Shown here: positions 1-64,000 of the stretch, piece after piece
Position numbering within the stretch: the stretch's first letter is position 1
Layout: the number at the start of each line of letters is the position of its first letter
NCBI GenBank assembly: GCA_022827625.1
Contig: JAJEIE010000033.1
Coordinates: 62,001-126,000 of the forward strand
Reading direction: 5' to 3'
Source of the DNA: Candidatus Poribacteria bacterium
GTDB lineage: Bacteria; Poribacteria; WGA-4E; WGA-3G
Length of the DNA stretch: 64,000 nucleotides
Notes under the pieces: generated by a model
Seen by the model: only the letters and a program-made list of their open reading frames with translations
Told to the model about the DNA's origin: nothing
Databases searched by the model: none
Position numbers and translations under genes: made by a program

Positions 1-2
1 AA

Positions 3-1871
3 GCAATTCAAGAACCCGTTATCACCTCTCGAAATAATAGATACGTCATTCCAATAAAACAGGAGGCACGATCCTCTTTCAGGGGCGTTGTCCAAGGACA
101 ATCCACGAGCGGCGCGACCTTTTTTGTCGAGCCTCTGGAAATCGTCCAAATGAATAATGAACTCCACGAAGCCGCTGAAGCAGAGCACCGCGAAATTCGA
201 CGTATCCTCCTTGATCTCACAGATCGTGTGCGCGACAACTTACACGAATTGGAATTAGCCATCGATCTCTTAGCAGAACTCGATTTTTTAAACGCAAAGG
301 CGCGTTTTAGCCTCGCATTGAATGCCGTTGAACCGAAAATCAACACCCAAGGTTACGTCAAATTAATTGAGGCGCGGCACCCGCTGCTCGAATCTCATCT
401 CCAGAATGTGAAAGCCGCTGATGCTGATGAGAACAGAGACCTTCCAGAACGCGTCGTGCCGACGAATGTCCATATTGGTGACACGTTTAACACCTTGATT
501 ATTACCGGTCCGAATACCGGCGGTAAAACGGTTGTGCTTAAAACTGTCGGCTTATTGACGCTTATGGCGCAATCTGGTCTACATATCCCTGCAGCACACG
601 GGAGCAAAATCGCTATCTTTGACATGGTCTTCGCCGACATCGGCGATGATCAAGGGATAGAACAGAATCTCAGCACTTTCTCTTCGCATATTACGAAAAT
701 CGCCGAGATGCTGAAAAAAGTTGATTACGCCGAACACTCGCTTGTTTTGTTGGATGAAATCGGGGCAGGCACAGACCCCAGCGAGGGAACTGCCCTCGGT
801 ATGGCGCTTCTCGATTGGCTTGGGAAAAGACGGGTGAATACCATTGTGACGACGCACTACGGCGCACTCAAGGCTTACGCACATACGCAAGAACACATGG
901 AAAACGCCTCAATGGAGTTTGATTGGAAGACGCTCCGTCCTTCATATCGACTGCAGGTCGGTGTTCCGGGGAGTAGCAACGCTATAAAAATCGCAGAACG
1001 TCTTGGGATTCCGTCTGAAATTCTGGAGGCGGCAGCGGTCCATTTAGGGAGTAATACTGTTGCGGTTGAAGATTTGCTCGTCCGTTTACAAGAAACGCAG
1101 CATGAGATGGACGTCGCGCGAAACCGCTTGCACCGTGAACTGCGCGATGCTGAATTCGCTCGCGAAAAACACAACGAACTGCTTCATGACCTTAAATCGG
1201 AACGCCATAAATTGAAACAGGAAGCCGAAGATGAAGCGCGCACTATCGTTGCCGGTGCGCGACGAACTGTTGAGAATTTGGTCGCCGATATCCGTAAAGA
1301 ACAAGCCTCTAAAGCCAGTATCCAAGACGCTTTCTCAAAAATAGAAACCACCCGAAAATCGCTACAACCCAAGCAGCCCAAGAAACAACAACCCAAACAA
1401 CAGAAAATTAAAGTCTCTGTCGGCGATAAGGTCAGGGTCAAGAAACTCGGCAAATTCGGCGAGGTTACGGCTATAAAACCACGCCGGAAAATGCCTTTAC
1501 AGATCCTCGTGGGAAATATGCAAATGCAAGCCGCATACCACGATATCGATTCTGTTCACCCCAAGCAGGAAGTGTCTCGTTTATCAACTTCTGTGCTTGA
1601 TATCCAATACAGCAAAGCCAATTCAATCAGTAGTGAGTTGAATATTCACGGAATGCTTGTAAAGGAGGCTTTAGATATTACCGATAAATACCTCGATGAT
1701 GCGTATCTCGCCGGTCTCCCGACAGTGCGAATCCTGCACGGCAAAGGGACAGGTGCGTTGCGGAACGCTGTGCATGCGGAATTGCGTGGAAATCCACACG
1801 TCGCGAAATACCAATTCGCACCCTACGATCAAGGCGGAGAAGGTATAACCGTTGTTACCTTTAAGGAGTAA
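3..1871 (+). CDS. mutS2: Endonuclease MutS2 (partial, 5' end outside window)
   Basis: The reading frame is open from base 3 with no stop, so the gene begins upstream of the window; the first ATG at 150 is internal. The visible part covers the MutS core, clamp and ATPase domain with Walker A GPNTGGKT (near base 505) and Walker B LVLLDEIGAGTDPSEG (near 745-790), then a coiled coil with a Lys/Gln-rich stretch, and a C-terminal Smr nuclease domain (about 1635-1868) with the LHGKGTGALR motif. MutS2 family proteins are about 780 residues; about 620 are seen here. Known roles are suppression of homologous recombination and, in Bacillus, rescue of collided ribosomes; Smr is the nuclease part. It sits 50 bases ahead of dnaG in the same direction. 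The family assignment is very secure; which role applies here is not visible. Confidence 0.96.
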   Translation, partial: AIQEPVITSRNNRYVIPIKQEARSSFRGVVQGQSTSGATFFVEPLEIVQMNNELHEAAEAEHREIRRILLDLTDRVRDNLHELELAIDLLAELDFLNAKARFSLALNAVEPKINTQGYVKLIEARHPLLESHLQNVKAADADENRDLPERVVPTNVHIGDTFNTLIITGPNTGGKTVVLKTVGLLTLMAQSGLHIPAAHGSKIAIFDMVFADIGDDQGIEQNLSTFSSHITKIAEMLKKVDYAEHSLVLLDEIGAGTDPSEGTALGMALLDWLGKRRVNTIVTTHYGALKAYAHTQEHMENASMEFDWKTLRPSYRLQVGVPGSSNAIKIAERLGIPSEILEAAAVHLGSNTVAVEDLLVRLQETQHEMDVARNRLHRELRDAEFAREKHNELLHDLKSERHKLKQEAEDEARTIVAGARRTVENLVADIRKEQASKASIQDAFSKIETTRKSLQPKQPKKQQPKQQKIKVSVGDKVRVKKLGKFGEVTAIKPRRKMPLQILVGNMQMQAAYHDIDSVHPKQEVSRLSTSVLDIQYSKANSISSELNIHGMLVKEALDITDKYLDDAYLAGLPTVRILHGKGTGALRNAVHAELRGNPHVAKYQFAPYDQGGEGITVVTFKE

Positions 1872-1921
1872 CGTAAACATACCTAACTTATAACTTATAA
1901 CCATATTAGGACCGATTCATC

Positions 1922-3751
1922 GTGAACACCCATCGATCAAGAAATAATCATATACCAAGCGACACGATTGATGAAATTCGGACGCGTACGAACATCGTTG
2001 AAGTCGTCTCCGAGTGCGGCGTTGCCCTGCGTCCTGCTGGACGTGATTACAAAGGGTTGTGTCCGTTTCACGATGAGAAAACCCCCTCTTTCACCGTCTC
2101 CGTGGAAAAACAGATGTTCTACTGTTTCGGTTGTCAAACCGGCGGCAATGTTATCTCTTTTATCCAAAAACATGAAGGTAAATCGTTTAGAGAGACAGTA
2201 GAATGGTTGGCGGATCGCTTAAATATTACGCTCCCGACCCAAGATGCCCGTGAAACTGCCATCCGAAAACGGCTTACATCTTTGGAAGATCTCAACCGCT
2301 TCGCAGTGGAATACTATCACCGACAACTACTCACGGATCGGATTGGCACACCCGCCATGCGGTATCTGAAACAGCGCGGAGTCCAACCGAAAACTATCCG
2401 GCACTTCCAATTGGGATACGCAAAGAGTGGAGGGCGGGATATTGTAAAAGCTGCCACAGACGAAGGATTCACGATCCAGCAGTTAATTGATGCCGGATTG
2501 ATTAAAAATGAGGATCGGGGTCCGCAGGATCGGTTTTGGCATCGGATTCTTTTTCCAATTTGCAATGAACGCGGTGCGCCTGTCGCCTTCGGCGGTCGCG
2601 CCCTTTCTGAAGAACATCAACCCAAGTATCTAAATTCGCCAGCGACTGTTCTATATGATAAAAGCAATCTCCTTTACAACCTCGATAAAGCCCGTCAATC
2701 CATTTACAGGCAGCAGCGAGTGCTGCTCGTCGAAGGTTACATGGATGCTTTAATGCTTCATCAGTCCGGGATTGAGAATGTCGTAGCGTCCTCTGGAACC
2801 TCCCTGAGTGAGAATCACGCGAGTTTACTAAAGCGGTTTGCCCCCGAAGTCGTTATCGTCTACGACGGAGATGCTTCGGGTTTCCGCGCCGCGCAGCGCG
2901 GGTTGCACCGTATGCTTGCCGAGGGGTTGCGTGTCCGCATAGCACTCCTTCCGGCTGGAGAGGATCCAGATTCATTTACACGACAACACGGTGCATCTGC
3001 CTTCACGGCACTTACGGACAGAGCCATAAACCTCATCGAATTTCAGATTCAAGCAGCGATTCAGCGACAAGACATCCACCGGGTTGACGTGAAAGCACAG
3101 ATTGCTCAGGAAATTACAGAGACGCTCCTAAGCCTCAAAAATCGGATGGAGCGCAGTGAATACGTTAAATACGCCGCCCGTGAACTTCATATTGATGAAC
3201 GTTTACTTTGGCAGGAATTGCGGGACGCAGGACTTAAGGACGAGCAGACCCCTCAGCGTGTGAGACAAGCAAAGCGCGCACCCCAAAAATTATCCGCACG
3301 CGCCCAAATCGAAAGTCAACTTATTGAAGCATTAATTCAAAGTCCAGCGTTAATTCCGAGTGTTAAATCGGAATTCCATTACCAGAATTTCACAGAACCG
3401 CGTTTCTCCAAAATAGCGCAATTGCTCTGGGAAGCGTGTAACGATAATGAAAACGTGGACATCCAAACACTCATCAATGCGTGCCCTGATGAGGAAGTGA
3501 GAGGGTTCATCTCGAATGCGCTGCTCCGTAGAACGCCGCCTCCGAATTTATTGCGAGCGCGGGTTGACGGTTGCCTCAACAAACTCAAGAACTTCCTCTT
3601 ACACGATCTCGAACAGCGCATCCGTTCCCATGCCCTCGCTGAAGGCACTGATGAGGTGGAGACCCTCAAGGAATTAGTGAAACTTTCAAACCAGAGACGC
3701 GCCTTAACCGGGCAACCATCAGAAAAGGAGCAAGTTAATCATGGATTTTAA
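1922..3751 (+). CDS. dnaG: DNA primase
   Basis: Synthesises RNA primers for replication at the fork with DnaB. The 609-residue protein (family usual about 580-650) starts at GTG 1922 and has the N-terminal zinc-binding domain ([11 protein letters not shown] near residue 46, CFGC near 67), the primase core, and a TOPRIM fold with [11 protein letters not shown] (near 266) and [10 protein letters not shown] (near 311). The C-terminal third is the less conserved helicase-interaction region. The 3' end overlaps the start of rpoD by 11 bases, so the two are probably translated together, as in the classical macromolecular synthesis operon. A heptameric TAACTTA repeat lies just before the start codon and no strong Shine-Dalgarno sequence is seen, so the GTG start is likely rather than certain. 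Confidence 0.96.
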
Positions 3752-5261
3752 AGACTATTCTACCGTCGATTATCTGGATTCTGAAAGCGGTGATGATTTT
3801 GAATATGATGAAATCGCTGACATCTCCACCCTTGCCGGCACTTATACAGATGATTCGGTGAAAGTCTATATGCGTGAGATGGGAAGATTTCAGTTGCTTG
3901 ATCGGACACAAGAGGTCGAACTCGCGAAACGGATTGAGGCAGGCCATCGCGCCGCGCTTGAGGCGACCTTCGGAACCGCACTCGCAATTACAGAAATTCG
4001 CAAGATGCTCTATAAAGTCGTCACCGCCAAAAAACGTGCCTCCGATATTATTGATATGCCCGTTAAGAGCACATCCACCCAAGATAAGGAACGGAAACTT
4101 CGGGAACAGGTGAAGAAGGCGTTAGACGTCCTGGAGAAACTGGAGATGGAACGTTTCAATGCTACCGAAAACGGAAACGCATCTTCAGAGAATTCAAAAG
4201 CGCGCAAGAAATTGATGAAAACGCTCGAAAAACTGAAAATTGACCGCGAAGAGATTAGTAAGATCTCTGACCTCGTCAAGCAGTCGGAATATCAGATTAG
4301 TGTATGGGAGAACCAAATACAACACCTCCAACACGCACACGATATGCCGCATGAATGGTTCAATGGGGGTAGCGACACCGAACGGGAATTTGAAACGCCT
4401 GCAATAGCAGATGCCTACGTTGAGATCGTCCGCTACAGACGCAATATCCGACAGCAGATGAATGAAATTGGGGTCTCACGTGAGCATCTCAAATCTTTGA
4501 CACAGCAAATTGATGAAGGCGAATCTGAGGCGCAAGCTGCGAAGATGGCGATTGTTGAAGCCAATCTCCGTCTCGTCGTCAGTATCGCAAAGAAACACAG
4601 GCACCGTTCATCAGGACTTGAATTTCTCGACTTAATCCAAGAAGGAAACATCGGGTTAATGCGAGCCGTCGATAAATTCGATTACCAACGCGGCTATAAA
4701 TTTAGCACCTACGCGACCTGGTGGATCCGACAGGGCATCACCCGCGCGATTGCTGATCAAGGACGCACGATCCGTATCCCTGTTCACATGCACGAACGCA
4801 TTAACAAGATACGACGCGTCCAACGCTCCCTGCTCCAAGAACTCGGGAATGAACCGACTGCCGAACAGATCGCACAAGATTTGAAAATTTCGACCAGCAA
4901 GGTCGCTGAGGCTTTGTCGGTCGCACCAGAGACCTCGTCCTTAGACACGCCGATCGGCGAAGAAGACGATAATCCTCTCGGTTCTTTCATTGTGGATGCT
5001 GACGCACCCTCCCCTGTGCAGGAAGCCGAATTGAACATCCTCAAGGAACAGATTCAAGACGTGCTTTCTGACCTAAGTGATCGCGAAAGACGGGTGATTT
5101 CGCTCCGTTTCGGGATTGATGACGGTTATCCAAGAACGCTTGAAGAGGTCGGGAGTATCTTCAAGGTGACCCGGGAACGGATTCGACAGATTGAGGCAAA
5201 GGCGCTCCGTAAATTACGGCATCCACGCCGCAGCCGAAAACTCCGCGATTTTGTCAACTAA
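3741..5261 (+). CDS. rpoD: RNA polymerase sigma factor RpoD (sigma-70)
   Basis: Primary sigma factor directing RNA polymerase to housekeeping promoters. The 506-residue protein has region 1.2 (VKVYMREMG near residue 41), a long charged non-conserved insert (about 90-250), region 2 ([11 protein letters not shown] near 274, [11 protein letters not shown]) that recognises the -10 box, region 3 ([13 protein letters not shown]), and region 4 (from about 449; [27 protein letters not shown]) that recognises the -35 box. The start codon lies inside the end of dnaG; the preceding AAAAGGAG within dnaG serves as ribosome binding site. An inverted repeat follows at 5313-5340. The several TTGACA/TATAAT-type promoters recognisable elsewhere in the window agree with a standard group 1 sigma factor. 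Confidence 0.97.
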
Positions 5262-5704
5262 CATACGCCTGTAGGGTCATTTAGTTTCCCAATAATTTAC
5301 ATCCGGATGCCCGGATTTAGTCTGGGAATAGACTAAATCCATTCCTTGTATTACATTCTTGTTGGGGACAGTGTGCTATCCCGAATAAATTCGGGCTTCC
5401 GGAAACAGGAACCCTTTATATAGGTAAACTTATCTCTTAAAACTAAACAGCCCTGCATGCCCTCGTAGGAGGGATTTCCAAATCCCGACTCTTAACTTAT
5501 AACTTATAACTTATAACCTTAAACTAATTTGCTTTTAAAACCGAAATATTGTATAATTCGTATATCGAATTATAATGAATTCCATAATTAATTGGACACT
5601 TCCATTGTACCGCAAACTGTTAGTTTGCGTGTCTTCCAACCCTATACACAAACTAACAGTTTGTGCTACAAGTGTTCACATATTTTTGGACTTTACTATA
5701 AAGC
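5262..5704. repeat. Gene-free spacer filled with dispersed palindromes
   Basis: No coding sequence is seen. It holds an 11-bp perfect inverted repeat at 5313-5323/5330-5340 (GGATTTAGTCT and its complement), a short palindrome at 5380-5395 (CCCGAATAAATTCGGG), a REP-like element at 5465-5489 (starts GTAGGAGGG, ends CCCGAC), a heptameric run (TAACTTA units) at 5491-5520, and two oppositely oriented copies of the CAAACTGTTAGTTTG palindrome at 5606-5633 and 5646-5670. The first inverted repeat may help end rpoD transcription but has no following T-run. Confidence 0.75.
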
Positions 5705-5777
5705 GGGCCCATAGCTCAGTGGTCAGAGCCGTCGGCTCATAACCGACTGGTCCTAGGTTCGAGTCCTAGTGGGCCCA
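5705..5777 (+). tRNA. tRNA with CAU anticodon (elongator Met or lysidine-modified Ile2)
   Basis: All four arms fold: acceptor GGGCCCA (5705-5711) with TGGGCCC (5770-5776), D stem GCTC/GAGC, anticodon stem GTCGG/CCGAC with loop CTCATAA (anticodon CAT at 5738-5740), T stem CTAGG/CCTAG with TTCGAGT loop, discriminator A. CCA is not encoded. The 1-72 pair is G-C and the anticodon stem lacks the three G-C pairs of initiators, so this is not tRNA-fMet. Elongator Met and Ile2 (CAU read as AUA after TilS modification) cannot be told apart with confidence by eye. Confidence 0.93.
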
Positions 5778-5788
5778 TATCCGTACGT

Positions 5789-5861
5789 GGGGCGTTAGCT
5801 CAGGGGTACGAGCGCTACCTTCACACGGTAGAAGTCACTGGTTCAAATCCAGTACGCCCCA
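5789..5861 (+). tRNA. tRNA-Val (CAC anticodon)
   Basis: Complete cloverleaf: acceptor GGGGCGT (5789-5795) with ACGCCCC (5854-5860), D stem GCTC/GAGC, anticodon stem CTACC/GGTAG with loop TTCACAC (anticodon CAC at 5822-5824), T stem ACTGG/CCAGT, discriminator A at 5861. CCA is not encoded. It lies 11 bases after the CAU tRNA and is probably co-transcribed with it. Confidence 0.93.
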
Positions 5862-5895
5862 TTGTTATAATCCAAGGTCATTTAGCTCTTCTGTA

Positions 5896-5985
5896 GGAGG
5901 CGGGGAATGCCATTAAGGCATTCATACCCGGGGAAGTGCATAAGCACTTCATACCGTTGATTCTGATTTTTTCCAAATCCCGAAT
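5896..5985 (+). repeat. Composite dispersed repeat (GGGGAATGCC...GGCATTCATACC family)
   Basis: Two imperfect hairpins, GAATGCCattaaGGCATTC and GAAGTGCataaGCACTTC, each followed by ATACC, then the words CGTTGATTCTGATTTTT and TCCAAATCCCG. The same arrangement recurs near 8826-8895, 27310-27412 (inverted), 34339-34380 and 36032-36155. The tRNA pair ends just before it. A long in-frame extension of the next gene into this element was rejected in favour of the ATG at 6017. Confidence 0.7.
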
Positions 5986-6016
5986 TCTTTCTCTATGTCA
6001 AATCAAGGAGCGATAC

Positions 6017-7090
6017 ATGGAAAGCAGGGATGCCCCACATTTCGTCCAGGCTGGCATCAAGGCTATCGACTGTGACATCCATAACGAGGTCCCAAATTTA
6101 CAGGCACTCTTCCCCTATATGTCTGATTTTTGGTGCGACTATTGCAGCACCTCCGGCTTTAGAGGTCCCGATGCCAACGATTACCCGCGCGCCGCACCGC
6201 TAACAACGCATCCAGATGCCCCTTCACCTTGGGACGTGGATATTGAACACGTGCGCGAACATCTCCTTGACGGTTGGAATCTCGAATACGGCATCCTTAA
6301 TTGTGCCTATCGCATTCAAAGCGTTCATAACCCGGACCTCGCCGCCGCCATCGCGCGCGCCGTCAACGATTGGCAGATAGAACATTGGCTCGACCCCGAA
6401 CCGCGCCTCCGCGCCTCTCTGGTAATCCCAAGCCAAATCCCGGACCTCGCCGCGAAGGAGATTGAGCGTGTCGGGGATCATCCAGGCTTCGTCCAAGCCG
6501 TGTTGCCTGTCCGTTCACGTACCCCCTACGGCAATCGCAATTACTACCCGATTTACGAGGCAGCAGTCCGACACAATCTCGCGATCGCTATCAATTACGG
6601 TGGTGCCCCTGGCACGCAACCCTCTGCGACCGGGTGGCCCTCGACCTATCTGGAAGAATACAGCGGGATGACCCAAGTCTTTCAGGCACAGGTGATTAGC
6701 CTCGTTGCGGAAGGTGTGTTCGACCAGTTTCCAGAACTCGGTGTCGTACTCATTGAAAGCGGTTTTACATGGCTCCCTGCCGTGATGTGGCGGATTGATA
6801 AAGAGTGGCGGGGCCTCCGAAACAATACACCGTGGCTGAAACGTCCGCCGTCTGAGTACATGCGAAAGCATATTCGGTTCACCTTACAACCGATCGATGC
6901 ACCGCCGACACCCGAGCAGCTCCTCCAAATTATCGGGCAGTTGGAGTCTGACGAGATGCTTATGTTTTCAACCGACTACCCGCATTGGCAGTTCAATACA
7001 CCCAACGACGCTTTACCCGCAGAGCTGCCCGGTTCGCTTGTCCGAAAAATTTTACACGAAAACGCTCGTGCCTTTTATCAACTGGTTTAG
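6017..7090 (+). CDS. Amidohydrolase-2 family metal-dependent hydrolase, copy 1
   Basis: A 357-residue TIM-barrel protein of the amidohydrolase-2 (ACMSD-like) family. ATG 6017 is chosen because AAGGAG precedes it by 7 bases; the longer upstream reading enters a dispersed repeat. It has the family-type N-terminal IDCDIHNEVP motif, the strand-8 metal aspartate in STDYPHW near the C terminus, and the LIESGF segment. It is a clear paralogue of the next gene but has Asn at residue 193 (AINYGG) where the neighbour has His (H195, IHFGG), a position that binds metal in many family members. It could have altered chemistry or be a non-hydrolytic partner. It lies 30 bases before copy 2, so the pair is probably one operon. 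Substrate not deducible. Confidence 0.85.
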   Translation: MESRDAPHFVQAGIKAIDCDIHNEVPNLQALFPYMSDFWCDYCSTSGFRGPDANDYPRAAPLTTHPDAPSPWDVDIEHVREHLLDGWNLEYGILNCAYRIQSVHNPDLAAAIARAVNDWQIEHWLDPEPRLRASLVIPSQIPDLAAKEIERVGDHPGFVQAVLPVRSRTPYGNRNYYPIYEAAVRHNLAIAINYGGAPGTQPSATGWPSTYLEEYSGMTQVFQAQVISLVAEGVFDQFPELGVVLIESGFTWLPAVMWRIDKEWRGLRNNTPWLKRPPSEYMRKHIRFTLQPIDAPPTPEQLLQIIGQLESDEMLMFSTDYPHWQFNTPNDALPAELPGSLVRKILHENARAFYQLV

Positions 7091-7120
7091 TAGTTGTTCG
7101 TACAATAGGAGATAAACGCA

Positions 7121-8203
7121 ATGGAAAACAAAACGACAAAACGTTCCAAGTCCAAGTTCCCCGTTATTGATTGCGACATCCACAACTCTGTCCCACCGGG
7201 TGGTCTGTCTCCGTATCTATCCGAGCGGTGGCAGGCGTACTACAAGACTTTCGGGCTCCGGGGCCGCATCGGCGGCTATTACCCGCGCGCACTCCTCAAC
7301 GCTGCACGGCGGGACGCATGGCCCCCTTCGGGACTCTCCCCCGGTGCAGATTTAGCGTTCATGCAAGAGCAGCTTCTCGACGCATTCGACATCGAGTATG
7401 GCGTGCTGAACCCGCTCATGCCTGTCGGTGAGCAGCTAAATATTGAATTCGGTGCTGCACTCGCCCGCGCCGTCAACGATTGGCAGGTCGCCGATTGGGT
7501 GGAACCCGATCCCCGCCTTCGGGCATCTATCGTTGTTCCGTATGAGGACGGAGACCTCGCCGCTGAGGAGATTCATCGCTGTGGTCCCAACCCAGCGTTT
7601 GTTCACGTCCTGCTCCTCGCACGGACGAGGGACCCGCTTGGAAACCGAAAATACTGGAAAATGTACGAAGCCGCCTGTGAATATGATTTACCCATCGGTA
7701 TCCACTTCGGCGGCAATCAAGGTCCCATAACGGGTGCCGGGTGGCCCTCCTATTACATCGAAGACCACGGCGGTATGCCACAAGCCTTCCACACACAGGT
7801 CATCAGTTACGTCTGTGAAGGCGTATTCGAGCGTTTCCCGAACCTCAAGATTGTCCTCATTGAAGGCGGATTCGCATGGCTCCCGCCACTTATCTGGCGA
7901 CTTGATGCAACGTGGGAAAAACTACGCCTGGAAGTGCCGGACCTAAAGCGGAAACCTTCAGAATACATCCGAGACCATTTCTGGCTCAGCACACAACCGA
8001 TGGAAGAACCCCCCAAACGCGAGTATTTCGAGCAGATGCTTGAGCAGATGGACATGAACGACAAACTCATGTTCGCCACAGACTACCCGCATTGGGACTT
8101 TGATGCCCCTGACCGTGCGCTGCCCAGTTTCCTGAAACCCGAACTCCGTCGAAAGATTCTGGCAGATAACGCCCGCGACCTGTACGCATTCGATAAACTG
8201 TAG
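7121..8203 (+). CDS. Amidohydrolase-2 family metal-dependent hydrolase, copy 2
   Basis: A 360-residue paralogue of the preceding protein, collinear over its whole length. It has the VIDCDIHNSVP motif near the N terminus, the strand-5 histidine (H195 in IHFGG), LIEGGFAWLP and the strand-8 aspartate in ATDYPHWDF. Family members hydrolyse or decarboxylate small carboxylic compounds using one Zn or Mn ion. AGGAGATAAACGC precedes the ATG. A short stem (GGCGAGGTT at 8218, AACCTCGCC to 8238) lies 15 bases after the stop. The Rieske protein gene that follows suggests involvement in degradation of an aromatic or similar compound, which is inference from context only. Confidence 0.86.
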   Translation: MENKTTKRSKSKFPVIDCDIHNSVPPGGLSPYLSERWQAYYKTFGLRGRIGGYYPRALLNAARRDAWPPSGLSPGADLAFMQEQLLDAFDIEYGVLNPLMPVGEQLNIEFGAALARAVNDWQVADWVEPDPRLRASIVVPYEDGDLAAEEIHRCGPNPAFVHVLLLARTRDPLGNRKYWKMYEAACEYDLPIGIHFGGNQGPITGAGWPSYYIEDHGGMPQAFHTQVISYVCEGVFERFPNLKIVLIEGGFAWLPPLIWRLDATWEKLRLEVPDLKRKPSEYIRDHFWLSTQPMEEPPKREYFEQMLEQMDMNDKLMFATDYPHWDFDAPDRALPSFLKPELRRKILADNARDLYAFDKL

Positions 8204-8217
8204 TTTTAAAGTAGGTA

Positions 8218-8238
8218 GGCGAGGTTTTCAACCTCGCC
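8218..8238 (+). repeat. Palindrome GGCGAGGTT-ttc-AACCTCGCC
   Basis: A nine-base perfect stem preceded by GTAGGTA. Sister elements with other stem sequences occur at 26108-26132 and 50971-50995 (GGTAGGTGCGGTT...AACCGCACC). It may act as a weak transcription terminator after the amidohydrolase pair, although there is no long T-run. Heptameric TAACTTA-type units follow at about 8258-8280, ahead of the Rieske gene. Confidence 0.6.
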
Positions 8239-8296
8239 AATCTTCCCCATATTCGTACTTATAACTTATAACTAACAACCATTAACCAACAATCCA

Positions 8297-8734
8297 ATGC
8301 CCAAATACGTAGTAGCAACAGCAGACGAAATTCCAGTCGGTGAACGCAAAGTCGTTGAAATCGGCGGACGTTCCATCGGTGTCTTTAACATCGACGGTGA
8401 ATACTTCGCCATCCGTAATAGCTGCCCCCACCAAGGCGGACCTTTATGTAGCGGTCTCGTCACCGGCTTTTTAGAATCCTCAGGTCCAGGCAACTATAAC
8501 TACACCCGTAAAGGCGAGATTCTCCGATGCCCGTGGCACAGTTGGGAATTCGACATCAAAACAGGACAATCGTGGTGGAGTCCTGCGCAACGCCGCGTCA
8601 GAAAATACGAAGTCCACGTCGAGAGCGGCGAAGAGATTGAAATCTCCAGTACCGAACCGCAAAAAGGACCTTACGTCGCCGACACCTTCCCCGTCACCGT
8701 CGAGCAGAAGTACGTCGTCATCGAAATCGACTAA
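8297..8734 (+). CDS. Rieske [2Fe-2S] domain protein
   Basis: A 145-residue protein consisting of one Rieske domain. The cluster ligands are C43-x-H45 (CPHQGG) and C78-x2-H81 (CPWHSWEFD). The interval between the two halves is 32 residues, longer than the usual 15-20, due to a Gly/Ser/Tyr-rich insert (about 52-72). Such proteins act as ferredoxins that pass electrons to ring-hydroxylating or other oxygenases. No catalytic oxygenase subunit or reductase lies next to it; the nearest oxygen-using enzyme is the convergent PhyH protein at 9018-9818, which uses 2-oxoglutarate and would not need it. No transmembrane segment. A good Shine-Dalgarno sequence is missing, so the start rests on homologous length. 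Confidence 0.9.
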   Translation: MPKYVVATADEIPVGERKVVEIGGRSIGVFNIDGEYFAIRNSCPHQGGPLCSGLVTGFLESSGPGNYNYTRKGEILRCPWHSWEFDIKTGQSWWSPAQRRVRKYEVHVESGEEIEISSTEPQKGPYVADTFPVTVEQKYVVIEID

Positions 8735-9017
8735 TCAGTTTTTGTACCACAAACCGTTAGCCTGTGTCATGCTGCGATATTTGTACCACAAACTGTTAGT
8801 TTGTGTCGTGCTGCCATATTCGTAGCATACGGTGAAGTCCATACGGACTTCATACCCGGGGAATGCCATATGGCATTCATACCGTTGATTTTGATTTGTT
8901 AGTTTGTGCTACCCCTGCAAATGTTTAAGTTTGTAGTAGGACGATTCATCGCCCGTTGCAAAATCCAAATACACCATAAAATGTAATACTACAAACCAAA
9001 TTACGCACCCTCCTCAG
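8735..9017. repeat. Spacer with tandem and dispersed palindromes
   Basis: No gene is seen. Two tandem units of about 39 bases (from 8741 and 8780) each carry TTGTACCACAAAC followed by TGTTAG or CGTTAG words of the CAAACTGTTAGTTTG family. They are followed at 8826-8895 by a copy of the GGGGAATGCC/GGCATTCATACC composite repeat and a partial TTAGTTTGTGCTACC at about 8898. The region separates two convergent genes. Confidence 0.7.
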
Positions 9018-9818
9018 TTAATCCGCCTCTTGCCCATCAATTATCTTCTCCTGATCCCCCGGCGAATAGAAATACGACCCCGGCTTCCATTCCCCGATAT
9101 CCCCAATCAATCTCCGCTGACGCGGCGTACAACGTTCCAAGAGTTCCGGCGATGCCTTCTCATAATCAAACGCCCGAAAGCACTGATGGCTATAGCAATA
9201 GATAAGCGTCTTCCGAGGCTGATCCGAGCGATTGCTGGCAACCCCATGCCACAACGCGTGCGGAAAAACAGCAGCATCCCCCGCTTTGACGCGCAGCTGC
9301 ACCGCTTCAGGGATATACGGACCGTCCTTGACCCCCGTTTCTGGAAAAGTCCGATTATGGCTTCCCGGCACAACCGTAAAGTTTCCGCTATCCCGTTCCG
9401 CAAGATCCGTCAAGAAGTAATGGATTTTGACCTGCAGCGGCGAACTTGATCGGCTGACCCTGATAGTCCGCATCGCCTGCCCACCGTCTGTGTGTAGATA
9501 CCCCGGATCCTTCGGATTCGGCGGACGCACAATAACCTCCGACATACTCAGTTGGATAAAATCCCCCATCAGTTCACGCACAATCGGAAACGTCACCGGA
9601 TGGTCCATCAGTTCCACGAAGATGTCATTATCCTCCATCACATTCCGCTTATCAAAAACAGAATCCGCAGTAACGTTTTCACCTTTCCGAAATTCCGTAT
9701 CCATTGCATCCACCGTTGCCAGCAGTGCCTGCACCTCATCAGGAGAGAGCACCCCTTTCAGCACGAGGTAGCCCTCTGTTTTCCACTGTTTACGCTGCTC
9801 TTTCGTGAGTATTCCCAT
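9018..9818 (-). CDS. Phytanoyl-CoA dioxygenase (PhyH) family protein
   Basis: A 266-residue Fe(II)/2-oxoglutarate oxygenase of the PhyH family, a double-stranded beta-helix enzyme hydroxylating small molecules. Visible are the N-terminal LTKEQRKQWKTEGYLVLKG helix typical of the family, the HTD iron triad start (YLHTDGGQ, near residue 110-118), and the distal histidine with downstream Arg (HALWHGVASN...RKTLIYCY). GGAGG precedes the ATG by 12 bases. The gene is convergent with the Rieske gene and stands alone. Substrate cannot be predicted; members act on acyl-CoAs, ectoine, antibiotics and other compounds. Confidence 0.9.
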   Translation of the reverse strand: MGILTKEQRKQWKTEGYLVLKGVLSPDEVQALLATVDAMDTEFRKGENVTADSVFDKRNVMEDNDIFVELMDHPVTFPIVRELMGDFIQLSMSEVIVRPPNPKDPGYLHTDGGQAMRTIRVSRSSSPLQVKIHYFLTDLAERDSGNFTVVPGSHNRTFPETGVKDGPYIPEAVQLRVKAGDAAVFPHALWHGVASNRSDQPRKTLIYCYSHQCFRAFDYEKASPELLERCTPRQRRLIGDIGEWKPGSYFYSPGDQEKIIDGQEAD

Positions 9819-9845
9819 CTATCCCCAACCTCCATTGTCAAATCT

Positions 9846-9871
9846 TGTAGGAGCGAGCTCCTGCTCGCGAC
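9846..9871 (+). repeat. REP-like palindrome (TGTAGGAGCGAG...CTCGCGAC)
   Basis: Frame TGTAGGAG...CGAC with a stem CGAG/CTCG around CTCCTG. The outer words match the elements at 5465, 20509, 20560, 27190 and 36184 while the inner stem differs but stays paired. Degenerate CAATCGCTAACC-type repeats follow to about 9915. Confidence 0.65.
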
Positions 9872-9991
9872 ATATCCAACCGCTAATTGCCAATCGCTAA
9901 CCGTCAACTGCCAATAAAATAGACGACAAACCAATTCATGTCAAGCGAAATAACTGATCACACCCCGCAGGCGCGATATGCCTTTTATTTT

Positions 9992-10020
9992 TTGACAAGT
10001 AACACACATTATGATAGAAT
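9992..10020 (+). promoter_or_regulatory. Sigma-70-type promoter
   Basis: TTGACA (9992-9997), 17-base spacer, TAGAAT (10015-10020). It points towards the small coiled-coil gene at 10210, leaving an unusually long leader of about 180 bases that contains two hairpins. The remainder of the 9872-9991 spacer shows nothing recognisable. Confidence 0.6.
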
Positions 10021-10024
10021 AACC

Positions 10025-10171
10025 CAAGTTGCTACTAACAAGTTTTGAACCTTTTAAAAAGGGGGACAGAGGCTCTCTTCACCCCAGCGGGGTGATATGT
10101 CTATAGAAAATCGTTGTTTCAAGGCACCGCACTCCAGCGGAGTGCTATGTCTATGAATAGGTGGCAACTTG
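10025..10171 (+). repeat. Structured leader region with paired flanks and two sister hairpins
   Basis: CAAGTTGC (10025-10032) and its complement GCAACTTG (10164-10171) flank two similar hairpin units: CACCCCAGCGGGGTG followed by ATATGTCTATAG, and GCACTCCAGCGGAGTGC followed by TATGTCTATGAA. The stems differ but stay complementary while the tail words are conserved, a pattern of a dispersed palindromic repeat. It could be a repeat element or a structured 5' leader; the sequence does not decide. Confidence 0.55.
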
Positions 10172-10209
10172 CGTTAGAATACAATAAATATCATAGAGAG
10201 GTATGTTAG

Positions 10210-10584
10210 ATGGCGAATCATTTCAACGACCTACTCCTTGAGACGCTCAAAGAGATAAGGGTCCGGTTAGATCGTCTTGAAGGCCGCGCCGATCGGCTGA
10301 TTGAGCAAAAAGCCGATAAATCGGACGTTGCGGCTATAGCCGAGAAACTGGATCAGAAAGCCGATAAATCGGACATTGCGACCATTAAATCGGACGTTGC
10401 GGCTATAGCCGAGAAACTGGATCAGAAAGCCGATAAATCGGACGTTGCTGTGCTCAGTGAAGCGGTGCACTCACACGGGCAACGGCTGGACCGTATTGAA
10501 GCCGGGATTAAAACGCTGCAATGGACGATGACCGCGGGCATTGCTGTTATAGGTCTCGTTCTTGCTCTTTTCAAAGCGTGTTAG
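10210..10584 (+). CDS. Small coiled-coil protein with C-terminal membrane anchor
   Basis: A 124-residue protein with no recognised family. Residues about 10-105 form a heptad-rich coiled coil that contains repeats of the unit KADKSDVAAIAEKLDQ; the DNA carries an almost exact 69-base (23-residue) duplication (from 10318 and 10387). The C terminus (about 103-124, MTAGIAVIGLVLALFKAC) is one hydrophobic segment, suggesting a tail-anchored protein. Similar layouts are seen in the small genes at 13846 and 17050. GAGAGGT lies upstream of the ATG. Such proteins resemble phage- or hook-like coiled-coil proteins often annotated DUF1640/hypothetical, but no function can be assigned. Confidence 0.65.
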   Translation: MANHFNDLLLETLKEIRVRLDRLEGRADRLIEQKADKSDVAAIAEKLDQKADKSDIATIKSDVAAIAEKLDQKADKSDVAVLSEAVHSHGQRLDRIEAGIKTLQWTMTAGIAVIGLVLALFKAC

Positions 10585-10659
10585 TAGCGAATGGCACATA
10601 GCGATTCGCAATTGGCAAATGGCAGGTGAGGAGGCGCGCCGCGCAAAGAAGACGGGAAC

Positions 10660-10760
10660 GCTCATTGATCTATAAAACAACGCCTGAATTTTGGGAGTAT
10701 TATCAGAAACTTCCCCGAGATATTTGCGGATATAAGACGCGAAAGAGATTACCAACCTAA
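10660..10760 (+). pseudogene. Fragment resembling a HigB/RelE-type toxin N-terminus
   Basis: In one frame the sequence reads IYKTTPEFWEYYQKLPRDI followed by unrelated residues and a stop (TAA 10758-10760). The TPEFWxxYxxLP pattern is typical of the first part of RelE/ParE-superfamily toxins. No good start codon is present and the protein stops after about 30 residues, so this is at most a remnant. No cognate antitoxin is next to it. The rest of 10585-10814 is gene-free and includes degenerate GCGATTCGCAATTGGC-type repeats. Confidence 0.3.
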
Positions 10761-10814
10761 GGTTATTTCAGGGATAATCTACTTGAACTCACCTAAACCA
10801 AGGGCGGTTCTATT

Positions 10815-10851
10815 GTCCGAAAGGACTTTCCCGTTTGAAGGGAATTGAAAC
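10815..10851 (+). CRISPR. Solitary full-length CRISPR-type repeat
   Basis: A perfect 37-base copy of the repeat that forms the array at 12275-12682: begins GTCCGAAAGGAC (a GTCC/GGAC hairpin), continues with TTCCC and GGGAA arms, ends ATTGAAAC. It stands alone, 85 bases ahead of the peptidase gene, 1.4 kb upstream of the array. Confidence 0.8.
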
Positions 10852-10935
10852 TAATAGTGGTGTTGTAGCGTGCTATGCGGCACTTTCACATTCACAATTT
10901 CCCAAACTTTTTGTCAAGAAAAAAAGGAGTTTAGA

Positions 10936-12072
10936 ATGCGTGAAAGATGCGATTTTTTGAGAAAGTTTTGCTTCGTTTGGTTTTTATTTTTCTGCGTCAA
11001 TTTAGGGTATGCGAAATTAGAAATTATCGTGAAGTCCTCGCCGGATTGGGGACCGATCTCGGATGCGGATGTGGAATACTTGTGTCAGGAGATTGTGGAT
11101 CGTTTCGAGGAACATTTGCGACCGGAAAATGAGATCAATCAGTCGGTTAATGTTTTTCGGACGACTATTGGACATAGTTTTCTAAATCTTGATATAGATG
11201 ATCCAAAGGTGAAATATAAAATGGGTGTGCAGATGAAAAAAGAAGATATACACCTTAGAGATATGAAGTTTTTATGGAAATTTATTGTAAGGTTTGGACA
11301 TGAATTTACGCACATATTGCAAGTTGAACAGAAAGGATTATCGTATAGAGCGATTCATAATGAGAATTTATGGTTTCAAGAGGCTATTGCTCAAATGGGA
11401 TGTGTATGGGTAATGAAAAGTATGGCTGATACGTGGAAACACGGTTCAAGGTTTGGAAAGGGTTTATCGACCCCTAATGGTTTCGCCGAGTTTAGTGAGA
11501 ATTTTGATTTTTATGCAGATTGGTATATGAGTCTTAGCCCTTATCATAATACTGTTAAAGAGTGGCTTGAGAGATATGAAGATCAAATGAGAGATGATTA
11601 TCGACAAGAAGTTGCTGAGCAATTGGGGTATAAGCTTTTGCCTATATTCGAGGATAATCCGGAAGCTTGGAATGCTGTTAAAAAAATGCCCCTTGCTAAT
11701 GCAGAAAAGATGGATAGGTATATGCAGGTTTGGTACGAGGCAGTGGATGTTCAGGATCGGCAATATATAGAAGCGATTGCCGAAGTGATGGGGATTCGGG
11801 TAAGAGCATCGACAACACCCGTGATACTTGCCTCGGCAGAAATAGATGCGGATGTCAATAACGATGGATATATTGATATTCGCGATGTTCTGCTGGTGCG
11901 GCGGGCTATGCAAAGCTTTATCCTTTATGATACGGACATAAACAACGATGGTGTTACGGATGAATTAGACATTCTCATCGTCAAGGCAAAAGCGACGGAA
12001 GCTATTGCCGCTGCTGCACCACGGAAAAGGAAAGTTAATATCATGACTTGGGGGGCAATGAAGAAGCCATGA
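10936..12072 (+). CDS. Secreted gluzincin-like metallopeptidase with dockerin-like C-terminus
   Basis: A 378-residue exported protein; ATG 10936 follows AAAAAGGAG. Residues 1-26 form a signal peptide (hydrophobic FCFVWFLFFCVNLGYA). The zinc site is H122-E-F-T-H126 with a likely third ligand E149 (FQEAIAQMG), the spacing of gluzincins. Near residues 306-350 two Ca-binding dockerin-type repeats are seen (DVNNDGYIDIRD and DINNDGVTDELD), which in cellulosomal and Planctomycete/Poribacterial proteins attach proteins to cohesins or act as calcium modules. The gene is visibly richer in A/T than its neighbours and lies between CRISPR-type repeats, hinting at transfer. It overlaps the next small frame by ATGA. 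Substrate unknown; the exact peptidase family is not assigned. Confidence 0.75.
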   Translation: MRERCDFLRKFCFVWFLFFCVNLGYAKLEIIVKSSPDWGPISDADVEYLCQEIVDRFEEHLRPENEINQSVNVFRTTIGHSFLNLDIDDPKVKYKMGVQMKKEDIHLRDMKFLWKFIVRFGHEFTHILQVEQKGLSYRAIHNENLWFQEAIAQMGCVWVMKSMADTWKHGSRFGKGLSTPNGFAEFSENFDFYADWYMSLSPYHNTVKEWLERYEDQMRDDYRQEVAEQLGYKLLPIFEDNPEAWNAVKKMPLANAEKMDRYMQVWYEAVDVQDRQYIEAIAEVMGIRVRASTTPVILASAEIDADVNNDGYIDIRDVLLVRRAMQSFILYDTDINNDGVTDELDILIVKAKATEAIAAAAPRKRKVNIMTWGAMKKP

Positions 12073-12308
12073 ATCCTTTTTTTCAATTACCGAATAAGAA
12101 TCCAGTAACTTGTCATGTTTTCTGCGTTGATTGTGTGCCATCCAGTACGTATTTTTCTGTGAATCCTTTTGCACAAAAAGTCCGTAATCTCTGCTGGATG
12201 TTGAAGTCTGTGGGGCACAAAGTCATCTACTATGGATATGATAGCTGCGATGTCGAATGTGATGAAAAGGTTATGTCCGAAAGGACTTTCCCGTTTGAAG
12301 GGAATTGA
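12069..12308 (+). pseudogene. N-terminal fragment of a glycosyltransferase-like protein cut by a CRISPR-type repeat
   Basis: The frame starts with an ATGA overlap on the peptidase stop codon. It encodes CHVFCVDCVP, then FAQKVRNLCWMLKSVGHKVIYYG, trimmed here to its key words FAQKVR and GHKVIYYG, which resemble the first strand-helix unit of certain GT-B glycosyltransferases. After about 68 residues the frame runs straight into the first repeat of the array (12275) and stops at 12308. No continuation is found downstream, so the gene was truncated by the array or by recombination at the repeat. Family assignment by eye only. Confidence 0.5.
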
Positions 12309-12682
12309 AACAAAACAGAATCCACATGTTCAATATCAGTGTCTACCGTCCGAAAGGACTTTCCCGTTTGAAGGGAATTGAAACTATGACTCATGTCTGT
12401 CTCCTTCTAAAAAATTTTGAATGGTCCGAAAGGACTTTCCCGTTTGAAGGGAATTGAAACCTGAAGGCAGCGCCCAATGCTTAATATTTACTCATGGTCC
12501 GAAAGGACTTTCCCGTTTGAAGGGAATTGAAACCAATAATCAGTTTGAATAAACCAAAAAGATTATTAACAGTCCGAAAGGACTTTCCCGTTTGAAGGGA
12601 ATTGAATTTTTTTTATAGCCCTCTTCTTCATACTTTCCCAAGGCAGTCCGCAAGGACTTTTCCGTTTGAAGAGAATCGAAAC
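12275..12682 (+). CRISPR. CRISPR-type array, six repeats, orphan (no cas genes)
   Basis: 37-base repeats at 12275-12311, 12348-12384, 12424-12460, 12497-12533, 12572-12608 and 12646-12682, separated by unique spacers of 36, 39, 36, 38 and 37 bases. The repeat starts GTCCGAAAGGAC and ends ATTGAAAC, an ending common in type I and III systems. The first four are identical, the fifth has a damaged 3' end (ATTGAATT), and the sixth carries four substitutions. Decay at the right end indicates that the leader side is to the left. No cas1, cas2 or effector gene is found in the 64 kb window. Confidence 0.9.
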
Positions 12683-12731
12683 TAAAACACAATTTATGTA
12701 TAATATCCTAAAACTTTTAAGGAGGGCTGCC

Positions 12732-13199
12732 ATGAAACAATTCTGGTGGATGCTTTTCTCTTATAAAGGGCGCGCCAACAGAAAATCGTATGCTCTATAC
12801 CATATCTGTGCGTTAGTCGGATACTATTTCCTTGTTCACATATATGTTATATTGAGAGGATTCCATCCTGGCAGTATTTCAGAACTTCCAGAGTTCGAGT
12901 TATTTCTACTCGGATGTTTAGGAATGCTTCTGATTTACTGTACAATTCCTGTCTCAATCAAACGGTATCATGACTTTAATAAGTCCTGTTGGTCATTTTG
13001 GCTATGGTCATGGGGCATTCCTGTCATCATAAACATCTGTATAATTGCGACTTTTTTGTTCACAAACCCAATAGACAGACTCCTATGGTTCTCGTTCTTC
13101 TTCCTATTAAACATACTTCTGTTTATTGGGTCGTTTATCTACCTGTGTTGTAAATCCGGCACAAAAGGCGAAAATAAGTTTGGCATTCCACCAGTATAA
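12732..13199 (+). CDS. DUF805 family membrane protein
   Basis: A 155-residue integral membrane protein. ATG 12732 is chosen because AAGGAGGGC lies 5 bases upstream; a longer reading would begin in the last CRISPR repeat. The start FWWMLFSYKGRANRKSYAL is the DUF805 signature, followed by four hydrophobic segments (about 24-44, 57-77, 90-115, 122-145), with the family's PVSIKRYHDFNKSCW motif between segments 2 and 3, and a C-terminal GTKGENKFGIPP, the common DUF805 tail. Function of the family is unknown. It lies between two blocks of CRISPR-type repeats. Confidence 0.85.
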   Translation: MKQFWWMLFSYKGRANRKSYALYHICALVGYYFLVHIYVILRGFHPGSISELPEFELFLLGCLGMLLIYCTIPVSIKRYHDFNKSCWSFWLWSWGIPVIINICIIATFLFTNPIDRLLWFSFFFLLNILLFIGSFIYLCCKSGTKGENKFGIPPV

Positions 13200-13364
13200 T
13201 CAACCCTGACTACCGTAGCCCCCTATTCCGCATATCCATCGAGTTTGGGACTTCCATGTTCTCGATCGTCGAACGGGTGTCGCCTGTGCCAGTGGTTGTG
13301 CCACCTTGTAACGTCTCGGCAAGCCCCGTCTCCCACGCCGTTGTGAACATCCGACGCGCGTCTT
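13200..13364. other. GC-rich unassigned stretch between DUF805 gene and repeats
   Basis: About 165 bases with a base composition unlike the flanking AT-rich array. The minus strand reads as an open frame (words such as MFTTAWETGLAETL and GDTRSTIENMEV) that continues through the repeats, but no family is recognised and no start or ribosome binding site supports it. It could be a piece of a captured gene. Confidence 0.3.
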
Positions 13365-13472
13365 GTCCGAAAGGACTTTCCCGTTGGAAGGGAATTGAAA
13401 CGAAGGGTGGTGTGTGTGTAATACATCCGTGTGTTGTCCGAAAGGACTTTCCCGTTTGAAGGGAATTGAGGA
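13365..13472 (+). CRISPR. Second small block of CRISPR-type repeats
   Basis: Repeats at 13365-13401 (one substitution, CCGTTGG for CCGTTTG) and 13436-13472 (3' end changed to ATTGAGGA) flank one 34-base spacer. The repeat sense is the same as in the array at 12275-12682. A further degenerate repeat lies at 13626-13662 with the same altered end, so these two were copied after the end changed. Confidence 0.8.
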
Positions 13473-13792
13473 TTAGCACGCTGCGCTTTTGGCAGTCAGG
13501 TCGCTACGCTTTCAGCAATCGGATGAAAAGCAGGACGCTAAAGTGTCCTAAAGTTAGAAAGTTGGATGTGATGCCCCAACAACTTTAGTTCACTTCGCAA
13601 CTTTAGAACACTCCCAAACTTTGTCGCCCGAAAGGACTTTCCCGTTTGAAGGGAATTGAGGATTAGCACGCTGCGCTTTCAGGAATCGGATGAGAAGCAG
13701 TATGCCAAAGTGCACTAAAGTTAGAAAGTTGTATGTGATGCCCCAACAACTTTAGTTCACTTCACAACTTTAGAACACTCCCAAACTTTTTT
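13436..13792 (+). repeat. Tandem duplication (about 190-base unit) including a degenerate CRISPR-type repeat
   Basis: Unit 1 (13436-13625) and unit 2 (13626 to about 13792) share the degenerate repeat, GATTAGCACGCTGCGCTTT, the AAAGTTAGAAAGTTG word, and a 46-base tail (13577-13622 and 13744-13789) starting CAACAACTTTAG and ending CCCAAACTTT. Unit 2 lacks roughly 25 bases near its start. AAAGTTAGAAAGTTG and CAACTTTAG are complementary, so each unit can fold. A third copy of the tail is at 14261-14306. Confidence 0.75.
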
Positions 13793-13845
13793 CCCTTGAC
13801 ATCCAAGCCTAAATATGCTTTACTATCTCCAAAAGGAGATAGGCC

Positions 13846-14214
13846 ATGAAAATCTGTCTCGCGCTCTCGATACTCTTTTGGGGACTCGCGGTGCCAGTGC
13901 TTGCCGAACTCACACCCGGAGACCTTGGTAAGATCCGCTTGATCGTCAAAGAAGAAAGTAAGACAGAACTTGCCCCAATAGATACACGCCTTCGAAACGT
14001 AGAGATCGCTGTAAGCTCACTCACCGGTCGCATAAACGGCGTTGAAAAACAAATCTCACATGCGACAGTAACGTATGGTCTCATTGCTCTTATTGTCGTG
14101 GCTATAGGGATCCCTGCTTGGCGTGGGAAGAGAGACCGAGACCAAGAGCGCAAAATAGAAGAACTCAGGCAGGAAATTGAAACGCTGAAACAACAGAGGA
14201 TTGTAGGCACCTAA
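13846..14214 (+). CDS. Small exported coiled-coil membrane protein
   Basis: A 122-residue protein with AAAAGGAGATAGGCC directly before ATG 13846. Residues 1-20 (LALSILFWGLAVPVLA) form a signal peptide; about 25-70 form a helical stretch with heptad pattern; 74-93 (TYGLIALIVVAIGIPAW) is a membrane segment; the tail (RDRDQERKIEELRQEIETLKQ) is a charged coiled coil. A TTGACA at 13796-13801 with TTTACT 17 bases later is a possible promoter. Part of a set of small coiled-coil proteins with one membrane segment (see 10210 and 17050). Function unknown. Confidence 0.7.
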   Translation: MKICLALSILFWGLAVPVLAELTPGDLGKIRLIVKEESKTELAPIDTRLRNVEIAVSSLTGRINGVEKQISHATVTYGLIALIVVAIGIPAWRGKRDRDQERKIEELRQEIETLKQQRIVGT

Positions 14215-14260
14215 AACCCACAAACCGATGCCGATCTTGTACGAGAACCCAAAACTGACT

Positions 14261-14306
14261 CAACAACTTTAGCTCACTTCGCAACTTTAGAACACTTGCA
14301 AACTTT
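14261..14306 (+). repeat. Third copy of the CAACAACTTTAG...CAAACTTT element
   Basis: Matches 13577-13622 and 13744-13789 with a few substitutions (GCTC for GTTC, TTG for CCC near the end). It lies between the small coiled-coil gene and the PhyH-HEAT gene, ending 25 bases before the latter's ATG, showing that the tail can occur without the CRISPR-type repeat. Confidence 0.7.
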
Positions 14307-14331
14307 GTAGAGGACGAAAGGGAGTTTTATC

Positions 14332-15843
14332 ATGCAAGCCAAGCCACTTATGAGCGAAAGCCACAAACTCACCGACGCGCAGCTCCGGGAATTTATCGTG
14401 AATGGACATCTCACCGTCCAGACCGATCTGCCGCGGAGTTTCCATGAGACTATCTATCGCAAAACACAAGAACTGACAGAAAAAGAAGGGAATTTAGGCA
14501 ATAACATCTTGCCACGCGTCCCTGAATTGCAAGCCGTTTTTGAGGATCCAGCAGTCCGTGGCGCGTTCACAAGTATCCTCGGCGAGAATTACGCCATGCA
14601 TTCCCATCGCCACCCGCATCGCAACAACCCACACAGCGATGGACAGGGATTCCACAAGGATAGCTACTGGGGGTACCAGAAAGTCCGGCACCACCGTCCG
14701 CGCTGGGCAATGGCATTCTACTATCCCCAAGATTCCCCACTCGAAATCGGACCCTCGGCAGTTTTACCCGGAACGCAGTACTACGACACACGTATCACCA
14801 AGGATAACGGTGGTGAGTTAGCAGTCAGCGGCGAAGCTGGCACGATAACCGTTATCCACTTCGATCTCTGGCATCGCGCAATGGCAAACCTGACCGATAA
14901 GGTCCGCTACATGATGAAGTTCCAGTTCATTCGGATGGACGCACCACAGGCACCAGAGTGGAATGTAACCGATCCAGAGTGGAAGTTGGAAGACATCCAT
15001 CCAGCAACTCCGGCGCATCAAGGCACCTGGCGGCACGTCTGGAACTGGATGGCAGGAGAATCCAATGGACATTCAGCGAAATCGGTTTCCAATGGAAATC
15101 TGACGAAGCACATTACAATGTTGAACGATGCTGATGGATCTGTCCGTTCCGATGCTGCTGACGACTTGGGTATGCTCGGCGAATCTGGGGCAGAAGCGAT
15201 TCCGCATCTCATCGAGGCACTGCATGATGTTTATGAACCTGTTCGTCTGAACGCCGCGTACGCACTCGGGGCAATCGGGGAACCTGCTGTCTCGCCACTC
15301 ATTGAGACACTTGGTGTTGAAGACCAAATCATGCGCCGGATGGCAGCCTACGCCTTAGCCGCAGTCGGTGCACCCGCTGTCCCCGCTTTGAGTGAAGCGT
15401 TGGAACACACCGAAGACGTTGTCCGCATCGAAGCCGCTTACGCTTTCGCACAAATAGGCGATGCAGCGGAATCCGCTATTTCAGCGTTGACGGAACGGAC
15501 GAAGGATCATACCGTTGAAGTCCGTCGCTATCTCCCTGAAGCCTTTGGCGGATTAGGCGCAATGGCAGCACCCGCCGTCCCTGTCCTATGCGATATACTG
15601 GCGAGCGATGGTGACGGACAAGCACGCTTTGAAGCGGCATTGGCATTGGCACAGATTGGACCCGCCGCATGCGATGCTGTCCCTGTATTGGCAAACGCCT
15701 TGAACGATGAAAATCGCTATGTCCGAGATAATGCCGTCCTTGCACTCAAACGAATTGACACCCCCGAAGCGGAATCGGCACTCTTTGATTATCTACTCAT
15801 GGCACGCTGGTGTCCCATTACAAATCGCGAAAGCACCCATTAA
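14332..15843 (+). CDS. PhyH-family dioxygenase fused to HEAT repeats
   Basis: A 503-residue two-part protein. Residues about 12-225 form a PhyH-like 2-oxoglutarate oxygenase with the iron ligands in GFHKDSYWG and the distal histidine in FDLWHRAM, followed by an Arg in KVRYMMKFQF. Residues about 258-495 are six to seven HEAT/PBS-lyase-type repeats (patterns such as AIPHLIEALHD and VRLNAAYALGAIGEPAV). HEAT repeats are protein-binding scaffolds, so the oxygenase may act on, or be docked to, a protein partner; this is inference. GGGAG precedes ATG 14332. The next gene starts 11 bases after the stop, so the two are likely co-transcribed. Confidence 0.87.
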   Translation: MQAKPLMSESHKLTDAQLREFIVNGHLTVQTDLPRSFHETIYRKTQELTEKEGNLGNNILPRVPELQAVFEDPAVRGAFTSILGENYAMHSHRHPHRNNPHSDGQGFHKDSYWGYQKVRHHRPRWAMAFYYPQDSPLEIGPSAVLPGTQYYDTRITKDNGGELAVSGEAGTITVIHFDLWHRAMANLTDKVRYMMKFQFIRMDAPQAPEWNVTDPEWKLEDIHPATPAHQGTWRHVWNWMAGESNGHSAKSVSNGNLTKHITMLNDADGSVRSDAADDLGMLGESGAEAIPHLIEALHDVYEPVRLNAAYALGAIGEPAVSPLIETLGVEDQIMRRMAAYALAAVGAPAVPALSEALEHTEDVVRIEAAYAFAQIGDAAESAISALTERTKDHTVEVRRYLPEAFGGLGAMAAPAVPVLCDILASDGDGQARFEAALALAQIGPAACDAVPVLANALNDENRYVRDNAVLALKRIDTPEAESALFDYLLMARWCPITNRESTH

Positions 15844-15854
15844 GGACCCCTCAC

Positions 15855-17006
15855 ATGAACTACGACCTAATCATTAAAAACGGCACCGTCGTCGATCCAG
15901 CACAAGGCATCCACGCCGTCAAAGATGTCGCATTTGCCAACGGGCGCGTCTCAGTAATCAGTGATGAGGTTCCTGCATCCGAGGCGAGAGAGGTACTCGA
16001 TGCAGAGGGGTGTTTCGTCACACCCGGTCTCATCGACTTACACGTTCATGTCTTTTACGGCGTAAGCCACTTCGGGATTGAACCCGATCCGACCTGTCTG
16101 GCGCGTGGGGCAACAACCGTTGTTGATGCCGGTTCAGCAGGCGCAGACACGTTTCCCGGTTTCCGTAAATACGTCATTGATGTCAGCGACACACGCATCT
16201 TGGCACAATTGAACATCTCTTCACAAGGCATGCTTACGCAGGAGATTGGCGAGCTGGAGAATCCCGACTATGCAGATGTCGGAAAGGCGTGCCGAATGAT
16301 AGAGCAGCATCGCGACATCATCTTAGGTGTCAAAGTCAGGTTAACACGGGAGAGTATCGTCGGCGCAAGGGCACAGATGCTCCCGCTGCACAGAGCGCGT
16401 GAAGCCGCTGACGCTGCAGGACTGCCTATAATGGTGCATCCACAAGACGCTTGGTGTGAGTCTATTGATGATATATTGGCACTCATGGGAAAGCGTGATA
16501 TCCTGACCCATTGCTTCCACGGTATGGATTGCGGGATTTTGGATGAAAACGGTAGGATTCGGGAGTCTGTCCATGCAGCCATTGAACGCGGCGTTATCTT
16601 CGATGTCGGACACGGCGCCGGGTCTTTCAGTTGGGATGTCGTGCAGAGAGCGATGGCGCAAGGCGTTGAACCGACAACAATCTCATCCGATCTCCATATC
16701 TACAATGTTGACGGTCCCGTTTACGATCTTGTGAATGTCGTCAACAAATTCCTACATCTCGGTATGTCGCTTGACGACGCACTTGCGAAGGTCACGAGTA
16801 TCCCTGCTGAGACTATATTGATGCCCGGGGAGGTAGGAACGTTGGCTGTTGATGCCTGGGGGGATGCCGTGATTTTTGAACTGCGAGAGGGTGAATTTCA
16901 GTTGGTAGATGCCGGGGGTCAGGTGAGGATTGGAAAACAAAAATTGGAACCCGTTATTGTTGTCAAAGGTGGACAGATTTATCGCCAGCGGCATTTAGGC
17001 AATTAG
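15855..17006 (+). CDS. Amidohydrolase/deacetylase family metallohydrolase (dihydroorotase-like)
   Basis: A 383-residue cyclic amidohydrolase. ATG 15855 follows AAGGACCCC; an upstream frame extension overlapping the previous gene is rejected. Binuclear-metal-site residues are visible: HVHVF after DL near residue 62, the likely carboxylated lysine in GVKVRLTRE, His in IMVHPQD, His in THCFHGMD, and the strand-8 Asp in SSDLHIYN. Family members include N-acyl-amino-acid deacetylases and D-aminoacylase-like or dihydroorotase-like enzymes with unsettled substrates. It is downstream of and probably in an operon with the PhyH-HEAT protein. Confidence 0.87.
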   Translation: MNYDLIIKNGTVVDPAQGIHAVKDVAFANGRVSVISDEVPASEAREVLDAEGCFVTPGLIDLHVHVFYGVSHFGIEPDPTCLARGATTVVDAGSAGADTFPGFRKYVIDVSDTRILAQLNISSQGMLTQEIGELENPDYADVGKACRMIEQHRDIILGVKVRLTRESIVGARAQMLPLHRAREAADAAGLPIMVHPQDAWCESIDDILALMGKRDILTHCFHGMDCGILDENGRIRESVHAAIERGVIFDVGHGAGSFSWDVVQRAMAQGVEPTTISSDLHIYNVDGPVYDLVNVVNKFLHLGMSLDDALAKVTSIPAETILMPGEVGTLAVDAWGDAVIFELREGEFQLVDAGGQVRIGKQKLEPVIVVKGGQIYRQRHLGN

Positions 17007-17049
17007 AACACAGCGCAGCGAAAATTAACAGTTATCGCTCCTTAAAGGC

Positions 17050-17430
17050 TTACTGCCCCATTCTGGTGAGGATAGAGAGGATCAGCGATACGACGGCGAC
17101 TCCGCACGAGACGATGATGCCCCCTATTTTCCAACGCTCGTTTATGTCCACTTTCCGATCGCGCATATTTTCGATAAGACTGTCGAGTTTGGTGTCCAAC
17201 GTCTCGAGTTTACCATCAATTTTTACCTCTAAAGTGTGTAAATCTCCAGTGTGTTTCGCTTGATTTACTTTCATTTCCGCGATGTCGGAATTTACGACCT
17301 CCAGTTTAGACGCTACTTTGTCTATCCTATTGTTCATCTCAGAACGGACATCCTTCATCTCAGAACGGACACTTTTCAATTCAGTCTCCATAGAATCAAG
17401 CTTTTGTAAAATCAGTTCTTCTTTATTCAT
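17050..17430 (-). CDS. Small coiled-coil protein with C-terminal membrane anchor
   Basis: A 126-residue protein of no named family. Residues 1-95 are a near-continuous coiled coil (MNKEELILQKLDSMETEL, then tandem KSVRSEMKDVRSEMN repeats), and about 103-122 (GGIIVSCGVAVVSLILSIL) is one hydrophobic segment. The layout matches the gene at 10210. CAGGAG lies 12 bases upstream of the ATG. It is transcribed opposite to its left neighbour and in the same direction as the large membrane protein gene to its right. Function unknown. Confidence 0.7.
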   Translation of the reverse strand: MNKEELILQKLDSMETELKSVRSEMKDVRSEMNNRIDKVASKLEVVNSDIAEMKVNQAKHTGDLHTLEVKIDGKLETLDTKLDSLIENMRDRKVDINERWKIGGIIVSCGVAVVSLILSILTRMGQ

Positions 17431-17547
17431 TTTTCAGTATCTCCTGTTGGTAACAGTCTGCAATACAAACGTGATATAAGCATTATAACGCAATTCTGAA
17501 CGGTTATCAACCTATTTTCAAAAAATCATCAAAGTGCTTCAAACTTG

Positions 17548-19167
17548 TTACGGATGTTGTTCTCCTGCCTTCGGTTTTGCTTTCGGCGCATTAGCATCCG
17601 CTCCAAAACGGATATGAAGTCCCGCCCCCGGCGCATGCGTCTGTCCGTAAAGCGCGTGCTTAATAACCCAGAAAACAGCCGTCGTCCCTACCAACGCAAC
17701 GATACCCCAGATGGATACCTTCACGGTCCAATCGGTGAACGAAAAGACACTCCCCGTCTGTTTCGGAACCAACTGCGGTCCCAGTGCTATCAGCACAGTA
17801 CAAAGAATCCCATTCAGAATAATCACACCTTCCGTTACCAAGCGATGCGGACTGAAACCTACCAAAGCGCGTTCAAAATTGAAGATAACCATCCACCAGA
17901 GCAGGACAAGGTAAAGGAGTTGCCCTTTCCCCAACCAACTCGTCGGAATAAAAGCAAGCGGTTCTCGAAAATGCACTGACAAAAGCCAGACGCAGGCAAT
18001 GCCGAGACCGATATAGAAAAGTTCAAACCATCCGATCCATCGGCGCGAATGTCGGAACCAACCAACGACCGGCAGTCCAAAGAGTCGTTCGGGTAAGCCT
18101 TCAACCTGGTCTACCCACGTCCCTGCTGCCTTCCGATAATTGAGGTATGTCAAAGCGACAAGCACGCAGAATACAGCGAATATCTCCATCCATTGTGGGA
18201 AATTCGGATCAACCGCTAAGGTAGGTGCTCGGTTCAGCAGCAAGCCGAACGTCACCGCAATCCCGATCCCAAAGAGGAAGCCTTGTGTCTGTTCCATGAC
18301 GCTATGCCAGTTCGTTTGAAGCCCCGTCCGGATATAGATGAGTTTGAGGAGTTGTCCCAAGGAGAAAGCAACACCACCCGCAAAACCCGTCATCAGGGTA
18401 GCGAAAGCAACGCCGCTGAGTTCGTAACGCGAGCAGTATCCCAAGATTCCGATAACCATACCGACACAACCCGCCCAATTGTCCCCACGCGGGGGTGTCA
18501 TACGGAGCCGACAAACGTTGACCAGCAGCAAAAACCCACCAAACCAACTGATGCTGAGATACAGGACGAGGTTCGTACCCATGTCCAAACCACCGCGGAA
18601 GAGCGCAACAACGATTGCAGCGACGATCGCTACCAAGGCAGACACCCAATCTGTGTCATACCAATAAAGCGGACTTTCGTGGCGCTGCATTCGCCTCGGT
18701 ACGAGAACCCAATCAATAATTACCGCCTGAAGCGACCAACCGATAAACACAGCAGCGATCGGCACGAAAAACAGGGATAGCTCCGTATGCGTCAAAAATG
18801 CTGGCAGCGCAGTTCCCGCACCACCGAGGGCTGCCCATAAGAAACCGATCGCGAATAGGTTCGCGAATCCGTATAAGACAGTCGGCGAGTGTGGAGAGTG
18901 GCTATATCCGACCACCATCATATACGACATACTTCCGCCGAAAGACCAACCGATCGCACCGAACAGCGCAAAGTAATGGATCTGCCGCCACCAATCCTCC
19001 CGTCCAGAGAGCAAAACGATTGCCATCGCAGCGAGCGCGCCGGGAAGCGCAGCACCATATTCATGTCCGAAGTTACCACGGATTCCCCACCCAACACACA
19101 GAGACAAACCGCACAAAAGCACCATTTCCCACGGAATAATTGCCATCTCCATATCCACAACCCCCAT
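17548..19167 (-). CDS. Large polytopic membrane protein of unknown function
   Basis: A 539-residue protein with about twelve to fourteen hydrophobic segments, beginning WEMVLLCGLSLCVGWGIRG and continuing with Gly-rich helices (GAIGWSFGGSMSYMMVVGY, ALGGAGTALPAFL). Short charged loops separate them (LVPRRMQRHESPL, LPERLFGLPVVGWFRHS). The tail after about residue 510 is soluble and Ala/Lys-rich. AAGGA lies upstream of ATG 19167. No transporter family signature is recognised. It stands alone, divergent from the Gfo/Idh gene, with heptameric repeats between. Confidence 0.75.
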   Translation of the reverse strand: MGVVDMEMAIIPWEMVLLCGLSLCVGWGIRGNFGHEYGAALPGALAAMAIVLLSGREDWWRQIHYFALFGAIGWSFGGSMSYMMVVGYSHSPHSPTVLYGFANLFAIGFLWAALGGAGTALPAFLTHTELSLFFVPIAAVFIGWSLQAVIIDWVLVPRRMQRHESPLYWYDTDWVSALVAIVAAIVVALFRGGLDMGTNLVLYLSISWFGGFLLLVNVCRLRMTPPRGDNWAGCVGMVIGILGYCSRYELSGVAFATLMTGFAGGVAFSLGQLLKLIYIRTGLQTNWHSVMEQTQGFLFGIGIAVTFGLLLNRAPTLAVDPNFPQWMEIFAVFCVLVALTYLNYRKAAGTWVDQVEGLPERLFGLPVVGWFRHSRRWIGWFELFYIGLGIACVWLLSVHFREPLAFIPTSWLGKGQLLYLVLLWWMVIFNFERALVGFSPHRLVTEGVIILNGILCTVLIALGPQLVPKQTGSVFSFTDWTVKVSIWGIVALVGTTAVFWVIKHALYGQTHAPGAGLHIRFGADANAPKAKPKAGEQHP

Positions 19168-19246
19168 CTCGTCCTTAATCTGATTGCCTCTATTATGCAG
19201 GTTCTCGCGTTTATTGTCAACTTTTCTACCGTCCGAATCTTCCTTC

Positions 19247-19280
19247 TTAACTTATAACTTATAACTTATAACTTATAACC
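19247..19280 (+). repeat. Heptameric repeat run (TAACTTA units)
   Basis: Four to five tandem units of TAACTTA. Similar runs occur at 1884-1902, 5491-5520, 8258-8280, 20535-20556, 34395-34428 and 36211-36230, usually within about 150 bases of a start codon. Confidence 0.75.
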
Positions 19281-19361
19281 AAAAACTACACATTGCATCT
19301 ATTTCCTGTCCATGCTACGATAACGCATATAAAAAGCGTTATCTACCGGAGGCTATAGACT

Positions 19362-20489
19362 ATGAGTCGTATACGGATAGGTGTTATCGGATGTGGCGCG
19401 ATTGCACAGGTACATCATCTCCCCAATCTCACCGCACTCCATCGGGAGTTTGAGGTGCCGATCGTCTGTGATCTCTCCCGCGGTGCCGCACAAGCAGTCG
19501 CGAAACGCTTCCATGTGCCGCGATGCGTTACAGATTACAACGAATTACTCGCTACAGATGTGGATGCCGTGCTGCTATGCCACGGCGATCCGAAAACGGA
19601 AGTCGCACTCGCGGCGTTTGAAGCAGGAAAGCATGTCTTTATTGAAAAGCCCGTCTGTTTTTCACTTCAAGAAATCGAAGCCATGCTCACCGCACAACGT
19701 AAAGCCGGGACCGTCGCCCAAGCCGGTTATATGAAGGTGCATGACCCCGCTTTCCAACTCGCCAAGCGCGAGGTTGACACAATGGAAAGCTACCGTTTCG
19801 TTCAGATTAACCATCTCCATCCGAACAACAGTTTGCACCTGAGCCAATTTGATGTGGAACGGTTTAACGACGTACCACCCGACGCATTTAAACCCGCAGG
19901 GGCGGCACGTGAAAAAGCGCAGGCGGAAGCCATCGGAGACGTGTTATCACAAGCCGGACTTGAAAGCCATGTCCAAAGCAAAGCACAGCGGGTGTTCTAC
20001 CTACTCGCAGGCAGTATGATTCACGACATCTATAGTCTAAGGGTGATGCTCGGTTCGCCGAGTGAGGTGATTAGCGCCGAAGTCTGGGCTGACGGACGTG
20101 GGGTGAGTATCGTCTTTGCCTATCCAAACGGTGCACGCTGTGTTGCTACATGGGTGGATCTACCAGATCTCTGGGATTTTAGAGAGACGTTGGAAATCTA
20201 TGGGGACAACAAACGCGTGATTGTCTCCTACCCAACAGGTTTTTCACGCGGTATCCTATCAGAAGTAACAATACACGGGATAGACCCCGACGGTACGACA
20301 TATAGTAAGACCCCTGCAGTTGAATGGGAGAGCGCATTTGTACGGGAATTACGGCACTTCCACGCCTGTATCACAGGAGGCGAAACGTGCCACACCTCGC
20401 TGGAATCCGCCCGGAATGATATTTCCTTAATTATTGATATTGTGCAGTGCTATGTCCAACGAAAACCGGTCGTGTGTAGGGCACAATAG
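19362..20489 (+). CDS. Gfo/Idh/MocA family oxidoreductase
   Basis: A 375-residue NAD(P)-dependent dehydrogenase. The N-terminal Rossmann fold has GCGAIAQVHHLPNL (residues 10-23), then the family's catalytic EKPVCFS motif (near 93), and the C-terminal alpha/beta substrate domain with HDIYSLRVMLGSP. Members oxidise or reduce sugars, inositols and related compounds; the substrate is not evident. GGAGG precedes ATG 19362 by 10 bases. It is a single gene followed by two REP-like palindromes. Confidence 0.92.
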   Translation: MSRIRIGVIGCGAIAQVHHLPNLTALHREFEVPIVCDLSRGAAQAVAKRFHVPRCVTDYNELLATDVDAVLLCHGDPKTEVALAAFEAGKHVFIEKPVCFSLQEIEAMLTAQRKAGTVAQAGYMKVHDPAFQLAKREVDTMESYRFVQINHLHPNNSLHLSQFDVERFNDVPPDAFKPAGAAREKAQAEAIGDVLSQAGLESHVQSKAQRVFYLLAGSMIHDIYSLRVMLGSPSEVISAEVWADGRGVSIVFAYPNGARCVATWVDLPDLWDFRETLEIYGDNKRVIVSYPTGFSRGILSEVTIHGIDPDGTTYSKTPAVEWESAFVRELRHFHACITGGETCHTSLESARNDISLIIDIVQCYVQRKPVVCRAQ

Positions 20490-20508
20490 GGAGTAGCCGC
20501 ACTTGACC

Positions 20509-20584
20509 GTAAGAGGGATTTCCAAATCCCGACTCTTAACTTATAAACTTATAACCCTTGTAGGAGGGATTTCCAAATCCCGAC
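20509..20584 (+). repeat. Two consecutive REP-like palindromes
   Basis: GTAAGAGGGATTTCCAAATC at 20509 and GTAGGAGGGATTTCCAAATC at 20560, each ending CCCGAC, with heptameric TAACTTA-type sequence between. The stem GGGATTT/AAATCCC is identical in both, giving a local direct duplication with a 51-base period. Confidence 0.8.
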
Positions 20585-20602
20585 CCTCCGAGACATACGA
20601 CA

Positions 20603-20634
20603 AATAAAAAAGGGCAGGTCCAATAACCTGCCCT
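20603..20634 (-). terminator. Rho-independent terminator of the S55 lipoprotein gene
   Basis: On the minus strand AGGGCAGGT (complement of 20626-20634) pairs with ACCTGCCCT and is followed by a run of about eight T. It begins 18 bases after the stop codon at 20652. Confidence 0.88.
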
Positions 20635-20651
20635 TGCGGTTAAATGCCGGC

Positions 20652-22787
20652 TTATTCTTCTTCCGCAGGTGCCGCCGGTTCCATAGGAGCGCCACCTTCC
20701 ATCGGCGGAACCATACCTTCACCCATCTCCCCACCTTTTATCATAACAGTCGTATCTCTCGAACCCGTCACAACAAAGCCGTCGATGATGAGTTCCGCTT
20801 CAATGGGTTCTGGGGGTTCAACCTCTTCTGGAATCCCCAAGGCATCTAAGCCGGGGAACCCTTCAGGCAGCGGAAAATCTGCAGGTACGCCATCACCGTT
20901 ATCACCATCCTCCTCACCATCACCCGGCATATCCGCATCATCACCGTCTTCTTCACCATCCTCTGGCATATCCTCACCATCTGGGGGTAGCAAACCATCT
21001 AATGGTGGAAAGCCATCCGGGGGTAGCAAGTCTGGCGGGAGTCCTGGGAAACCAGAACCAGGCGGTGTTAGCGTTACCGTAATTAAACCCGCATCCACCT
21101 GATCTTCTTCCATCTGCTTGATGAGTTCATCCAGTGTTTGTGGTACAGGTTTCTCTTCTTCATCGCCGAAGCCACCGAATCCGAAATCAATAATAGCATC
21201 TGGCGGCGGTGCAATCGGTCCAAAATCTCCGAAGAAGTCGAGAGAACCGGCAGAAACATTGATGTTCGCTTCACCTGCCGGGAAATCTTCAGGAATCTCA
21301 AGCGTAACCTCTCGCTGAATCGTCCGCTCAGCACCCGCTGTGCTCCAGTGAGGCACTAAAGTGATGCCAACCGTGATACTTTCGCCCGGTATTATCTCCT
21401 CAGGTGCGATAACCTCCGCAATCTCTGCTTTTGCGATTTGTGGTTTGTCTGTGATGGAGATGGACACCGATTTCAATGTCGCTTTACCCGCACTATTTGA
21501 AAGCGTGTCAGCGAATGACCTGACAATTTGGTCTACGCTTATCAATACGTCTAAGAATGCTATTGGAGTCGTTCGCCGAAATGGCTCCGTATAGACTGTG
21601 TCGGTTTCTTCAAACTGCAGCGCGACAGTTCCTTCTATCGTGCTGTTACTCCACTCCATCCGAAGGGAGTCCAGCGTAATCCCAGCGACCAACGAAATAA
21701 ATGCTTCTTGCCCGTATGCCACCTGATGATGTTTTTCTATCGCTGTTTCACTGTTCGCTGGATGGTAAGAGACCTTAACAGGAATCATCGGCGGTCCTGT
21801 GCCAAATTCACCGACGATCGCCGGTGTAAGATCTTTTGTTATCGTTCCGATCGGTTTACCATAACGAGAGGTGGATTTATAGGATATCAGCAAGTTCGGA
21901 ACGATGCCGTTAACGACGGCTCTGTAGACCGGCAACGCCGATTGACCGTCCGCAAAAAACGGATGTCCGAAAGCCACAAATTTATCGTCATAAACTTGTG
22001 TCACGGTTCCATATCCCACAAGGTTAACAATATCACCCGTCACCGCAGCGGCACCAATCATATCTCCTGCTGCAAGCTGCGGTGAAGTCCCTGCTGGGGG
22101 TGCCGCAAGCACACCATCAGGCGCAGCAAACAATTCAACGAAATTGTAGCGCGAATCAGCGAGATGTGAGGAGAGTTCCTGGATCCTGTGTGACTGTATG
22201 CCACTAATCGTCACGGGTGTTTTAACAGGCATATACGCCGCATTAATCCCCGCTCCAGGCGCAGCAGGCGCAGGTTCTTTCGCAAGCAATTCGCCAAATG
22301 TTTGATGGTCAAGTGCTGCTTCCATTGCGTCAATGGCTGTTACCCAGAACCGCGTCGGTGCAGCCGCAAAGCCATCTCCATACGCCAGCGCACCCATGAT
22401 ACGTCCCGGCGGACCCACCGGACTTCCCGACATGCCTTGCGCGATGCCGCCCATCGCCTCCGCTGCTTCGTCCATCAGTTCACACTCATAGATCGGAAAT
22501 CCGAGTCCGAAATCGCGAACCCCACGGAACCGCGCTTGAAGCACGACTCTGCTCGTACCTTCCAGGACTGTAACAATTTGAACGGGTGTTTTATCTGTAA
22601 GTTTGCGGGCTTCATCTTCATACATATTTTCTAAAACCACATCACCTAAGAGTGGTGCGGCGTTTAACCCTGTTACGAGTTCATCCGCGACGGGGTTTTC
22701 AATTTGTGTCTGTTCTTCATCAGGTGAGCAGCTCAATTGGCAGAAAACCAAAAGAGCGATGCCTGTCATCAGAAAAAAACTTCTCAT
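20652..22787 (-). CDS. Lipoprotein with SpoIVB-type S55 peptidase domain and acidic C-terminus
   Basis: A 711-residue protein. The N-terminal segment LMTGIALLVFCQLSC ends in a plausible lipoprotein cysteine (C20, non-ideal lipobox). The next 260 residues match the S55 peptidase layout: GMSGSPV (118-124, catalytic Ser motif), GRIMGALAYGDGFA, then VAFGHPFFADG near 270. The middle holds beta-rich repeats. Residues about 560-680 are an acidic, Pro/Gly/Asp-rich low-complexity stretch. SpoIVB cleaves regulators in sporulating Bacillus; here no sporulation genes are seen and the domain is presumably an envelope protease or sensor. GGAGG lies 8 bases before the ATG. Confidence 0.75.
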   Translation of the reverse strand: MRSFFLMTGIALLVFCQLSCSPDEEQTQIENPVADELVTGLNAAPLLGDVVLENMYEDEARKLTDKTPVQIVTVLEGTSRVVLQARFRGVRDFGLGFPIYECELMDEAAEAMGGIAQGMSGSPVGPPGRIMGALAYGDGFAAAPTRFWVTAIDAMEAALDHQTFGELLAKEPAPAAPGAGINAAYMPVKTPVTISGIQSHRIQELSSHLADSRYNFVELFAAPDGVLAAPPAGTSPQLAAGDMIGAAAVTGDIVNLVGYGTVTQVYDDKFVAFGHPFFADGQSALPVYRAVVNGIVPNLLISYKSTSRYGKPIGTITKDLTPAIVGEFGTGPPMIPVKVSYHPANSETAIEKHHQVAYGQEAFISLVAGITLDSLRMEWSNSTIEGTVALQFEETDTVYTEPFRRTTPIAFLDVLISVDQIVRSFADTLSNSAGKATLKSVSISITDKPQIAKAEIAEVIAPEEIIPGESITVGITLVPHWSTAGAERTIQREVTLEIPEDFPAGEANINVSAGSLDFFGDFGPIAPPPDAIIDFGFGGFGDEEEKPVPQTLDELIKQMEEDQVDAGLITVTLTPPGSGFPGLPPDLLPPDGFPPLDGLLPPDGEDMPEDGEEDGDDADMPGDGEEDGDNGDGVPADFPLPEGFPGLDALGIPEEVEPPEPIEAELIIDGFVVTGSRDTTVMIKGGEMGEGMVPPMEGGAPMEPAAPAEEE

Positions 22788-22957
22788 TAACGTTCCTCCG
22801 TAATAGATTTATTTCTATCGGTTTCAATATTTGTAAAGTTTGGAATTTATGCAACTTTCATCGATTCATTAGTGAATGTCAATGCAGGTTTTCTTGCAAA
22901 ATAAAAATACACACTCGTCTATAGCAACGCTATTTAGGAACGAAAGATTACGTCTAC

Positions 22958-22990
22958 GCAAAAAAAATGGCGCGGTTTCTAACCGCGCCA
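22958..22990 (-). terminator. Rho-independent terminator of the SDR gene
   Basis: On the minus strand TGGCGCGGTT pairs with AACCGCGCCA (22968-22977/22981-22990) and a run of eight T follows. It is 22 bases beyond the stop codon at 23012. The stem resembles the dispersed GCGGTT...AACCGC palindromes, which may have been recruited as terminators. The remaining spacer to 22787 shows nothing recognisable. Confidence 0.88.
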
Positions 22991-23011
22991 ACAATTGACA
23001 GAAAAGTAAGA

Positions 23012-23776
23012 CTACCACGCAACCCAACCGCCATCAACCGCGATGGTTTGTCCAGTCACCCAATTCGCTGCATCAGAGGCTAGGAACAACACCGCACCAA
23101 CAACCTCGTCTACCTCACCCACACGTCCCATCGGGATGCGCCGCACAACGTCTTCATAGAATTCTTTGCGCTGCAAGAGGACATCCGCAAGCGGTGTGCG
23201 CGTAAACGCCGGTGCGACAGCGTTCACTGTCACATTATGAGGTGCCCATTCAACGGCGAGACCTTTCGTAAGCAGAACCACACCGCCCTTACTCCCGGAA
23301 TACGCCGTCCGTAAGGGACCACCGACCAAACCCATCGTCGAAGAGATGTTGATAATCTTACCGTTCTCGCGTTCGATCATCGGTTTGACAAGCGTCTGCG
23401 TCAAGAAGAACAAGCCTTTCAAATTGAGATCATAGATCGCATCCCAATCCTCTTCAGTGAGTTCCAATGCAGGTTTGGGACGGTTGGTACCGGCGTTGTT
23501 GACGAGGACATCCACGCGTCCCCAGACATCAATCGCTTCTTGCGCACCTTTGGCGACTTCTGCCAGATCGCTAACGTCAAATACGACGGACGCTGCTTCG
23601 CCACCGTTGTCTCGGATTTCGCTTGCAACCTCCTCAAGATCAGACGGTGTGCGACTGTTCAAGATGACTTTCGCTCCCATCTGTGCAGCCGCTATCGCTA
23701 TCCCTCTACCGATACCTTTCCCGGAACCGGTTACTAACATCACTTTATCTTTCAACGCAAATCCTGGAAATGCCAT
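23012..23776 (-). CDS. SDR family oxidoreductase
   Basis: A 254-residue classical short-chain dehydrogenase: cofactor motif TGSGKGIG (16-23), NNAG (93-96), catalytic Ser 145/146 and Y159-SGS-K163, and the C-terminal FLASDAANWVTGQTIAVDGG signature. Close in layout to FabG-like and gluconate 5-dehydrogenase enzymes; SRT after strand 2 and absence of acidic residue there suggests NADP preference. GGAGG precedes the ATG. Adjacent to folD on the same strand (about 65 bases apart), but a functional link is not obvious. Confidence 0.93.
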   Translation of the reverse strand: MAFPGFALKDKVMLVTGSGKGIGRGIAIAAAQMGAKVILNSRTPSDLEEVASEIRDNGGEAASVVFDVSDLAEVAKGAQEAIDVWGRVDVLVNNAGTNRPKPALELTEEDWDAIYDLNLKGLFFLTQTLVKPMIERENGKIINISSTMGLVGGPLRTAYSGSKGGVVLLTKGLAVEWAPHNVTVNAVAPAFTRTPLADVLLQRKEFYEDVVRRIPMGRVGEVDEVVGAVLFLASDAANWVTGQTIAVDGGWVAW

Positions 23777-23841
23777 ATTCTAACCTCCAATCGCTTAAAA
23801 GTAGCAGGCACAGTCCCTTGTGCCGTTGCCAATTAAAACTA

Positions 23842-24672
23842 CTAACTACATGCCAACTTTAATGTATTTTCTAATAACATTGCGCGCGTCATGGGACCGA
23901 CACCACCCGGAACAGGTGTCATAAATCCAGCCACCTCTTTAACCTCCTCAAATTTGACATCCCCGACAGCGCGACCCTCTCTGTGATTAATGCCGACATC
24001 AACAACTATGGCACCCGGTTTCACCATATCCGCAGTGATAAACTCAGGTCTACCAATAGCCACAATGAGGAGGTCCGCCTTTCGCGTCTGCGCTGCGAGG
24101 TCTGGGGTTCGGGAGTGGCAATACGTAACGGTCGCATTGCGGTTGAGGAGCATTAACCCAACGGGTTTGCCAACCAACGGACTCCTGCCGACGCAGACGG
24201 CATGTTTGCCTTCGACGGCTTCACCCGTTAGTTCAATCAGGCGAATAATGCCAGTCGGTGTACACGGTGTCACACCTTCGCGGTTGATGAGCAAATTTCC
24301 TAAATTGACAGGGTTTAAACCGTCGGCATCTTTAGCTGGGTTGATGCTATCAATAACAGTCTCTTTATCTATAGTTTCCGGCAGCGGCATTTGCACCAAC
24401 ATTCCGTGAATATCGGAGCGAGCATTCAACGTTTCAATACGTTGGATGAGCGTGCTTTGGCTGACATCTGCTGATAGACGATGGACTTCGGAATGGAAAT
24501 GAACTTTCTCACAATCACGTTGTTTATGTTTGATGTAGAGTGTTGATGCCGGGTCGTCCCCTACTTGGACAACCGCAAGCCCCGGTGTGAATGTGAGTTT
24601 TTTAAGCTTTCGCCGGATCCGGCTCCGGATCTGTTTTGCAAGACGAGTGCCATTCAGGAGTTCGGCTGACAA
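23842..24672 (-). CDS. folD: Bifunctional methylenetetrahydrofolate dehydrogenase/cyclohydrolase FolD
   Basis: Interconverts 5,10-methylene- and 10-formyl-tetrahydrofolate using NADP. The 276-residue protein has the catalytic Y46-x3-K50 (YIKHK), the VQMPLP loop, the PAKDADGLNP signature, CTPTG, and the Rossmann-fold GRSPLVGKP loop. A TTG start at 24672 is supported by GGAGG about 10 bases upstream and by the family's usual N-terminal length; no ATG fits. The gene ends shortly before the SDR gene on the same strand. Confidence 0.96.
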   Translation of the reverse strand: MSAELLNGTRLAKQIRSRIRRKLKKLTFTPGLAVVQVGDDPASTLYIKHKQRDCEKVHFHSEVHRLSADVSQSTLIQRIETLNARSDIHGMLVQMPLPETIDKETVIDSINPAKDADGLNPVNLGNLLINREGVTPCTPTGIIRLIELTGEAVEGKHAVCVGRSPLVGKPVGLMLLNRNATVTYCHSRTPDLAAQTRKADLLIVAIGRPEFITADMVKPGAIVVDVGINHREGRAVGDVKFEEVKEVAGFMTPVPGGVGPMTRAMLLENTLKLACS

Positions 24673-24869
24673 ATCCGTTTTCCTCCAGTTTATGGGTCTT
24701 TTAGATTCACTGAATTATAACACAAGGCTCTTCGATCAAGCCTTGTAAATTCAGCCTCGGATTTCATAACAATAACTATTATACCATATATCTCCCTTCA
24801 GCGCATGTTTTTTTATTCACTGTTGACAACTAACTAACAACCAATTACCAATAGCCAACAACCAACCTA

Positions 24870-24898
24870 TTGACTTTTTCTCGTAGATACTATATCAT
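24870..24898 (+). promoter_or_regulatory. Sigma-70-type promoter for the FIST gene
   Basis: TTGACT (24870-24875), 17-base spacer, TATCAT (24893-24898), 27 bases ahead of ATG 24925. Degenerate CCAACAACCAA-type repeats precede it from about 24826. Confidence 0.6.
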
Positions 24899-24924
24899 GT
24901 ATCGCAAAAAGCGGGAGGAAAGAA

Positions 24925-26097
24925 ATGATACATGTAGGTGTAGGCCACTCACAAAGCCTCTCCACTACGGAAGCAGCGGAACGCGCAACACGCATGGCTA
25001 TGGGAAACGCAGGTATTGCCAAAGCCGATCTTGCCATCGTGTTCGCAACGATTAATTACCAATCAGAATATCAGGAGTTATATCAAGCCGTTCAAGCGAA
25101 CTCCAGTTGCGATGAACTTATCGGCTGCAGCGGGATGAGCGTCTTAACCTCGGCAGGCGAATTTGAAGGTGAACCGGCTATCGCCGTAATGGTCATCCGT
25201 GCTGAGGAACTCTCTGCTATAGCGTTCGCTGCCCAAGGCACAGAATCCGAGATGAGTGCCCAAATTCAGGAGCAGATTCAACCTGAAATACGTGACGACG
25301 CACTTCTCGTCATCTTTCCAGATATCCGCGCAATCAATCCAGCAGAACTCGTCAGTCAGATCGGGGGCGATGGTGCTGCACTCCCTATCGTCGGTGCTGC
25401 TGTTTCAGGCGATGCAACCGGCGCACAGATGTACCATTGGAAAGGTGAACAGGCAACGGAGCGCGGTGTCACAGGGGTCCTGCTGACAGGGAACCTCACC
25501 ACAGAGATTGGCGTCGCGCAAGGGTGCCAACCGATTGGGAAACCAAAAGAGGTTACAAAAGTCGAAGGGCGCGTCATCTTTGAGTTAGACAGTGAACCGG
25601 CATTAGAAAACTTTAAAGGAACGTTGCAACTCCTAACGCAAGATGATATTCGTAGATCCGGCGGTACGGTTTTCGTCGGTATTGCAATGGACGCTGAAAA
25701 CAGAGCGCCGACACGGGGTGATTTTCTGATCCGGAATCTGGTCGGGATTAACGAGGAACACGCCGCAATCGCTGTATCGGAGGAAGTCACAGAGGGACAG
25801 TTAGTGCAGTTTCATCTTCGGAATCCAGCCGCCGCCGCTGACGAAATCCGGGTGATTATTGCACAATTAGCCGAGAAAACGCAATCCCAACCGCCTGCCT
25901 TCGGACTCTATTTTAATTGCCTCGGACGCGGTAAAGGACTCTACGGCGCACCGAATCACGACATCGGCGTTATCCAAGATAAATTCCCAGGACTCCCCAT
26001 TATCGGATTTTTTGGAAACTCAGAGTTCGCCCCGATTGGTGGACGGAACTTCGCACACGCTTATACCGGTGTTTTTGTGCTCTGCTTCGCAAATTGA
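24925..26097 (+). CDS. FIST domain protein
   Basis: A 390-residue cytoplasmic protein with FIST_N (about 1-200) and FIST_C (about 215-370) domains. Visible hallmarks are CDELIGCSGMSVLTS, GGDGAALPIVGAAVSGDA, RGVTGVLLTGNL and the C-terminal LYFNCLGRGKGLYG with GFFGNSEFAP. FIST is proposed to be a small-ligand (amino-acid) sensing module of signal transduction proteins; here it stands alone without an output domain. GGGAGGAAAGAA precedes the ATG. The gene is followed by a GGTGCGGTT/AACCGCACC palindrome. Confidence 0.9.
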   Translation: MIHVGVGHSQSLSTTEAAERATRMAMGNAGIAKADLAIVFATINYQSEYQELYQAVQANSSCDELIGCSGMSVLTSAGEFEGEPAIAVMVIRAEELSAIAFAAQGTESEMSAQIQEQIQPEIRDDALLVIFPDIRAINPAELVSQIGGDGAALPIVGAAVSGDATGAQMYHWKGEQATERGVTGVLLTGNLTTEIGVAQGCQPIGKPKEVTKVEGRVIFELDSEPALENFKGTLQLLTQDDIRRSGGTVFVGIAMDAENRAPTRGDFLIRNLVGINEEHAAIAVSEEVTEGQLVQFHLRNPAAAADEIRVIIAQLAEKTQSQPPAFGLYFNCLGRGKGLYGAPNHDIGVIQDKFPGLPIIGFFGNSEFAPIGGRNFAHAYTGVFVLCFAN

Positions 26098-26107
26098 CAT
26101 CAGTCCC

Positions 26108-26132
26108 GGTAGGTGCGGTTTTCAACCGCACC
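26108..26132 (+). repeat. Palindrome GGTAGGTGCGGTT...AACCGCACC
   Basis: Nine-base stem (26112-26120 with 26124-26132), 11 bases after the FIST stop codon, possibly serving as a terminator. The remaining spacer to 26339 contains a second diffuse repeat, ACTATAGTGAAGTCTAAAAA near 26175, whose complement occurs near 5685, and AAGCTTTACTATAAA near 26280. Confidence 0.6.
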
Positions 26133-26339
26133 AGATCATCGAAAAAAGCATGAGATTCAATAAAACTCTTAAAACTATAGTGAAGTCTAAAAATATCTGG
26201 GCACCCTTTAGCACAACGTGCGATGAATCGCACTACTACGAGCCGTTGTTTGCTAAGGCGTAGGTGTCTACTTAATTGTAAGCTTTACTATAAATACCCT
26301 GACCCTCAATAGTGAAGCCGTTAAGGAAGGAACAAACGA

Positions 26340-27176
26340 ATGAACGAGGAGATTTTTGTCGCTCAAGAGTTTACACCCGTCAATGGATTTACATCCGGCA
26401 TCGAAGGACCCGCCTGCGACGCAGATGGCAACCTATACGCCGTCAATTACGCCAGACAACACACCATCGGCAAAGTAACACCCGATGGTACTGCAAGCGT
26501 TTTCGTCGAGTTACCGACCAGTAGCATCGGGAATGGCATCCGCTTCGACAGCAAAGATTTTATGTTCATCGCTGATTACACCAACCATAATGTCTTAAAA
26601 ATTGATATGGAGACGCGAGAGATTAGCGTCCATGCCCATGAACCGACGATGAATCAACCGAACGATCTCGCTATCGGCGCAAACGACATCCTTTATGCCA
26701 GCGACCCGAATTGGGCGGAATCGACCGGGCAAATCTGGCGAATCGACACGGATGGAACGGTAACCCTACTGGAGCCGGACATGGGAACCACAAACGGTAT
26801 TGAGGTAAGTCCTGATGAAAAAGTACTATATGTCAACGAATCAGCGCAACGCAATATCTGGGCGTATGACCTCTCGCCTGAGGGGGAAATTAGCAATAAA
26901 CGCTTGCTGATTCAGTTCCCTGATTTCAATATGGACGGAATGCGATGTGATGTTGAAGGCAACCTCTATGTCACTCGACACGGCAAGGGGACGGTAGCGA
27001 AACTCTCACCGGCGGGTGATGTATTATTAGAAGTAACATTGACAGGGAAGCTCTGTTCAAACATCGCGTTCGGCGGTCCAGATGGACGTACCTGTTACGT
27101 CACAATGGCAGACAGAGGCAATGTGGAAGTCTTCCGAGCCGATGTCCCCGGTAGAAGTTGGCAACTCTTCCAATAA
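26340..27176 (+). CDS. SMP-30/gluconolactonase/LRE family protein
   Basis: A 278-residue six-bladed beta-propeller. Typical words are EGPACDADGNLYAVN (near residue 22), NGIRFDSKD, NQPNDLAIGANDILYASDPN, TTNGIEVSPDEKVLYVNES, and DGMRCDVEGNLYVTRHGKG, which supply the metal-binding Glu, Asn and Asp residues of the family. Enzymes of this group are Ca- or Zn-dependent lactonases acting on sugar lactones; whether this one is active is not shown. No signal peptide. GGAAGG precedes ATG 26340. Confidence 0.9.
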   Translation: MNEEIFVAQEFTPVNGFTSGIEGPACDADGNLYAVNYARQHTIGKVTPDGTASVFVELPTSSIGNGIRFDSKDFMFIADYTNHNVLKIDMETREISVHAHEPTMNQPNDLAIGANDILYASDPNWAESTGQIWRIDTDGTVTLLEPDMGTTNGIEVSPDEKVLYVNESAQRNIWAYDLSPEGEISNKRLLIQFPDFNMDGMRCDVEGNLYVTRHGKGTVAKLSPAGDVLLEVTLTGKLCSNIAFGGPDGRTCYVTMADRGNVEVFRADVPGRSWQLFQ

Positions 27177-27420
27177 ACCGACAATTATTGTAGGAGGGAT
27201 TTCCAAATCCCGACCACTGACCGCTGATAGCCAAACAGAGCCATTCAATTGTCGGTTTTTGATCGCCTTTACTCAAAAAGTCGCGATTCGGAGATCGCTC
27301 CTACAGTGGAAGGTTCAGGATTTGGAAAGAATCAGAATCAACGGTATTCAGGTTTCCGTGTGGCATGAACCGGGGTATGAATGCCTCAATGGCATTCCCC
27401 GCCTCCTACAGAAGAATTGA
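27177..27420. repeat. Spacer made of composite palindromes
   Basis: No gene. REP-like element at 27190-27214 (GTAGGAGGG...CCCGAC), an oppositely oriented variant at 27280-27306 (GTCGCGATTCGGAGATCGC ending TCCTACAG), then an inverted copy of the composite GGGGAATGCC family with its CGGTATTCAGG, CCACACGG-like and GGCATTCCCCGCCTCCTACAG-type words to about 27412. The run CTACAGAAGAA closes it, as at 28398. Confidence 0.75.
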
Positions 27421-27448
27421 ATGTCTCTGGATAGCCAAACAAACCTAC

Positions 27449-27477
27449 TTGACACTTGCAACAATTTGTGGTATTAT
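27449..27477 (+). promoter_or_regulatory. Sigma-70-type promoter for the LamG gene
   Basis: Consensus TTGACA (27449-27454), 17-base spacer, TATTAT (27472-27477), 33 bases before the GTG start at 27510. Confidence 0.75.
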
Positions 27478-27509
27478 TATACACATAACTACCTACATGG
27501 AGGCAACTC

Positions 27510-28424
27510 GTGAAACAACTTTTTATTTTCTTAGTGCTGACTTTGGTGTGCTGTTCTTTCGCAACCGCTGATTTACTCGAAGGGCTTGTCCTGTATATGC
27601 CACTTGACGAAGGCGCAGGCAACGCAACTGAGGACTTCTCAGAAAACGGATTTGAAGGTGAACTCAACGGCGGTGCTAAATGGGTTGACGGTAAATTCGG
27701 GAAGGCGCTTGAATTCGCTGCATCCAGTGATTTCGTGGCGGTGGAAGACGACAACGCTTTTCACATTGAAGATGAAATTACCCAAGCCGCCTGGATTAAT
27801 CTCGACCGACTCCCAAGCGCACACGCAATCGTCTTTGGCACGCGTATGGGTGGCGGTGGAAGACATATTGGCTTCGGATATGGCATGAATCCGAACAACG
27901 GTATCAAAGTTTGGACAAACGCCGCCGGTGGCGGATTCCTTGACATCAACGATAACAAAACCGCCCTTGATACCGGTAAGTGGTATTATCTTGCCTATAC
28001 CCATACCTCTGATAACAAAGGTAAGGTGAAAATTTATGTTGATGGCGAGGTCACGCACGAACAGGATTCCAACAACCCCGTCGCACCCGCAGGTGCTACG
28101 AGTCAGGTTCAGATCGGTACATGGTCTGGTGAAGCCTGGCCCGGCATTGTTGACGAGGTTCGACTCTGGAACCGTGCACTCTCTGATGATGAGATGATGC
28201 AGAGCATGGAAATGGGGCAGAGGAGTTCTTGGCTGTCAATCCCAAGGATAAACTCGCTACATCTTGGGGTCAGATTAAGAGATTACGCTAACAGAAATGA
28301 GGCGACAATTTTTTGTCGCCTCTCTTTTTTTATAGCAAATTGTAGAATTATGTATACATTAAGCACCTACAAGAATACGTCGGGATTTGGAAATCCCTCC
28401 TACAGAAGAACTACTGAAATGTAA
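27510..28424 (+). CDS. Secreted LamG/concanavalin A-like domain protein, C-terminus frameshifted
   Basis: Starts at GTG 27510 behind GGAGG. Residues 1-21 form a signal peptide (LFIFLVLTLVCCSFATA). The rest is one LamG jellyroll (YMPLDEGAGNATEDFS, KFGKALEFAA, DEITQAAWINLD, KWYYLAYTHTSD, KIYVDGE, GIVDEVRLWNRALSDDEM). After about residue 235 the frame runs through a transcription terminator (28299-28331), which is not credible. Reading one frame over from about 28215 gives EEFLAVNPKDKLATSWGQIK and a stop at 28289-28291, before the terminator, so a one-base deletion (or sequencing error) near 28213-28220 is likely. Such proteins bind carbohydrates or adhesion ligands; function unknown. Confidence 0.8.
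   Translation: MKQLFIFLVLTLVCCSFATADLLEGLVLYMPLDEGAGNATEDFSENGFEGELNGGAKWVDGKFGKALEFAASSDFVAVEDDNAFHIEDEITQAAWINLDRLPSAHAIVFGTRMGGGGRHIGFGYGMNPNNGIKVWTNAAGGGFLDINDNKTALDTGKWYYLAYTHTSDNKGKVKIYVDGEVTHEQDSNNPVAPAGATSQVQIGTWSGEAWPGIVDEVRLWNRALSDDEMMQSMEMGQRSSWLSIPRINSLHLGVRLRDYANRNEATIFCRLSFFIANCRIMYTLSTYKNTSGFGNPSYRRTTEM
28299..28331 (+). terminator. Rho-independent terminator
   Basis: GAGGCGACAA (28299-28308) pairs perfectly with TTGTCGCCTC (28313-28322) around a TTTT loop, followed by a T-run to 28331. It ends the LamG transcript if the frameshift-corrected stop at 28291 is used. Confidence 0.93.
28379..28405 (-). repeat. REP-like palindrome, inverted
   Basis: GTCGGGATTTGGAAATCCC followed by TCCTACAG, the reverse complement of the elements at 5465, 20560, 27190 and 36184. 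Confidence 0.8.
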
Positions 28425-28475
28425 ATGTATTTTTATACTTCAACATAGTATAAGGCTTGCCGAACACCGCACACT

Positions 28476-29027
28476 ATGGAAAAATATAAATCCCTTCTAA
28501 AACGGCTCGAAAAAACAGCAAAACAATACACCAACATCGCGCCGGAGAATGGACAATTTCTCTCTATTCTCATCGGTGCTATTAAAGCACAAAACGTACT
28601 CGAAGTCGGGACCAGCAACGGCTACTCCACTATCTGGATCGCCGCTGCACTCAAGGAAACAGGTGGAAGACTCATCACGCTTGAGTTTGACCCAACACGC
28701 GCAGCGGAAGCAGAGACCCACCTTCAGGAAGCCGGACTCGATAGAATTGTTGAAGTCCGCGTCGGAAACGCACTCGACGAAATAGCCAAATGCGATGCAA
28801 CCTTTGATCTTGTCTTCCTCGATGCCGAGAAAAACGAGTATCGCCGTTATCTCGAATTGGTTCTGCCCAATATCCGTTCAGGCGGATTGATCGTCGCTGA
28901 TGATACCCTAACAATGCGCGACGAAATGCCGGACTATATCGAATACGTTTTTAATACACCCACGCTTCACTCTGTCGATATTCCTTTAGATGATGGTGTC
29001 ATTTTGAGTTATAAAACCGAGGTATAA
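28476..29027 (+). CDS. SAM-dependent O-methyltransferase (class I, catechol/caffeoyl-CoA type)
   Basis: A 183-residue methyltransferase of the O-methyltransferase family 3 type. SAM-binding motif I is VLEVGTSNGYST (near 41-52), followed by the acidic residue in TLEFDP, DLVFLDAEKNEY (metal-binding Asp region), and GGLIVADDTL with its Asp-Asp/Asn metal site. Family members methylate catechols, caffeoyl-CoA or related hydroxyls in a divalent metal-dependent way, about 200-220 residues; this one is slightly short at the N terminus. The ribosome binding site is weak. The aminotransferase gene follows 29 bases later. Confidence 0.88.
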   Translation: MEKYKSLLKRLEKTAKQYTNIAPENGQFLSILIGAIKAQNVLEVGTSNGYSTIWIAAALKETGGRLITLEFDPTRAAEAETHLQEAGLDRIVEVRVGNALDEIAKCDATFDLVFLDAEKNEYRRYLELVLPNIRSGGLIVADDTLTMRDEMPDYIEYVFNTPTLHSVDIPLDDGVILSYKTEV

Positions 29028-29056
29028 AGTATTGCTTATAGGTTTCCCATATTAAG

Positions 29057-30250
29057 ATGTCCATTCAGTTCAAATTATCAGACAAATCCACGCGTTTCAC
29101 CGAATCTGTCATCCGCGGTATGACGCAGCTCTGCTTGCGCCACAACGCAATTAACCTATCCCAAGGCACCCCCGCCTATCAGCCGCCGCCCGAAGTCACA
29201 GCCGCGGCGATCGAAGCCATTCAAGAAGGATATAATCAATATAGCATCACATGGGGGGCACCAACGTTTCGCAAAGCCATCGCCGAGAAGATGACGGCGT
29301 TTAATGGTATCCCCACGGACCCCGAGAGAAATGTTACTGTCACTTGCGGCTCAACCGAAGGCATGCTCTCGGCACTCCTCGCAATCATCAATCCCAGCGA
29401 TGAGATTATCATCTTTGAACCCTTTTATGAGAACTACGGACCCGATACAATCATCTCTGGTGCGACACCGGTCTATGTCGCCCTACAAGAGACAACTGCC
29501 TCTGATGGCACGACGCGCTTTACCTACGATGCCGCTGAACTTGCAGCGGCTTTCTCTCCCAATACAAAAGCGATTGTCATCAATACCCCGAACAACCCAC
29601 TCGGTAAGGTCTTTACCACAGATGAACTCCAACAGATTGCCGATCTCTGCTGTGAATACGATTGCCTCGCTATTACTGATGAAATATACGAGCACATGAT
29701 CTACGATGCGAAACCGCATATCAGCATCGGTTCTCTCCCACAGATGCGGGAACGGACGATTACGGTATCGGGTTTGAGCAAAGCCTACTCAATGACAGGG
29801 TGGCGGTTGGGATACGTCATTGCACCAGAGACACTCACCGATGCCATCCGTAAGATGCACGATTTTCTTACCGTCGGTGCGCCACATCCGCTCCAACGTG
29901 CCGGAGCGGTCGCGCTTCATTTGCCGCCGAGTTACCACGAAGCACTCGTTGCGAAATATAACAAGAATCGCAAACGTCTCCTGACAAGTTTGACGAAAGC
30001 CGGGTTTCGATGCCATCCGCCAGAAGGTGCGTATTACATTATGACAGACATCACAGATTTCGGTTTCCCCGACGATACAGCCTTTGCCCACTGGTTGGTG
30101 AAGGAGATCGGTGTCGGCGGCGTGCCAGGCTCCAGTTTCTATAGTCGTCCCGACCTCGGCAAGACAAAGTTTAGGTTTATGTTTAGTATGGCGGATGACA
30201 TCCTCGCGGAAGCTGGTGAACGTTTGATGCAGGTCAAAACAAAAATTTAG
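29057..30250 (+). CDS. Pyridoxal phosphate-dependent aminotransferase, class I/II
   Basis: A 397-residue fold-type I aminotransferase. Visible are INLSQGTPAYQPPPEV near the N terminus, GSTEGMLSAL (cofactor phosphate loop), INTPNNPLGKV, ITDEIYEHM, the Schiff-base lysine K242 in SGLSKAYSMTGWRLGY, and the C-terminal FRFMFSM with the substrate-carboxylate arginine. The pattern resembles the aspartate/methionine/kynurenine aminotransferase subgroup. The gene follows the methyltransferase closely and may share its transcript. Substrate not determined. Confidence 0.92.
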   Translation: MSIQFKLSDKSTRFTESVIRGMTQLCLRHNAINLSQGTPAYQPPPEVTAAAIEAIQEGYNQYSITWGAPTFRKAIAEKMTAFNGIPTDPERNVTVTCGSTEGMLSALLAIINPSDEIIIFEPFYENYGPDTIISGATPVYVALQETTASDGTTRFTYDAAELAAAFSPNTKAIVINTPNNPLGKVFTTDELQQIADLCCEYDCLAITDEIYEHMIYDAKPHISIGSLPQMRERTITVSGLSKAYSMTGWRLGYVIAPETLTDAIRKMHDFLTVGAPHPLQRAGAVALHLPPSYHEALVAKYNKNRKRLLTSLTKAGFRCHPPEGAYYIMTDITDFGFPDDTAFAHWLVKEIGVGGVPGSSFYSRPDLGKTKFRFMFSMADDILAEAGERLMQVKTKI

Positions 30251-30258
30251 AACGCATT

Positions 30259-30286
30259 TGTAGCGCAAACTGTTAGTTTGCGTGCC
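30259..30286 (+). repeat. CAAACTGTTAGTTTG palindrome
   Basis: TGTAGCGCAAACTGTTAG continuing TTTGCGTGCC, the same family as 5606, 5646, 8741, 8780, 50003 and 53835. It is 8 bases after the aminotransferase stop. Confidence 0.75.
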
Positions 30287-30313
30287 TTCTTTATTAATCG
30301 AAAAAATATTATC

Positions 30314-30520
30314 ATGGACATCTCCCTTGAAAACGAAACCCTAAATATCTACAGAAAAGAAATTGAAGCACTTATCCAGCGTGATGAAAAGTATAGAGAC
30401 TTAGGTCCTGATGCGCTTGAGGCAATTGTCAGCGCATTTGAATTTACTTTGACAAATGGACGCGAGAAGGTCCGCGCCCAAATGCTTTACGACCTCATTC
30501 ATGAGAAGAGGGACCTCTGA
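30314..30520 (+). CDS. Small acidic/helical protein coupled to a Rad50-like ATPase
   Basis: A 68-residue helical protein (MDISLENETLNIYRKEIE, then RDEKYRDLGPDALEAIV and a C-terminal ALEAIVSAFEFTLT-type helix). No family is recognised. ATG 30314 is chosen because the longer upstream frame enters a dispersed repeat. The stop codon is one base away from the ATG of the following ATPase, so the two are almost surely translated together and the protein is probably its partner or regulator. Function unknown. Confidence 0.6.
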   Translation: MDISLENETLNIYRKEIEALIQRDEKYRDLGPDALEAIVSAFEFTLTNGREKVRAQMLYDLIHEKRDL

Positions 30521-30521
30521 T

Positions 30522-32399
30522 ATGCGCTTAGAGCGGATTCGCCTTAAAACTTTCGGCTGCTTCCAACAGCAAGATTTTGAACTTCATAACGGTATTAATC
30601 TCATCTTCGGTCCCAACTTCAGTGGGAAAAGCACGCTCGTTAACGCCATCTTTTTTACGTTAACCGGCAAACCGATTGTCCCGCGCGTGGATAGCTCAGC
30701 CATAAAGAACGCGAAAGCCTATAGCGGCACAGCCGGACTCCAATTCGTCGCCGAGGGTGAACGCTACCAACTCTACCGGGCAACTGGAAAACGCATCCAA
30801 CTCCGTGCTGAGAAGGCAGACGGATGGCATGTCCTTTTCGATGATAAACGTATCAAAGCAACTGAAACAATGCTGCAAGAACGGTTTGGGATTAGGCACG
30901 AGCAGCTCGCGCTCACCACCTTTCTCCGCGAAGGCGAAATCTTTGAATTCCTCGCACGCCAGTCCACCACTCGACGCGACATCCTTCATACGCTCCTCGG
31001 TATTGATAGGTTAATAGAAGTACGGGAACGATTCATTGATACCCGTCGCATCGCTAAACGTGAACAAGGACGGATCCGTGCGCATCAAAACAGTCTCCGC
31101 TTCAACGCACGGAACGACCATAAAACCGAGATCGCACGCATCGAAGAAAAACTAAAAGGCTTGGAAGCGGCTTACGGTGCTGATACAGGGGATGCCGAGC
31201 TCATTGCTGAATGGACACAACACCAGAACCGTTTAAACACTCAGCTTGAGGCGCTGACACACCAGCGAAATGAAGCCTTAAGTGGTTTCAGTGATGTGCA
31301 GCACCTTCAGAAGATGAAAACTACAATTGAGACGGCTATTCAAAAAGCCACCGGATTAGAAGAAAAACGGGAGAAACTTATACAACAGATCGGGCGATTT
31401 GAATCCCAAATTACAGCCTTGACCAACGTTTGTAGCACCCTAAAAGCCCTCGTTGAAGGCGAAGATCAACACTGTCCAACGTGTTACCAAGAGGTCGAAC
31501 GGGAGGTCATCCAACGGATTATTGACGAGAAGACGCAAGAAAGATCAAAACGCTGCATTGAACTTGAAGCGCACAAACAGTCATTGGAAACGGAAACTGA
31601 GAATTTGAAAAGTAGACATGAACTCGAACAACGTCTTGAGACGTTGCAGGCTCGTGTGATGCAATTTCAACGGTGTGAGGAAGAAATTAAAGCCGTTCAG
31701 AGCGAACTCGATACCCTCACAGCACGGTTGAATCAAAGAGGTATCCAACACAGTGAACCCCAACCTGCTGAAACCGTTACAACCCTCGACAAATCCAAAT
31801 TGAAGGCGCAGATTGATCACGAGCGGAGACAACTTGACAAACTCAAGCGGGAAGAGGCTGTCCGCTTAGATAGACTTGCTTCCCTGCAACGCGTCAACAG
31901 AGACGCATCACATATTGAAAAAACACTCCTGAGCTTAGAACTCGCTTGTGCCGGCATTGACAAAACCATCGCCACCCTCCAGAAACAGATTCTCAAGCCT
32001 GCTGAGGAAGAACTCCATCTTTGGCTTGGAAAAATGGATCTCTTTTCTACTTCTCGCGGGAGCGGGGGCGAAACCCGCGTAGACCTACAACGTCAACACC
32101 TCCTCCCTTCGCTTACGATAGACGGCGTTGATCGGAGTTTGATGCTACTCAGCGGTAGCGAGAAGATGTTCCTCTATCTCTGTTTCAAAGTCGCCCTCGC
32201 CAATGTATTAGGTAATCCCGGTTTCTTCGTATTTGATGACCCAACGCTTCATCTGGATAGTGAACGCAAGGCATTGATGGTCGATTTTATCCACCAACTC
32301 GCCGAAGAGCATCAGGTCATTGTGACGAGCTATGATGAAGACGTGCGGGCGGGATTAGAAGGGGCGCATCTCATTGAAATGACAAGGGAAATCCCTTAA
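30522..32399 (+). CDS. Short Rad50/SbcC-like AAA ATPase with zinc hook
   Basis: A 625-residue SMC-superfamily ATPase; typical SbcC/Rad50 proteins are 850-1300 residues. Seen in order: RIRLKTFGCFQQQDFE, Walker A FGPNFSGKST (28-37), Q-loop region LTTFLREGEIF, a coiled coil (about 185-310), a CPTC zinc-hook motif (near 317), a second coiled coil (to about 490), the ABC signature LLSGSEKMFLYL (near 542), Walker B FFVFDDPTLHLD (near 567) and a final VTSYDEDV. The single CxxC suggests hook-mediated dimerisation. No SbcD/Mre11 nuclease is adjacent; instead a 68-residue protein precedes it. It could act in DNA repair or defence. The following gene is on the opposite strand and overlaps at the 3' end. 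Confidence 0.85.
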   Translation: MRLERIRLKTFGCFQQQDFELHNGINLIFGPNFSGKSTLVNAIFFTLTGKPIVPRVDSSAIKNAKAYSGTAGLQFVAEGERYQLYRATGKRIQLRAEKADGWHVLFDDKRIKATETMLQERFGIRHEQLALTTFLREGEIFEFLARQSTTRRDILHTLLGIDRLIEVRERFIDTRRIAKREQGRIRAHQNSLRFNARNDHKTEIARIEEKLKGLEAAYGADTGDAELIAEWTQHQNRLNTQLEALTHQRNEALSGFSDVQHLQKMKTTIETAIQKATGLEEKREKLIQQIGRFESQITALTNVCSTLKALVEGEDQHCPTCYQEVEREVIQRIIDEKTQERSKRCIELEAHKQSLETETENLKSRHELEQRLETLQARVMQFQRCEEEIKAVQSELDTLTARLNQRGIQHSEPQPAETVTTLDKSKLKAQIDHERRQLDKLKREEAVRLDRLASLQRVNRDASHIEKTLLSLELACAGIDKTIATLQKQILKPAEEELHLWLGKMDLFSTSRGSGGETRVDLQRQHLLPSLTIDGVDRSLMLLSGSEKMFLYLCFKVALANVLGNPGFFVFDDPTLHLDSERKALMVDFIHQLAEEHQVIVTSYDEDVRAGLEGAHLIEMTREIP

Positions 32400-33790
32400 A
32401 ACCTTTCAAGATAAATATCACCTTTGTCTTCCTGCATATTGCTCCAGACAACAACCCACTGTCCGTTTCCAATCGAGACCACAAACGGTGGATGATGTTC
32501 TCCATGACTTGTGGAGATAGGAACGCCGGTTTCTTCCCACAACAGCGTACCCGACAAATCAATTTGCTGTCCATAGATAGCATCTCTACTCTCTTCGCCG
32601 AAGTCCTCTCGGTAATCTACCCACGCCACGAAAAACCGATCTTTCTCAGTTTGGACAATGAACGGCTTGTCCTGATGACCACCCGCAGTGCAGAGCGGAA
32701 TACCATCCTTTTCCCAAGCAAGCGTCCCATCCGCACGGACGCGCTGCGCATATAAGTCAGAATAGACATCGCGCTCATCACGCCACACCGCAATAAATCC
32801 GCCACTCCCATCGCTAACAACTGAGGCATGTTTTTGGATGCCAACAGCAGTGCATACAGGGATACCATCTTCATGCCATAGCTTACTGCCGTCAGGCGCA
32901 ATCCGCTGTGCATAGAGTTGGTCGTTAATGAAGTTTTCATACACCTGCCACAAGACGATAACCCCGCCTTCGCCATCGGCAATCACACGGGGTTCCCCTT
33001 GCATGCCCTTCGTCGGTGTAACAAAGATTGGGGTCTCCCATAACGGTTCCGCATCCAGACTCAGCCGATATGCCTTTAGGTGCCATGCTTCGTAGCCGAT
33101 AACGTCCCACCAAACGATATAAAACCCACCCGTTGCATCTCTAACCGGGATAGGATTGCTCTGCAACGATTCTGAAGGAAAAACAGGAATGCCATCCGTT
33201 TTCCATATCGGTTCACCTGTAGCACTAATCCGCTGGATGTAAAGGTCCTGAAATTCAGAACTCCGGCGTTCATCTTCCCAGACACAGATAGCACCCCCTT
33301 CACCGTCGCTCATAATCGCTTGCGTCGATTGATCTGCAGTATCCACACAGACAGGAATACCATCGGTTTGCCAGAGAACCTCTCCGTTCAGATTCACCGC
33401 TTGCGCGTAAATATCCCAGTTGCTTCTATCACGCCTGTCGTTCCAGACCACAATTGCGTGGGTATCGTGTCGAACCATACGCAGCCGACGTTGATTTCTA
33501 TCTGCTGTACATATCGCCAATCCGTTGAGTTCCCACCGCGTTTTCTCAGCACTATCAACGCGCTGGGCATAGACATCCCAGTCCTGCCCCGTCCGATAGT
33601 CCTCCCACATAACAATAACGCCGCCCTCACCGTCGTCCACAACCCACGGCAGGAATTGCCCATCTACCGCAGTCGAAACGGCAACTTCAGCCGATGCGGT
33701 GCTACAGAGGAGACAAGCCCCTACAAACAAGAAAAATGTCAGGTGCGCAAAGGGTCTGATTAATCCGTGAAAAGCGTTTTGGGAGTCCAT
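32396..33790 (-). CDS. Exported repeat protein, probable beta-propeller
   Basis: A 464-residue protein with a signal peptide (LTFFLFVGACLLCSTASA). The mature part consists of about seven to eight imperfect repeats, each containing D(G/A)EGGVIVxWxDxR, then DxYAQRVxxxG and a segment W..DGIPVC. The pattern of aromatic and Gly residues is that of a beta-propeller or beta-sandwich repeat as found in exported proteins of Poribacteria- and Planctomycete-like genomes. The start at 33790 overlaps the end of the SixA gene by 31 bases, suggesting a two-gene operon. Function unknown. Confidence 0.75.
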   Translation of the reverse strand: MDSQNAFHGLIRPFAHLTFFLFVGACLLCSTASAEVAVSTAVDGQFLPWVVDDGEGGVIVMWEDYRTGQDWDVYAQRVDSAEKTRWELNGLAICTADRNQRRLRMVRHDTHAIVVWNDRRDRSNWDIYAQAVNLNGEVLWQTDGIPVCVDTADQSTQAIMSDGEGGAICVWEDERRSSEFQDLYIQRISATGEPIWKTDGIPVFPSESLQSNPIPVRDATGGFYIVWWDVIGYEAWHLKAYRLSLDAEPLWETPIFVTPTKGMQGEPRVIADGEGGVIVLWQVYENFINDQLYAQRIAPDGSKLWHEDGIPVCTAVGIQKHASVVSDGSGGFIAVWRDERDVYSDLYAQRVRADGTLAWEKDGIPLCTAGGHQDKPFIVQTEKDRFFVAWVDYREDFGEESRDAIYGQQIDLSGTLLWEETGVPISTSHGEHHPPFVVSIGNGQWVVVWSNMQEDKGDIYLERF

Positions 33791-34257
33791 AAGTTGACTA
33801 AAGTTCCTTTTGTATACAAATCAAATGCTTCCCAACGTTCGATAGGAAGCTCAATGTGGGCGAGTGCTGCTGTCGGCATTCGTTTGATATGTCCTGTCAA
33901 ATGATTCACGAGTTGTTCCATTATTGGATTATGCCCGACGACCATGACGCATTGATATTTATCCGGCAGGCTTTGTAGTGTTTCAAAGTAAACACCAGGG
34001 ACGCTGGCGTAAAACGCCTCCAGTTTTTTTACCTTGCCCGTGTAACCCGACGCTTTCGCCACTTTATTCGCCGTTTTTCGCGCGCGTTTCGCCGATGAGG
34101 TAAGAATCCGATCCGGAACCAATCCTTCCTGACGCAAGTGTTTCCCCATACGCGGTGCGTCCCGTTTACCGCGTTTGTTAAGCGGTCGGTCGTAATCAGA
34201 GAGTTCTGGATGCTTCCAACTCGATTTTGCGTGCCGCAGAATAAGAAGGGTTTTCAT
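33760..34257 (-). CDS. sixA: SixA-like phosphohistidine phosphatase
   Basis: A 165-residue histidine-phosphatase-superfamily enzyme with the phospho-acceptor motif LRHAKSSW (R8-H9) at the N terminus, DRPLNKRGKRDAPRM, the second Arg in SAKRARKT, and the second catalytic His in VVGHNPIMEQL. SixA removes phosphate from histidines of phosphorelay or PTS proteins. AAGGAGACAGA precedes the ATG. The gene is upstream of and overlaps the exported repeat protein gene. Confidence 0.92.
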   Translation of the reverse strand: MKTLLILRHAKSSWKHPELSDYDRPLNKRGKRDAPRMGKHLRQEGLVPDRILTSSAKRARKTANKVAKASGYTGKVKKLEAFYASVPGVYFETLQSLPDKYQCVMVVGHNPIMEQLVNHLTGHIKRMPTAALAHIELPIERWEAFDLYTKGTLVNLWTPKTLFTD

Positions 34258-34552
34258 TCTGTCTCCTTATGTTGACTTAAATCTCTTTCATATCCTATCA
34301 CAATCCATCCCGAATGTCAATTGCTGATTCCTGAAAGGCAGGGAATGTCACACGGCATTCATACCGTTGATTTGATTATGATTCAAAGCCCCGCTTAACT
34401 TATAACTTATAACCAACAACTTATAACCCAATCATTTTACTTTGCATTCCCGCCCTTTTTGTGATATTATTTAATGAAAGCTTGTCAACGTTTTTAGAGA
34501 TATATCCGTTACAGAGTTTAAATACACTACAAACTCTGGAGGATATAAACCC
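34258..34552. repeat. Spacer with composite palindrome and heptameric repeats
   Basis: Contains a copy of the GGGAATGTC/GGCATTCATACCG family at 34339-34380 and TAACTTA-type heptamers at 34395-34428. Beyond that, a TTGCAT (34442) with TATTAT (34466-34471) is a weak promoter candidate for the lipoprotein gene. No gene is seen. Confidence 0.6.
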
Positions 34553-35350
34553 ATGTTGCGGAAAACTAACACAATTCTCTCAATACTACTGCTCACAATA
34601 CTACTTGCGGGTATCAGTGGATGTTATATTGATACCAATGAAAGCGACCGTGAACCGCCAGCGATTCCACGCGGTGTCCAAACGATCACCGGCGATGAAC
34701 AGGTTGTCATTGAATGGTATCCTAATGGAGAGTTCGACTTGGCAGGCTATAAAGTCTGGCGTGGCAGAGATGATGTCAATTTTAATGATCTACTGGCAGA
34801 CGTGTCCGAAAGTACAACACACTACATAGATACAGATGTACGAAATGGGGAAACTTATTACTACGCCGTCTCCGCTTATGATGCCGAAGGGAATGAGAGT
34901 GAACTGAGTCCCGAAAACGCTTGGGACACGCCACGACCCGAAGGACGAAACATTACGCTTGATGACTATCTTCTTTTTCCCGGAAGAAGCGGGTTCGATT
35001 TCTCACAGCCATACAAAGGAAGTATCCCTTGGGACACACTGGAGACGGATATCTATTTCGGGCTTGATACGGAAATTGGCGTTACCTACCTCTATTCAGA
35101 CAATGAAACCCTTATGCAAGATTTAGGGTATCATGAGGACTTTGAATCAGTCGACCTCGTTCCAGAGTTTGGATATACAACGCTGTTTGTCGAACTCATT
35201 GAGGGACATATCTATGCCTTCTATACACCCGATGGAAACTTCGCGAAAATTCAGGTGCGCGAGCTTTTTGATGATGCCGTCATTTTCGACTGGGCATACC
35301 AAACCGATTTCGATAATATCCAATTAGCACCACCTCTTAATAGACCTTGA
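34553..35350 (+). CDS. Fibronectin type III lipoprotein
   Basis: A 265-residue lipoprotein: the signal region TILLAGISGC has a good lipobox with C24 as the lipidated residue. Residues about 35-125 form one fibronectin type III domain (PRGVQTITGDEQVVIEWYPN, AGYKVWRG, NGETYYYAVSAYDAEGNES, typical of the FnIII core), followed by a beta-rich C-terminal part with FYTPDGNFAKIQV. GGAGGATATAAACCC precedes the ATG. The next gene follows after 15 bases with its own AAGGAG, so these two likely share an operon. It is probably an outer-membrane or periplasmic protein of unknown role. Confidence 0.82.
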   Translation: MLRKTNTILSILLLTILLAGISGCYIDTNESDREPPAIPRGVQTITGDEQVVIEWYPNGEFDLAGYKVWRGRDDVNFNDLLADVSESTTHYIDTDVRNGETYYYAVSAYDAEGNESELSPENAWDTPRPEGRNITLDDYLLFPGRSGFDFSQPYKGSIPWDTLETDIYFGLDTEIGVTYLYSDNETLMQDLGYHEDFESVDLVPEFGYTTLFVELIEGHIYAFYTPDGNFAKIQVRELFDDAVIFDWAYQTDFDNIQLAPPLNRP

Positions 35351-35365
35351 CAAGGAGTACCTCGC

Positions 35366-36031
35366 ATGCAAAAAAGTCGGGGGGCGGTACAAATGCCGCC
35401 TCTATACATAACCCTCCCTTTTCTGATCTTTCTTATCATCGGTTCTATTTCTGTAGCTGCCGAAACTTCAGAGACAGACACAAGTGCTTCCGCAGCGGAA
35501 TCCGATGCTGAAACCCAGGAGATACTCCCTCTTTTCCGTAATTACATGACGGAAACGGAGACCGACACGAAATCTACTTATCCGCTGTTCCGTTCACACG
35601 CAGAACGGTACTACCCGGAATTAGATGTCAAGAAAGCGACGCAACTTTCAACCCTTATGCCCGGTTTAGGACAGGCTTACGCCGGCGATTACATGAAAGC
35701 GACGCTTTTCCTCAGTTCGGAATTAGGTGCTTTCGCACTTGCTGGCTACAACATCGCGCGCGCCTTACACTACAATAAACAAAACGCGTTTGAGACAGGG
35801 TTCTTGGACGCTCGCACCGGTGAATTCCTAACCTACGAACAAGGACGCACCCGGATGTGGAACCATACCTTTTTCAGTGGCGTGTTCCTCGCAACCGGTA
35901 TCGGACTGCATATCTGGAATATTCTCGATGCACCAAAGACAGCCGAGGCATATAATAGTCGAAGATTTTCTGTAGAGATGAAACAAACAGATAGCGGCGT
36001 TCAATCACTGATGTTTACACATAGGTGGTAG
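35366..36031 (+). CDS. Membrane protein with PGLGQ-type repeat (DUF5683-like)
   Basis: A 221-residue protein; ATG 35366 follows AAGGAG. Residues 1-32 contain a hydrophobic segment (PLYITLPFLIFLIIGSISVAA), then a Thr/Glu-rich linker, then from about residue 90 the LSTLMPGLGQAYAGDYMKAT motif and two further hydrophobic segments (LFLSSELGAFALAGYNIA; HTFFSGVFLATGIGLHIW). The PGLGQ-Y-G motif is shared by several small-protein families (DUF5683, TM2-like) of unknown function. It is probably encoded in an operon with the FnIII lipoprotein upstream. Confidence 0.7.
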   Translation: MQKSRGAVQMPPLYITLPFLIFLIIGSISVAAETSETDTSASAAESDAETQEILPLFRNYMTETETDTKSTYPLFRSHAERYYPELDVKKATQLSTLMPGLGQAYAGDYMKATLFLSSELGAFALAGYNIARALHYNKQNAFETGFLDARTGEFLTYEQGRTRMWNHTFFSGVFLATGIGLHIWNILDAPKTAEAYNSRRFSVEMKQTDSGVQSLMFTHRW

Positions 36032-36230
36032 GAGGCGGGGAATGCCATCAGGCATTCATACCCCGGTGAAGCCCACACGGGAAACCTCATACCGTTGATT
36101 ACATGCCATAAGGAAACCTGAATACCGTTGATTCTGATTTTTTCCAAATCCCGACTCCTAACTGACTGCCGACGGTTTCTATTGTAGGAGGGATTTCCAA
36201 ATCCCGACTCCTAACTTATAACTTATAACC
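36032..36230. repeat. Composite palindromes and heptamers
   Basis: Copy of the GGGGAATGCC/GGCATTCATACC family with two further sub-units (about 36036-36155), a REP-like element at 36184-36209 (GTAGGAGGG...CCCGAC) and heptameric units at 36211-36230. This is the most complete chain of the repeat families in the window. No gene is seen. Confidence 0.75.
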
Positions 36231-36244
36231 TTTGAGCACAAAAA

Positions 36245-37015
36245 GTGCATTATGTAAAACATCTAACCTTCATGTTTTTTCTCATAGGATGTCTGGTTTC
36301 CGTAAACGGTATGTCTACCTCTCTTGTTGAAAGTATAGACATTTCACCCCAACCGTTACGGATTGGCGAAAAATTAACCTATGATATTAGTTGGAGAAGA
36401 TTACCCGCAGGCAGAAGAACTGACTGGATCGCGAAAGCAGAGACGTTGAACGGCGTATCCGTCTATCATATCCGTTCTGAAATGAAAACCCGTGCGCTTT
36501 TCAGATTCTATAGCTTCCGAAATCAACAAGAGACATACCTAAATCCGACGACGCTTGCCCCTGTCCGTTTTCGGAATCACGTACAGGATCGGAAATTTCT
36601 CGCCACCGTCGCCATCGACTTCCGAGAGGGCGAAGCAGAATATAAAAGAATCTCCCAACGAGACCGGAAATCAGATCAAAAACACGAAGTAACAACCCTA
36701 ACGATACCCGACGGTACACAGGATGAACTCTCGACACTCTACTTTCTACGTTCTAAACAACTCGCGCTCGGTGAAACCTATTTCTTCCCTGTTGTCGTTA
36801 AAGGAGAAGTACAGAAGGTTACACTCACTGTTGAACGCAGAGAAGTTATTAAGAACAAGGCGTTAGGACGTGTTCAAACACTCGTGTTGGGAACCTCAAA
36901 AGGCGACCGCTTCTGGCTCACGGATGATGAGCGACGACTACCCGTCAAGATGGAAGCGAAGAGTAAAATGGGAGCATTCAAAGCAGCTTTAGCAGATATT
37001 GAATTCGTAAACTAA
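36245..37015 (+). CDS. DUF3108 family exported protein
   Basis: A 256-residue protein. The start codon GTG 36245 gives a signal peptide (HLTFMFFLIGCLVSVNG) but an ATG at 36272 inside it is a possible shorter start; no good Shine-Dalgarno sequence supports either. The mature part matches the DUF3108 layout: LRIGEKLTYDISWR, a middle beta sheet with VRFRNHVQDRKFLATV, LSTLYFLRSKQLALGETYFF, and a C-terminal FWLTDDERRLPVKMEAKSKMG. DUF3108 proteins are periplasmic, of unknown function, sometimes near LPS or mfd-like genes. Mfd follows 124 bases downstream. Confidence 0.82.
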   Translation: MHYVKHLTFMFFLIGCLVSVNGMSTSLVESIDISPQPLRIGEKLTYDISWRRLPAGRRTDWIAKAETLNGVSVYHIRSEMKTRALFRFYSFRNQQETYLNPTTLAPVRFRNHVQDRKFLATVAIDFREGEAEYKRISQRDRKSDQKHEVTTLTIPDGTQDELSTLYFLRSKQLALGETYFFPVVVKGEVQKVTLTVERREVIKNKALGRVQTLVLGTSKGDRFWLTDDERRLPVKMEAKSKMGAFKAALADIEFVN

Positions 37016-37139
37016 GGAGTGGCGATTGGCAATTCGCAGATAGCGATTAGCGGTTAGCGCGAGAATTTTGTGGCGGTTACATAATACAGACATGCTACAC
37101 ACTCATAACGAATAGCCAACAACCAACAGCCAATATACC

Positions 37140-40100
37140 GTGATAGAATTTTTACGTCAAACAGAAAATTACCAAACACTCGTATCGCGCCTCAAGGATG
37201 GCAAAAAACTGCCATGGCTTAGAGGATTGGTGAACGCATCTACGGCTTATCTTTTAACAGCACTGATTGATGATTTTCCGAAAAGATCCTTCCTGATTGT
37301 GCTACCTTCGCAACGCGAAGCCGAACAGATACTTGAGGAAATCTGTACCTATCGTGCCTATCCGACGTTAGAGAGTTCGCCGACACCCGACGCTTATCCT
37401 GAACTAAATCTTTTTCCCAGTTGGCATCGGAAATTCGTTGAAGGTATCGCGCCACCCAAAAACATTATCGCCGACCGGATGCGATGTTTGGATCGCTTGC
37501 TACATGGAGAACGGAACGTCGTTGTCACGACAAGTCAGGCACTGCTTTACAAACTCCCCTCGCGAGCGTGTTTGGCTGCTACCTGTCGCGTCGTCAATCT
37601 CGGCGACGAAATTGATCCAGACGACATCGCTGTCATGCTCATGAGCGGTGGATACCAGAACGTTGAGCTCGTAGAAGTCAAAGGCGAATTTGCCCGTAGA
37701 GGCGATATCTTTGATGTCTTTCCACTTACGGCTGATACCCCTGTACGCCTTGAATTCTTTGGAGATGAAGTGGAGGCTATCCGCGCTTTCGATCCCATAT
37801 CGCAACGTTCAACTGAACCCCTCGAATCTGTCACACTCACGCCGCTCCGCGAAATCTTTGCTGCTGACCCGTCAATAGATTATTGGCAGACACAAACGGA
37901 TGCCCTCATTCAGGAACACGCGACACCGCAGATTATAAATGCTATCAGAGAGATAACAAGAAACCTAACAGAAAGCGAGTCATCTCCGTATGGACTCGCC
38001 GACTGCACACTCAATAATGGACTTGACGCATTTCTGCCAATGCTCACACCCGAGGTTGAACTCCTCACAGATTACCTATCCGACGATACAATTGTCTGTC
38101 TGATTGAACCGCAATGGCAGAAGCGAGAGGCAGCGCGCCTGCACGAACGGCTGCAGGAAACCTACCAACAAAAGCTTGATGAATCTCATTTTGTTGTGCC
38201 ACCAGATAAACTCTTAGTTCCCTTTGAAACCCTCACGACACAGATAGCGCAGTATCCGGTTGTCTCTTCGTCTTTAGCACCGCCACGTAAAGTTTCAGAC
38301 AACAAATTGGCACCGATGCCTTTTGGAATGGAATCGCTCGCTTTACCATCAGGAAACTATCAAACGGTTATCAATCAGATTAAAACCTGGGCACAGCAAG
38401 GGAAACGGGTTCATCTGTTCTGTGAAACACCTCAGCAGTCCAAACGGGTATCGGAAATCTTAGCCGAACGCGACTTATTACCACCCGATATAGACATCAG
38501 CGTTGGGGCAATCAGTCAAGGTTTTCTCAGCGAACCGCTGAATCTTGTTGTTATCTCCGAAGATGAACTTTTCGGAAATCGACACCATCGTCCAATCCGC
38601 CGTCGTCCCCCTACAGATGGGACTCCTATTCTCAGTCTCATTGATCTCAAAGTTGGAGACTATGTGGTTCACGTCTCTCACGGTATCGCCGTCTATGACG
38701 GTATACGTCGATTGGATATTGATGGCAAGTCCCAAGATTTTCTGGTCCTCAAATACAGCGATGAGAACACGCTCTATGTGCCGACTTATCAGGTCGATCT
38801 CGTGCAAAAATACATCGGTAGTAAGGATGAGACCTATAAACCGCGGCTTGACCGTCTTGGGGGTCCTGCTTGGCACCGTCGAAAAGAGCGCGTCAGGGCA
38901 TCCATACAAGAGATGGCAGATGAACTCCTGAACTTATACGCGCTCCGGCAAGCCCAGAAGGGTTATAGTTTTCCAGCGGAAGTCCCTTGGCAGACCGAAT
39001 TTGAAGCCCTTTTCCCGTATCAAGAAACCAACGACCAACTCCAAGCCATTGAGGACGTTAAAGCCGACATGGAAAATGAACGCCCGATGGATCGACTCGT
39101 CTGTGGTGATGTCGGATACGGCAAAACAGAGGTAGCACTCCGCGCCGCCTTCAAAGCCGTTATGTCAGAAAAGCAGGTCGCAATTCTCGTCCCAACGACG
39201 ATCCTCGCGCTTCAGCACCACGACACCTTCGAAAAACGTTTTCAGGATTTCCCGGTTCATGTCGAAATGCTAAACCGTTTTCGGACACCAAAAGAGATAA
39301 AGCGGATTAAGGAAGGATTGGCGAAAGGGACGATTGATGTTGTGATCGGGACACATAGCTTGCTTTCCAAAACGGTGACATTTGCCAATCTCGGACTCCT
39401 CATTGTTGACGAGGAACACCGATTCGGTGTTAGACACAAGGAAAAGATTAAACAGTTTAAAGAGACGATTGATGTGCTGACATTGACTGCAACCCCAATC
39501 CCCCGGACACTCCACATGTCGCTCGTCGGTATTCGAGATTTCAGCGTTATTAATACGCCTCCCGCAGATCGATTGCCGATTCAGACGCACGTTATGCCTT
39601 ACGACTCCGAGGTCATTCGTGGCGCAATCTCTGCAGAATTGCGTCGCGGCGGTCAAGTATTTTTTGTCCACAATCGCGTTCAAGATATTCAGAGCATCGC
39701 CTTAACTGTCCAACAACTGGTTCCTGAGGCACGGGTCGCTGTTGCACATGGACAGATGCCCGAGCGTGAATTGGAGAGCGTGATGCTTGAGTTTGTCCGC
39801 CATAAGCACGATATCCTCGTCTGTACCATGATTATTGAGTCCGGACTCGATATACCGAATGTAAATACGATCTTGATTAATCGAGCGGATGCACTCGGGT
39901 TGGCGCAACTCTATCAGTTACGCGGACGGGTCGGTAGGGCGACCGCACAGGCTTACGGGTATCTCTTCTATCCACAGAACCACGCAATTACCGAAGGTGC
40001 ACAGAAACGACTTCGGGTCATCGAAGAATTCACCGACCTCGGTTCGGGCTTCAAAATAGCACTCCGAGATCTCGAAATTCGCGGTACAGGGAATATCCTC

Positions 40101-40649
40101 GGTGCCGAGCAACACGGACATATCGTTACCGTTGGTTATGAACTCTACTGTAAGCTGCTTGAAGAAGCAGTGATGGCACTAAAGGGAGAAAAGGTCGAAG
40201 CGTCTCTTGATACACGTATTAGTTTACCTGTTGAAGCCTATCTACCCGATGATTATGTCCCTGACAGTCGTCAAAAGGTCTCTGTCTACAAAAAAATTGC
40301 TGGATTGAAAGAGGATGTGGCTCTCAAAGAACTTCGCGAGGAACTACAGGACAGATATGGACCTATTCCGGAGCCAGTTGAGATGTTGCTCGAAATTGCG
40401 AATCTTAAGCAGCTCAGCAACCAATTGGGTATTAGTGCTATTGTTGCCGGAAAAGAACAGGTAAAGGTCACCTTCGACGAGCAGAATCCGAGAATTAATG
40501 TGAAGAAATTCATTGAAATAGTACACAAAAATAAGAACCTTCAGCTGCAACCACCGGCACAACTTAAAGTTCGCATGCCGGGCATGACTGGCGCGAATAT
40601 GTTAACCGAATTGCAGCAAACCCTGAAATTGTTTGTTGCGTCATCGTAA
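37140..40649 (+). CDS. mfd: Transcription-repair coupling factor Mfd
   Basis: Removes stalled RNA polymerase and recruits the UvrABC system. The 1169-residue protein matches the family length. It has the N-terminal UvrB-like domains (LPSQREAEQILEE, EFARRGDIFDVFP), the CarD/RNAP-interacting domain (KVGDYVVHVSHGIAVYDG near residue 500), the helicase core with Walker A VCGDVGYGKTEVALRAAF, DEEHRFGVRHKEKIK, TLTATPIPRTLHMSL, and the regulatory C terminus with RGTGNILGAEQHGHI. GTG 37140 is the likely start, but there is no strong Shine-Dalgarno sequence. The spacer ahead of it holds degenerate GCGATTAGCGG-type repeats. It heads a cluster of folding factors. Confidence 0.97.
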   Translation: MIEFLRQTENYQTLVSRLKDGKKLPWLRGLVNASTAYLLTALIDDFPKRSFLIVLPSQREAEQILEEICTYRAYPTLESSPTPDAYPELNLFPSWHRKFVEGIAPPKNIIADRMRCLDRLLHGERNVVVTTSQALLYKLPSRACLAATCRVVNLGDEIDPDDIAVMLMSGGYQNVELVEVKGEFARRGDIFDVFPLTADTPVRLEFFGDEVEAIRAFDPISQRSTEPLESVTLTPLREIFAADPSIDYWQTQTDALIQEHATPQIINAIREITRNLTESESSPYGLADCTLNNGLDAFLPMLTPEVELLTDYLSDDTIVCLIEPQWQKREAARLHERLQETYQQKLDESHFVVPPDKLLVPFETLTTQIAQYPVVSSSLAPPRKVSDNKLAPMPFGMESLALPSGNYQTVINQIKTWAQQGKRVHLFCETPQQSKRVSEILAERDLLPPDIDISVGAISQGFLSEPLNLVVISEDELFGNRHHRPIRRRPPTDGTPILSLIDLKVGDYVVHVSHGIAVYDGIRRLDIDGKSQDFLVLKYSDENTLYVPTYQVDLVQKYIGSKDETYKPRLDRLGGPAWHRRKERVRASIQEMADELLNLYALRQAQKGYSFPAEVPWQTEFEALFPYQETNDQLQAIEDVKADMENERPMDRLVCGDVGYGKTEVALRAAFKAVMSEKQVAILVPTTILALQHHDTFEKRFQDFPVHVEMLNRFRTPKEIKRIKEGLAKGTIDVVIGTHSLLSKTVTFANLGLLIVDEEHRFGVRHKEKIKQFKETIDVLTLTATPIPRTLHMSLVGIRDFSVINTPPADRLPIQTHVMPYDSEVIRGAISAELRRGGQVFFVHNRVQDIQSIALTVQQLVPEARVAVAHGQMPERELESVMLEFVRHKHDILVCTMIIESGLDIPNVNTILINRADALGLAQLYQLRGRVGRATAQAYGYLFYPQNHAITEGAQKRLRVIEEFTDLGSGFKIALRDLEIRGTGNILGAEQHGHIVTVGYELYCKLLEEAVMALKGEKVEASLDTRISLPVEAYLPDDYVPDSRQKVSVYKKIAGLKEDVALKELREELQDRYGPIPEPVEMLLEIANLKQLSNQLGISAIVAGKEQVKVTFDEQNPRINVKKFIEIVHKNKNLQLQPPAQLKVRMPGMTGANMLTELQQTLKLFVASS

Positions 40650-40786
40650 AGATGAAAGACAACAAAAAAAGAAATGCTGCGCGCATTGTCCAAAACGCGT
40701 AAGCCTAACCAACGGGCAGGCTGGATATGGGGAAAGACACTTCATTTCCCAAACCGACCTGACCGAACCGCAAGGAACATTGAAAT

Positions 40787-41764
40787 ATGAAAAAAGCGAT
40801 TACTATCTTTGTAATTGTCGCTGTGACCTGTCTACTCACATGGCGATTTGTTCAGTCCGACAATCATGAAACGTCCATGCCTGCTGTTGACGAGAGTCAG
40901 GTGATTTTAGCGGAATACAAATGGAACGACACGGCATACCAGATCTCGTTGGCGGATTTGAACGCTGCGATCGCAGAATTGCCGGTCTATCGGCAGCAGA
41001 ACTATGACAACAGGGCAGATAAAGCCGAGTATCTTGGGGAATTAATAGAGGAACGGCTCAAAATCCTTCGCGCTACGGATGATGGATTTGATATACTTCC
41101 TGAACACGTCAAGAAACTTGAGGATTATACGCATCAACTCATGGTCGAAAAATTAACCGAGGCTGAAGTTGATGCCAAAATCATCTATACCGACGAGGAT
41201 CTCATGGCGCATTATCAAGCGAATCTCAGTGAGTTCGTCGAGGAAGCAAAGGTCCGCGCAATCTGTATCACACTTGAAGAGGAAGACCTTGCCTATGAGA
41301 CACTCGATGCCATTAAAGCCGGAAAAGACCTTGTTGAGATGGCAAAGGAGCTTTCTGAAGCTGGCAAACTTGGTTCTGGACCCGGCACGAATCAGGATGA
41401 TCCGGGGAATACCTATCTCTTCTCGAAGGGTGCTTCTGCGCGTTGGTCAGAATTCATTGACGCTGTTTTCGAGATGGAAATTGGCGAATTGACGGATGCC
41501 GTCTTTGAAACCGAAGTTAACGATACAATCTTTTACCTCATTTTCCGTAAAGAGGAACACCAGCCAGAACGGCAGCAGGAATTCGAGGAGGTTAAAGATG
41601 ACATCAAACGGACGGTTGAGCGTGAAAAGAAACGCGCACGTATCAATGAATGGGTCACCGAGATCTCTGAAAAAGGTAAGTTGAAAACCTATCCTGAAAA
41701 TATTCCAGAGCCACCGCAACCTGAGGAAGTGGAGACCGAGGCGTCACAGGAATCAGACGAGTAG
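40787..41764 (+). CDS. SurA/PpiC-like peptidyl-prolyl isomerase, copy 1
   Basis: A 325-residue exported protein with an N-terminal hydrophobic segment (ITIFVIVAVTCLLTWRFV, residues 6-23). The first half has the SurA N-terminal helical layout (YLGELIEERLKILRATDD), then a parvulin-type region with VRAICITLEEE, AKELSEAGKLGSGPGTNQDDPGNTYLF and an EIGELTDAVFE segment, and an acidic tail (EVETEASQESDE). Several parvulin catalytic residues are not clearly present, so it may be a chaperone rather than an active isomerase. It is a tandem paralogue of the gene at 41907. Confidence 0.75.
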   Translation: MKKAITIFVIVAVTCLLTWRFVQSDNHETSMPAVDESQVILAEYKWNDTAYQISLADLNAAIAELPVYRQQNYDNRADKAEYLGELIEERLKILRATDDGFDILPEHVKKLEDYTHQLMVEKLTEAEVDAKIIYTDEDLMAHYQANLSEFVEEAKVRAICITLEEEDLAYETLDAIKAGKDLVEMAKELSEAGKLGSGPGTNQDDPGNTYLFSKGASARWSEFIDAVFEMEIGELTDAVFETEVNDTIFYLIFRKEEHQPERQQEFEEVKDDIKRTVEREKKRARINEWVTEISEKGKLKTYPENIPEPPQPEEVETEASQESDE

Positions 41765-41906
41765 CTTAATAGTTGTCAGCATAGGGCTGCGCCCCTTTTA
41801 GTCATCAGTCCAGATAACGGTGCGGTAGTTCCGAACGTTTGTAACCGCTACACGCTTAACTGACAACTGATAACTGATAACTAATAAAAAGGAGTTAGAA
41901 CCAATA
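41765..41906. repeat. Spacer with degenerate ACTGATAA-type repeats
   Basis: Heptameric units (CTGATAA, e.g. TGACAACTGATAACTGATAA around 41858-41885) directly before the second PpiC-like gene. No gene seen. Confidence 0.5.
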
Positions 41907-42923
41907 ATGATTACAAGAATTATCCCCTTTATCGGCAAAATGGATAGCCAGGTCAGACTTCCGGTTATCTCTCTATTTTTAATAGCGGTGATTGCTATAC
42001 ACCCCGTCTTTTACAGTTGTAGCGACAAAGCAATCGGGGCAGACGGCACTGTTATCGCGGAATTTGAATGGAACGGTAAACAGCACATCACCTTGGAAGA
42101 GATGCAGCAGGAGATTAGCGAACTTCCAGAATATAAACAACGCCAGTATCAGGACAAAGAGGGACTCGAAACCTATATGCTCCTCATGGCGGAAAGTCGA
42201 TTAATCCTCAACCTTGCACGCGATCAAAAACTCAATGAAGACCCCGAAATTCTCAAGAAAGTCCAAGACTATCTTCACGAGTTGATGGTTAAGAGAATTA
42301 CGACTCAGGAAGTTGACGATAAACTCGTTTTGACTGAGCAGGACTATCTTGCCCACTATGAGGCGCACAAGGAAGACTATGTCCGTCCGGCACAGGTCAG
42401 GCTTATGTGTATCACAATGACCGATAAAGTGCGAGCAGATGAAACCTACGCCCAAATCCAAGAGGGCAGAGACATCGCCGAACTTGCGCAGGAACTTTCG
42501 GACAAGGGGGAACTCGTCGGTCCTGGCGCGAACCCAGCCAGCCCGGGTGATACGGACTATATTAGCAGGGAATCTTTTCCCGCTGGAACGGAGCCTTTCT
42601 TAGATGCAGCTTTCGCCGCAGAAATCGGAACACTGCATGAGGGTGTCATTGAAGTTGATGTCCAAGGACAGAAATACTACATGATATTCCGTAAAGATGA
42701 GGCGCGTGATGCTTATCAGAAGCCTTTTGAGGAAGAGGATGTCCGTAGAAATGTAGAGCGGAAGGTCGAGCGTGAAAAGCGGCAGGCACTTATGGATGAA
42801 TGGATCCTCCACCTCCGTGAGCGCGCTGAGGTTAAAACTTATATGGATCGCATTCCAGAGGCACCCGCTGAGGATGAATCCGAAGTAGAGGAAGCCCCTG
42901 ATGAGGCGCAACCTGAAGAATAG
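41907..42923 (+). CDS. SurA/PpiC-like peptidyl-prolyl isomerase, copy 2
   Basis: A 338-residue tandem paralogue of the previous protein: the same EFEWNGKQHITLEEM, YLHELMVKRITTQEVDDK and YLAHYEAHKEDYVRPAQVRLMC layout, then a parvulin-like region (AQELSDKGELVGPGANPASPGDTDYI and EIGTLHEGVIEVDVQGQKYYMIF) and a Glu-rich tail. The N-terminal hydrophobic segment (VISLFLIAVIAIHPVFYSC) ends with a cysteine that could be lipidated although the lipobox is poor. GGAG lies 13 bases before the ATG. It is part of the run leading to surA and lptD, with degenerate repeats separating the genes. Confidence 0.76.
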   Translation: MITRIIPFIGKMDSQVRLPVISLFLIAVIAIHPVFYSCSDKAIGADGTVIAEFEWNGKQHITLEEMQQEISELPEYKQRQYQDKEGLETYMLLMAESRLILNLARDQKLNEDPEILKKVQDYLHELMVKRITTQEVDDKLVLTEQDYLAHYEAHKEDYVRPAQVRLMCITMTDKVRADETYAQIQEGRDIAELAQELSDKGELVGPGANPASPGDTDYISRESFPAGTEPFLDAAFAAEIGTLHEGVIEVDVQGQKYYMIFRKDEARDAYQKPFEEEDVRRNVERKVEREKRQALMDEWILHLRERAEVKTYMDRIPEAPAEDESEVEEAPDEAQPEE

Positions 42924-43031
42924 CGATTAGCAGTCAGCGGTCGGCGGTCAGCAAACAGTCGATGGTTTCTGACTACCGACTGCTGATAGCCGTTTGCTAA
43001 CCGCCATTCACCCTAAATAGGAGGTGTAGAC
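42924..43031. repeat. Spacer with seven-base degenerate repeats
   Basis: GCGGTCGGCGGTCAGC and GCTGATAGCCGTTTGC-like words, related to the heptamer family elsewhere; AATAGGAGGTGTAGAC ahead of ATG 43032 is a good ribosome binding site. No gene. Confidence 0.5.
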
Positions 43032-44336
43032 ATGATTTATCGTATGGCTACCTATCCCCTTATCTGTCTGCTACTCATTACCAGTGGACTTACAACCGCG
43101 ACGGCTCGCACTTTCGACAAAATTGTCGCTTATGTCAATGACGACATTGTAACCAAGCGAGAACTCGATGTCTTGGTGAACCAACGCGCAATTGAACTCC
43201 AGCAGGTTTACCGCTTCAGCGAGCGCGAAGCCCGTAACGAGGCGGAACGCCAACGCGGTGAACTCCTCGATCGCCTTATCCGTCAGATGCTACTTTTAGA
43301 GGCAGCGTTAACATTGAAGCTAACAGTCAGCGATGCTGAGGTGGAGCAGTACGTCCAAGAATTTAAAAATAGATACCAGATTGAAACCGACGAAGAATTT
43401 AAGAAACAATTAAATAAAGAAGGTATGACGGTCGTCGCTTTTCGTGAACAGGCAGAACGGAATCTTAAAGCCGAAAAACTCGTGATGGGCAGAATCGTCC
43501 CACGGTTACAGGTACGAGACAGCGAGATCCAGAAATTCTTTGAGGAAAATCAAGACCAATTACCTGTTAAAGCAGATAAAGTCAATTTACGGCATATCTT
43601 CATCGCTTACGAACCGACCGAAACCGACCGCAACGCCGCTTACGAGAAGGTTGGAAACGCTCGCGATGAAATTTCGGTACCGGGTTCTGATTTTGAAGAG
43701 ATTGCGAAACGCTACACTTCAAAGCAGAACACGACTTCGCAGGCTGGCATGCTTATTGAAGCCACAACTGGAGAACTTAACAGATTTCCAGAGGTATTTC
43801 AGAACGTCCTGGCGAATTTAGCAGCCGGTGAGATAAGTGAACCGATTGAAGGGAATGAAGGGCTTTATCTTTTTAAAGTCGAGACCAAAGACGATAAAAT
43901 GATTGGATTTCGTTATCTCATTGTGCCGCTTGAAATTAGCGTGGAAGCGATGCAGGCAGCGCGTGAACAAAGTGTTGAGGTCTTCAAAAAATTGGAAGAT
44001 GGAGAAGATTTTAGCACGCTTGCCACAACTCATTCCGATGATGTCGAGACGCGATCGAACGGTGGCAACCTCGGGGTTCGCTCCCTAACCGAACTCAACC
44101 CCAGAACCCGTGCAATCATTGAACCGCTCGCGGCAGGCACCTATAGCAATCCACATGAAACCGAGTCCGGTGTCCACATCTTCAAAGTTGATGCCCGGAA
44201 TACCCCAGATCTTACTGAAGCCGAGAAACAACAGATTACTTCGATACTTCGTCAGCAGCGTTTTCAAGAAGAGTGGGACGCATACACCGACAGCCTCATC
44301 TCGAACGCCTACATCCAGATCAAATTGAAAGAGTAA
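43032..44336 (+). CDS. surA: Periplasmic chaperone SurA
   Basis: Periplasmic folding factor for outer-membrane proteins. The 434-residue protein has a signal peptide (YPLICLLLITSGLTTATA), the SurA_N domain (FDKIVAYVNDDIVTKRELDVLVNQ, LLDRLIRQMLLLEAAL), and two parvulin domains: the first around residues 190-290 (VNLRHIFIAYEPT, FEEIAKRYTSKQ, GEISEPIEGNEGLYLFKVE) and the second around 300-400 (FRYLIVPLEIS, DFSTLATTHSDDVETRSNGGNLG, SGVHIFKVDARN). This is the usual E. coli SurA layout and length (about 428). GGAGGT precedes the ATG. The stop is seven bases from the LptD start, the same gene order as surA-lptD of proteobacteria. Confidence 0.92.
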   Translation: MIYRMATYPLICLLLITSGLTTATARTFDKIVAYVNDDIVTKRELDVLVNQRAIELQQVYRFSEREARNEAERQRGELLDRLIRQMLLLEAALTLKLTVSDAEVEQYVQEFKNRYQIETDEEFKKQLNKEGMTVVAFREQAERNLKAEKLVMGRIVPRLQVRDSEIQKFFEENQDQLPVKADKVNLRHIFIAYEPTETDRNAAYEKVGNARDEISVPGSDFEEIAKRYTSKQNTTSQAGMLIEATTGELNRFPEVFQNVLANLAAGEISEPIEGNEGLYLFKVETKDDKMIGFRYLIVPLEISVEAMQAAREQSVEVFKKLEDGEDFSTLATTHSDDVETRSNGGNLGVRSLTELNPRTRAIIEPLAAGTYSNPHETESGVHIFKVDARNTPDLTEAEKQQITSILRQQRFQEEWDAYTDSLISNAYIQIKLKE

Positions 44337-44343
44337 GAGATAC

Positions 44344-48462
<4,119 letters not shown>

Positions 48463-48496
48463 TGTTTCGGCATCAACTGCCAGTTCGCAGAAAATG

Positions 48497-48526
48497 TTGA
48501 AAGGATTTTGGAAGATACGGTATAAT
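48497..48526 (+). promoter_or_regulatory. Sigma-70-type promoter of TA module 1
   Basis: TTGAAA (48497-48502), 18-base spacer, TATAAT (48521-48526), 15 bases before ATG 48541. It lies inside a remnant of the hsdM tail (QFAENVERILEDTV then stop), and the same arrangement is at 52997-53026. Confidence 0.7.
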
Positions 48527-48540
48527 AGCAAAATACTGGG

Positions 48541-48900
48541 ATGTTGAATGGAGCCATGAGAGATGTGAAATGGGTTGGAAATTCCCATGAGCAAGTCCGG
48601 AGTTTCCCTAAACCCGCCAGAAAAATAGTAGGTGATGCTCTACAATTCGCTCAACTCGGAAAAAAGCATCAAAAGGCAAAACCATTGCGTGGCATTGGTT
48701 CGGGCGTGTTTGAGATCGCCGCCCGTTTCGACACGAACACCTATCGTGCTGTCTATACGGTCAAATTGGGTGCGAATATCTATGTCCTGCATGCATTCCA
48801 GAAGAAATCTATTCGTGGTATCAGCACACCCAAAAGGGAAATTGACTTGATTAAACAACGCTTGAGAATAGCACAAGAAATGGAGGCAGAAAATGGGTGA
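48541..48900 (+). CDS. HigB/Gp49-family toxin, TA module 1
   Basis: A 119-residue member of the phage-derived Gp49-like/HigB RelE-superfamily toxins, which cleave mRNA at the ribosome. The pattern KPLRGIGSGVFEIAARFD, TYRAVYTVKLG and IYVLHAFQKKS is typical. ATG 48541 or 48556 (with GGAG 5 bases upstream) may be the start. It overlaps the antitoxin gene by eight bases. About three quarters identical to the toxin at 53041, and preceded by the same hsdM-tail remnant and promoter. Confidence 0.88.
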   Translation: MLNGAMRDVKWVGNSHEQVRSFPKPARKIVGDALQFAQLGKKHQKAKPLRGIGSGVFEIAARFDTNTYRAVYTVKLGANIYVLHAFQKKSIRGISTPKREIDLIKQRLRIAQEMEAENG

Positions 48901-49222
48901 AGAAGTCAAAATTGAGGAGAGCTCTGGAAACGTGTTTCTGGATATCGGTTTCTCCGAAGAGGAAGCTGAATATGAACAGTTACGGTCATATCTTGCCTAT
49001 CATGTTTATAGCCTTTTTGAAGAACTAAAGTTGACCTCCGAGAAAGCGAAGATACGTTTTGGTATTGATTCAGATGATGTGTCTCGGATACAGGATGGAG
49101 ACTTTCATTTTTTTAGTGTGCCTCAACTCCTTATACTCTTGAAACGATTGAACCGCAATATTGAAATTCGTATCACACCTTCAGATGAAAAAATCGGGCA
49201 CCTACGAGTCGTTACCACTTGA
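48893..49222 (+). CDS. XRE-type HTH antitoxin, TA module 1
   Basis: A 109-residue antitoxin of the HigA/HTH_37 type. After a conserved start (VKIEESSGNVFLDIGFS) come the helices of an XRE fold (ELKLTSEKAKIRFGIDSDDVSRIQDG) and a C-terminal RITPSDEKIGHLRVV. It overlaps the toxin gene by eight bases in toxin-first order, typical of HigBA. It would neutralise the toxin and autoregulate the operon. The SDR gene begins 12 bases later, an arrangement that is probably fortuitous. Confidence 0.88.
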   Translation: MGEEVKIEESSGNVFLDIGFSEEEAEYEQLRSYLAYHVYSLFEELKLTSEKAKIRFGIDSDDVSRIQDGDFHFFSVPQLLILLKRLNRNIEIRITPSDEKIGHLRVVTT

Positions 49223-49233
49223 GGAAGAGCTTA

Positions 49234-50007
49234 ATGATACTCAAGGACCGTATTTGCATCATAACCGGCGGGAGTTCAGGCATCGGACGCGGCATCGCAC
49301 TCGAATATGCTCGTGAAGGTGCAAGGCTCGTCATCGCCGATAAACAAGAAACACTCCTGCGCGGCAAGTACCACGAAACTGATGTCACAACACCAACCGT
49401 TGAAGAAATCGAAAAAATCGGTGCACAAGGAATATTCGTCCAAACCGATGTTTCCGACGAATCACAGGTCGCAGATGTAATCCAGGCAACTGTCGATCAT
49501 TTCGGTGGACTCGATGTTCTCGTCAACAACGCCGGCATCCACATTCCCGGTGGGGCGCAAGAACTCTCCATCGCCGACTGGGATAGAGTTGTCGGCGTAA
49601 ACCTCCGCGGCATCTTTGTCGCGACGAAACTCGCACTCCCACATCTAAAGCAGTCAAAATTTGGAAGGATTATCCAGATCGCTTCTGTCCACGCTTACGG
49701 TGGTGGTGCGGGCCCTGCGTATGCCCCAGCGAAAGCCGCTGTCGTCAACATGGTCCGAGATATTGCATTAGAAATTGGACAATTCGGCATAACCGTTAAC
49801 GCTATCTGCCCGGGGTATATTGAAACAGCCATTCAGGACTACCTTACCTCCGAACAGATTGAAGAAGCGCTGGAGAAAACCGCTTTACCGCGTTTCGGGC
49901 TGCCGAGAGACATCGGACGCGCCGCTGTGTTCCTCGCCTCTGACGATGCCGAATGGGTCACGGGTGCCTCTCTCCTCGTCGATGGTGGATTCGCCGCTGG
50001 CGTGTAG
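49234..50007 (+). CDS. SDR family oxidoreductase
   Basis: A 257-residue classical short-chain dehydrogenase with TGGSSGIG (11-18), NNAG, the catalytic SVHAYGG...YAPAK stretch, and FLASDDAEWVTGASLLVDGG. ATG 49234 behind AGGAAG is preferred over the TTG 15 bases upstream. Between residues 40 and 60 there is an extra short insert (RGKYHETDVTTPTVEE) relative to common FabG-like enzymes. The second SDR follows 110 bases later; both lie between the two TA copies. A CAAACTGTTAGTTTG palindrome overlaps the stop codon (50003-50030). Confidence 0.9.
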   Translation: MILKDRICIITGGSSGIGRGIALEYAREGARLVIADKQETLLRGKYHETDVTTPTVEEIEKIGAQGIFVQTDVSDESQVADVIQATVDHFGGLDVLVNNAGIHIPGGAQELSIADWDRVVGVNLRGIFVATKLALPHLKQSKFGRIIQIASVHAYGGGAGPAYAPAKAAVVNMVRDIALEIGQFGITVNAICPGYIETAIQDYLTSEQIEEALEKTALPRFGLPRDIGRAAVFLASDDAEWVTGASLLVDGGFAAGV

Positions 50008-50117
50008 CACAAACTGTTAGTTTGTGTGCCTGAAACGCTGTCTAAAATCGCTATGACTTCAAGATGCTTCACCAAACCCTTGTTTTTTGTCGACTCTAAA
50101 CAAAAAAGGAACACTAT

Positions 50118-50921
50118 ATGCAAGCAAATCCATGGGGAACAATTCGTTTCACAGATAAAGTCGCTCTGATAACCGGTGGTGCTTCTGGCATCGGCAGAGC
50201 AACGGCGAACCGCCTCGCAGCTGAAGGTGCACACGTTATCATCGCTGATATTAACGCAGATATGGCAAATAAGGCGGTCTCTGAAATCCAAGAAGCCGGT
50301 GGAAAGGCACTTTTTGTAGAAGTTGATCTCGCGAATGATGAAAGCGTCATCGCTGCTGCACAGACTGTCGCCGAAGAGTTTTCCGCACTTCACATCCTCG
50401 TCAATAACGCCGCTATCGCGGGCGGTGGCAGAATTGAAGACGGCGGCTGGACTTCAACTTGGGGACCCGAAACCGCAATCGGTCTCCGCGGGTGGGTCGT
50501 CATCACGCAGCACCTATTACCCCTCTTAAAACAGGAAGGTGGCGCAATTGTCAATCTCTCATCAGAGGGTGGATATCTCGGTAGACCGGGAGGATGGGTC
50601 TACGATGCTATTAAATCCGCCTTGGTCTCTCTCACGAAAACGATGGCGTACGAATTCGTGGAATACGGCATTCGCGTCAACGCCGTCGCACCCGGTTGGG
50701 TTGTCACAGAGATGCACTTCGGGAGAGCTTCTGACCCCGCCGCTCGGAAGAAGGAGTTAGAGGAGACACCTATCAGGTCTTGCATCATGAAACGCCGCTG
50801 TGGACCGGAAGAGATAGCAGCTGCGATCGCTTTCCTTCTCAGCGACGACGCCTCTTACATCACGGGTCAGACAATCCACGTTGACGGGGGCCGATGGGGA
50901 ATGTCCGTGAGCAGAGATTGA
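50118..50921 (+). CDS. SDR family oxidoreductase
   Basis: A 267-residue classical short-chain dehydrogenase: TGGASGIG (near 18-25), ADIN after strand 2 (an Asp typical of NAD use), NNAA, active-site NLSSEGGYLGRPGGWVYDAIK, and LLSDDASYITGQTIHVDGG. AAAAGGAACACTAT precedes the ATG. It probably has a different substrate from the preceding SDR since identity is modest. A GGTGCGGTT palindrome at 50971-50995 follows the gene. Confidence 0.9.
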   Translation: MQANPWGTIRFTDKVALITGGASGIGRATANRLAAEGAHVIIADINADMANKAVSEIQEAGGKALFVEVDLANDESVIAAAQTVAEEFSALHILVNNAAIAGGGRIEDGGWTSTWGPETAIGLRGWVVITQHLLPLLKQEGGAIVNLSSEGGYLGRPGGWVYDAIKSALVSLTKTMAYEFVEYGIRVNAVAPGWVVTEMHFGRASDPAARKKELEETPIRSCIMKRRCGPEEIAAAIAFLLSDDASYITGQTIHVDGGRWGMSVSRD

Positions 50922-50970
50922 TCTACATCCAATGGAAGCATGCGTTATCTCTCGTGAAAAGCGCGTAATT

Positions 50971-50995
50971 GGTAGGTGCGGTTAGAAACCGCACC
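50971..50995 (+). repeat. Palindrome GGTAGGTGCGGTT-aga-AACCGCACC
   Basis: Same family as 26108-26132 with one loop change; it lies 50 bases after the SDR stop, possibly acting as a terminator. Confidence 0.6.
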
Positions 50996-51035
50996 GTGCC
51001 TCCCTGACAATCCACCGATAACTGACAACTAAAAT

Positions 51036-51581
51036 ATGCCCAGCAAAACCCACACAGCAGCCGTTGTGCTGATCCCTCCGAAATCCGCACAACCCCCGAT
51101 CCAAACCATCCGCCAAATCCACGATCGAAACTTCGTGCGATGGATGCCACACATAACGCTGCTCTATCCATTCGCGGAACGTCGCGATTTCGCAGATGTT
51201 ACCCCGGGACTCGCAAAAGCCGCACAGCAGATAACACCCTTTTCTATTCAGCTGAGACGTTTTGACGCTTTCAAACACCGCCGATCGTGTACGATGTTTC
51301 TCGTTCCTGAACCGGCAGATGAAATTGTGAGGTTACATACCACGCTGACGCAGCAGCTGCCAGACTATGATGACACGGCACGGTTCGCAGGCGGATTCCA
51401 CCCCCACCTCTCCATTGGGCAATTCCGACACCGCTCCCTTGACAGGGAGCAACATCGACTTCAGACAACGTGGCAGCCGATACGGTGTGAAATAGAAGCC
51501 TTCAGCCTTATCTACCGTTCACCTGAAACGGATGACCGATTCGTCGTCGCCGAGCAATTCCCTTTCCAGACAAGGAGTTAG
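51036..51581 (+). CDS. 2'-5' RNA ligase/cyclic phosphodiesterase family protein
   Basis: A 181-residue protein of the 2H phosphoesterase (LigT/ThpR) superfamily. Two HxTx-type motifs are visible: MPHITLLYPF (H39, T41) and HPHLSIGQF in the second half. LigT-like enzymes hydrolyse cyclic phosphates or join RNA 2'-5'; the substrate is not known here. No strong Shine-Dalgarno sequence (AACTAAAAT before the ATG). The next gene starts two bases after the stop codon, suggesting translational coupling. Confidence 0.88.
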   Translation: MPSKTHTAAVVLIPPKSAQPPIQTIRQIHDRNFVRWMPHITLLYPFAERRDFADVTPGLAKAAQQITPFSIQLRRFDAFKHRRSCTMFLVPEPADEIVRLHTTLTQQLPDYDDTARFAGGFHPHLSIGQFRHRSLDREQHRLQTTWQPIRCEIEAFSLIYRSPETDDRFVVAEQFPFQTRS

Positions 51582-51583
51582 TA

Positions 51584-52756
51584 ATGAACACAAAAATTTT
51601 CCTATCCCTCATCGCAATTATAATTGTATCCCTTACCGGATGCGAACGCGTAAAACAGGTCATTGTGCCTGATACTCCCGCCACCGACGCCGTCTCTACT
51701 GTTAAAATCGGCGTGATTCAACCTTCCGGATACTACACCGGTTTTGCCCAGGGTGCAGCGCTCGCTCGAACCCAAATCAACGACCGTGGTGGCGTTCTTG
51801 GGAAGCCAATTGAATTTATCGTTATGGATAATCAAGGGGCGCGTTTAGTCCCGGACGCGGCGGAAAGTGTCCGGATCGCAAAAACACTGATTGAGCAGGA
51901 GGACGTTGTTGCAATTCTCGGTCCCATGTTCTCTAACAATTCCATACAGGTCGGACCCGTCGTCCAGCAACTTCAGCGTCCCCTCATTCCCGGCTCCGCG
52001 GATGATCACGTGACCGATGCGGGGGATTTTGTCTTTCTCGTCATCCCGACGACATCAGCCCACGGAACCGTAATGGCACAATTCGCAATCGATCCGTCCG
52101 AGCTCAGTGCAGCGACAGCCGCGACCCTCCGTCAAACTGAGAGCGCTTACACGGAGAGCCTGACGCAAGCGTTTGAGGAGAATTTTCAGAAACTCGGCGG
52201 GGAAGTCGTTGCCAGCGAAGTTTACCAAGTGGGTGATACAACGTTTGATGCGCAACTGACGAGGGTCAAAGCCGCAGCTCCGGATGTGCTGTATATCGCA
52301 GGGGTTATTCCAGATATTCACTTTGTGATGGCACAAGCCAAAGAAATCGGTATCCAAGCGACTTTCCTTGGGCCCGGGAGTTGGGACGAAGTCCAAAAAC
52401 TCTTCAGCACCTTAACGGATAATGCGCCGTTGGAGGGAGCTTACTTTACCGCAGATTTTAGTCCAGAAGTCCTGAGTGCAGCACACTTTGTCCAGGCTTA
52501 TATAGCACTGTTTATGACACCGCCGGATAGCGCTGCTGCTTCGGGTTATGATGCCATGTCGTTGTTGGGAATGGCAATTGAAGAGGCGCAAACCCTCAAC
52601 CCTACTGCCATTCGCGATGCGCTATCCAATATTACGAATTACCAAGGGGCAACGTTCATTTCTCAGTACAATGCAAACCGCCACCCCGTTAAAAGCGTTG
52701 TGATTAACACAATTCACAACGGACAGGTAAAACTCTACAAAGTTGTTGAACCGTAA
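51584..52756 (+). CDS. Periplasmic substrate-binding lipoprotein (branched-chain amino acid type)
   Basis: A 390-residue lipoprotein: lipobox SLTGC with C20. The mature part is a type I periplasmic-binding fold of the LivJ/Peripla_BP_6 group ([39 protein letters not shown], written here in pieces: [32 protein letters not shown]; then [14 protein letters not shown]-like words and the C-terminal [15 protein letters not shown]). Such proteins usually bind amino acids or amides for ABC import, but no ABC permease or ATPase is adjacent. AAGGAGTTAGTA precedes the ATG, and the upstream 2H phosphoesterase gene ends two bases before. Confidence 0.9.
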
Positions 52757-52767
52757 CAACAAACATT

Positions 52768-53025
52768 ATGAACGCCAATCTCACCGACATCGAAAATAGG
52801 CTCTGGAGTGCTAAGGTCGCTACTCTTGCCGAGATTGAGGCGCAGGGATGGCGTCTCAATCCTGGGCGTTATGTCGGAGTTGCTGAACAAGCCGCTGACG
52901 ATTTTGACTTTGCGGAACGGTTTGGTGCGCTCAATGAAGAATTGGAAGTCTTGAACGCAGAGGCACGTCAATTAGAGGAACGCATCGCTGAAAATGTTGT
53001 AAAGATTCTGGAGGATACGGTATAA
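52768..53025 (+). pseudogene. C-terminal remnant of a type I methyltransferase (HsdM)
   Basis: An 85-residue frame whose sequence is the end of HsdM proteins: [17 protein letters not shown], then [10 protein letters not shown] and a terminal helix ([22 protein letters not shown]). The SAM-binding domain is missing; the ATG is probably not a real start. The remnant's last part ([14 protein letters not shown]) is also found before TA module 1, where only QFAENVERILEDTV is left. This ties both TA modules to a former type I restriction locus. Confidence 0.75.
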
Positions 53026-53026
53026 T
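52997..53026 (+). promoter_or_regulatory. Sigma-70-type promoter of TA module 2
   Basis: TTGTAA (52997-53002), 18-base spacer, TATAAT (53021-53026), inside the tail of the hsdM remnant and 15 bases before ATG 53041, matching the promoter of module 1. Confidence 0.65.
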
Positions 53027-53040
53027 ATCAAGACACAGGG

Positions 53041-53400
53041 ATGTTGAATGAAGTTATGAGAGATGTGAAATGGGTTGGAGATTCCCGCGAGCAGGTCCGG
53101 AGTTTCCCTAAGCCCGCAAAAAAAATAGTAGGGCAGGCGTTAAATGCTGCTCAATCTGGCCGTAAACACATTAACGCCAAACCATTACGAGGAGTGGGCT
53201 CCGGTGTCTTAGAGGTCGCTGCGCGTTACGATACAAATACATATCGCGCTGTTTATACTGTCAAACTGGGTGAGAACATCTATGTGCTTCATGCATTTCA
53301 AAAGAAATCCACTCGTGGTATCAGGACCTCCAAAAAGGAAATTAACTTGATTAAACAACGTTTGAAAATGGCGAGAGAAATGGAGAGAAAAAATGAGTAA
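53041..53400 (+). CDS. HigB/Gp49-family toxin, TA module 2
   Basis: A 119-residue toxin of the same RelE-superfamily type as 48541, about 75% identical, with KPLRGVGSGVLEVAARYD, YTVKLGENIYVLHAFQKKS and KKEINLIKQRLK. It overlaps the antitoxin by eight bases. The two copies having diverged by about a quarter of residues suggests an old duplication or independent acquisition of related modules. No damage is seen. Confidence 0.88.
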   Translation: MLNEVMRDVKWVGDSREQVRSFPKPAKKIVGQALNAAQSGRKHINAKPLRGVGSGVLEVAARYDTNTYRAVYTVKLGENIYVLHAFQKKSTRGIRTSKKEINLIKQRLKMAREMERKNE

Positions 53401-53719
53401 GGAAATCAAAATTGTAGAGAGCTCTGGAAATGTATTTTTAGACATCGGTTTCTCGAAAGAGGAAGCAGAACGTGAACAGTTACGAGTGGATCTCGTGATT
53501 AAAATCTGTCAACTTTTTGAGGAACTTGAGCTGACTCCAGCAAAGGCATCGGTGCATTTTGGACTTGATCCATCCGACGTGTCTCGAATACAGAATGGGG
53601 ATTTTGATTTCAACATCGACACACTATTTACCATTCTAAGTCAACTGAATCGAAATGTCGAAGTTCGTATCACACCTTCAAAGGAAAAAGCTGGGCACTT
53701 ACGAGTCGTTGCTACTTAA
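53393..53719 (+). CDS. XRE-type HTH antitoxin, TA module 2
   Basis: A 108-residue antitoxin paralogous to the one at 48893: IKIVESSGNVFLDIGFSKEEAE, then an XRE fold (LTPAKASVHFGLDPSDVSRIQNG) and the same end (RITPSKEKAGHLRVVAT). Genes overlap in toxin-first order. The stretch after it to 53872 contains TTAGTTTG palindrome words (53835-53863) and no gene. Confidence 0.88.
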   Translation: MSKEIKIVESSGNVFLDIGFSKEEAEREQLRVDLVIKICQLFEELELTPAKASVHFGLDPSDVSRIQNGDFDFNIDTLFTILSQLNRNVEVRITPSKEKAGHLRVVAT

Positions 53720-53872
53720 GAAAGCATTTAATAGTACTCAAAATCGCGTCTACTCGAATTTCACAGACACCGCGAATTTCTGCGTTCTTGTATTATCCTC
53801 CCATTTCTAATTGAATACTTTTCAATGGGAAACCTGTAGCATAAACTGTTAGTTTGTGCGACCGTTGCAACA

Positions 53873-53955
53873 CCAGAGGAGATCGGTGAATTTTAGGACA
53901 CACATAGCCTCACCGATTATTGGGACAAACCCATCAAAATGAATCGGAAATAAAC
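53873..53955 (+). pseudogene. Broken copy of a CopG-type antitoxin start
   Basis: In frame from about 53873 the sequence reads PEEIGEF, stop, DTHSLTDYWDKP, and another stop soon after. It matches PEEIGEFWDTHSLADYWDE at 54354 closely at DNA level, with TGG changed to TAG. The copy is therefore dead. Confidence 0.7.
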
Positions 53956-53975
53956 CCTTAAAGGAGCAGATTGAA

Positions 53976-54308
53976 ATGATTCAAATTTCTGAACCGATAA
54001 CTCTTAAAAAACTGTCGCCCCTGATACAAAAACTACCGAAAGTTGAGCGTGAGCGACTCCGTGAATCCCTTGAAAAGGAATCACAGCTGGATGCAGCGAT
54101 TTTGCTCTATCAAGAAGATCAGGTAACGCTCGGGAGAGCTGCTGAGTTGGCTGGCATCCATCGTTTTGAGTTTGAAGAGGCGTTGGCAGCAAAGGGTATC
54201 GTGAGAATTGTTGAAGTGGATTCGGCAGAAGAGTTGGAAGCGCGGATTGCCCCTATCAAACGCCTCCACAAATCAAAAAGTGGTCAGAGGAGATCGCAGG
54301 AATTATGA
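53976..54308 (+). CDS. UPF0175 family small protein
   Basis: A 110-residue protein matching the UPF0175 pattern (LSPLIQKLPKVERERLRESL, then ITLGRAAELAGIHRFEFEEALAAKGI-type words, VTLGRAAELAGIHRFEF here). These proteins often act as antitoxins paired with PIN or other toxins. AAAGGAGCAGATTGAA precedes the ATG; it overlaps the CopG-HsdS frame by four bases (ATGA), so the two are co-translated. No PIN toxin lies directly beside it; the PIN gene is 1.7 kb downstream. Confidence 0.85.
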   Translation: MIQISEPITLKKLSPLIQKLPKVERERLRESLEKESQLDAAILLYQEDQVTLGRAAELAGIHRFEFEEALAAKGIVRIVEVDSAEELEARIAPIKRLHKSKSGQRRSQEL

Positions 54309-55678
54309 AAAAAAATAAAAAGCGAGATCCAATGCCGCCTCCTAATGCCACCCCAGAGGAAATCGGTGAATTTTGGGATACACATAGTCTTGCTGATTAT
54401 TGGGACGAAACCCACGAGGTCGAATTTCACGTTAACCTAAAGTCAGAGCAAAAGAGAAAAAGGATGAAAGACACAATTCGTTTTGGTGATTTTGTTGAGG
54501 TTAACCCACGGATTCAATTAGAAAAAGGAAAAGAATATCCGTACGTTGAGATGGCTGATGTCACTCCAGGCAATGGGTTTATTTCACCTAAAAAAAAACG
54601 GATTTACAAAGGCGGAGGCTCTCGATTTCAATCTGACGACACGCTTTTTGCCCGTATCACACCTTGTTTAGAAAATGGAAAGATTGTCCGATTCAAGGAC
54701 AACAGTAATCAACCCTGTTTTGGATCAACAGAATTCTTCGTCTTTCGTGGTAAACCTGATATATCAGATTCAACTTACATTTTCTACTTGGCTTTGAGTC
54801 CTATGATTCGGGAGCCTGCTGTGAAGAGTATGACAGGGGCATCGGGCCGCCAACGGGCAATGTTGTCATCAGTTGAAGACATCAATGTTCCAGCCTATTC
54901 TCTTCCAACCCAACGCAAAATCGCCGCCATCCTCTCCGCCTACGACAACCTCATCGAAAACAACACCCACCGCATCAAAATCCTTGAAGACATGGCACAA
55001 ACCCTCTACCGAGAATGGTTCGTCCATTTCCGATTTCCCGGACATGCGAATGTGCCGATGGTAGAATCAGCGTTGGGACCGATACCGCAGGGGTGGGAGG
55101 TTAAGCAGCTCGGTGAAATGTGTCATGTCTTAATGGGACTATCACCGAAATCTGAGTTCTACAATCAAATAGGAGAAGGTCTACCTTTTCATCAAGGTGT
55201 TACAGACTTTGGGGAACGTTTTCCAACAGATAGAGTCTATTGCACCGTTCAAAAACGCATAGCGGAGGTCGGAGACATATTATTTAGCGTTCGCGCGCCT
55301 GTTGGACGAATCAACGTGGCAAATAAAAAGATAGTGATTGGTCGGGGGCTTTCCGCAATCCGCAGCAAAAGTGGCGATCAAGTCTTTATGCTTCAACAAT
55401 TGAAAGACAAATTTCAGACGGAAGACACGATGGGCAGTGGCACAATTTTCAATGCTATCACAAAATCGGATTTATTGAGTGTCCAACTCCTGAAACCTAC
55501 TCAATCAATAGTTGCCAAATTTGAGGAAGCCGCTGATCCAATTTCTTTAGAATTGGCAAATCTGACAATAAAAAACGCTAACCTCCAACAAACCCGTGAC
55601 CTCCTCCTCCCTAAACTCATCTCCGGCGAGATTGACGTATCCGAACTTTATACTGGCATTGATCCTAAAAGCAATTGA
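54305..55678 (+). CDS. hsdS: Type I restriction specificity subunit HsdS fused to a CopG-type antitoxin N-terminus
   Basis: A 457-residue reading frame. Residues about 1-50 match the N-terminal half of CopG-family antitoxins (TPEEIGEFWDTHSLADYWDE). HsdS proper begins near residue 54 (ATG 54464 is a possible start) with a target recognition domain (FGDFVEVNPRIQ, VEMADVTPG, TPCLENGKIV, ASGRQRAML), a conserved spacer helix (PTQRKIAAILSAYDNLIENN), a second recognition domain (GWEVKQLGEMC, FSVRAPVGRINVA), and a final repeat (NLQQTRDLLLPKLISGEIDVSEL). HsdS chooses the DNA site for HsdM and HsdR. Since both of those are broken here, it is probably non-functional unless partners lie elsewhere. Confidence 0.85.
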   Translation: MKKNKKRDPMPPPNATPEEIGEFWDTHSLADYWDETHEVEFHVNLKSEQKRKRMKDTIRFGDFVEVNPRIQLEKGKEYPYVEMADVTPGNGFISPKKKRIYKGGGSRFQSDDTLFARITPCLENGKIVRFKDNSNQPCFGSTEFFVFRGKPDISDSTYIFYLALSPMIREPAVKSMTGASGRQRAMLSSVEDINVPAYSLPTQRKIAAILSAYDNLIENNTHRIKILEDMAQTLYREWFVHFRFPGHANVPMVESALGPIPQGWEVKQLGEMCHVLMGLSPKSEFYNQIGEGLPFHQGVTDFGERFPTDRVYCTVQKRIAEVGDILFSVRAPVGRINVANKKIVIGRGLSAIRSKSGDQVFMLQQLKDKFQTEDTMGSGTIFNAITKSDLLSVQLLKPTQSIVAKFEEAADPISLELANLTIKNANLQQTRDLLLPKLISGEIDVSELYTGIDPKSN

Positions 55679-55703
55679 CACGGACAACGCAACGGTGTAT
55701 AAT
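55675..55703 (+). promoter_or_regulatory. Full-consensus sigma-70 promoter
   Basis: TTGACA (55675-55680), exactly 17 bases, TATAAT (55698-55703). It overlaps the hsdS stop codon and drives the small protein at 55758 and the PIN-domain gene. The first bases of this promoter are part of the hsdS end. Confidence 0.85.
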
Positions 55704-55757
55704 TTGTAATAACACCATACTAAACCATCCGTAGTATTCAAGAAGGAGGAGAACGAA

Positions 55758-55997
55758 ATGAATGTAACCACTGAATTAACAACCGATCAGGAAGTGCTAC
55801 CAAAAGATAAGCAGCTGATCCCGGGTACGACTACAGAGCAAACGGATGACGAACAAAAAGCACTTATGAACTATGCTGAGGCACAACTTCGGAAATTAGC
55901 CGCGTCTCAAGGTTTAAATTGGAATAAGATGACCGATGAGGAACGCATAGATTTTGTTGATGCTCTTATCCACGAGGACCGCGAGTGCAGCCGATAG
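55758..55997 (+). CDS. Small acidic protein, probable antitoxin of the PIN module
   Basis: A 79-residue acidic protein (N-terminal VTTELTTDQEVLPKDK, C-terminal MTDEERIDFVDALIHEDRECSR) with no recognised family. GAAGGAGGAGAACGAA precedes the ATG. It overlaps the PIN gene start by 13 bases, the organisation of toxin-antitoxin pairs. The DNA-binding fold typical of antitoxins is not obvious. Function as antitoxin is inferred from position. Confidence 0.6.
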   Translation: MNVTTELTTDQEVLPKDKQLIPGTTTEQTDDEQKALMNYAEAQLRKLAASQGLNWNKMTDEERIDFVDALIHEDRECSR

Positions 55998-56389
55998 CCG
56001 TTTACGACACAAATATTCTGTTTTCGGGGACCGGTTGGAAAGGCACTCCTTATCATTGTCTTGAACTAACTCGACAAGGCAAAGTCGAAGGTGTAACTTG
56101 CATAGAAATTCTAGATGAATTAGCAGCAAAACTCTCTACCAAACTTAATTTCTCCTCAACCCAAACGAGACAAAGGATTGAGTACCTCTGCGATTTCCTG
56201 CGCCTGGTTACAATTAACAACACTCTCAAGATTGTTGATGCGGATCCGGACGACGACAAAATAATTGAATGTGCAGTTGTCAGTTCAGCAACCCATATTG
56301 TTACTGGTGATGCACATTTGTTAAAACTTGGAAACTATCAGAATATTCAGATCGTAACAGCCGCAGAATTCTACGCTCAGTTTTCATAG
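55985..56389 (+). CDS. PIN-domain protein, probable VapC-like toxin
   Basis: A 134-residue PIN domain with acidic active-site residues: D8 (AVYDTNILF), E in EILDELAAKL, DADPDDDKIIECAV, and D in VTGDAHLLKL. It belongs to the PIN_3 group annotated as toxin components. The start is GTG 55985, inside the upstream frame. PIN toxins are RNases. The pair sits within a broken restriction island. Confidence 0.86.
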   Translation: MQPIAVYDTNILFSGTGWKGTPYHCLELTRQGKVEGVTCIEILDELAAKLSTKLNFSSTQTRQRIEYLCDFLRLVTINNTLKIVDADPDDDKIIECAVVSSATHIVTGDAHLLKLGNYQNIQIVTAAEFYAQFS

Positions 56390-56437
56390 GAACAACAATG
56401 ACAGTGTGTAATTTACGGCAAGTCATCGGAGAAAATC

Positions 56438-56605
56438 GTGCAAGAATCTTCTATCATCCAATACTTCACTGAGAAAGGTATCGAGCAAGGTAAAAAACAG
56501 TACGCCGTTGAAGCGATACTCACAGTGCTGGAGATCCGCTTTCAGGAGGAGGTAATACGTGATTTTGAGGAAGCAATTGCAGAGGTGAGGCGTGAACGAG
56601 CTTGA
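56438..56605 (+). pseudogene. C-terminal fragment of an Rpn/PD-(D/E)XK-like protein
   Basis: A 55-residue frame (GTG 56438) reading QYFTEKGIEQGKKQYAVE, then ILTVLEIRFQEEV and a Glu-rich end. The GIEQGKKQ...LEIRF pattern is that of the C-terminal helix bundle of Rpn-type transposase-like nucleases. The catalytic part is missing. The piece lies between the PIN and hsdR genes. It is likely a remnant. Confidence 0.5.
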
Positions 56606-56630
56606 CAACTAATTTAAGATCCTGTGAATC

Positions 56631-57733
56631 ATGCACAACCCCTACAGCGAAGATGAACTCATAGACAACCCACTATTGCTCTCCTTGAAGAAATAGGATG
56701 GGAAACACGCAACTGCTACAGCGAATTCGATCAAGGCGATAGCTCACTCGGCAGAAAAACCAAATCCGAAGTCATCCTCACCGCCCGACTCCAATCCGCA
56801 CTAAAACGACTCAATCCTGACGCAACACAAGATGCAATTACCGAGGCAATTGAACAACTCACCGAGTCCCGCGCACTTCTGGATCCCATTGCAGCCAATC
56901 GCGAGATTTACGGACTCCTCAAAGACGGTGTGAAGGTTACCATCACCGATCCAAGCGGCGAAGGCGAAACTGTTGAAGTACTTCGGGTCATTGACTGGGA
57001 CAACCCGAAAAATAACGATTTTTTCGCTGCCTCCCAACTCTGGATTACTGGCGAGATGTATACCAAACGACCGGATATAGTATGTTTCGTCAACGGGATT
57101 CCCCTAATCCTGATGGAGTTCAAACGGATTGATGTGAATCTCTATGATGCCTACAACGACAACCTCCGAGACTACAAAGACACTATCCCACAAATCTTTT
57201 GGTACAACGCCTTTATTCTCCTCTCTAACGGCACAGAGAGCAAGGTCGGGAGCCTCACCGCCAGTTGGGAACACTTCGCCGAGTGGAAGCGGGTTCAGCG
57301 TGAAGATGAACCGTCTAACCCCTCTTTGCAGACAATCCTATATGCCCTCTGCACACCTGAACGATTGCTTGATGTCGTCGAGAATTTTGTCCTCTTTATG
57401 GAGGTACAGGGCGGATTAATCAAGATTCTCGCCAAAAGCCATCAATATCTCGGTGTCAACAATACGATTGACGCTTTGGCGCGAATTGATGCCAATCACG
57501 GCAAGCTCGGTGTTTTTTGGCATACACAAGGCAGTGGGAAAAGCATCTCAATGCTCTTCTTTGCACAGAAGGCACTCAGAAAAGTGCCGGGAAACTGGAC
57601 CTTTGTAGTCGTAACCGATCGCAAGGAATTGGACGACCAAAAGTCCAATACGGTTTATCAGCACATCTACGATTCTTACTACGGGGAGGAAAAAAGCATT
57701 TATACCGAGAATTATAGTAAATTATGTAAATAA
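56631..57733 (+). pseudogene. hsdR: Type I restriction endonuclease HsdR, frameshifted and truncated
   Basis: The start MHNPYSEDELIDNP (ATG 56631) is in one frame; after about 56670 the continuing HsdR sequence (TIALLEEIGWETRNCYSEFD-type words, here IALLEEIGWETRN) is in another, so one base is missing near CCCACTATT. From 56672 the frame is open: HsdR N-terminal PD-(D/E)XK nuclease region (DIVCFVNGIPLILMEFKR, DNLRDYKDTIP), then Walker A HTQGSGKSISML and TDRKELDDQ. It stops at 57733, after less than 400 of the usual 900-1100 residues. The motor domain is lost, so the protein is not functional. The following DNA is unrelated and repeat-rich. Confidence 0.8.
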
Positions 57734-57786
57734 GTTTACATATATTCTGTAGAAGCACTCTCCGAATCGCGACCCAAGTGCTGTGA

Positions 57787-57882
57787 GTCGGGAATCGGAG
57801 TTCCCTCCTACAGTTCAGATGTAAAGCTAATTGTAGAATCCACTATAAAAAAGCAAAGGCGCGGCTTCAAACCGCGCCTTTA
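57787..57882 (-). terminator. REP-like element and rho-independent terminator of the PFK gene
   Basis: 57787-57813 is a REP variant (GTCGGGAATCGGAGTTCCC ending TCCTACAG). At 57855-57882 AAAGGCGCGG...CCGCGCCTTT forms a strong stem; on the minus strand a T-run follows (57848-57853 region AAAAAAG on plus). It ends the phosphofructokinase transcript, 22 bases after its stop. Confidence 0.8.
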
Positions 57883-57903
57883 TTCATCTACATCCTCTGA
57901 TTG

Positions 57904-59106
57904 CTATTCAATCTCGCCGATTTCAATCAATTGGTCGTCCAAAGACCTGTCTGGGCGCGGTAAGTCCCCGAACAACGGACGGAAATATCCTGCACCTGCC
58001 GGAGAAATCTGATACCGCTCCGCATCGTAGAACCGCAAATCCAAACTTCTGCGGATAACATGTCCAGACGCATCACGTTTGAGCACCTGTTCTAACGGCA
58101 ATAGCGTTGGTTCAATCCCGGTGTCTGTCCGTGTAATCGTCGCAACACCGTTGAACATCCCGTCTGAGAGTGCTTGCACCGCCATAGCACCCGCTTTCAT
58201 TGCGATGTCTCTATCCAATGGAATCGGGCTACCGCACCTTTGGAGATAACCGAGTATCAAGGGACGGAAGGCTGAACCTGAAATCTCGGGCAGCAGTTTC
58301 TTCATTGCCTCAACGATAATTTCTGAACATCCACCCGGTTTCGTATGCCCGAACGCATCGAGCTCGGCTTGGGAACTAATCATCAGTTCCCCGGCATCGT
58401 TCCGAATCCCTTCCGATACGACAACGATGACGTTTCCTTGCGCTGCGTGTTTTTCACGAATCGCTGCCGCTAATCTCTCCGGTTGATACGGCACCTCTGG
58501 CACGACGATAAGATCGGCGAGTCCATAAGCGGCGGATAAGGTTAACCAACCCGCATCTCTTCCCATCGCTTCAACGACAATCACACGGTCGTGCGAATAG
58601 GTAGTCGTCCGCAAGTCTCGCACGGCATTGATAACGCTCTGTGCCGATGAAGGGAAACCGGGACAGAAATAGTTGACCATCTTAGAATAATCAACGGCAT
58701 CCCCCTCCGGCGGATTGATACCCACGTCGTTATCAATCGTTTTGGTTACGAACGTGGTCGTGAATTGATCCGAGAGTGCGGTGCCGACCGTCAAAGTGTC
58801 ATCACCCCCTATCGGAATCAAGCCGCTAATGTTCAGTTTTTTGAGATTGCTTACCGCTTCGTCCAACTTATTATCTTTAATCAGGTTCGTGCGAGAGCTT
58901 TTTAGCAGTGTTCCACCTCGGTTCTCATCAATCAGGTCCGGGGTTAACGTAAAGTAGCGTCCACCTTTCAGGACACCGCGCCACCCTTCCATGAACCCGA
59001 CCAATTCAAAACCGAGTTCTTCTGCTTTTAAGGCGATGCCTTTCAGGGTGGCGTTGAGCGCACTGGTATCGCCACCCCCTGTTAAAACACCGATCTTTTT
59101 GGGCAT
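57904..59106 (-). CDS. pfp: Pyrophosphate-dependent 6-phosphofructokinase
   Basis: A 400-residue phosphofructokinase catalysing the fructose-6-phosphate to fructose-1,6-bisphosphate step. It has GVLTGGGDTSALNA near the N terminus, G100-G-D-D-T104, T121-K-T-I-D-N-D127, MGRDAGWL, and a C-terminal EIIVEAMKKL with GYLQRCGSP. The Asp at the second D of GGDD and Lys in KTIDND mark PPi-dependent enzymes (ATP enzymes have GGDGS and PGTIDND). Such enzymes are reversible. AAAAGGAG precedes ATG. It lies convergent to the broken hsdR and ahead of the ThDP enzyme on the same strand. Confidence 0.93.
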   Translation of the reverse strand: MPKKIGVLTGGGDTSALNATLKGIALKAEELGFELVGFMEGWRGVLKGGRYFTLTPDLIDENRGGTLLKSSRTNLIKDNKLDEAVSNLKKLNISGLIPIGGDDTLTVGTALSDQFTTTFVTKTIDNDVGINPPEGDAVDYSKMVNYFCPGFPSSAQSVINAVRDLRTTTYSHDRVIVVEAMGRDAGWLTLSAAYGLADLIVVPEVPYQPERLAAAIREKHAAQGNVIVVVSEGIRNDAGELMISSQAELDAFGHTKPGGCSEIIVEAMKKLLPEISGSAFRPLILGYLQRCGSPIPLDRDIAMKAGAMAVQALSDGMFNGVATITRTDTGIEPTLLPLEQVLKRDASGHVIRRSLDLRFYDAERYQISPAGAGYFRPLFGDLPRPDRSLDDQLIEIGEIE

Positions 59107-59190
59107 ATTAAACTCCTTTTTAATGGTTATTAGTTGTTAGTTGTCAGCTTGTTGGTTAAGGACTGATAACTGACGACCGAGAATCGACAC

Positions 59191-60750
59191 CTACTTCACA
59201 ACTTCAAGAAGCACGGGTTTGTCGAAGGCGAGTGCCTTTTCAAATGTCGGTCTGAAATCGCTTGGATCTTCAACCCGCAATCCGATTGCCCCAAACGACT
59301 CAGCGAACTGTACGAAGTCCGGGTTAGCCAATTCAACGCCAATCCGTTTGCCGAAACGTCGGAGCTGCCCGCGCTCAATTGAAGTGTATTGATTGTCGTT
59401 CATCACAAGCGTCACGACGGGTAGGTCGTACATCACGGCTGTTGCAAGGTCTGGACACGACATCAAGAAACCGCCGTCTCCACTAAGCGCGACGACTTTC
59501 CGTTCCGGGTAAGCGACCTGCGCACCGATGGCACCCGTCAATCCGATACCCATTGCGACAGAGACACCCGAAAAGATGTAGCTGCCGGGATGGTAACACG
59601 GGAAATGCTGCAGTGCACCGTAGCCAGTAATATTCACATCGACCGATAAGATCGCATCGTGTGGCATCACATCGCGCATCTCCTTGAGGATCTGAGGTGG
59701 CTCAATTGCGGTGAATCGACGGCGCAGTTCGCGTAAACCTTCACCCCAACCGCCAGATCTGTTCTCATCACGGAGCGCAGCGTTCAACTGACGCAAAACG
59801 AGTTTCGGGTTCGCACCGATACCGACGGTAGCCGGATATTCCTTGTGTATCTCTTCCGTGTCTGCTTCAATATGCAACAGGGGTTGCGGAATCTTGAGGC
59901 TCCAGTTTCCCGTATCACGATAGTTGAATCGCGTCCCAACAGCAATCAAAAGGTCAGATGCTTCCATCGCCGCTTGCGCAACACCGTCACGGAAGATACC
60001 AATAACGTTCGGTGAATCTTCAGGCACGGAACCTTTTCCAAAGCCCGTCATCACGATCGGTGCGTCTAACAATTGTGCAAATTCAAGCATCTCGGCAGTG
60101 GCGCGCGTATGATTGATACCCCCACCAGAGATAATCAGGGGACGTTCCGATTTATTCAGTAATTCCAAAGCCGCGTCTACGTCTTGTGGACCCGCTGCTG
60201 TTTGGATACCGTTGTTATACGGCGGCACTGGAAAATCTGCCGTTGCATCCAATGCATCTTTCGCTAACTCAATTAGCACCGGTCCCGGTCTACCTGAACG
60301 GAGCGCACTGAAACTCCGATTGATTGCCCCTGGAATCTGATCGACGCGATGCACGATTTCCAGATGTTTCGTCATTGGTGTAAAGGCAGCACGTTGGTCC
60401 AAGCCGTGAAAACTCTTCTTTGGGTCGCGCGAGGCTAAGTAAGATGGATTCTGACCGGTAATCCAGAGGACTGGTGAGGACGCCGTATTCGCTTCGCCAA
60501 TACCGATAGAGGCGTTATTAGAACCGGGACCCGGGACAGTCATGCAGACCCCGACTTCACCCGTTGCGCGCGCGTAACCATCTGCCATAAACGATGCGCC
60601 GCCTTCATGGCGTGTCACATAGTGCTGGATGCTATCTTGGTTGTTATACAGTGATTCATAGACGGTGTCGAGATGGTTGCCCGGTAAACCGAAAATGACG
60701 CTAACACCTTGTGCCTTCAAACCTTCAACGAAAAGATCTCCACCTGTCAT
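59191..60750 (-). CDS. Thiamine diphosphate-dependent enzyme (acetolactate synthase-like)
   Basis: A 519-residue enzyme of the acetolactate synthase/oxalyl-CoA decarboxylase/benzoylformate decarboxylase group. ThDP activation Glu is E49 (RHEGGASFMADGYAR). The central domain has the usual Rossmann-like fold and the C-terminal ThDP/Mg motif ALSGDGGFLMS...NDN. It is slightly shorter than IlvB (about 560-600). No partner small subunit is adjacent. AAAGGAGTTAACC precedes the ATG. Likely activity: a decarboxylase or ligase on 2-oxo acids; exact substrate unknown. Confidence 0.9.
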   Translation of the reverse strand: MTGGDLFVEGLKAQGVSVIFGLPGNHLDTVYESLYNNQDSIQHYVTRHEGGASFMADGYARATGEVGVCMTVPGPGSNNASIGIGEANTASSPVLWITGQNPSYLASRDPKKSFHGLDQRAAFTPMTKHLEIVHRVDQIPGAINRSFSALRSGRPGPVLIELAKDALDATADFPVPPYNNGIQTAAGPQDVDAALELLNKSERPLIISGGGINHTRATAEMLEFAQLLDAPIVMTGFGKGSVPEDSPNVIGIFRDGVAQAAMEASDLLIAVGTRFNYRDTGNWSLKIPQPLLHIEADTEEIHKEYPATVGIGANPKLVLRQLNAALRDENRSGGWGEGLRELRRRFTAIEPPQILKEMRDVMPHDAILSVDVNITGYGALQHFPCYHPGSYIFSGVSVAMGIGLTGAIGAQVAYPERKVVALSGDGGFLMSCPDLATAVMYDLPVVTLVMNDNQYTSIERGQLRRFGKRIGVELANPDFVQFAESFGAIGLRVEDPSDFRPTFEKALAFDKPVLLEVVK

Positions 60751-60790
60751 GGTTAACTCCTTTCATATTGCGTAAGCTCAGTTCCAAATT

Positions 60791-62704
60791 TTACGAAACT
60801 TCAAAAAGTCGTCCGTGCTGCGGATCAAACGTAGTATTCAGATACGTCTTTCCGTCAGCATCCCAAGAATCAATGTTTTTCTTTCTGCCGTCAAATATAT
60901 CCCATTCCACAACACTCGCCGTCGCTCGACGTACCTCAATCAGCGTGTCGATTGCGATATCGCCCCTGTTGAATAGATAGAAGCGTTCAGACCTCCCCGC
61001 ATCTCTATGGTGAATCTGAACGGTATCGGTCTCCGTATTGTCCGGTTTTACGTACACCGACACGGTCCGCGGCACCCATTTACGCAGACATTTTTTGAGT
61101 CGGACGGCTTTCTCATTCAGAGGCCCGCGAAGAATGGTTGCGCGCCGTCCATAGATGAGTTGTTCCAGCGGATACGGTTCGAGTCCTATCTTACCGTTGA
61201 GCAGATACGGCATCGGTTCGTCTACGATCAATCTCCCTTTCGCTCTGGTAAATGCTTTCAGACACTTCACTGTCTCCTCTTGCAATGATATGCAGCTCGG
61301 CAATAGAACAATCCCGAAGTCCTCCTGAACGTCTGTGCGCGTATTATTTAGACGGAGACCCAAGTTTTTATTGGTCCGTTTTCCGATACGCGATGCATTT
61401 ATAATCTCCGCTGAAGCCAGTTCCTGTTCCGAAACAATCCTGAAGTCGTATCCGAATTCCCACACCGCTTGACAGAGCCAACCCCACGCTTTCGTTACTT
61501 GACTCCACACTTTCTGATCGGGTTTTGTCCAGAGGCTTTGCGTCGGTGCTACCATCAGAAGCGGTCTTTTCGGATAACCTATTGCTAACAGTTGTGAGAG
61601 TATTGGTGTTGCCGTATCTGATTTTTTTGCTGTGCTTCTATTTCTGTTTATCCATAGATTAAAACCGAGACTCGCGTCTTCTGCCAGTGTGTGCCTGTCT
61701 GTTTTATGACTATCCTTCCGTGCGATGCCGGCGTGTTGTGTGTTGCTACAAATCCATTTTGCGACCGCGAACCGTTTGGGTGTATCTATTTCAGTGACGT
61801 TTAGAATCGGGGAGTCCACCTCTGTCAACATCGTTCCCAATTCAAACTCCAATGTCTTAGCGGTCGCTGGTAGACTTAAAGCAAACCGTAATCTCTCTTG
61901 ATGACAGAAATCACGCAACCCACCGAGGAAACGCTTCGCAAACCGGGTTGTGAGTTCACGCCAAAATGCATTCCGAACCGCTGCCGAATTATAAGTCTCG
62001 TAAAACACCAAGGGCAAATAATCGGCGACTGTCGCTTCCATTGTTTCTAAAAGTGCTGGACTCCATGGGACCGACGACGTTTCTGCTTCTAAAACACTCA
62101 TCACCGATAGGAACTTCGGTAATTCGCAACTGAATCCGATGATGTCTCGCCTTCCGTAAGTCTCTAAATATTCCCTCAATACGTTTTTCACAAACACCGA
62201 AACGTCGTTGTCGCTTAAAAGGTCTGCTCCTGGTGTTTCTGTTTGATAAAGCACAATCAACGTTCGCCCGCGAAGCCGTTCAGCGATTTCGAGATCGCCA
62301 GCCACACATTTACGGACGTAGTCGCTGATATGATAGCACGGCGCATCGGCGTGGGGCTGTGCGATTAGGTAGTACCGACACGATTCGGATTCGCGCCTTT
62401 GGGTAAATTGCTGAAGCGATCCTTGGATTGCTGTCGCTGTTCCTGTGTTACTGACGACCCACTCTATAGCGCTCAACCGATAGCGCGTTTTTAACAAAGT
62501 GGATGGCAGCTGGATCCATGCGCCTTCTCCGCGTCGCGACAGTGCTGCTAATTCCGCTCGGTGTATCGCCGCCTCTTGTTTCCGCCTCCATAATAGCACG
62601 CTACCTGTCTTAAGAGAGTCCGTCTGCACAATTTTTGCTCCTACTGTTCGCCTGAAAAATTTGCAACCCTTAAAGATTTTGTGATATACTTTATGCAATA
62701 ACAC
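60791..62704 (-). CDS. Large soluble protein, possible glycoside hydrolase-like TIM barrel
   Basis: A 637-residue protein without a recognised signal peptide; GTG 62704 is assumed but other starts are possible. The pattern DIIGFSCELPKFL...SPALLETMEATVADYLP...WRELTTRFAKRFLGGLRDFCHQERLRFALSL resembles the central barrel of distant glycosidases (GH42/GH106-like) in that a short Asp/Glu-containing strand is followed by a helix with WRELTxxFAxxF and then an enzyme-like second strand. The C-terminal part is beta-rich (VYVKPDNTETDTVQIHHRD, FYLFNRGDIAIDTL). No catalytic residues can be proved. The next gene on the same strand is the ThDP enzyme (40 bases). Confidence 0.5.
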   Translation of the reverse strand: MLLHKVYHKIFKGCKFFRRTVGAKIVQTDSLKTGSVLLWRRKQEAAIHRAELAALSRRGEGAWIQLPSTLLKTRYRLSAIEWVVSNTGTATAIQGSLQQFTQRRESESCRYYLIAQPHADAPCYHISDYVRKCVAGDLEIAERLRGRTLIVLYQTETPGADLLSDNDVSVFVKNVLREYLETYGRRDIIGFSCELPKFLSVMSVLEAETSSVPWSPALLETMEATVADYLPLVFYETYNSAAVRNAFWRELTTRFAKRFLGGLRDFCHQERLRFALSLPATAKTLEFELGTMLTEVDSPILNVTEIDTPKRFAVAKWICSNTQHAGIARKDSHKTDRHTLAEDASLGFNLWINRNRSTAKKSDTATPILSQLLAIGYPKRPLLMVAPTQSLWTKPDQKVWSQVTKAWGWLCQAVWEFGYDFRIVSEQELASAEIINASRIGKRTNKNLGLRLNNTRTDVQEDFGIVLLPSCISLQEETVKCLKAFTRAKGRLIVDEPMPYLLNGKIGLEPYPLEQLIYGRRATILRGPLNEKAVRLKKCLRKWVPRTVSVYVKPDNTETDTVQIHHRDAGRSERFYLFNRGDIAIDTLIEVRRATASVVEWDIFDGRKKNIDSWDADGKTYLNTTFDPQHGRLFEVS

Positions 62705-62833
62705 CGAGGCGTGCTATAGGTGCTGTCCCAATCCACTGAACATACCTCTATTTTATCCGTTAAGCAGTTTAGCACACATGGTGAATTCGTGCAATCAAAA
62801 CTTTTTCATGTCTATAACTATTAGGAAATAAAC

Positions 62834-64000
62834 ATGAACATACTCGAAAATCTTATTTCAGCATTTTCTATCCTTCGCGCGAGCAAACTCCGAACAGTTC
62901 TTACGCTTTTGGGAATCACTATCGGCATCGCAGGCGTGATCGCGATGATGTCTTTTGGTGCGGGTGCTGAAAAACTCCTTATGTCCGAAATCGACAATAT
63001 CGGTGGACCGAGTATGTTTGGTGTTTATCGACCCGGACATATCCGTAAGAATGGACGCTGGCAACGCAATAAGAGTCCACATTACTTAGAAATGAGTGAT
63101 CTCCGGGATGTCTTAGCAGATTGTCCGTCCGTTGAAGTGGCGACTGTTGAAGGCAGCTACTACATCGGTCTCGGTGTTGACGGAAAATTTCAGCAGACGT
63201 ACCTCCGCGCCACAACAAATGAATATCAAGCCGTTCGCGACTGGCGTACGGAATACGGCAGATTCCTCGCTGATACCGACATGGACACTTGGACAAAAGT
63301 CTGCGTCATCGGTTCTAAGATATGGAAAGAGCAGTTTAAAGGACAGGATCCCATTGGGAAGGAAGTTATAATCAACAACCATGGGAGACACAACCGTTTC
63401 ACAGTCATCGGCATCATGGAGAGCCGCGGCGATGGACTCGAACGCGGAAAGAGCGATGATAACATGCTTTTCATCCCGATTACAACCGCACAGAAACGGT
63501 TTTGGGGACACGATTACGTCGGACACATCATGGTGCGCGCCAAGAGTCCGCTTTTGGTCGAGCAAGCCTTAAAAGAGGTAAAGACGGTTATTATGCGCAA
63601 CCACGGTGGAGACGACACCTTCTTCCGAACTTGGTCTGCTAAACAAGGCATCGCGAACGCGAAAAGGATGATCTTTATCATAGAGACAGTCCTCGTCGTC
63701 ATCGCTTCAGTCTCTTTGATTGTTGCGGGTATCGGTATCCTTAATATCATGCTCGTCTCGGTGACAGAACGGATTCCAGAGATCGGGTTGCGAAAAGCGG
63801 TGGGCGCGAAAAGTTTTGACATCCGGCTCCAATTCCTCACAGAATCTGTTCTCTTATGTCTCATAGGCAGTCTACTCGGTATTCTATTTGGTGCTGTCGT
63901 CGGGAAAGGTTTCGCATGGATAGTGGGTAGATTTTTGCAAGAGATGTCCTGGCCCTCTGTGATTACACCTGAAGCCATCTTGGTCTCTGTCGGCGCTGGT
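62834..64000 (+). CDS. ABC transporter permease, MacB/FtsX family (partial, runs off window)
   Basis: A frame of 389 codons open to the window end. It starts at ATG 62834 behind AGGAAATAAAC. The N-terminal segment LRTVLTLLGITIGIAGVIAMM is the first membrane segment typical of MacB-type permeases, followed by a large periplasmic domain (about 50-260) with the MacB_PCD pattern (DPIGKEVIINN, FTVIGIMESRG), and then further membrane segments (IFIIETVLVVIASVSLIVAGIGILNIMLVSVTERIPEIG-type words, here IASVSLIVAGIGILNIML). Family members export macrolides, lipoproteins or peptides together with an ATPase and a fusion protein, which may follow outside the window. Confidence 0.88.
   Translation, partial: MNILENLISAFSILRASKLRTVLTLLGITIGIAGVIAMMSFGAGAEKLLMSEIDNIGGPSMFGVYRPGHIRKNGRWQRNKSPHYLEMSDLRDVLADCPSVEVATVEGSYYIGLGVDGKFQQTYLRATTNEYQAVRDWRTEYGRFLADTDMDTWTKVCVIGSKIWKEQFKGQDPIGKEVIINNHGRHNRFTVIGIMESRGDGLERGKSDDNMLFIPITTAQKRFWGHDYVGHIMVRAKSPLLVEQALKEVKTVIMRNHGGDDTFFRTWSAKQGIANAKRMIFIIETVLVVIASVSLIVAGIGILNIMLVSVTERIPEIGLRKAVGAKSFDIRLQFLTESVLLCLIGSLLGILFGAVVGKGFAWIVGRFLQEMSWPSVITPEAILVSVGAG

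Follow-up and report, generated by a model that had tools for sequence, protein, structure and literature searches.

A short zinc-hook Rad50-like ATPase encoded with a 68-residue protein in Poribacteria: a possible undescribed small complex for chromosome maintenance rather than defence

Short Rad50-like ATPases that carry a zinc hook have been discussed in two settings, as organisers in archaea, the Archaea-specific SMC-related proteins or ASRPs (PMC9389158), and as sensors in the Lamassu defence systems (PMC10586767). Passages of the former paper describe ASRPs as archaea-specific, mentioning three doubtful bacterial contigs and no consensus among flanking genes, and report that the vast majority of these proteins are hooked (PMC9389158). 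According to sections of the latter, the Lamassu ATPase LmuB is about 650 aa long, often hooked, accompanied by a small LmuC, and generally has Gln in place of Glu at Walker B, and engineered changes equivalent to this substitution drastically slow ABC ATPases (PMC10586767). In haloarchaea, as presented in part of PMC10869688, 42 of the 50 SMC-like genes in 24 genomes adjoin an RdfA gene, and both Haloferax genes, rdfA and the SMC-like gene, are needed for rods. A literature search covering few subscription papers and no preprints returned no description of the gene pair reported here.

The pair lies on the forward strand of the window, by which we mean the whole 64,000-nucleotide stretch of DNA analysed, from a Candidatus Poribacteria genome (5.0 Mb in 41 contigs, 95.14% complete). 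A small gene at 30314..30520 (+), ending with TGA at 30518-30520, encodes a partner protein of 68 aa, and is followed at 30522..32399 (+) by a gene that begins with ATG at 30522 and encodes a short Rad50/SMC-like ATPase of 625 aa with a zinc hook. A preliminary description of the locus had correctly placed the pair at 30314-32399, and its portrayal of a short Rad50-like ATPase of ~625 residues with a CPTC hook was borne out by the translation and by 43 of 43 aligned rows. Its further claim of a tiny coupled partner, with no Mre11 or SbcD alongside, likewise held: the small protein is real, obligate and non-nuclease, occurring in the same 67 genomes as the ATPase with a dN/dS of 0.10.

A single base (T, 30521) separates the small-protein stop from the ATPase start; the mechanically called ATPase ORF opens further upstream, at 30456 (647 aa), and the conserved protein begins at 30522. 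Among 67 distinct pairs, the gap from stop to start measures 1 nt in 51 cases, 2 nt in seven, 3 nt in eight and 24 nt in a single one, the ATPase start codon is ATG in 64 and GTG in 3, and the small protein is 68 aa long in 56, 69 in 8, 66 in 2 and 76 in 1. A possible, purine-rich ribosome site for the ATPase is located at 30505..30513 (+), within the 3' end of the small gene, and a crude test for such a site was positive in 32 of the 67 pairs against a background of 12.5%. A promoter scan found no signal above chance.

Several other features of the window were recorded in passing. A palindromic 20-mer (GCGCAAACTGTTAGTTTGCG) is present at 30263-30282, just upstream of the small gene, and also at 5610, 5647, 8786, 50007 and 53839; with up to 3 mismatches allowed there are 6 copies versus 0 in shuffles, which suggests a hairpin repeat scattered among intergenic regions. 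Two Gp49-like (DUF891) genes, each followed by an overlapping HTH_37 gene, are found at 48541-49222 and 53041-53719, ~4.5 kb apart, in a toxin-antitoxin-type arrangement. The transcription-repair coupling factor Mfd (TRCF, CarD and helicase domains) is encoded at 37140-40649.

The ATPase matches the Pfam family SMC_N (71.7 bits, cut-off 40), and its motifs were followed through alignment A2, which holds 43 of the 67 distinct pairs (the small-protein alignment, A1, holds 44). Walker A (GPNFSGKST, residues 30-38; 30609..30635, +), the zinc-hook motif CPTC (residues 318-321; 31473..31484, +) and the ABC signature (LSGSEK, residues 543-548; 32148..32165, +) are invariant in all 43 rows. The hook, a trait of SbcCD, makes hook-mediated dimerisation a putative property of the ATPase, and it occupies the place of an SMC hinge domain, for which no family appeared among 16 Pfam matches up to E 1. 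The coiled arms are ~155-180 residues each, as judged from motif positions.

The head of such ATPases usually carries a Gln in the Q-loop, a Glu in Walker B and a switch His, and all three are visible in the aligned Rad50 and SbcC rows. In the pair ATPase, the segment that we take to be the Q-loop (FLREGEIFE, residues 134-142; 30921..30947, +) has Glu137, invariant in 43/43 rows, aligned with the Rad50/SbcC Gln. Walker B and the D-loop (FFVFDDPTLHLD, residues 568-579; 32223..32258, +) have Asp573 in place of the catalytic Glu, with D572, D573 and D579 invariant in 43/43 rows, and what is presumably the H-loop (residues 600-608; 32319..32345, +) has Tyr604 (33 rows) or Asn (10 rows) instead of the switch His. 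The full head motifs credited to the ATPase in the preliminary description thus stand for Walker A, the signature and the hook, but not for the Walker-B Asp, the Q-loop Glu and the switch Tyr or Asn. Because LmuB-type changes at Walker B slow ABC ATPases, and because haloarchaeal Sph proteins are also altered there, with DS or DG at the position of the Glu, slow or partner-controlled hydrolysis is likely by analogy; alternatively, the substitutions could signal a different chemistry. AlphaFold2 produced a poor model for the ATPase (mean pLDDT 71.0, pTM 0.38; residues 1-72 below 50), so its PDB matches, to Rad50, SMC and LmuB chains, are only general.

The small protein is predicted to form three helices (residues 3-23, 32-48 and 55-66; AlphaFold2 mean pLDDT 86.2, pTM 0.70). 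It has no significant match to any Pfam, PHROG, PADLOC or PDB family, with 0 PADLOC families at E <= 1, a level below which a diverged LmuC could still lie, and its model has no PDB match at E <= 0.001. VIA-align of the model gave only weak rows, the best being Zur (Z 4.2, 55 residues, rmsd 3.1), and the absence of a fold from the VIA-align list excludes nothing. As a candidate kleisin or KITE partner, the three-helix protein has no sequence match, and the structural search gave weak rows only. The possibility that the small ORF is spurious was rejected: the gene is under purifying selection, with a median dN/dS of 0.10 (345 unsaturated pairs among 1540 row pairs), its other two same-strand frames contain stops in 56/56 rows, and it is conserved in 67/84 genomes.

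The preliminary description had proposed a search for the pair in other genomes. Of the 84 genomes of the phylum, 67 contain the ATPase (E <= 1e-10), one copy each except for two copies broken in two pieces, the small-protein profile A1 also identifies 67/84 (E <= 0.01), and a row-by-row comparison of the tables showed that these are the same 67. In every one of them the small gene immediately precedes the ATPase gene, sharing its contig and strand, and the two matches are no more than 54 nt apart. Moreover, in 94 of 95 fetched loci, a set that includes duplicate genomes, a small ORF of at least 55 aa ends within ~40 nt of the ATPase start, the lone miss (L089) being cut by a contig edge. As a separate observation, the ATPase of one genome (G019, L113) is split into two frames, one of 408 aa and one of 214 aa, close to the end of a contig, which may reflect an assembly or sequencing error.

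By group, the pair is present in 38/38 genomes of the genus, in 56/58 of family f1, 2/2 of f2 and 9/9 of f3, or 67 of the 69 sampled genomes of these three families; the two f1 genomes that have no pair are 86% and 73% complete. It is absent from family f4 (0/3), from the other families of the class (0/10) and from elsewhere in the phylum (0/2), and since neither f4 nor any of the ten genomes of the other families has it, the pair is dispensable in related bacteria. Identity of the ATPase between genomes drops with kinship, and the relatives of the locus (49 distinct loci) all come from Candidatus or uncultured Poribacteria. The 204 genomes from outside the phylum, in a 288-genome set that includes the 84, held no full-length match to either protein; two partial ATPase matches fell within frames of 1061 and 975 aa, and a very diverged relative could escape this search given its loose first screening step. 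Searches of plasmid, phage and viral collections did not turn up the pair, and viral contigs contained no relative of either protein.

The genes around the pair vary between families. In f1 an aminotransferase gene, as in the window, is usually upstream, and a SixA-like phosphatase gene is downstream in many loci; a semialdehyde dehydrogenase gene is upstream in f3, Dus is downstream in f2, and RibD is nearby in G016. These flank calls come from a simple longest-ORF script that may miss short genes and that swapped the small ORF for an overlapping frame in several loci, which the small-ORF scan of the 95 loci did not. Given that the pair stays intact while its flanks change between families, it travels as a unit, and the identical set of 67 genomes, the constant adjacency despite changing flanks and the dN/dS of 0.10 together indicate an obligate single-copy core pair rather than a patchy defence island.

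Our preferred reading, to which we give a little under an even chance, is that the two genes, a core operon in one Poribacteria order, encode a small Rad50/SMC-like complex that lacks a nuclease and serves chromosomal upkeep rather than immunity. Upkeep is favoured because the pair is fixed, single-copy and vertically distributed, was not seen as such in phages, plasmids or viral contigs, and has no effector-type gene among the neighbours scanned. Two ATPases would join through a Cys4 zinc hook, and ATP binding would shut the two heads on DNA. Hydrolysis would be slow or partner-dependent, given the Walker-B Asp, the Q-loop Glu and the missing switch His, and could produce a long-lived DNA clamp. 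The three-helix protein may bind either to the head or to the coiled-coil base, setting the state of the clamp and taking the place held in other complexes by Mre11, a kleisin or LmuC, and the role of the whole would be to hold or sense DNA structures, in repair or in nucleoid organisation. Binding and function are deduced here from the anatomy, conservation, linkage and genome context of the pair. Counting against this reading, the fold predicted for the small protein found no match among known subunits, and the pair is dispensable in related bacteria.

A rival account, which we regard as unlikely, derives the pair from Lamassu: an LmuB-type ATPase would have lost LmuA and kept a shrunken LmuC-like protein, becoming a domesticated sensor that serves housekeeping or an unlinked effector. 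The best whole-length PADLOC match of the ATPase is in fact the LmuB model (117.8 bits; the PADLOC output states no cut-off), the length, frequent hook, usual Walker-B substitution and small LmuC described for LmuB (PMC10586767) are all reminiscent of the pair, and an LmuB-like protein from another phylum also has a DDP Walker B. However, full-length pair ATPases reach only 109-140 bits on this model, compared to 435 and 469 for clear LmuBs and 295 for a partial one, and the ATPase was rejected as an LmuB on this basis. Its Walker B has Asp and not the usual Gln, and the small protein has no PADLOC match. Nor was an LmuA-type effector seen beside the ATPase: the neighbours scanned, a subset of genes and loci that in the window comprised the 68-aa protein, the aminotransferase, a lectin-type protein and others, gave no effector-type Pfam or PADLOC match, and a defence-model scan of ten neighbours, 6 from the window and 4 from loci of other families, gave a single match, to an O-methyltransferase.

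The tree of ATPase heads supports no particular placement. Its 44 rows (36 comparison proteins and 11 pair ATPases, minus a partial LmuB, a RecN and a RecF dropped beforehand) recover the pair ATPases as their own clade (100/100), with bootstrap values of 14-45 for its placement and no supported neighbour; the comparison row x_G259b is shortened at its start. Finally, the distribution is core and not patchy. The defence option raised in the preliminary description is not supported: the pair is single-copy and present in 67/69 f1-f3 genomes, its identity tracks kinship, and ten neighbours yielded nothing beyond the O-methyltransferase match.

Additional SMC-like ATPases of 620-670 aa were also noticed besides the pair in other Poribacteria genomes, at L193 (G032), L194 (G033), L195 (G064), L196 (G069), L197 (G083), L198 (G028) and L206 (G040). 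The one in G032 is LmuB-like with a CPLC motif, and two other groups are hookless, with an MDT or LDT Walker B. The G032 protein, from a genome that has no pair, scores 117.2 bits on the LmuB model and was rejected as a pair ATPase, being LmuB-like by sequence and tree check.

It is similarly improbable, in our judgement, that the pair is the bacterial counterpart of the archaeal ASRPs (coalescin ClsN, Sph), organising the nucleoid or cell shape, with the small gene in the role of RdfA. The best NCBIfam match of the window ATPase is the ASRP model NF045487 (99.4 bits, cut-off 300), and the match runs end to end, residues 11-606 against model positions 2-593 of 593. Across the 288 genomes, full-length pair ATPases score 92-151 bits (the top, 150.7, in f3), above every other bacterial protein found (<=78.5). 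The hook present in most ASRPs (PMC9389158) fits as well, as does the lack of the Walker-B Glu in Sph. Haloarchaeal plasmid loci offer a parallel arrangement: among 7 annotated loci, 4 (L179, L180, L212 and L213) have rdfA immediately upstream of the ASRP gene, while in the remaining ones it is convergent downstream (L216), 1.9 kb upstream (L214) or not seen (L215), an eighth locus (L211) being without annotation; and both genes are needed for Haloferax rods, as stated in part of PMC10869688.

Nevertheless, none of the 288 genomes reaches the curated cut-off of 300, which 2 of 14 control genomes pass, and the ATPase was rejected as an ASRP by that model. Rad50 models score nearly as high, the ASRP model and five Rad50 models matching all 43 members examined, and the head tree, whose ASRPs are haloarchaeal only, gives no supported grouping with them. 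By profile the ATPase falls among the archaeal ASRP/Sph proteins, Rad50 and LmuB, below every curated cut-off. The small protein, moreover, shows no detectable similarity to RdfA (hhalign probability 0.4% over 15 columns, against a shallow RdfA alignment of 5 rows), and homology between the two was rejected.

Less probable still is that the small ORF is a mere coupling leader, or a separate regulator, for example one that represses the operon, rather than part of an ATPase complex. In all but one of the 67 distinct pairs its stop precedes the ATPase start by 1-3 nt, as a leader's might, and the predicted compact three-helix fold would be compatible with DNA binding, Zur being the top VIA-align row, albeit a very weak one. 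A leader would not need the strong protein-level purifying selection seen here, which disfavours a leader alone, though a regulator would be compatible with it. In addition, between close relatives the small protein shows slightly higher identity than the ATPase, the order being reversed for the most distant rows, and no free-standing copy was found at E <= 0.001 in the 288 genomes, the one off-locus partial match having an E of 0.0014.

The preliminary description had also asked whether an sbcD gene exists elsewhere in the genome, holding that an Mre11/SbcD gene always found with the ATPase would make the small protein incidental. No such nuclease gene is beside the ATPase among the scanned neighbours. 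The genome of the window does encode a single SbcD over the cut-off (217.5 bits), on another contig, in an operon with, and overlapping, a canonical SbcC of 1211 aa that has its own CLVC motif; it also encodes SMC (1197 aa as called by script) and ScpA (112.7 bits, over the cut-off). SbcD is over the cut-off in 66/84 genomes, 61 of 67 that have the pair and 5 of 17 that do not. As six pair genomes have no SbcD over the cut-off (two of them, G014 and G016, are 95-96% complete) and five pairless ones have it, neither requires the other, and their frequent co-occurrence is what would be expected of a common gene. The presence of SbcD thus does not refute the preliminary description, and SbcD was rejected as the evident partner of the ATPase, having its own SbcC operon and a distribution not strictly shared with the pair. 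The ATPase was likewise rejected as an SbcC/Rad50 member, since TIGR00618 gives it 43.9 bits against a cut-off of 478.5 and the best Rad50 model 95.9 bits against 700. In the pairless family f4, SbcC is itself short (753-765 aa) and adjoins SbcD (L207 in G025, L208 in G026). That the ATPase is an extra SbcC/Rad50 borrowing SbcD in trans, with the small protein as adaptor, is very unlikely: its Rad50-like head and hook and the presence of SbcD in most pair genomes would allow this, but SbcD is beside its own SbcC here and, judging by coordinates, adjoins an SbcC-like frame in 19 or more other pair genomes, each gene set occurs without the other, and the SbcC model score is far below its cut-off.

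If the chromosome-maintenance reading is correct, a bacterial order has fixed such an ATPase among its core genes, along with a tiny obligate partner and beside canonical SbcCD and SMC, and short hooked Rad50-like machines can be housekeeping parts with neither a nuclease nor a known kleisin. The pair would also offer a minimal two-protein system for the effects of a small subunit on Rad50-type heads that do not have the usual catalytic residues. We suggest, more tentatively and with considerable doubt, that it adds a third, hitherto undescribed kind to the coiled-coil ABC machines that do housekeeping in bacteria, SMC-ScpA and SbcCD: a nuclease-free, hinge-free Rad50-like clamp with an unusually small accessory subunit, possibly a counterpart of the ASRPs.

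Set against the described systems, the pair shares with SbcCD and Mre11-Rad50, including phage gp46/gp47, a hooked coiled-coil ATPase, the N-terminal half of which resembles archaeal Rad50 models; in contrast, it has no adjoining nuclease gene, its ATPase is half as long as the SbcC of the same genome, and the Q-loop, Walker B and H-loop are altered. Lamassu likewise combines a small co-encoded protein with a short Rad50-like ATPase that is similar in length, often hooked and substituted at Walker B, whereas the pair has no LmuA-type effector among the scanned neighbours, Asp instead of Gln, a far lower model score than clear LmuBs and a fixed core distribution. With the ASRPs (ClsN/coalescin, Sph; NF045487) the pair ATPase has in common a length of ~600-670 aa, Walker A at the N end and Walker B at the C end, the usual Cys hook in the middle and, with Sph, the missing Walker-B Glu, and in haloarchaea too a separate gene, rdfA, is often directly upstream; the pair ATPase differs in being bacterial, in scoring below the curated cut-off (92-151 of 300 bits) and in having a canonical GK Walker A, which is degenerate in several Sph proteins. 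The RdfA-Sph pair of haloarchaea matches it in gene order, with a partner that is not a nuclease encoded immediately upstream of a short SMC-like protein that has a hook, but RdfA is ~200 aa long with conserved Cys residues and has no detectable homology to the 68-aa protein.
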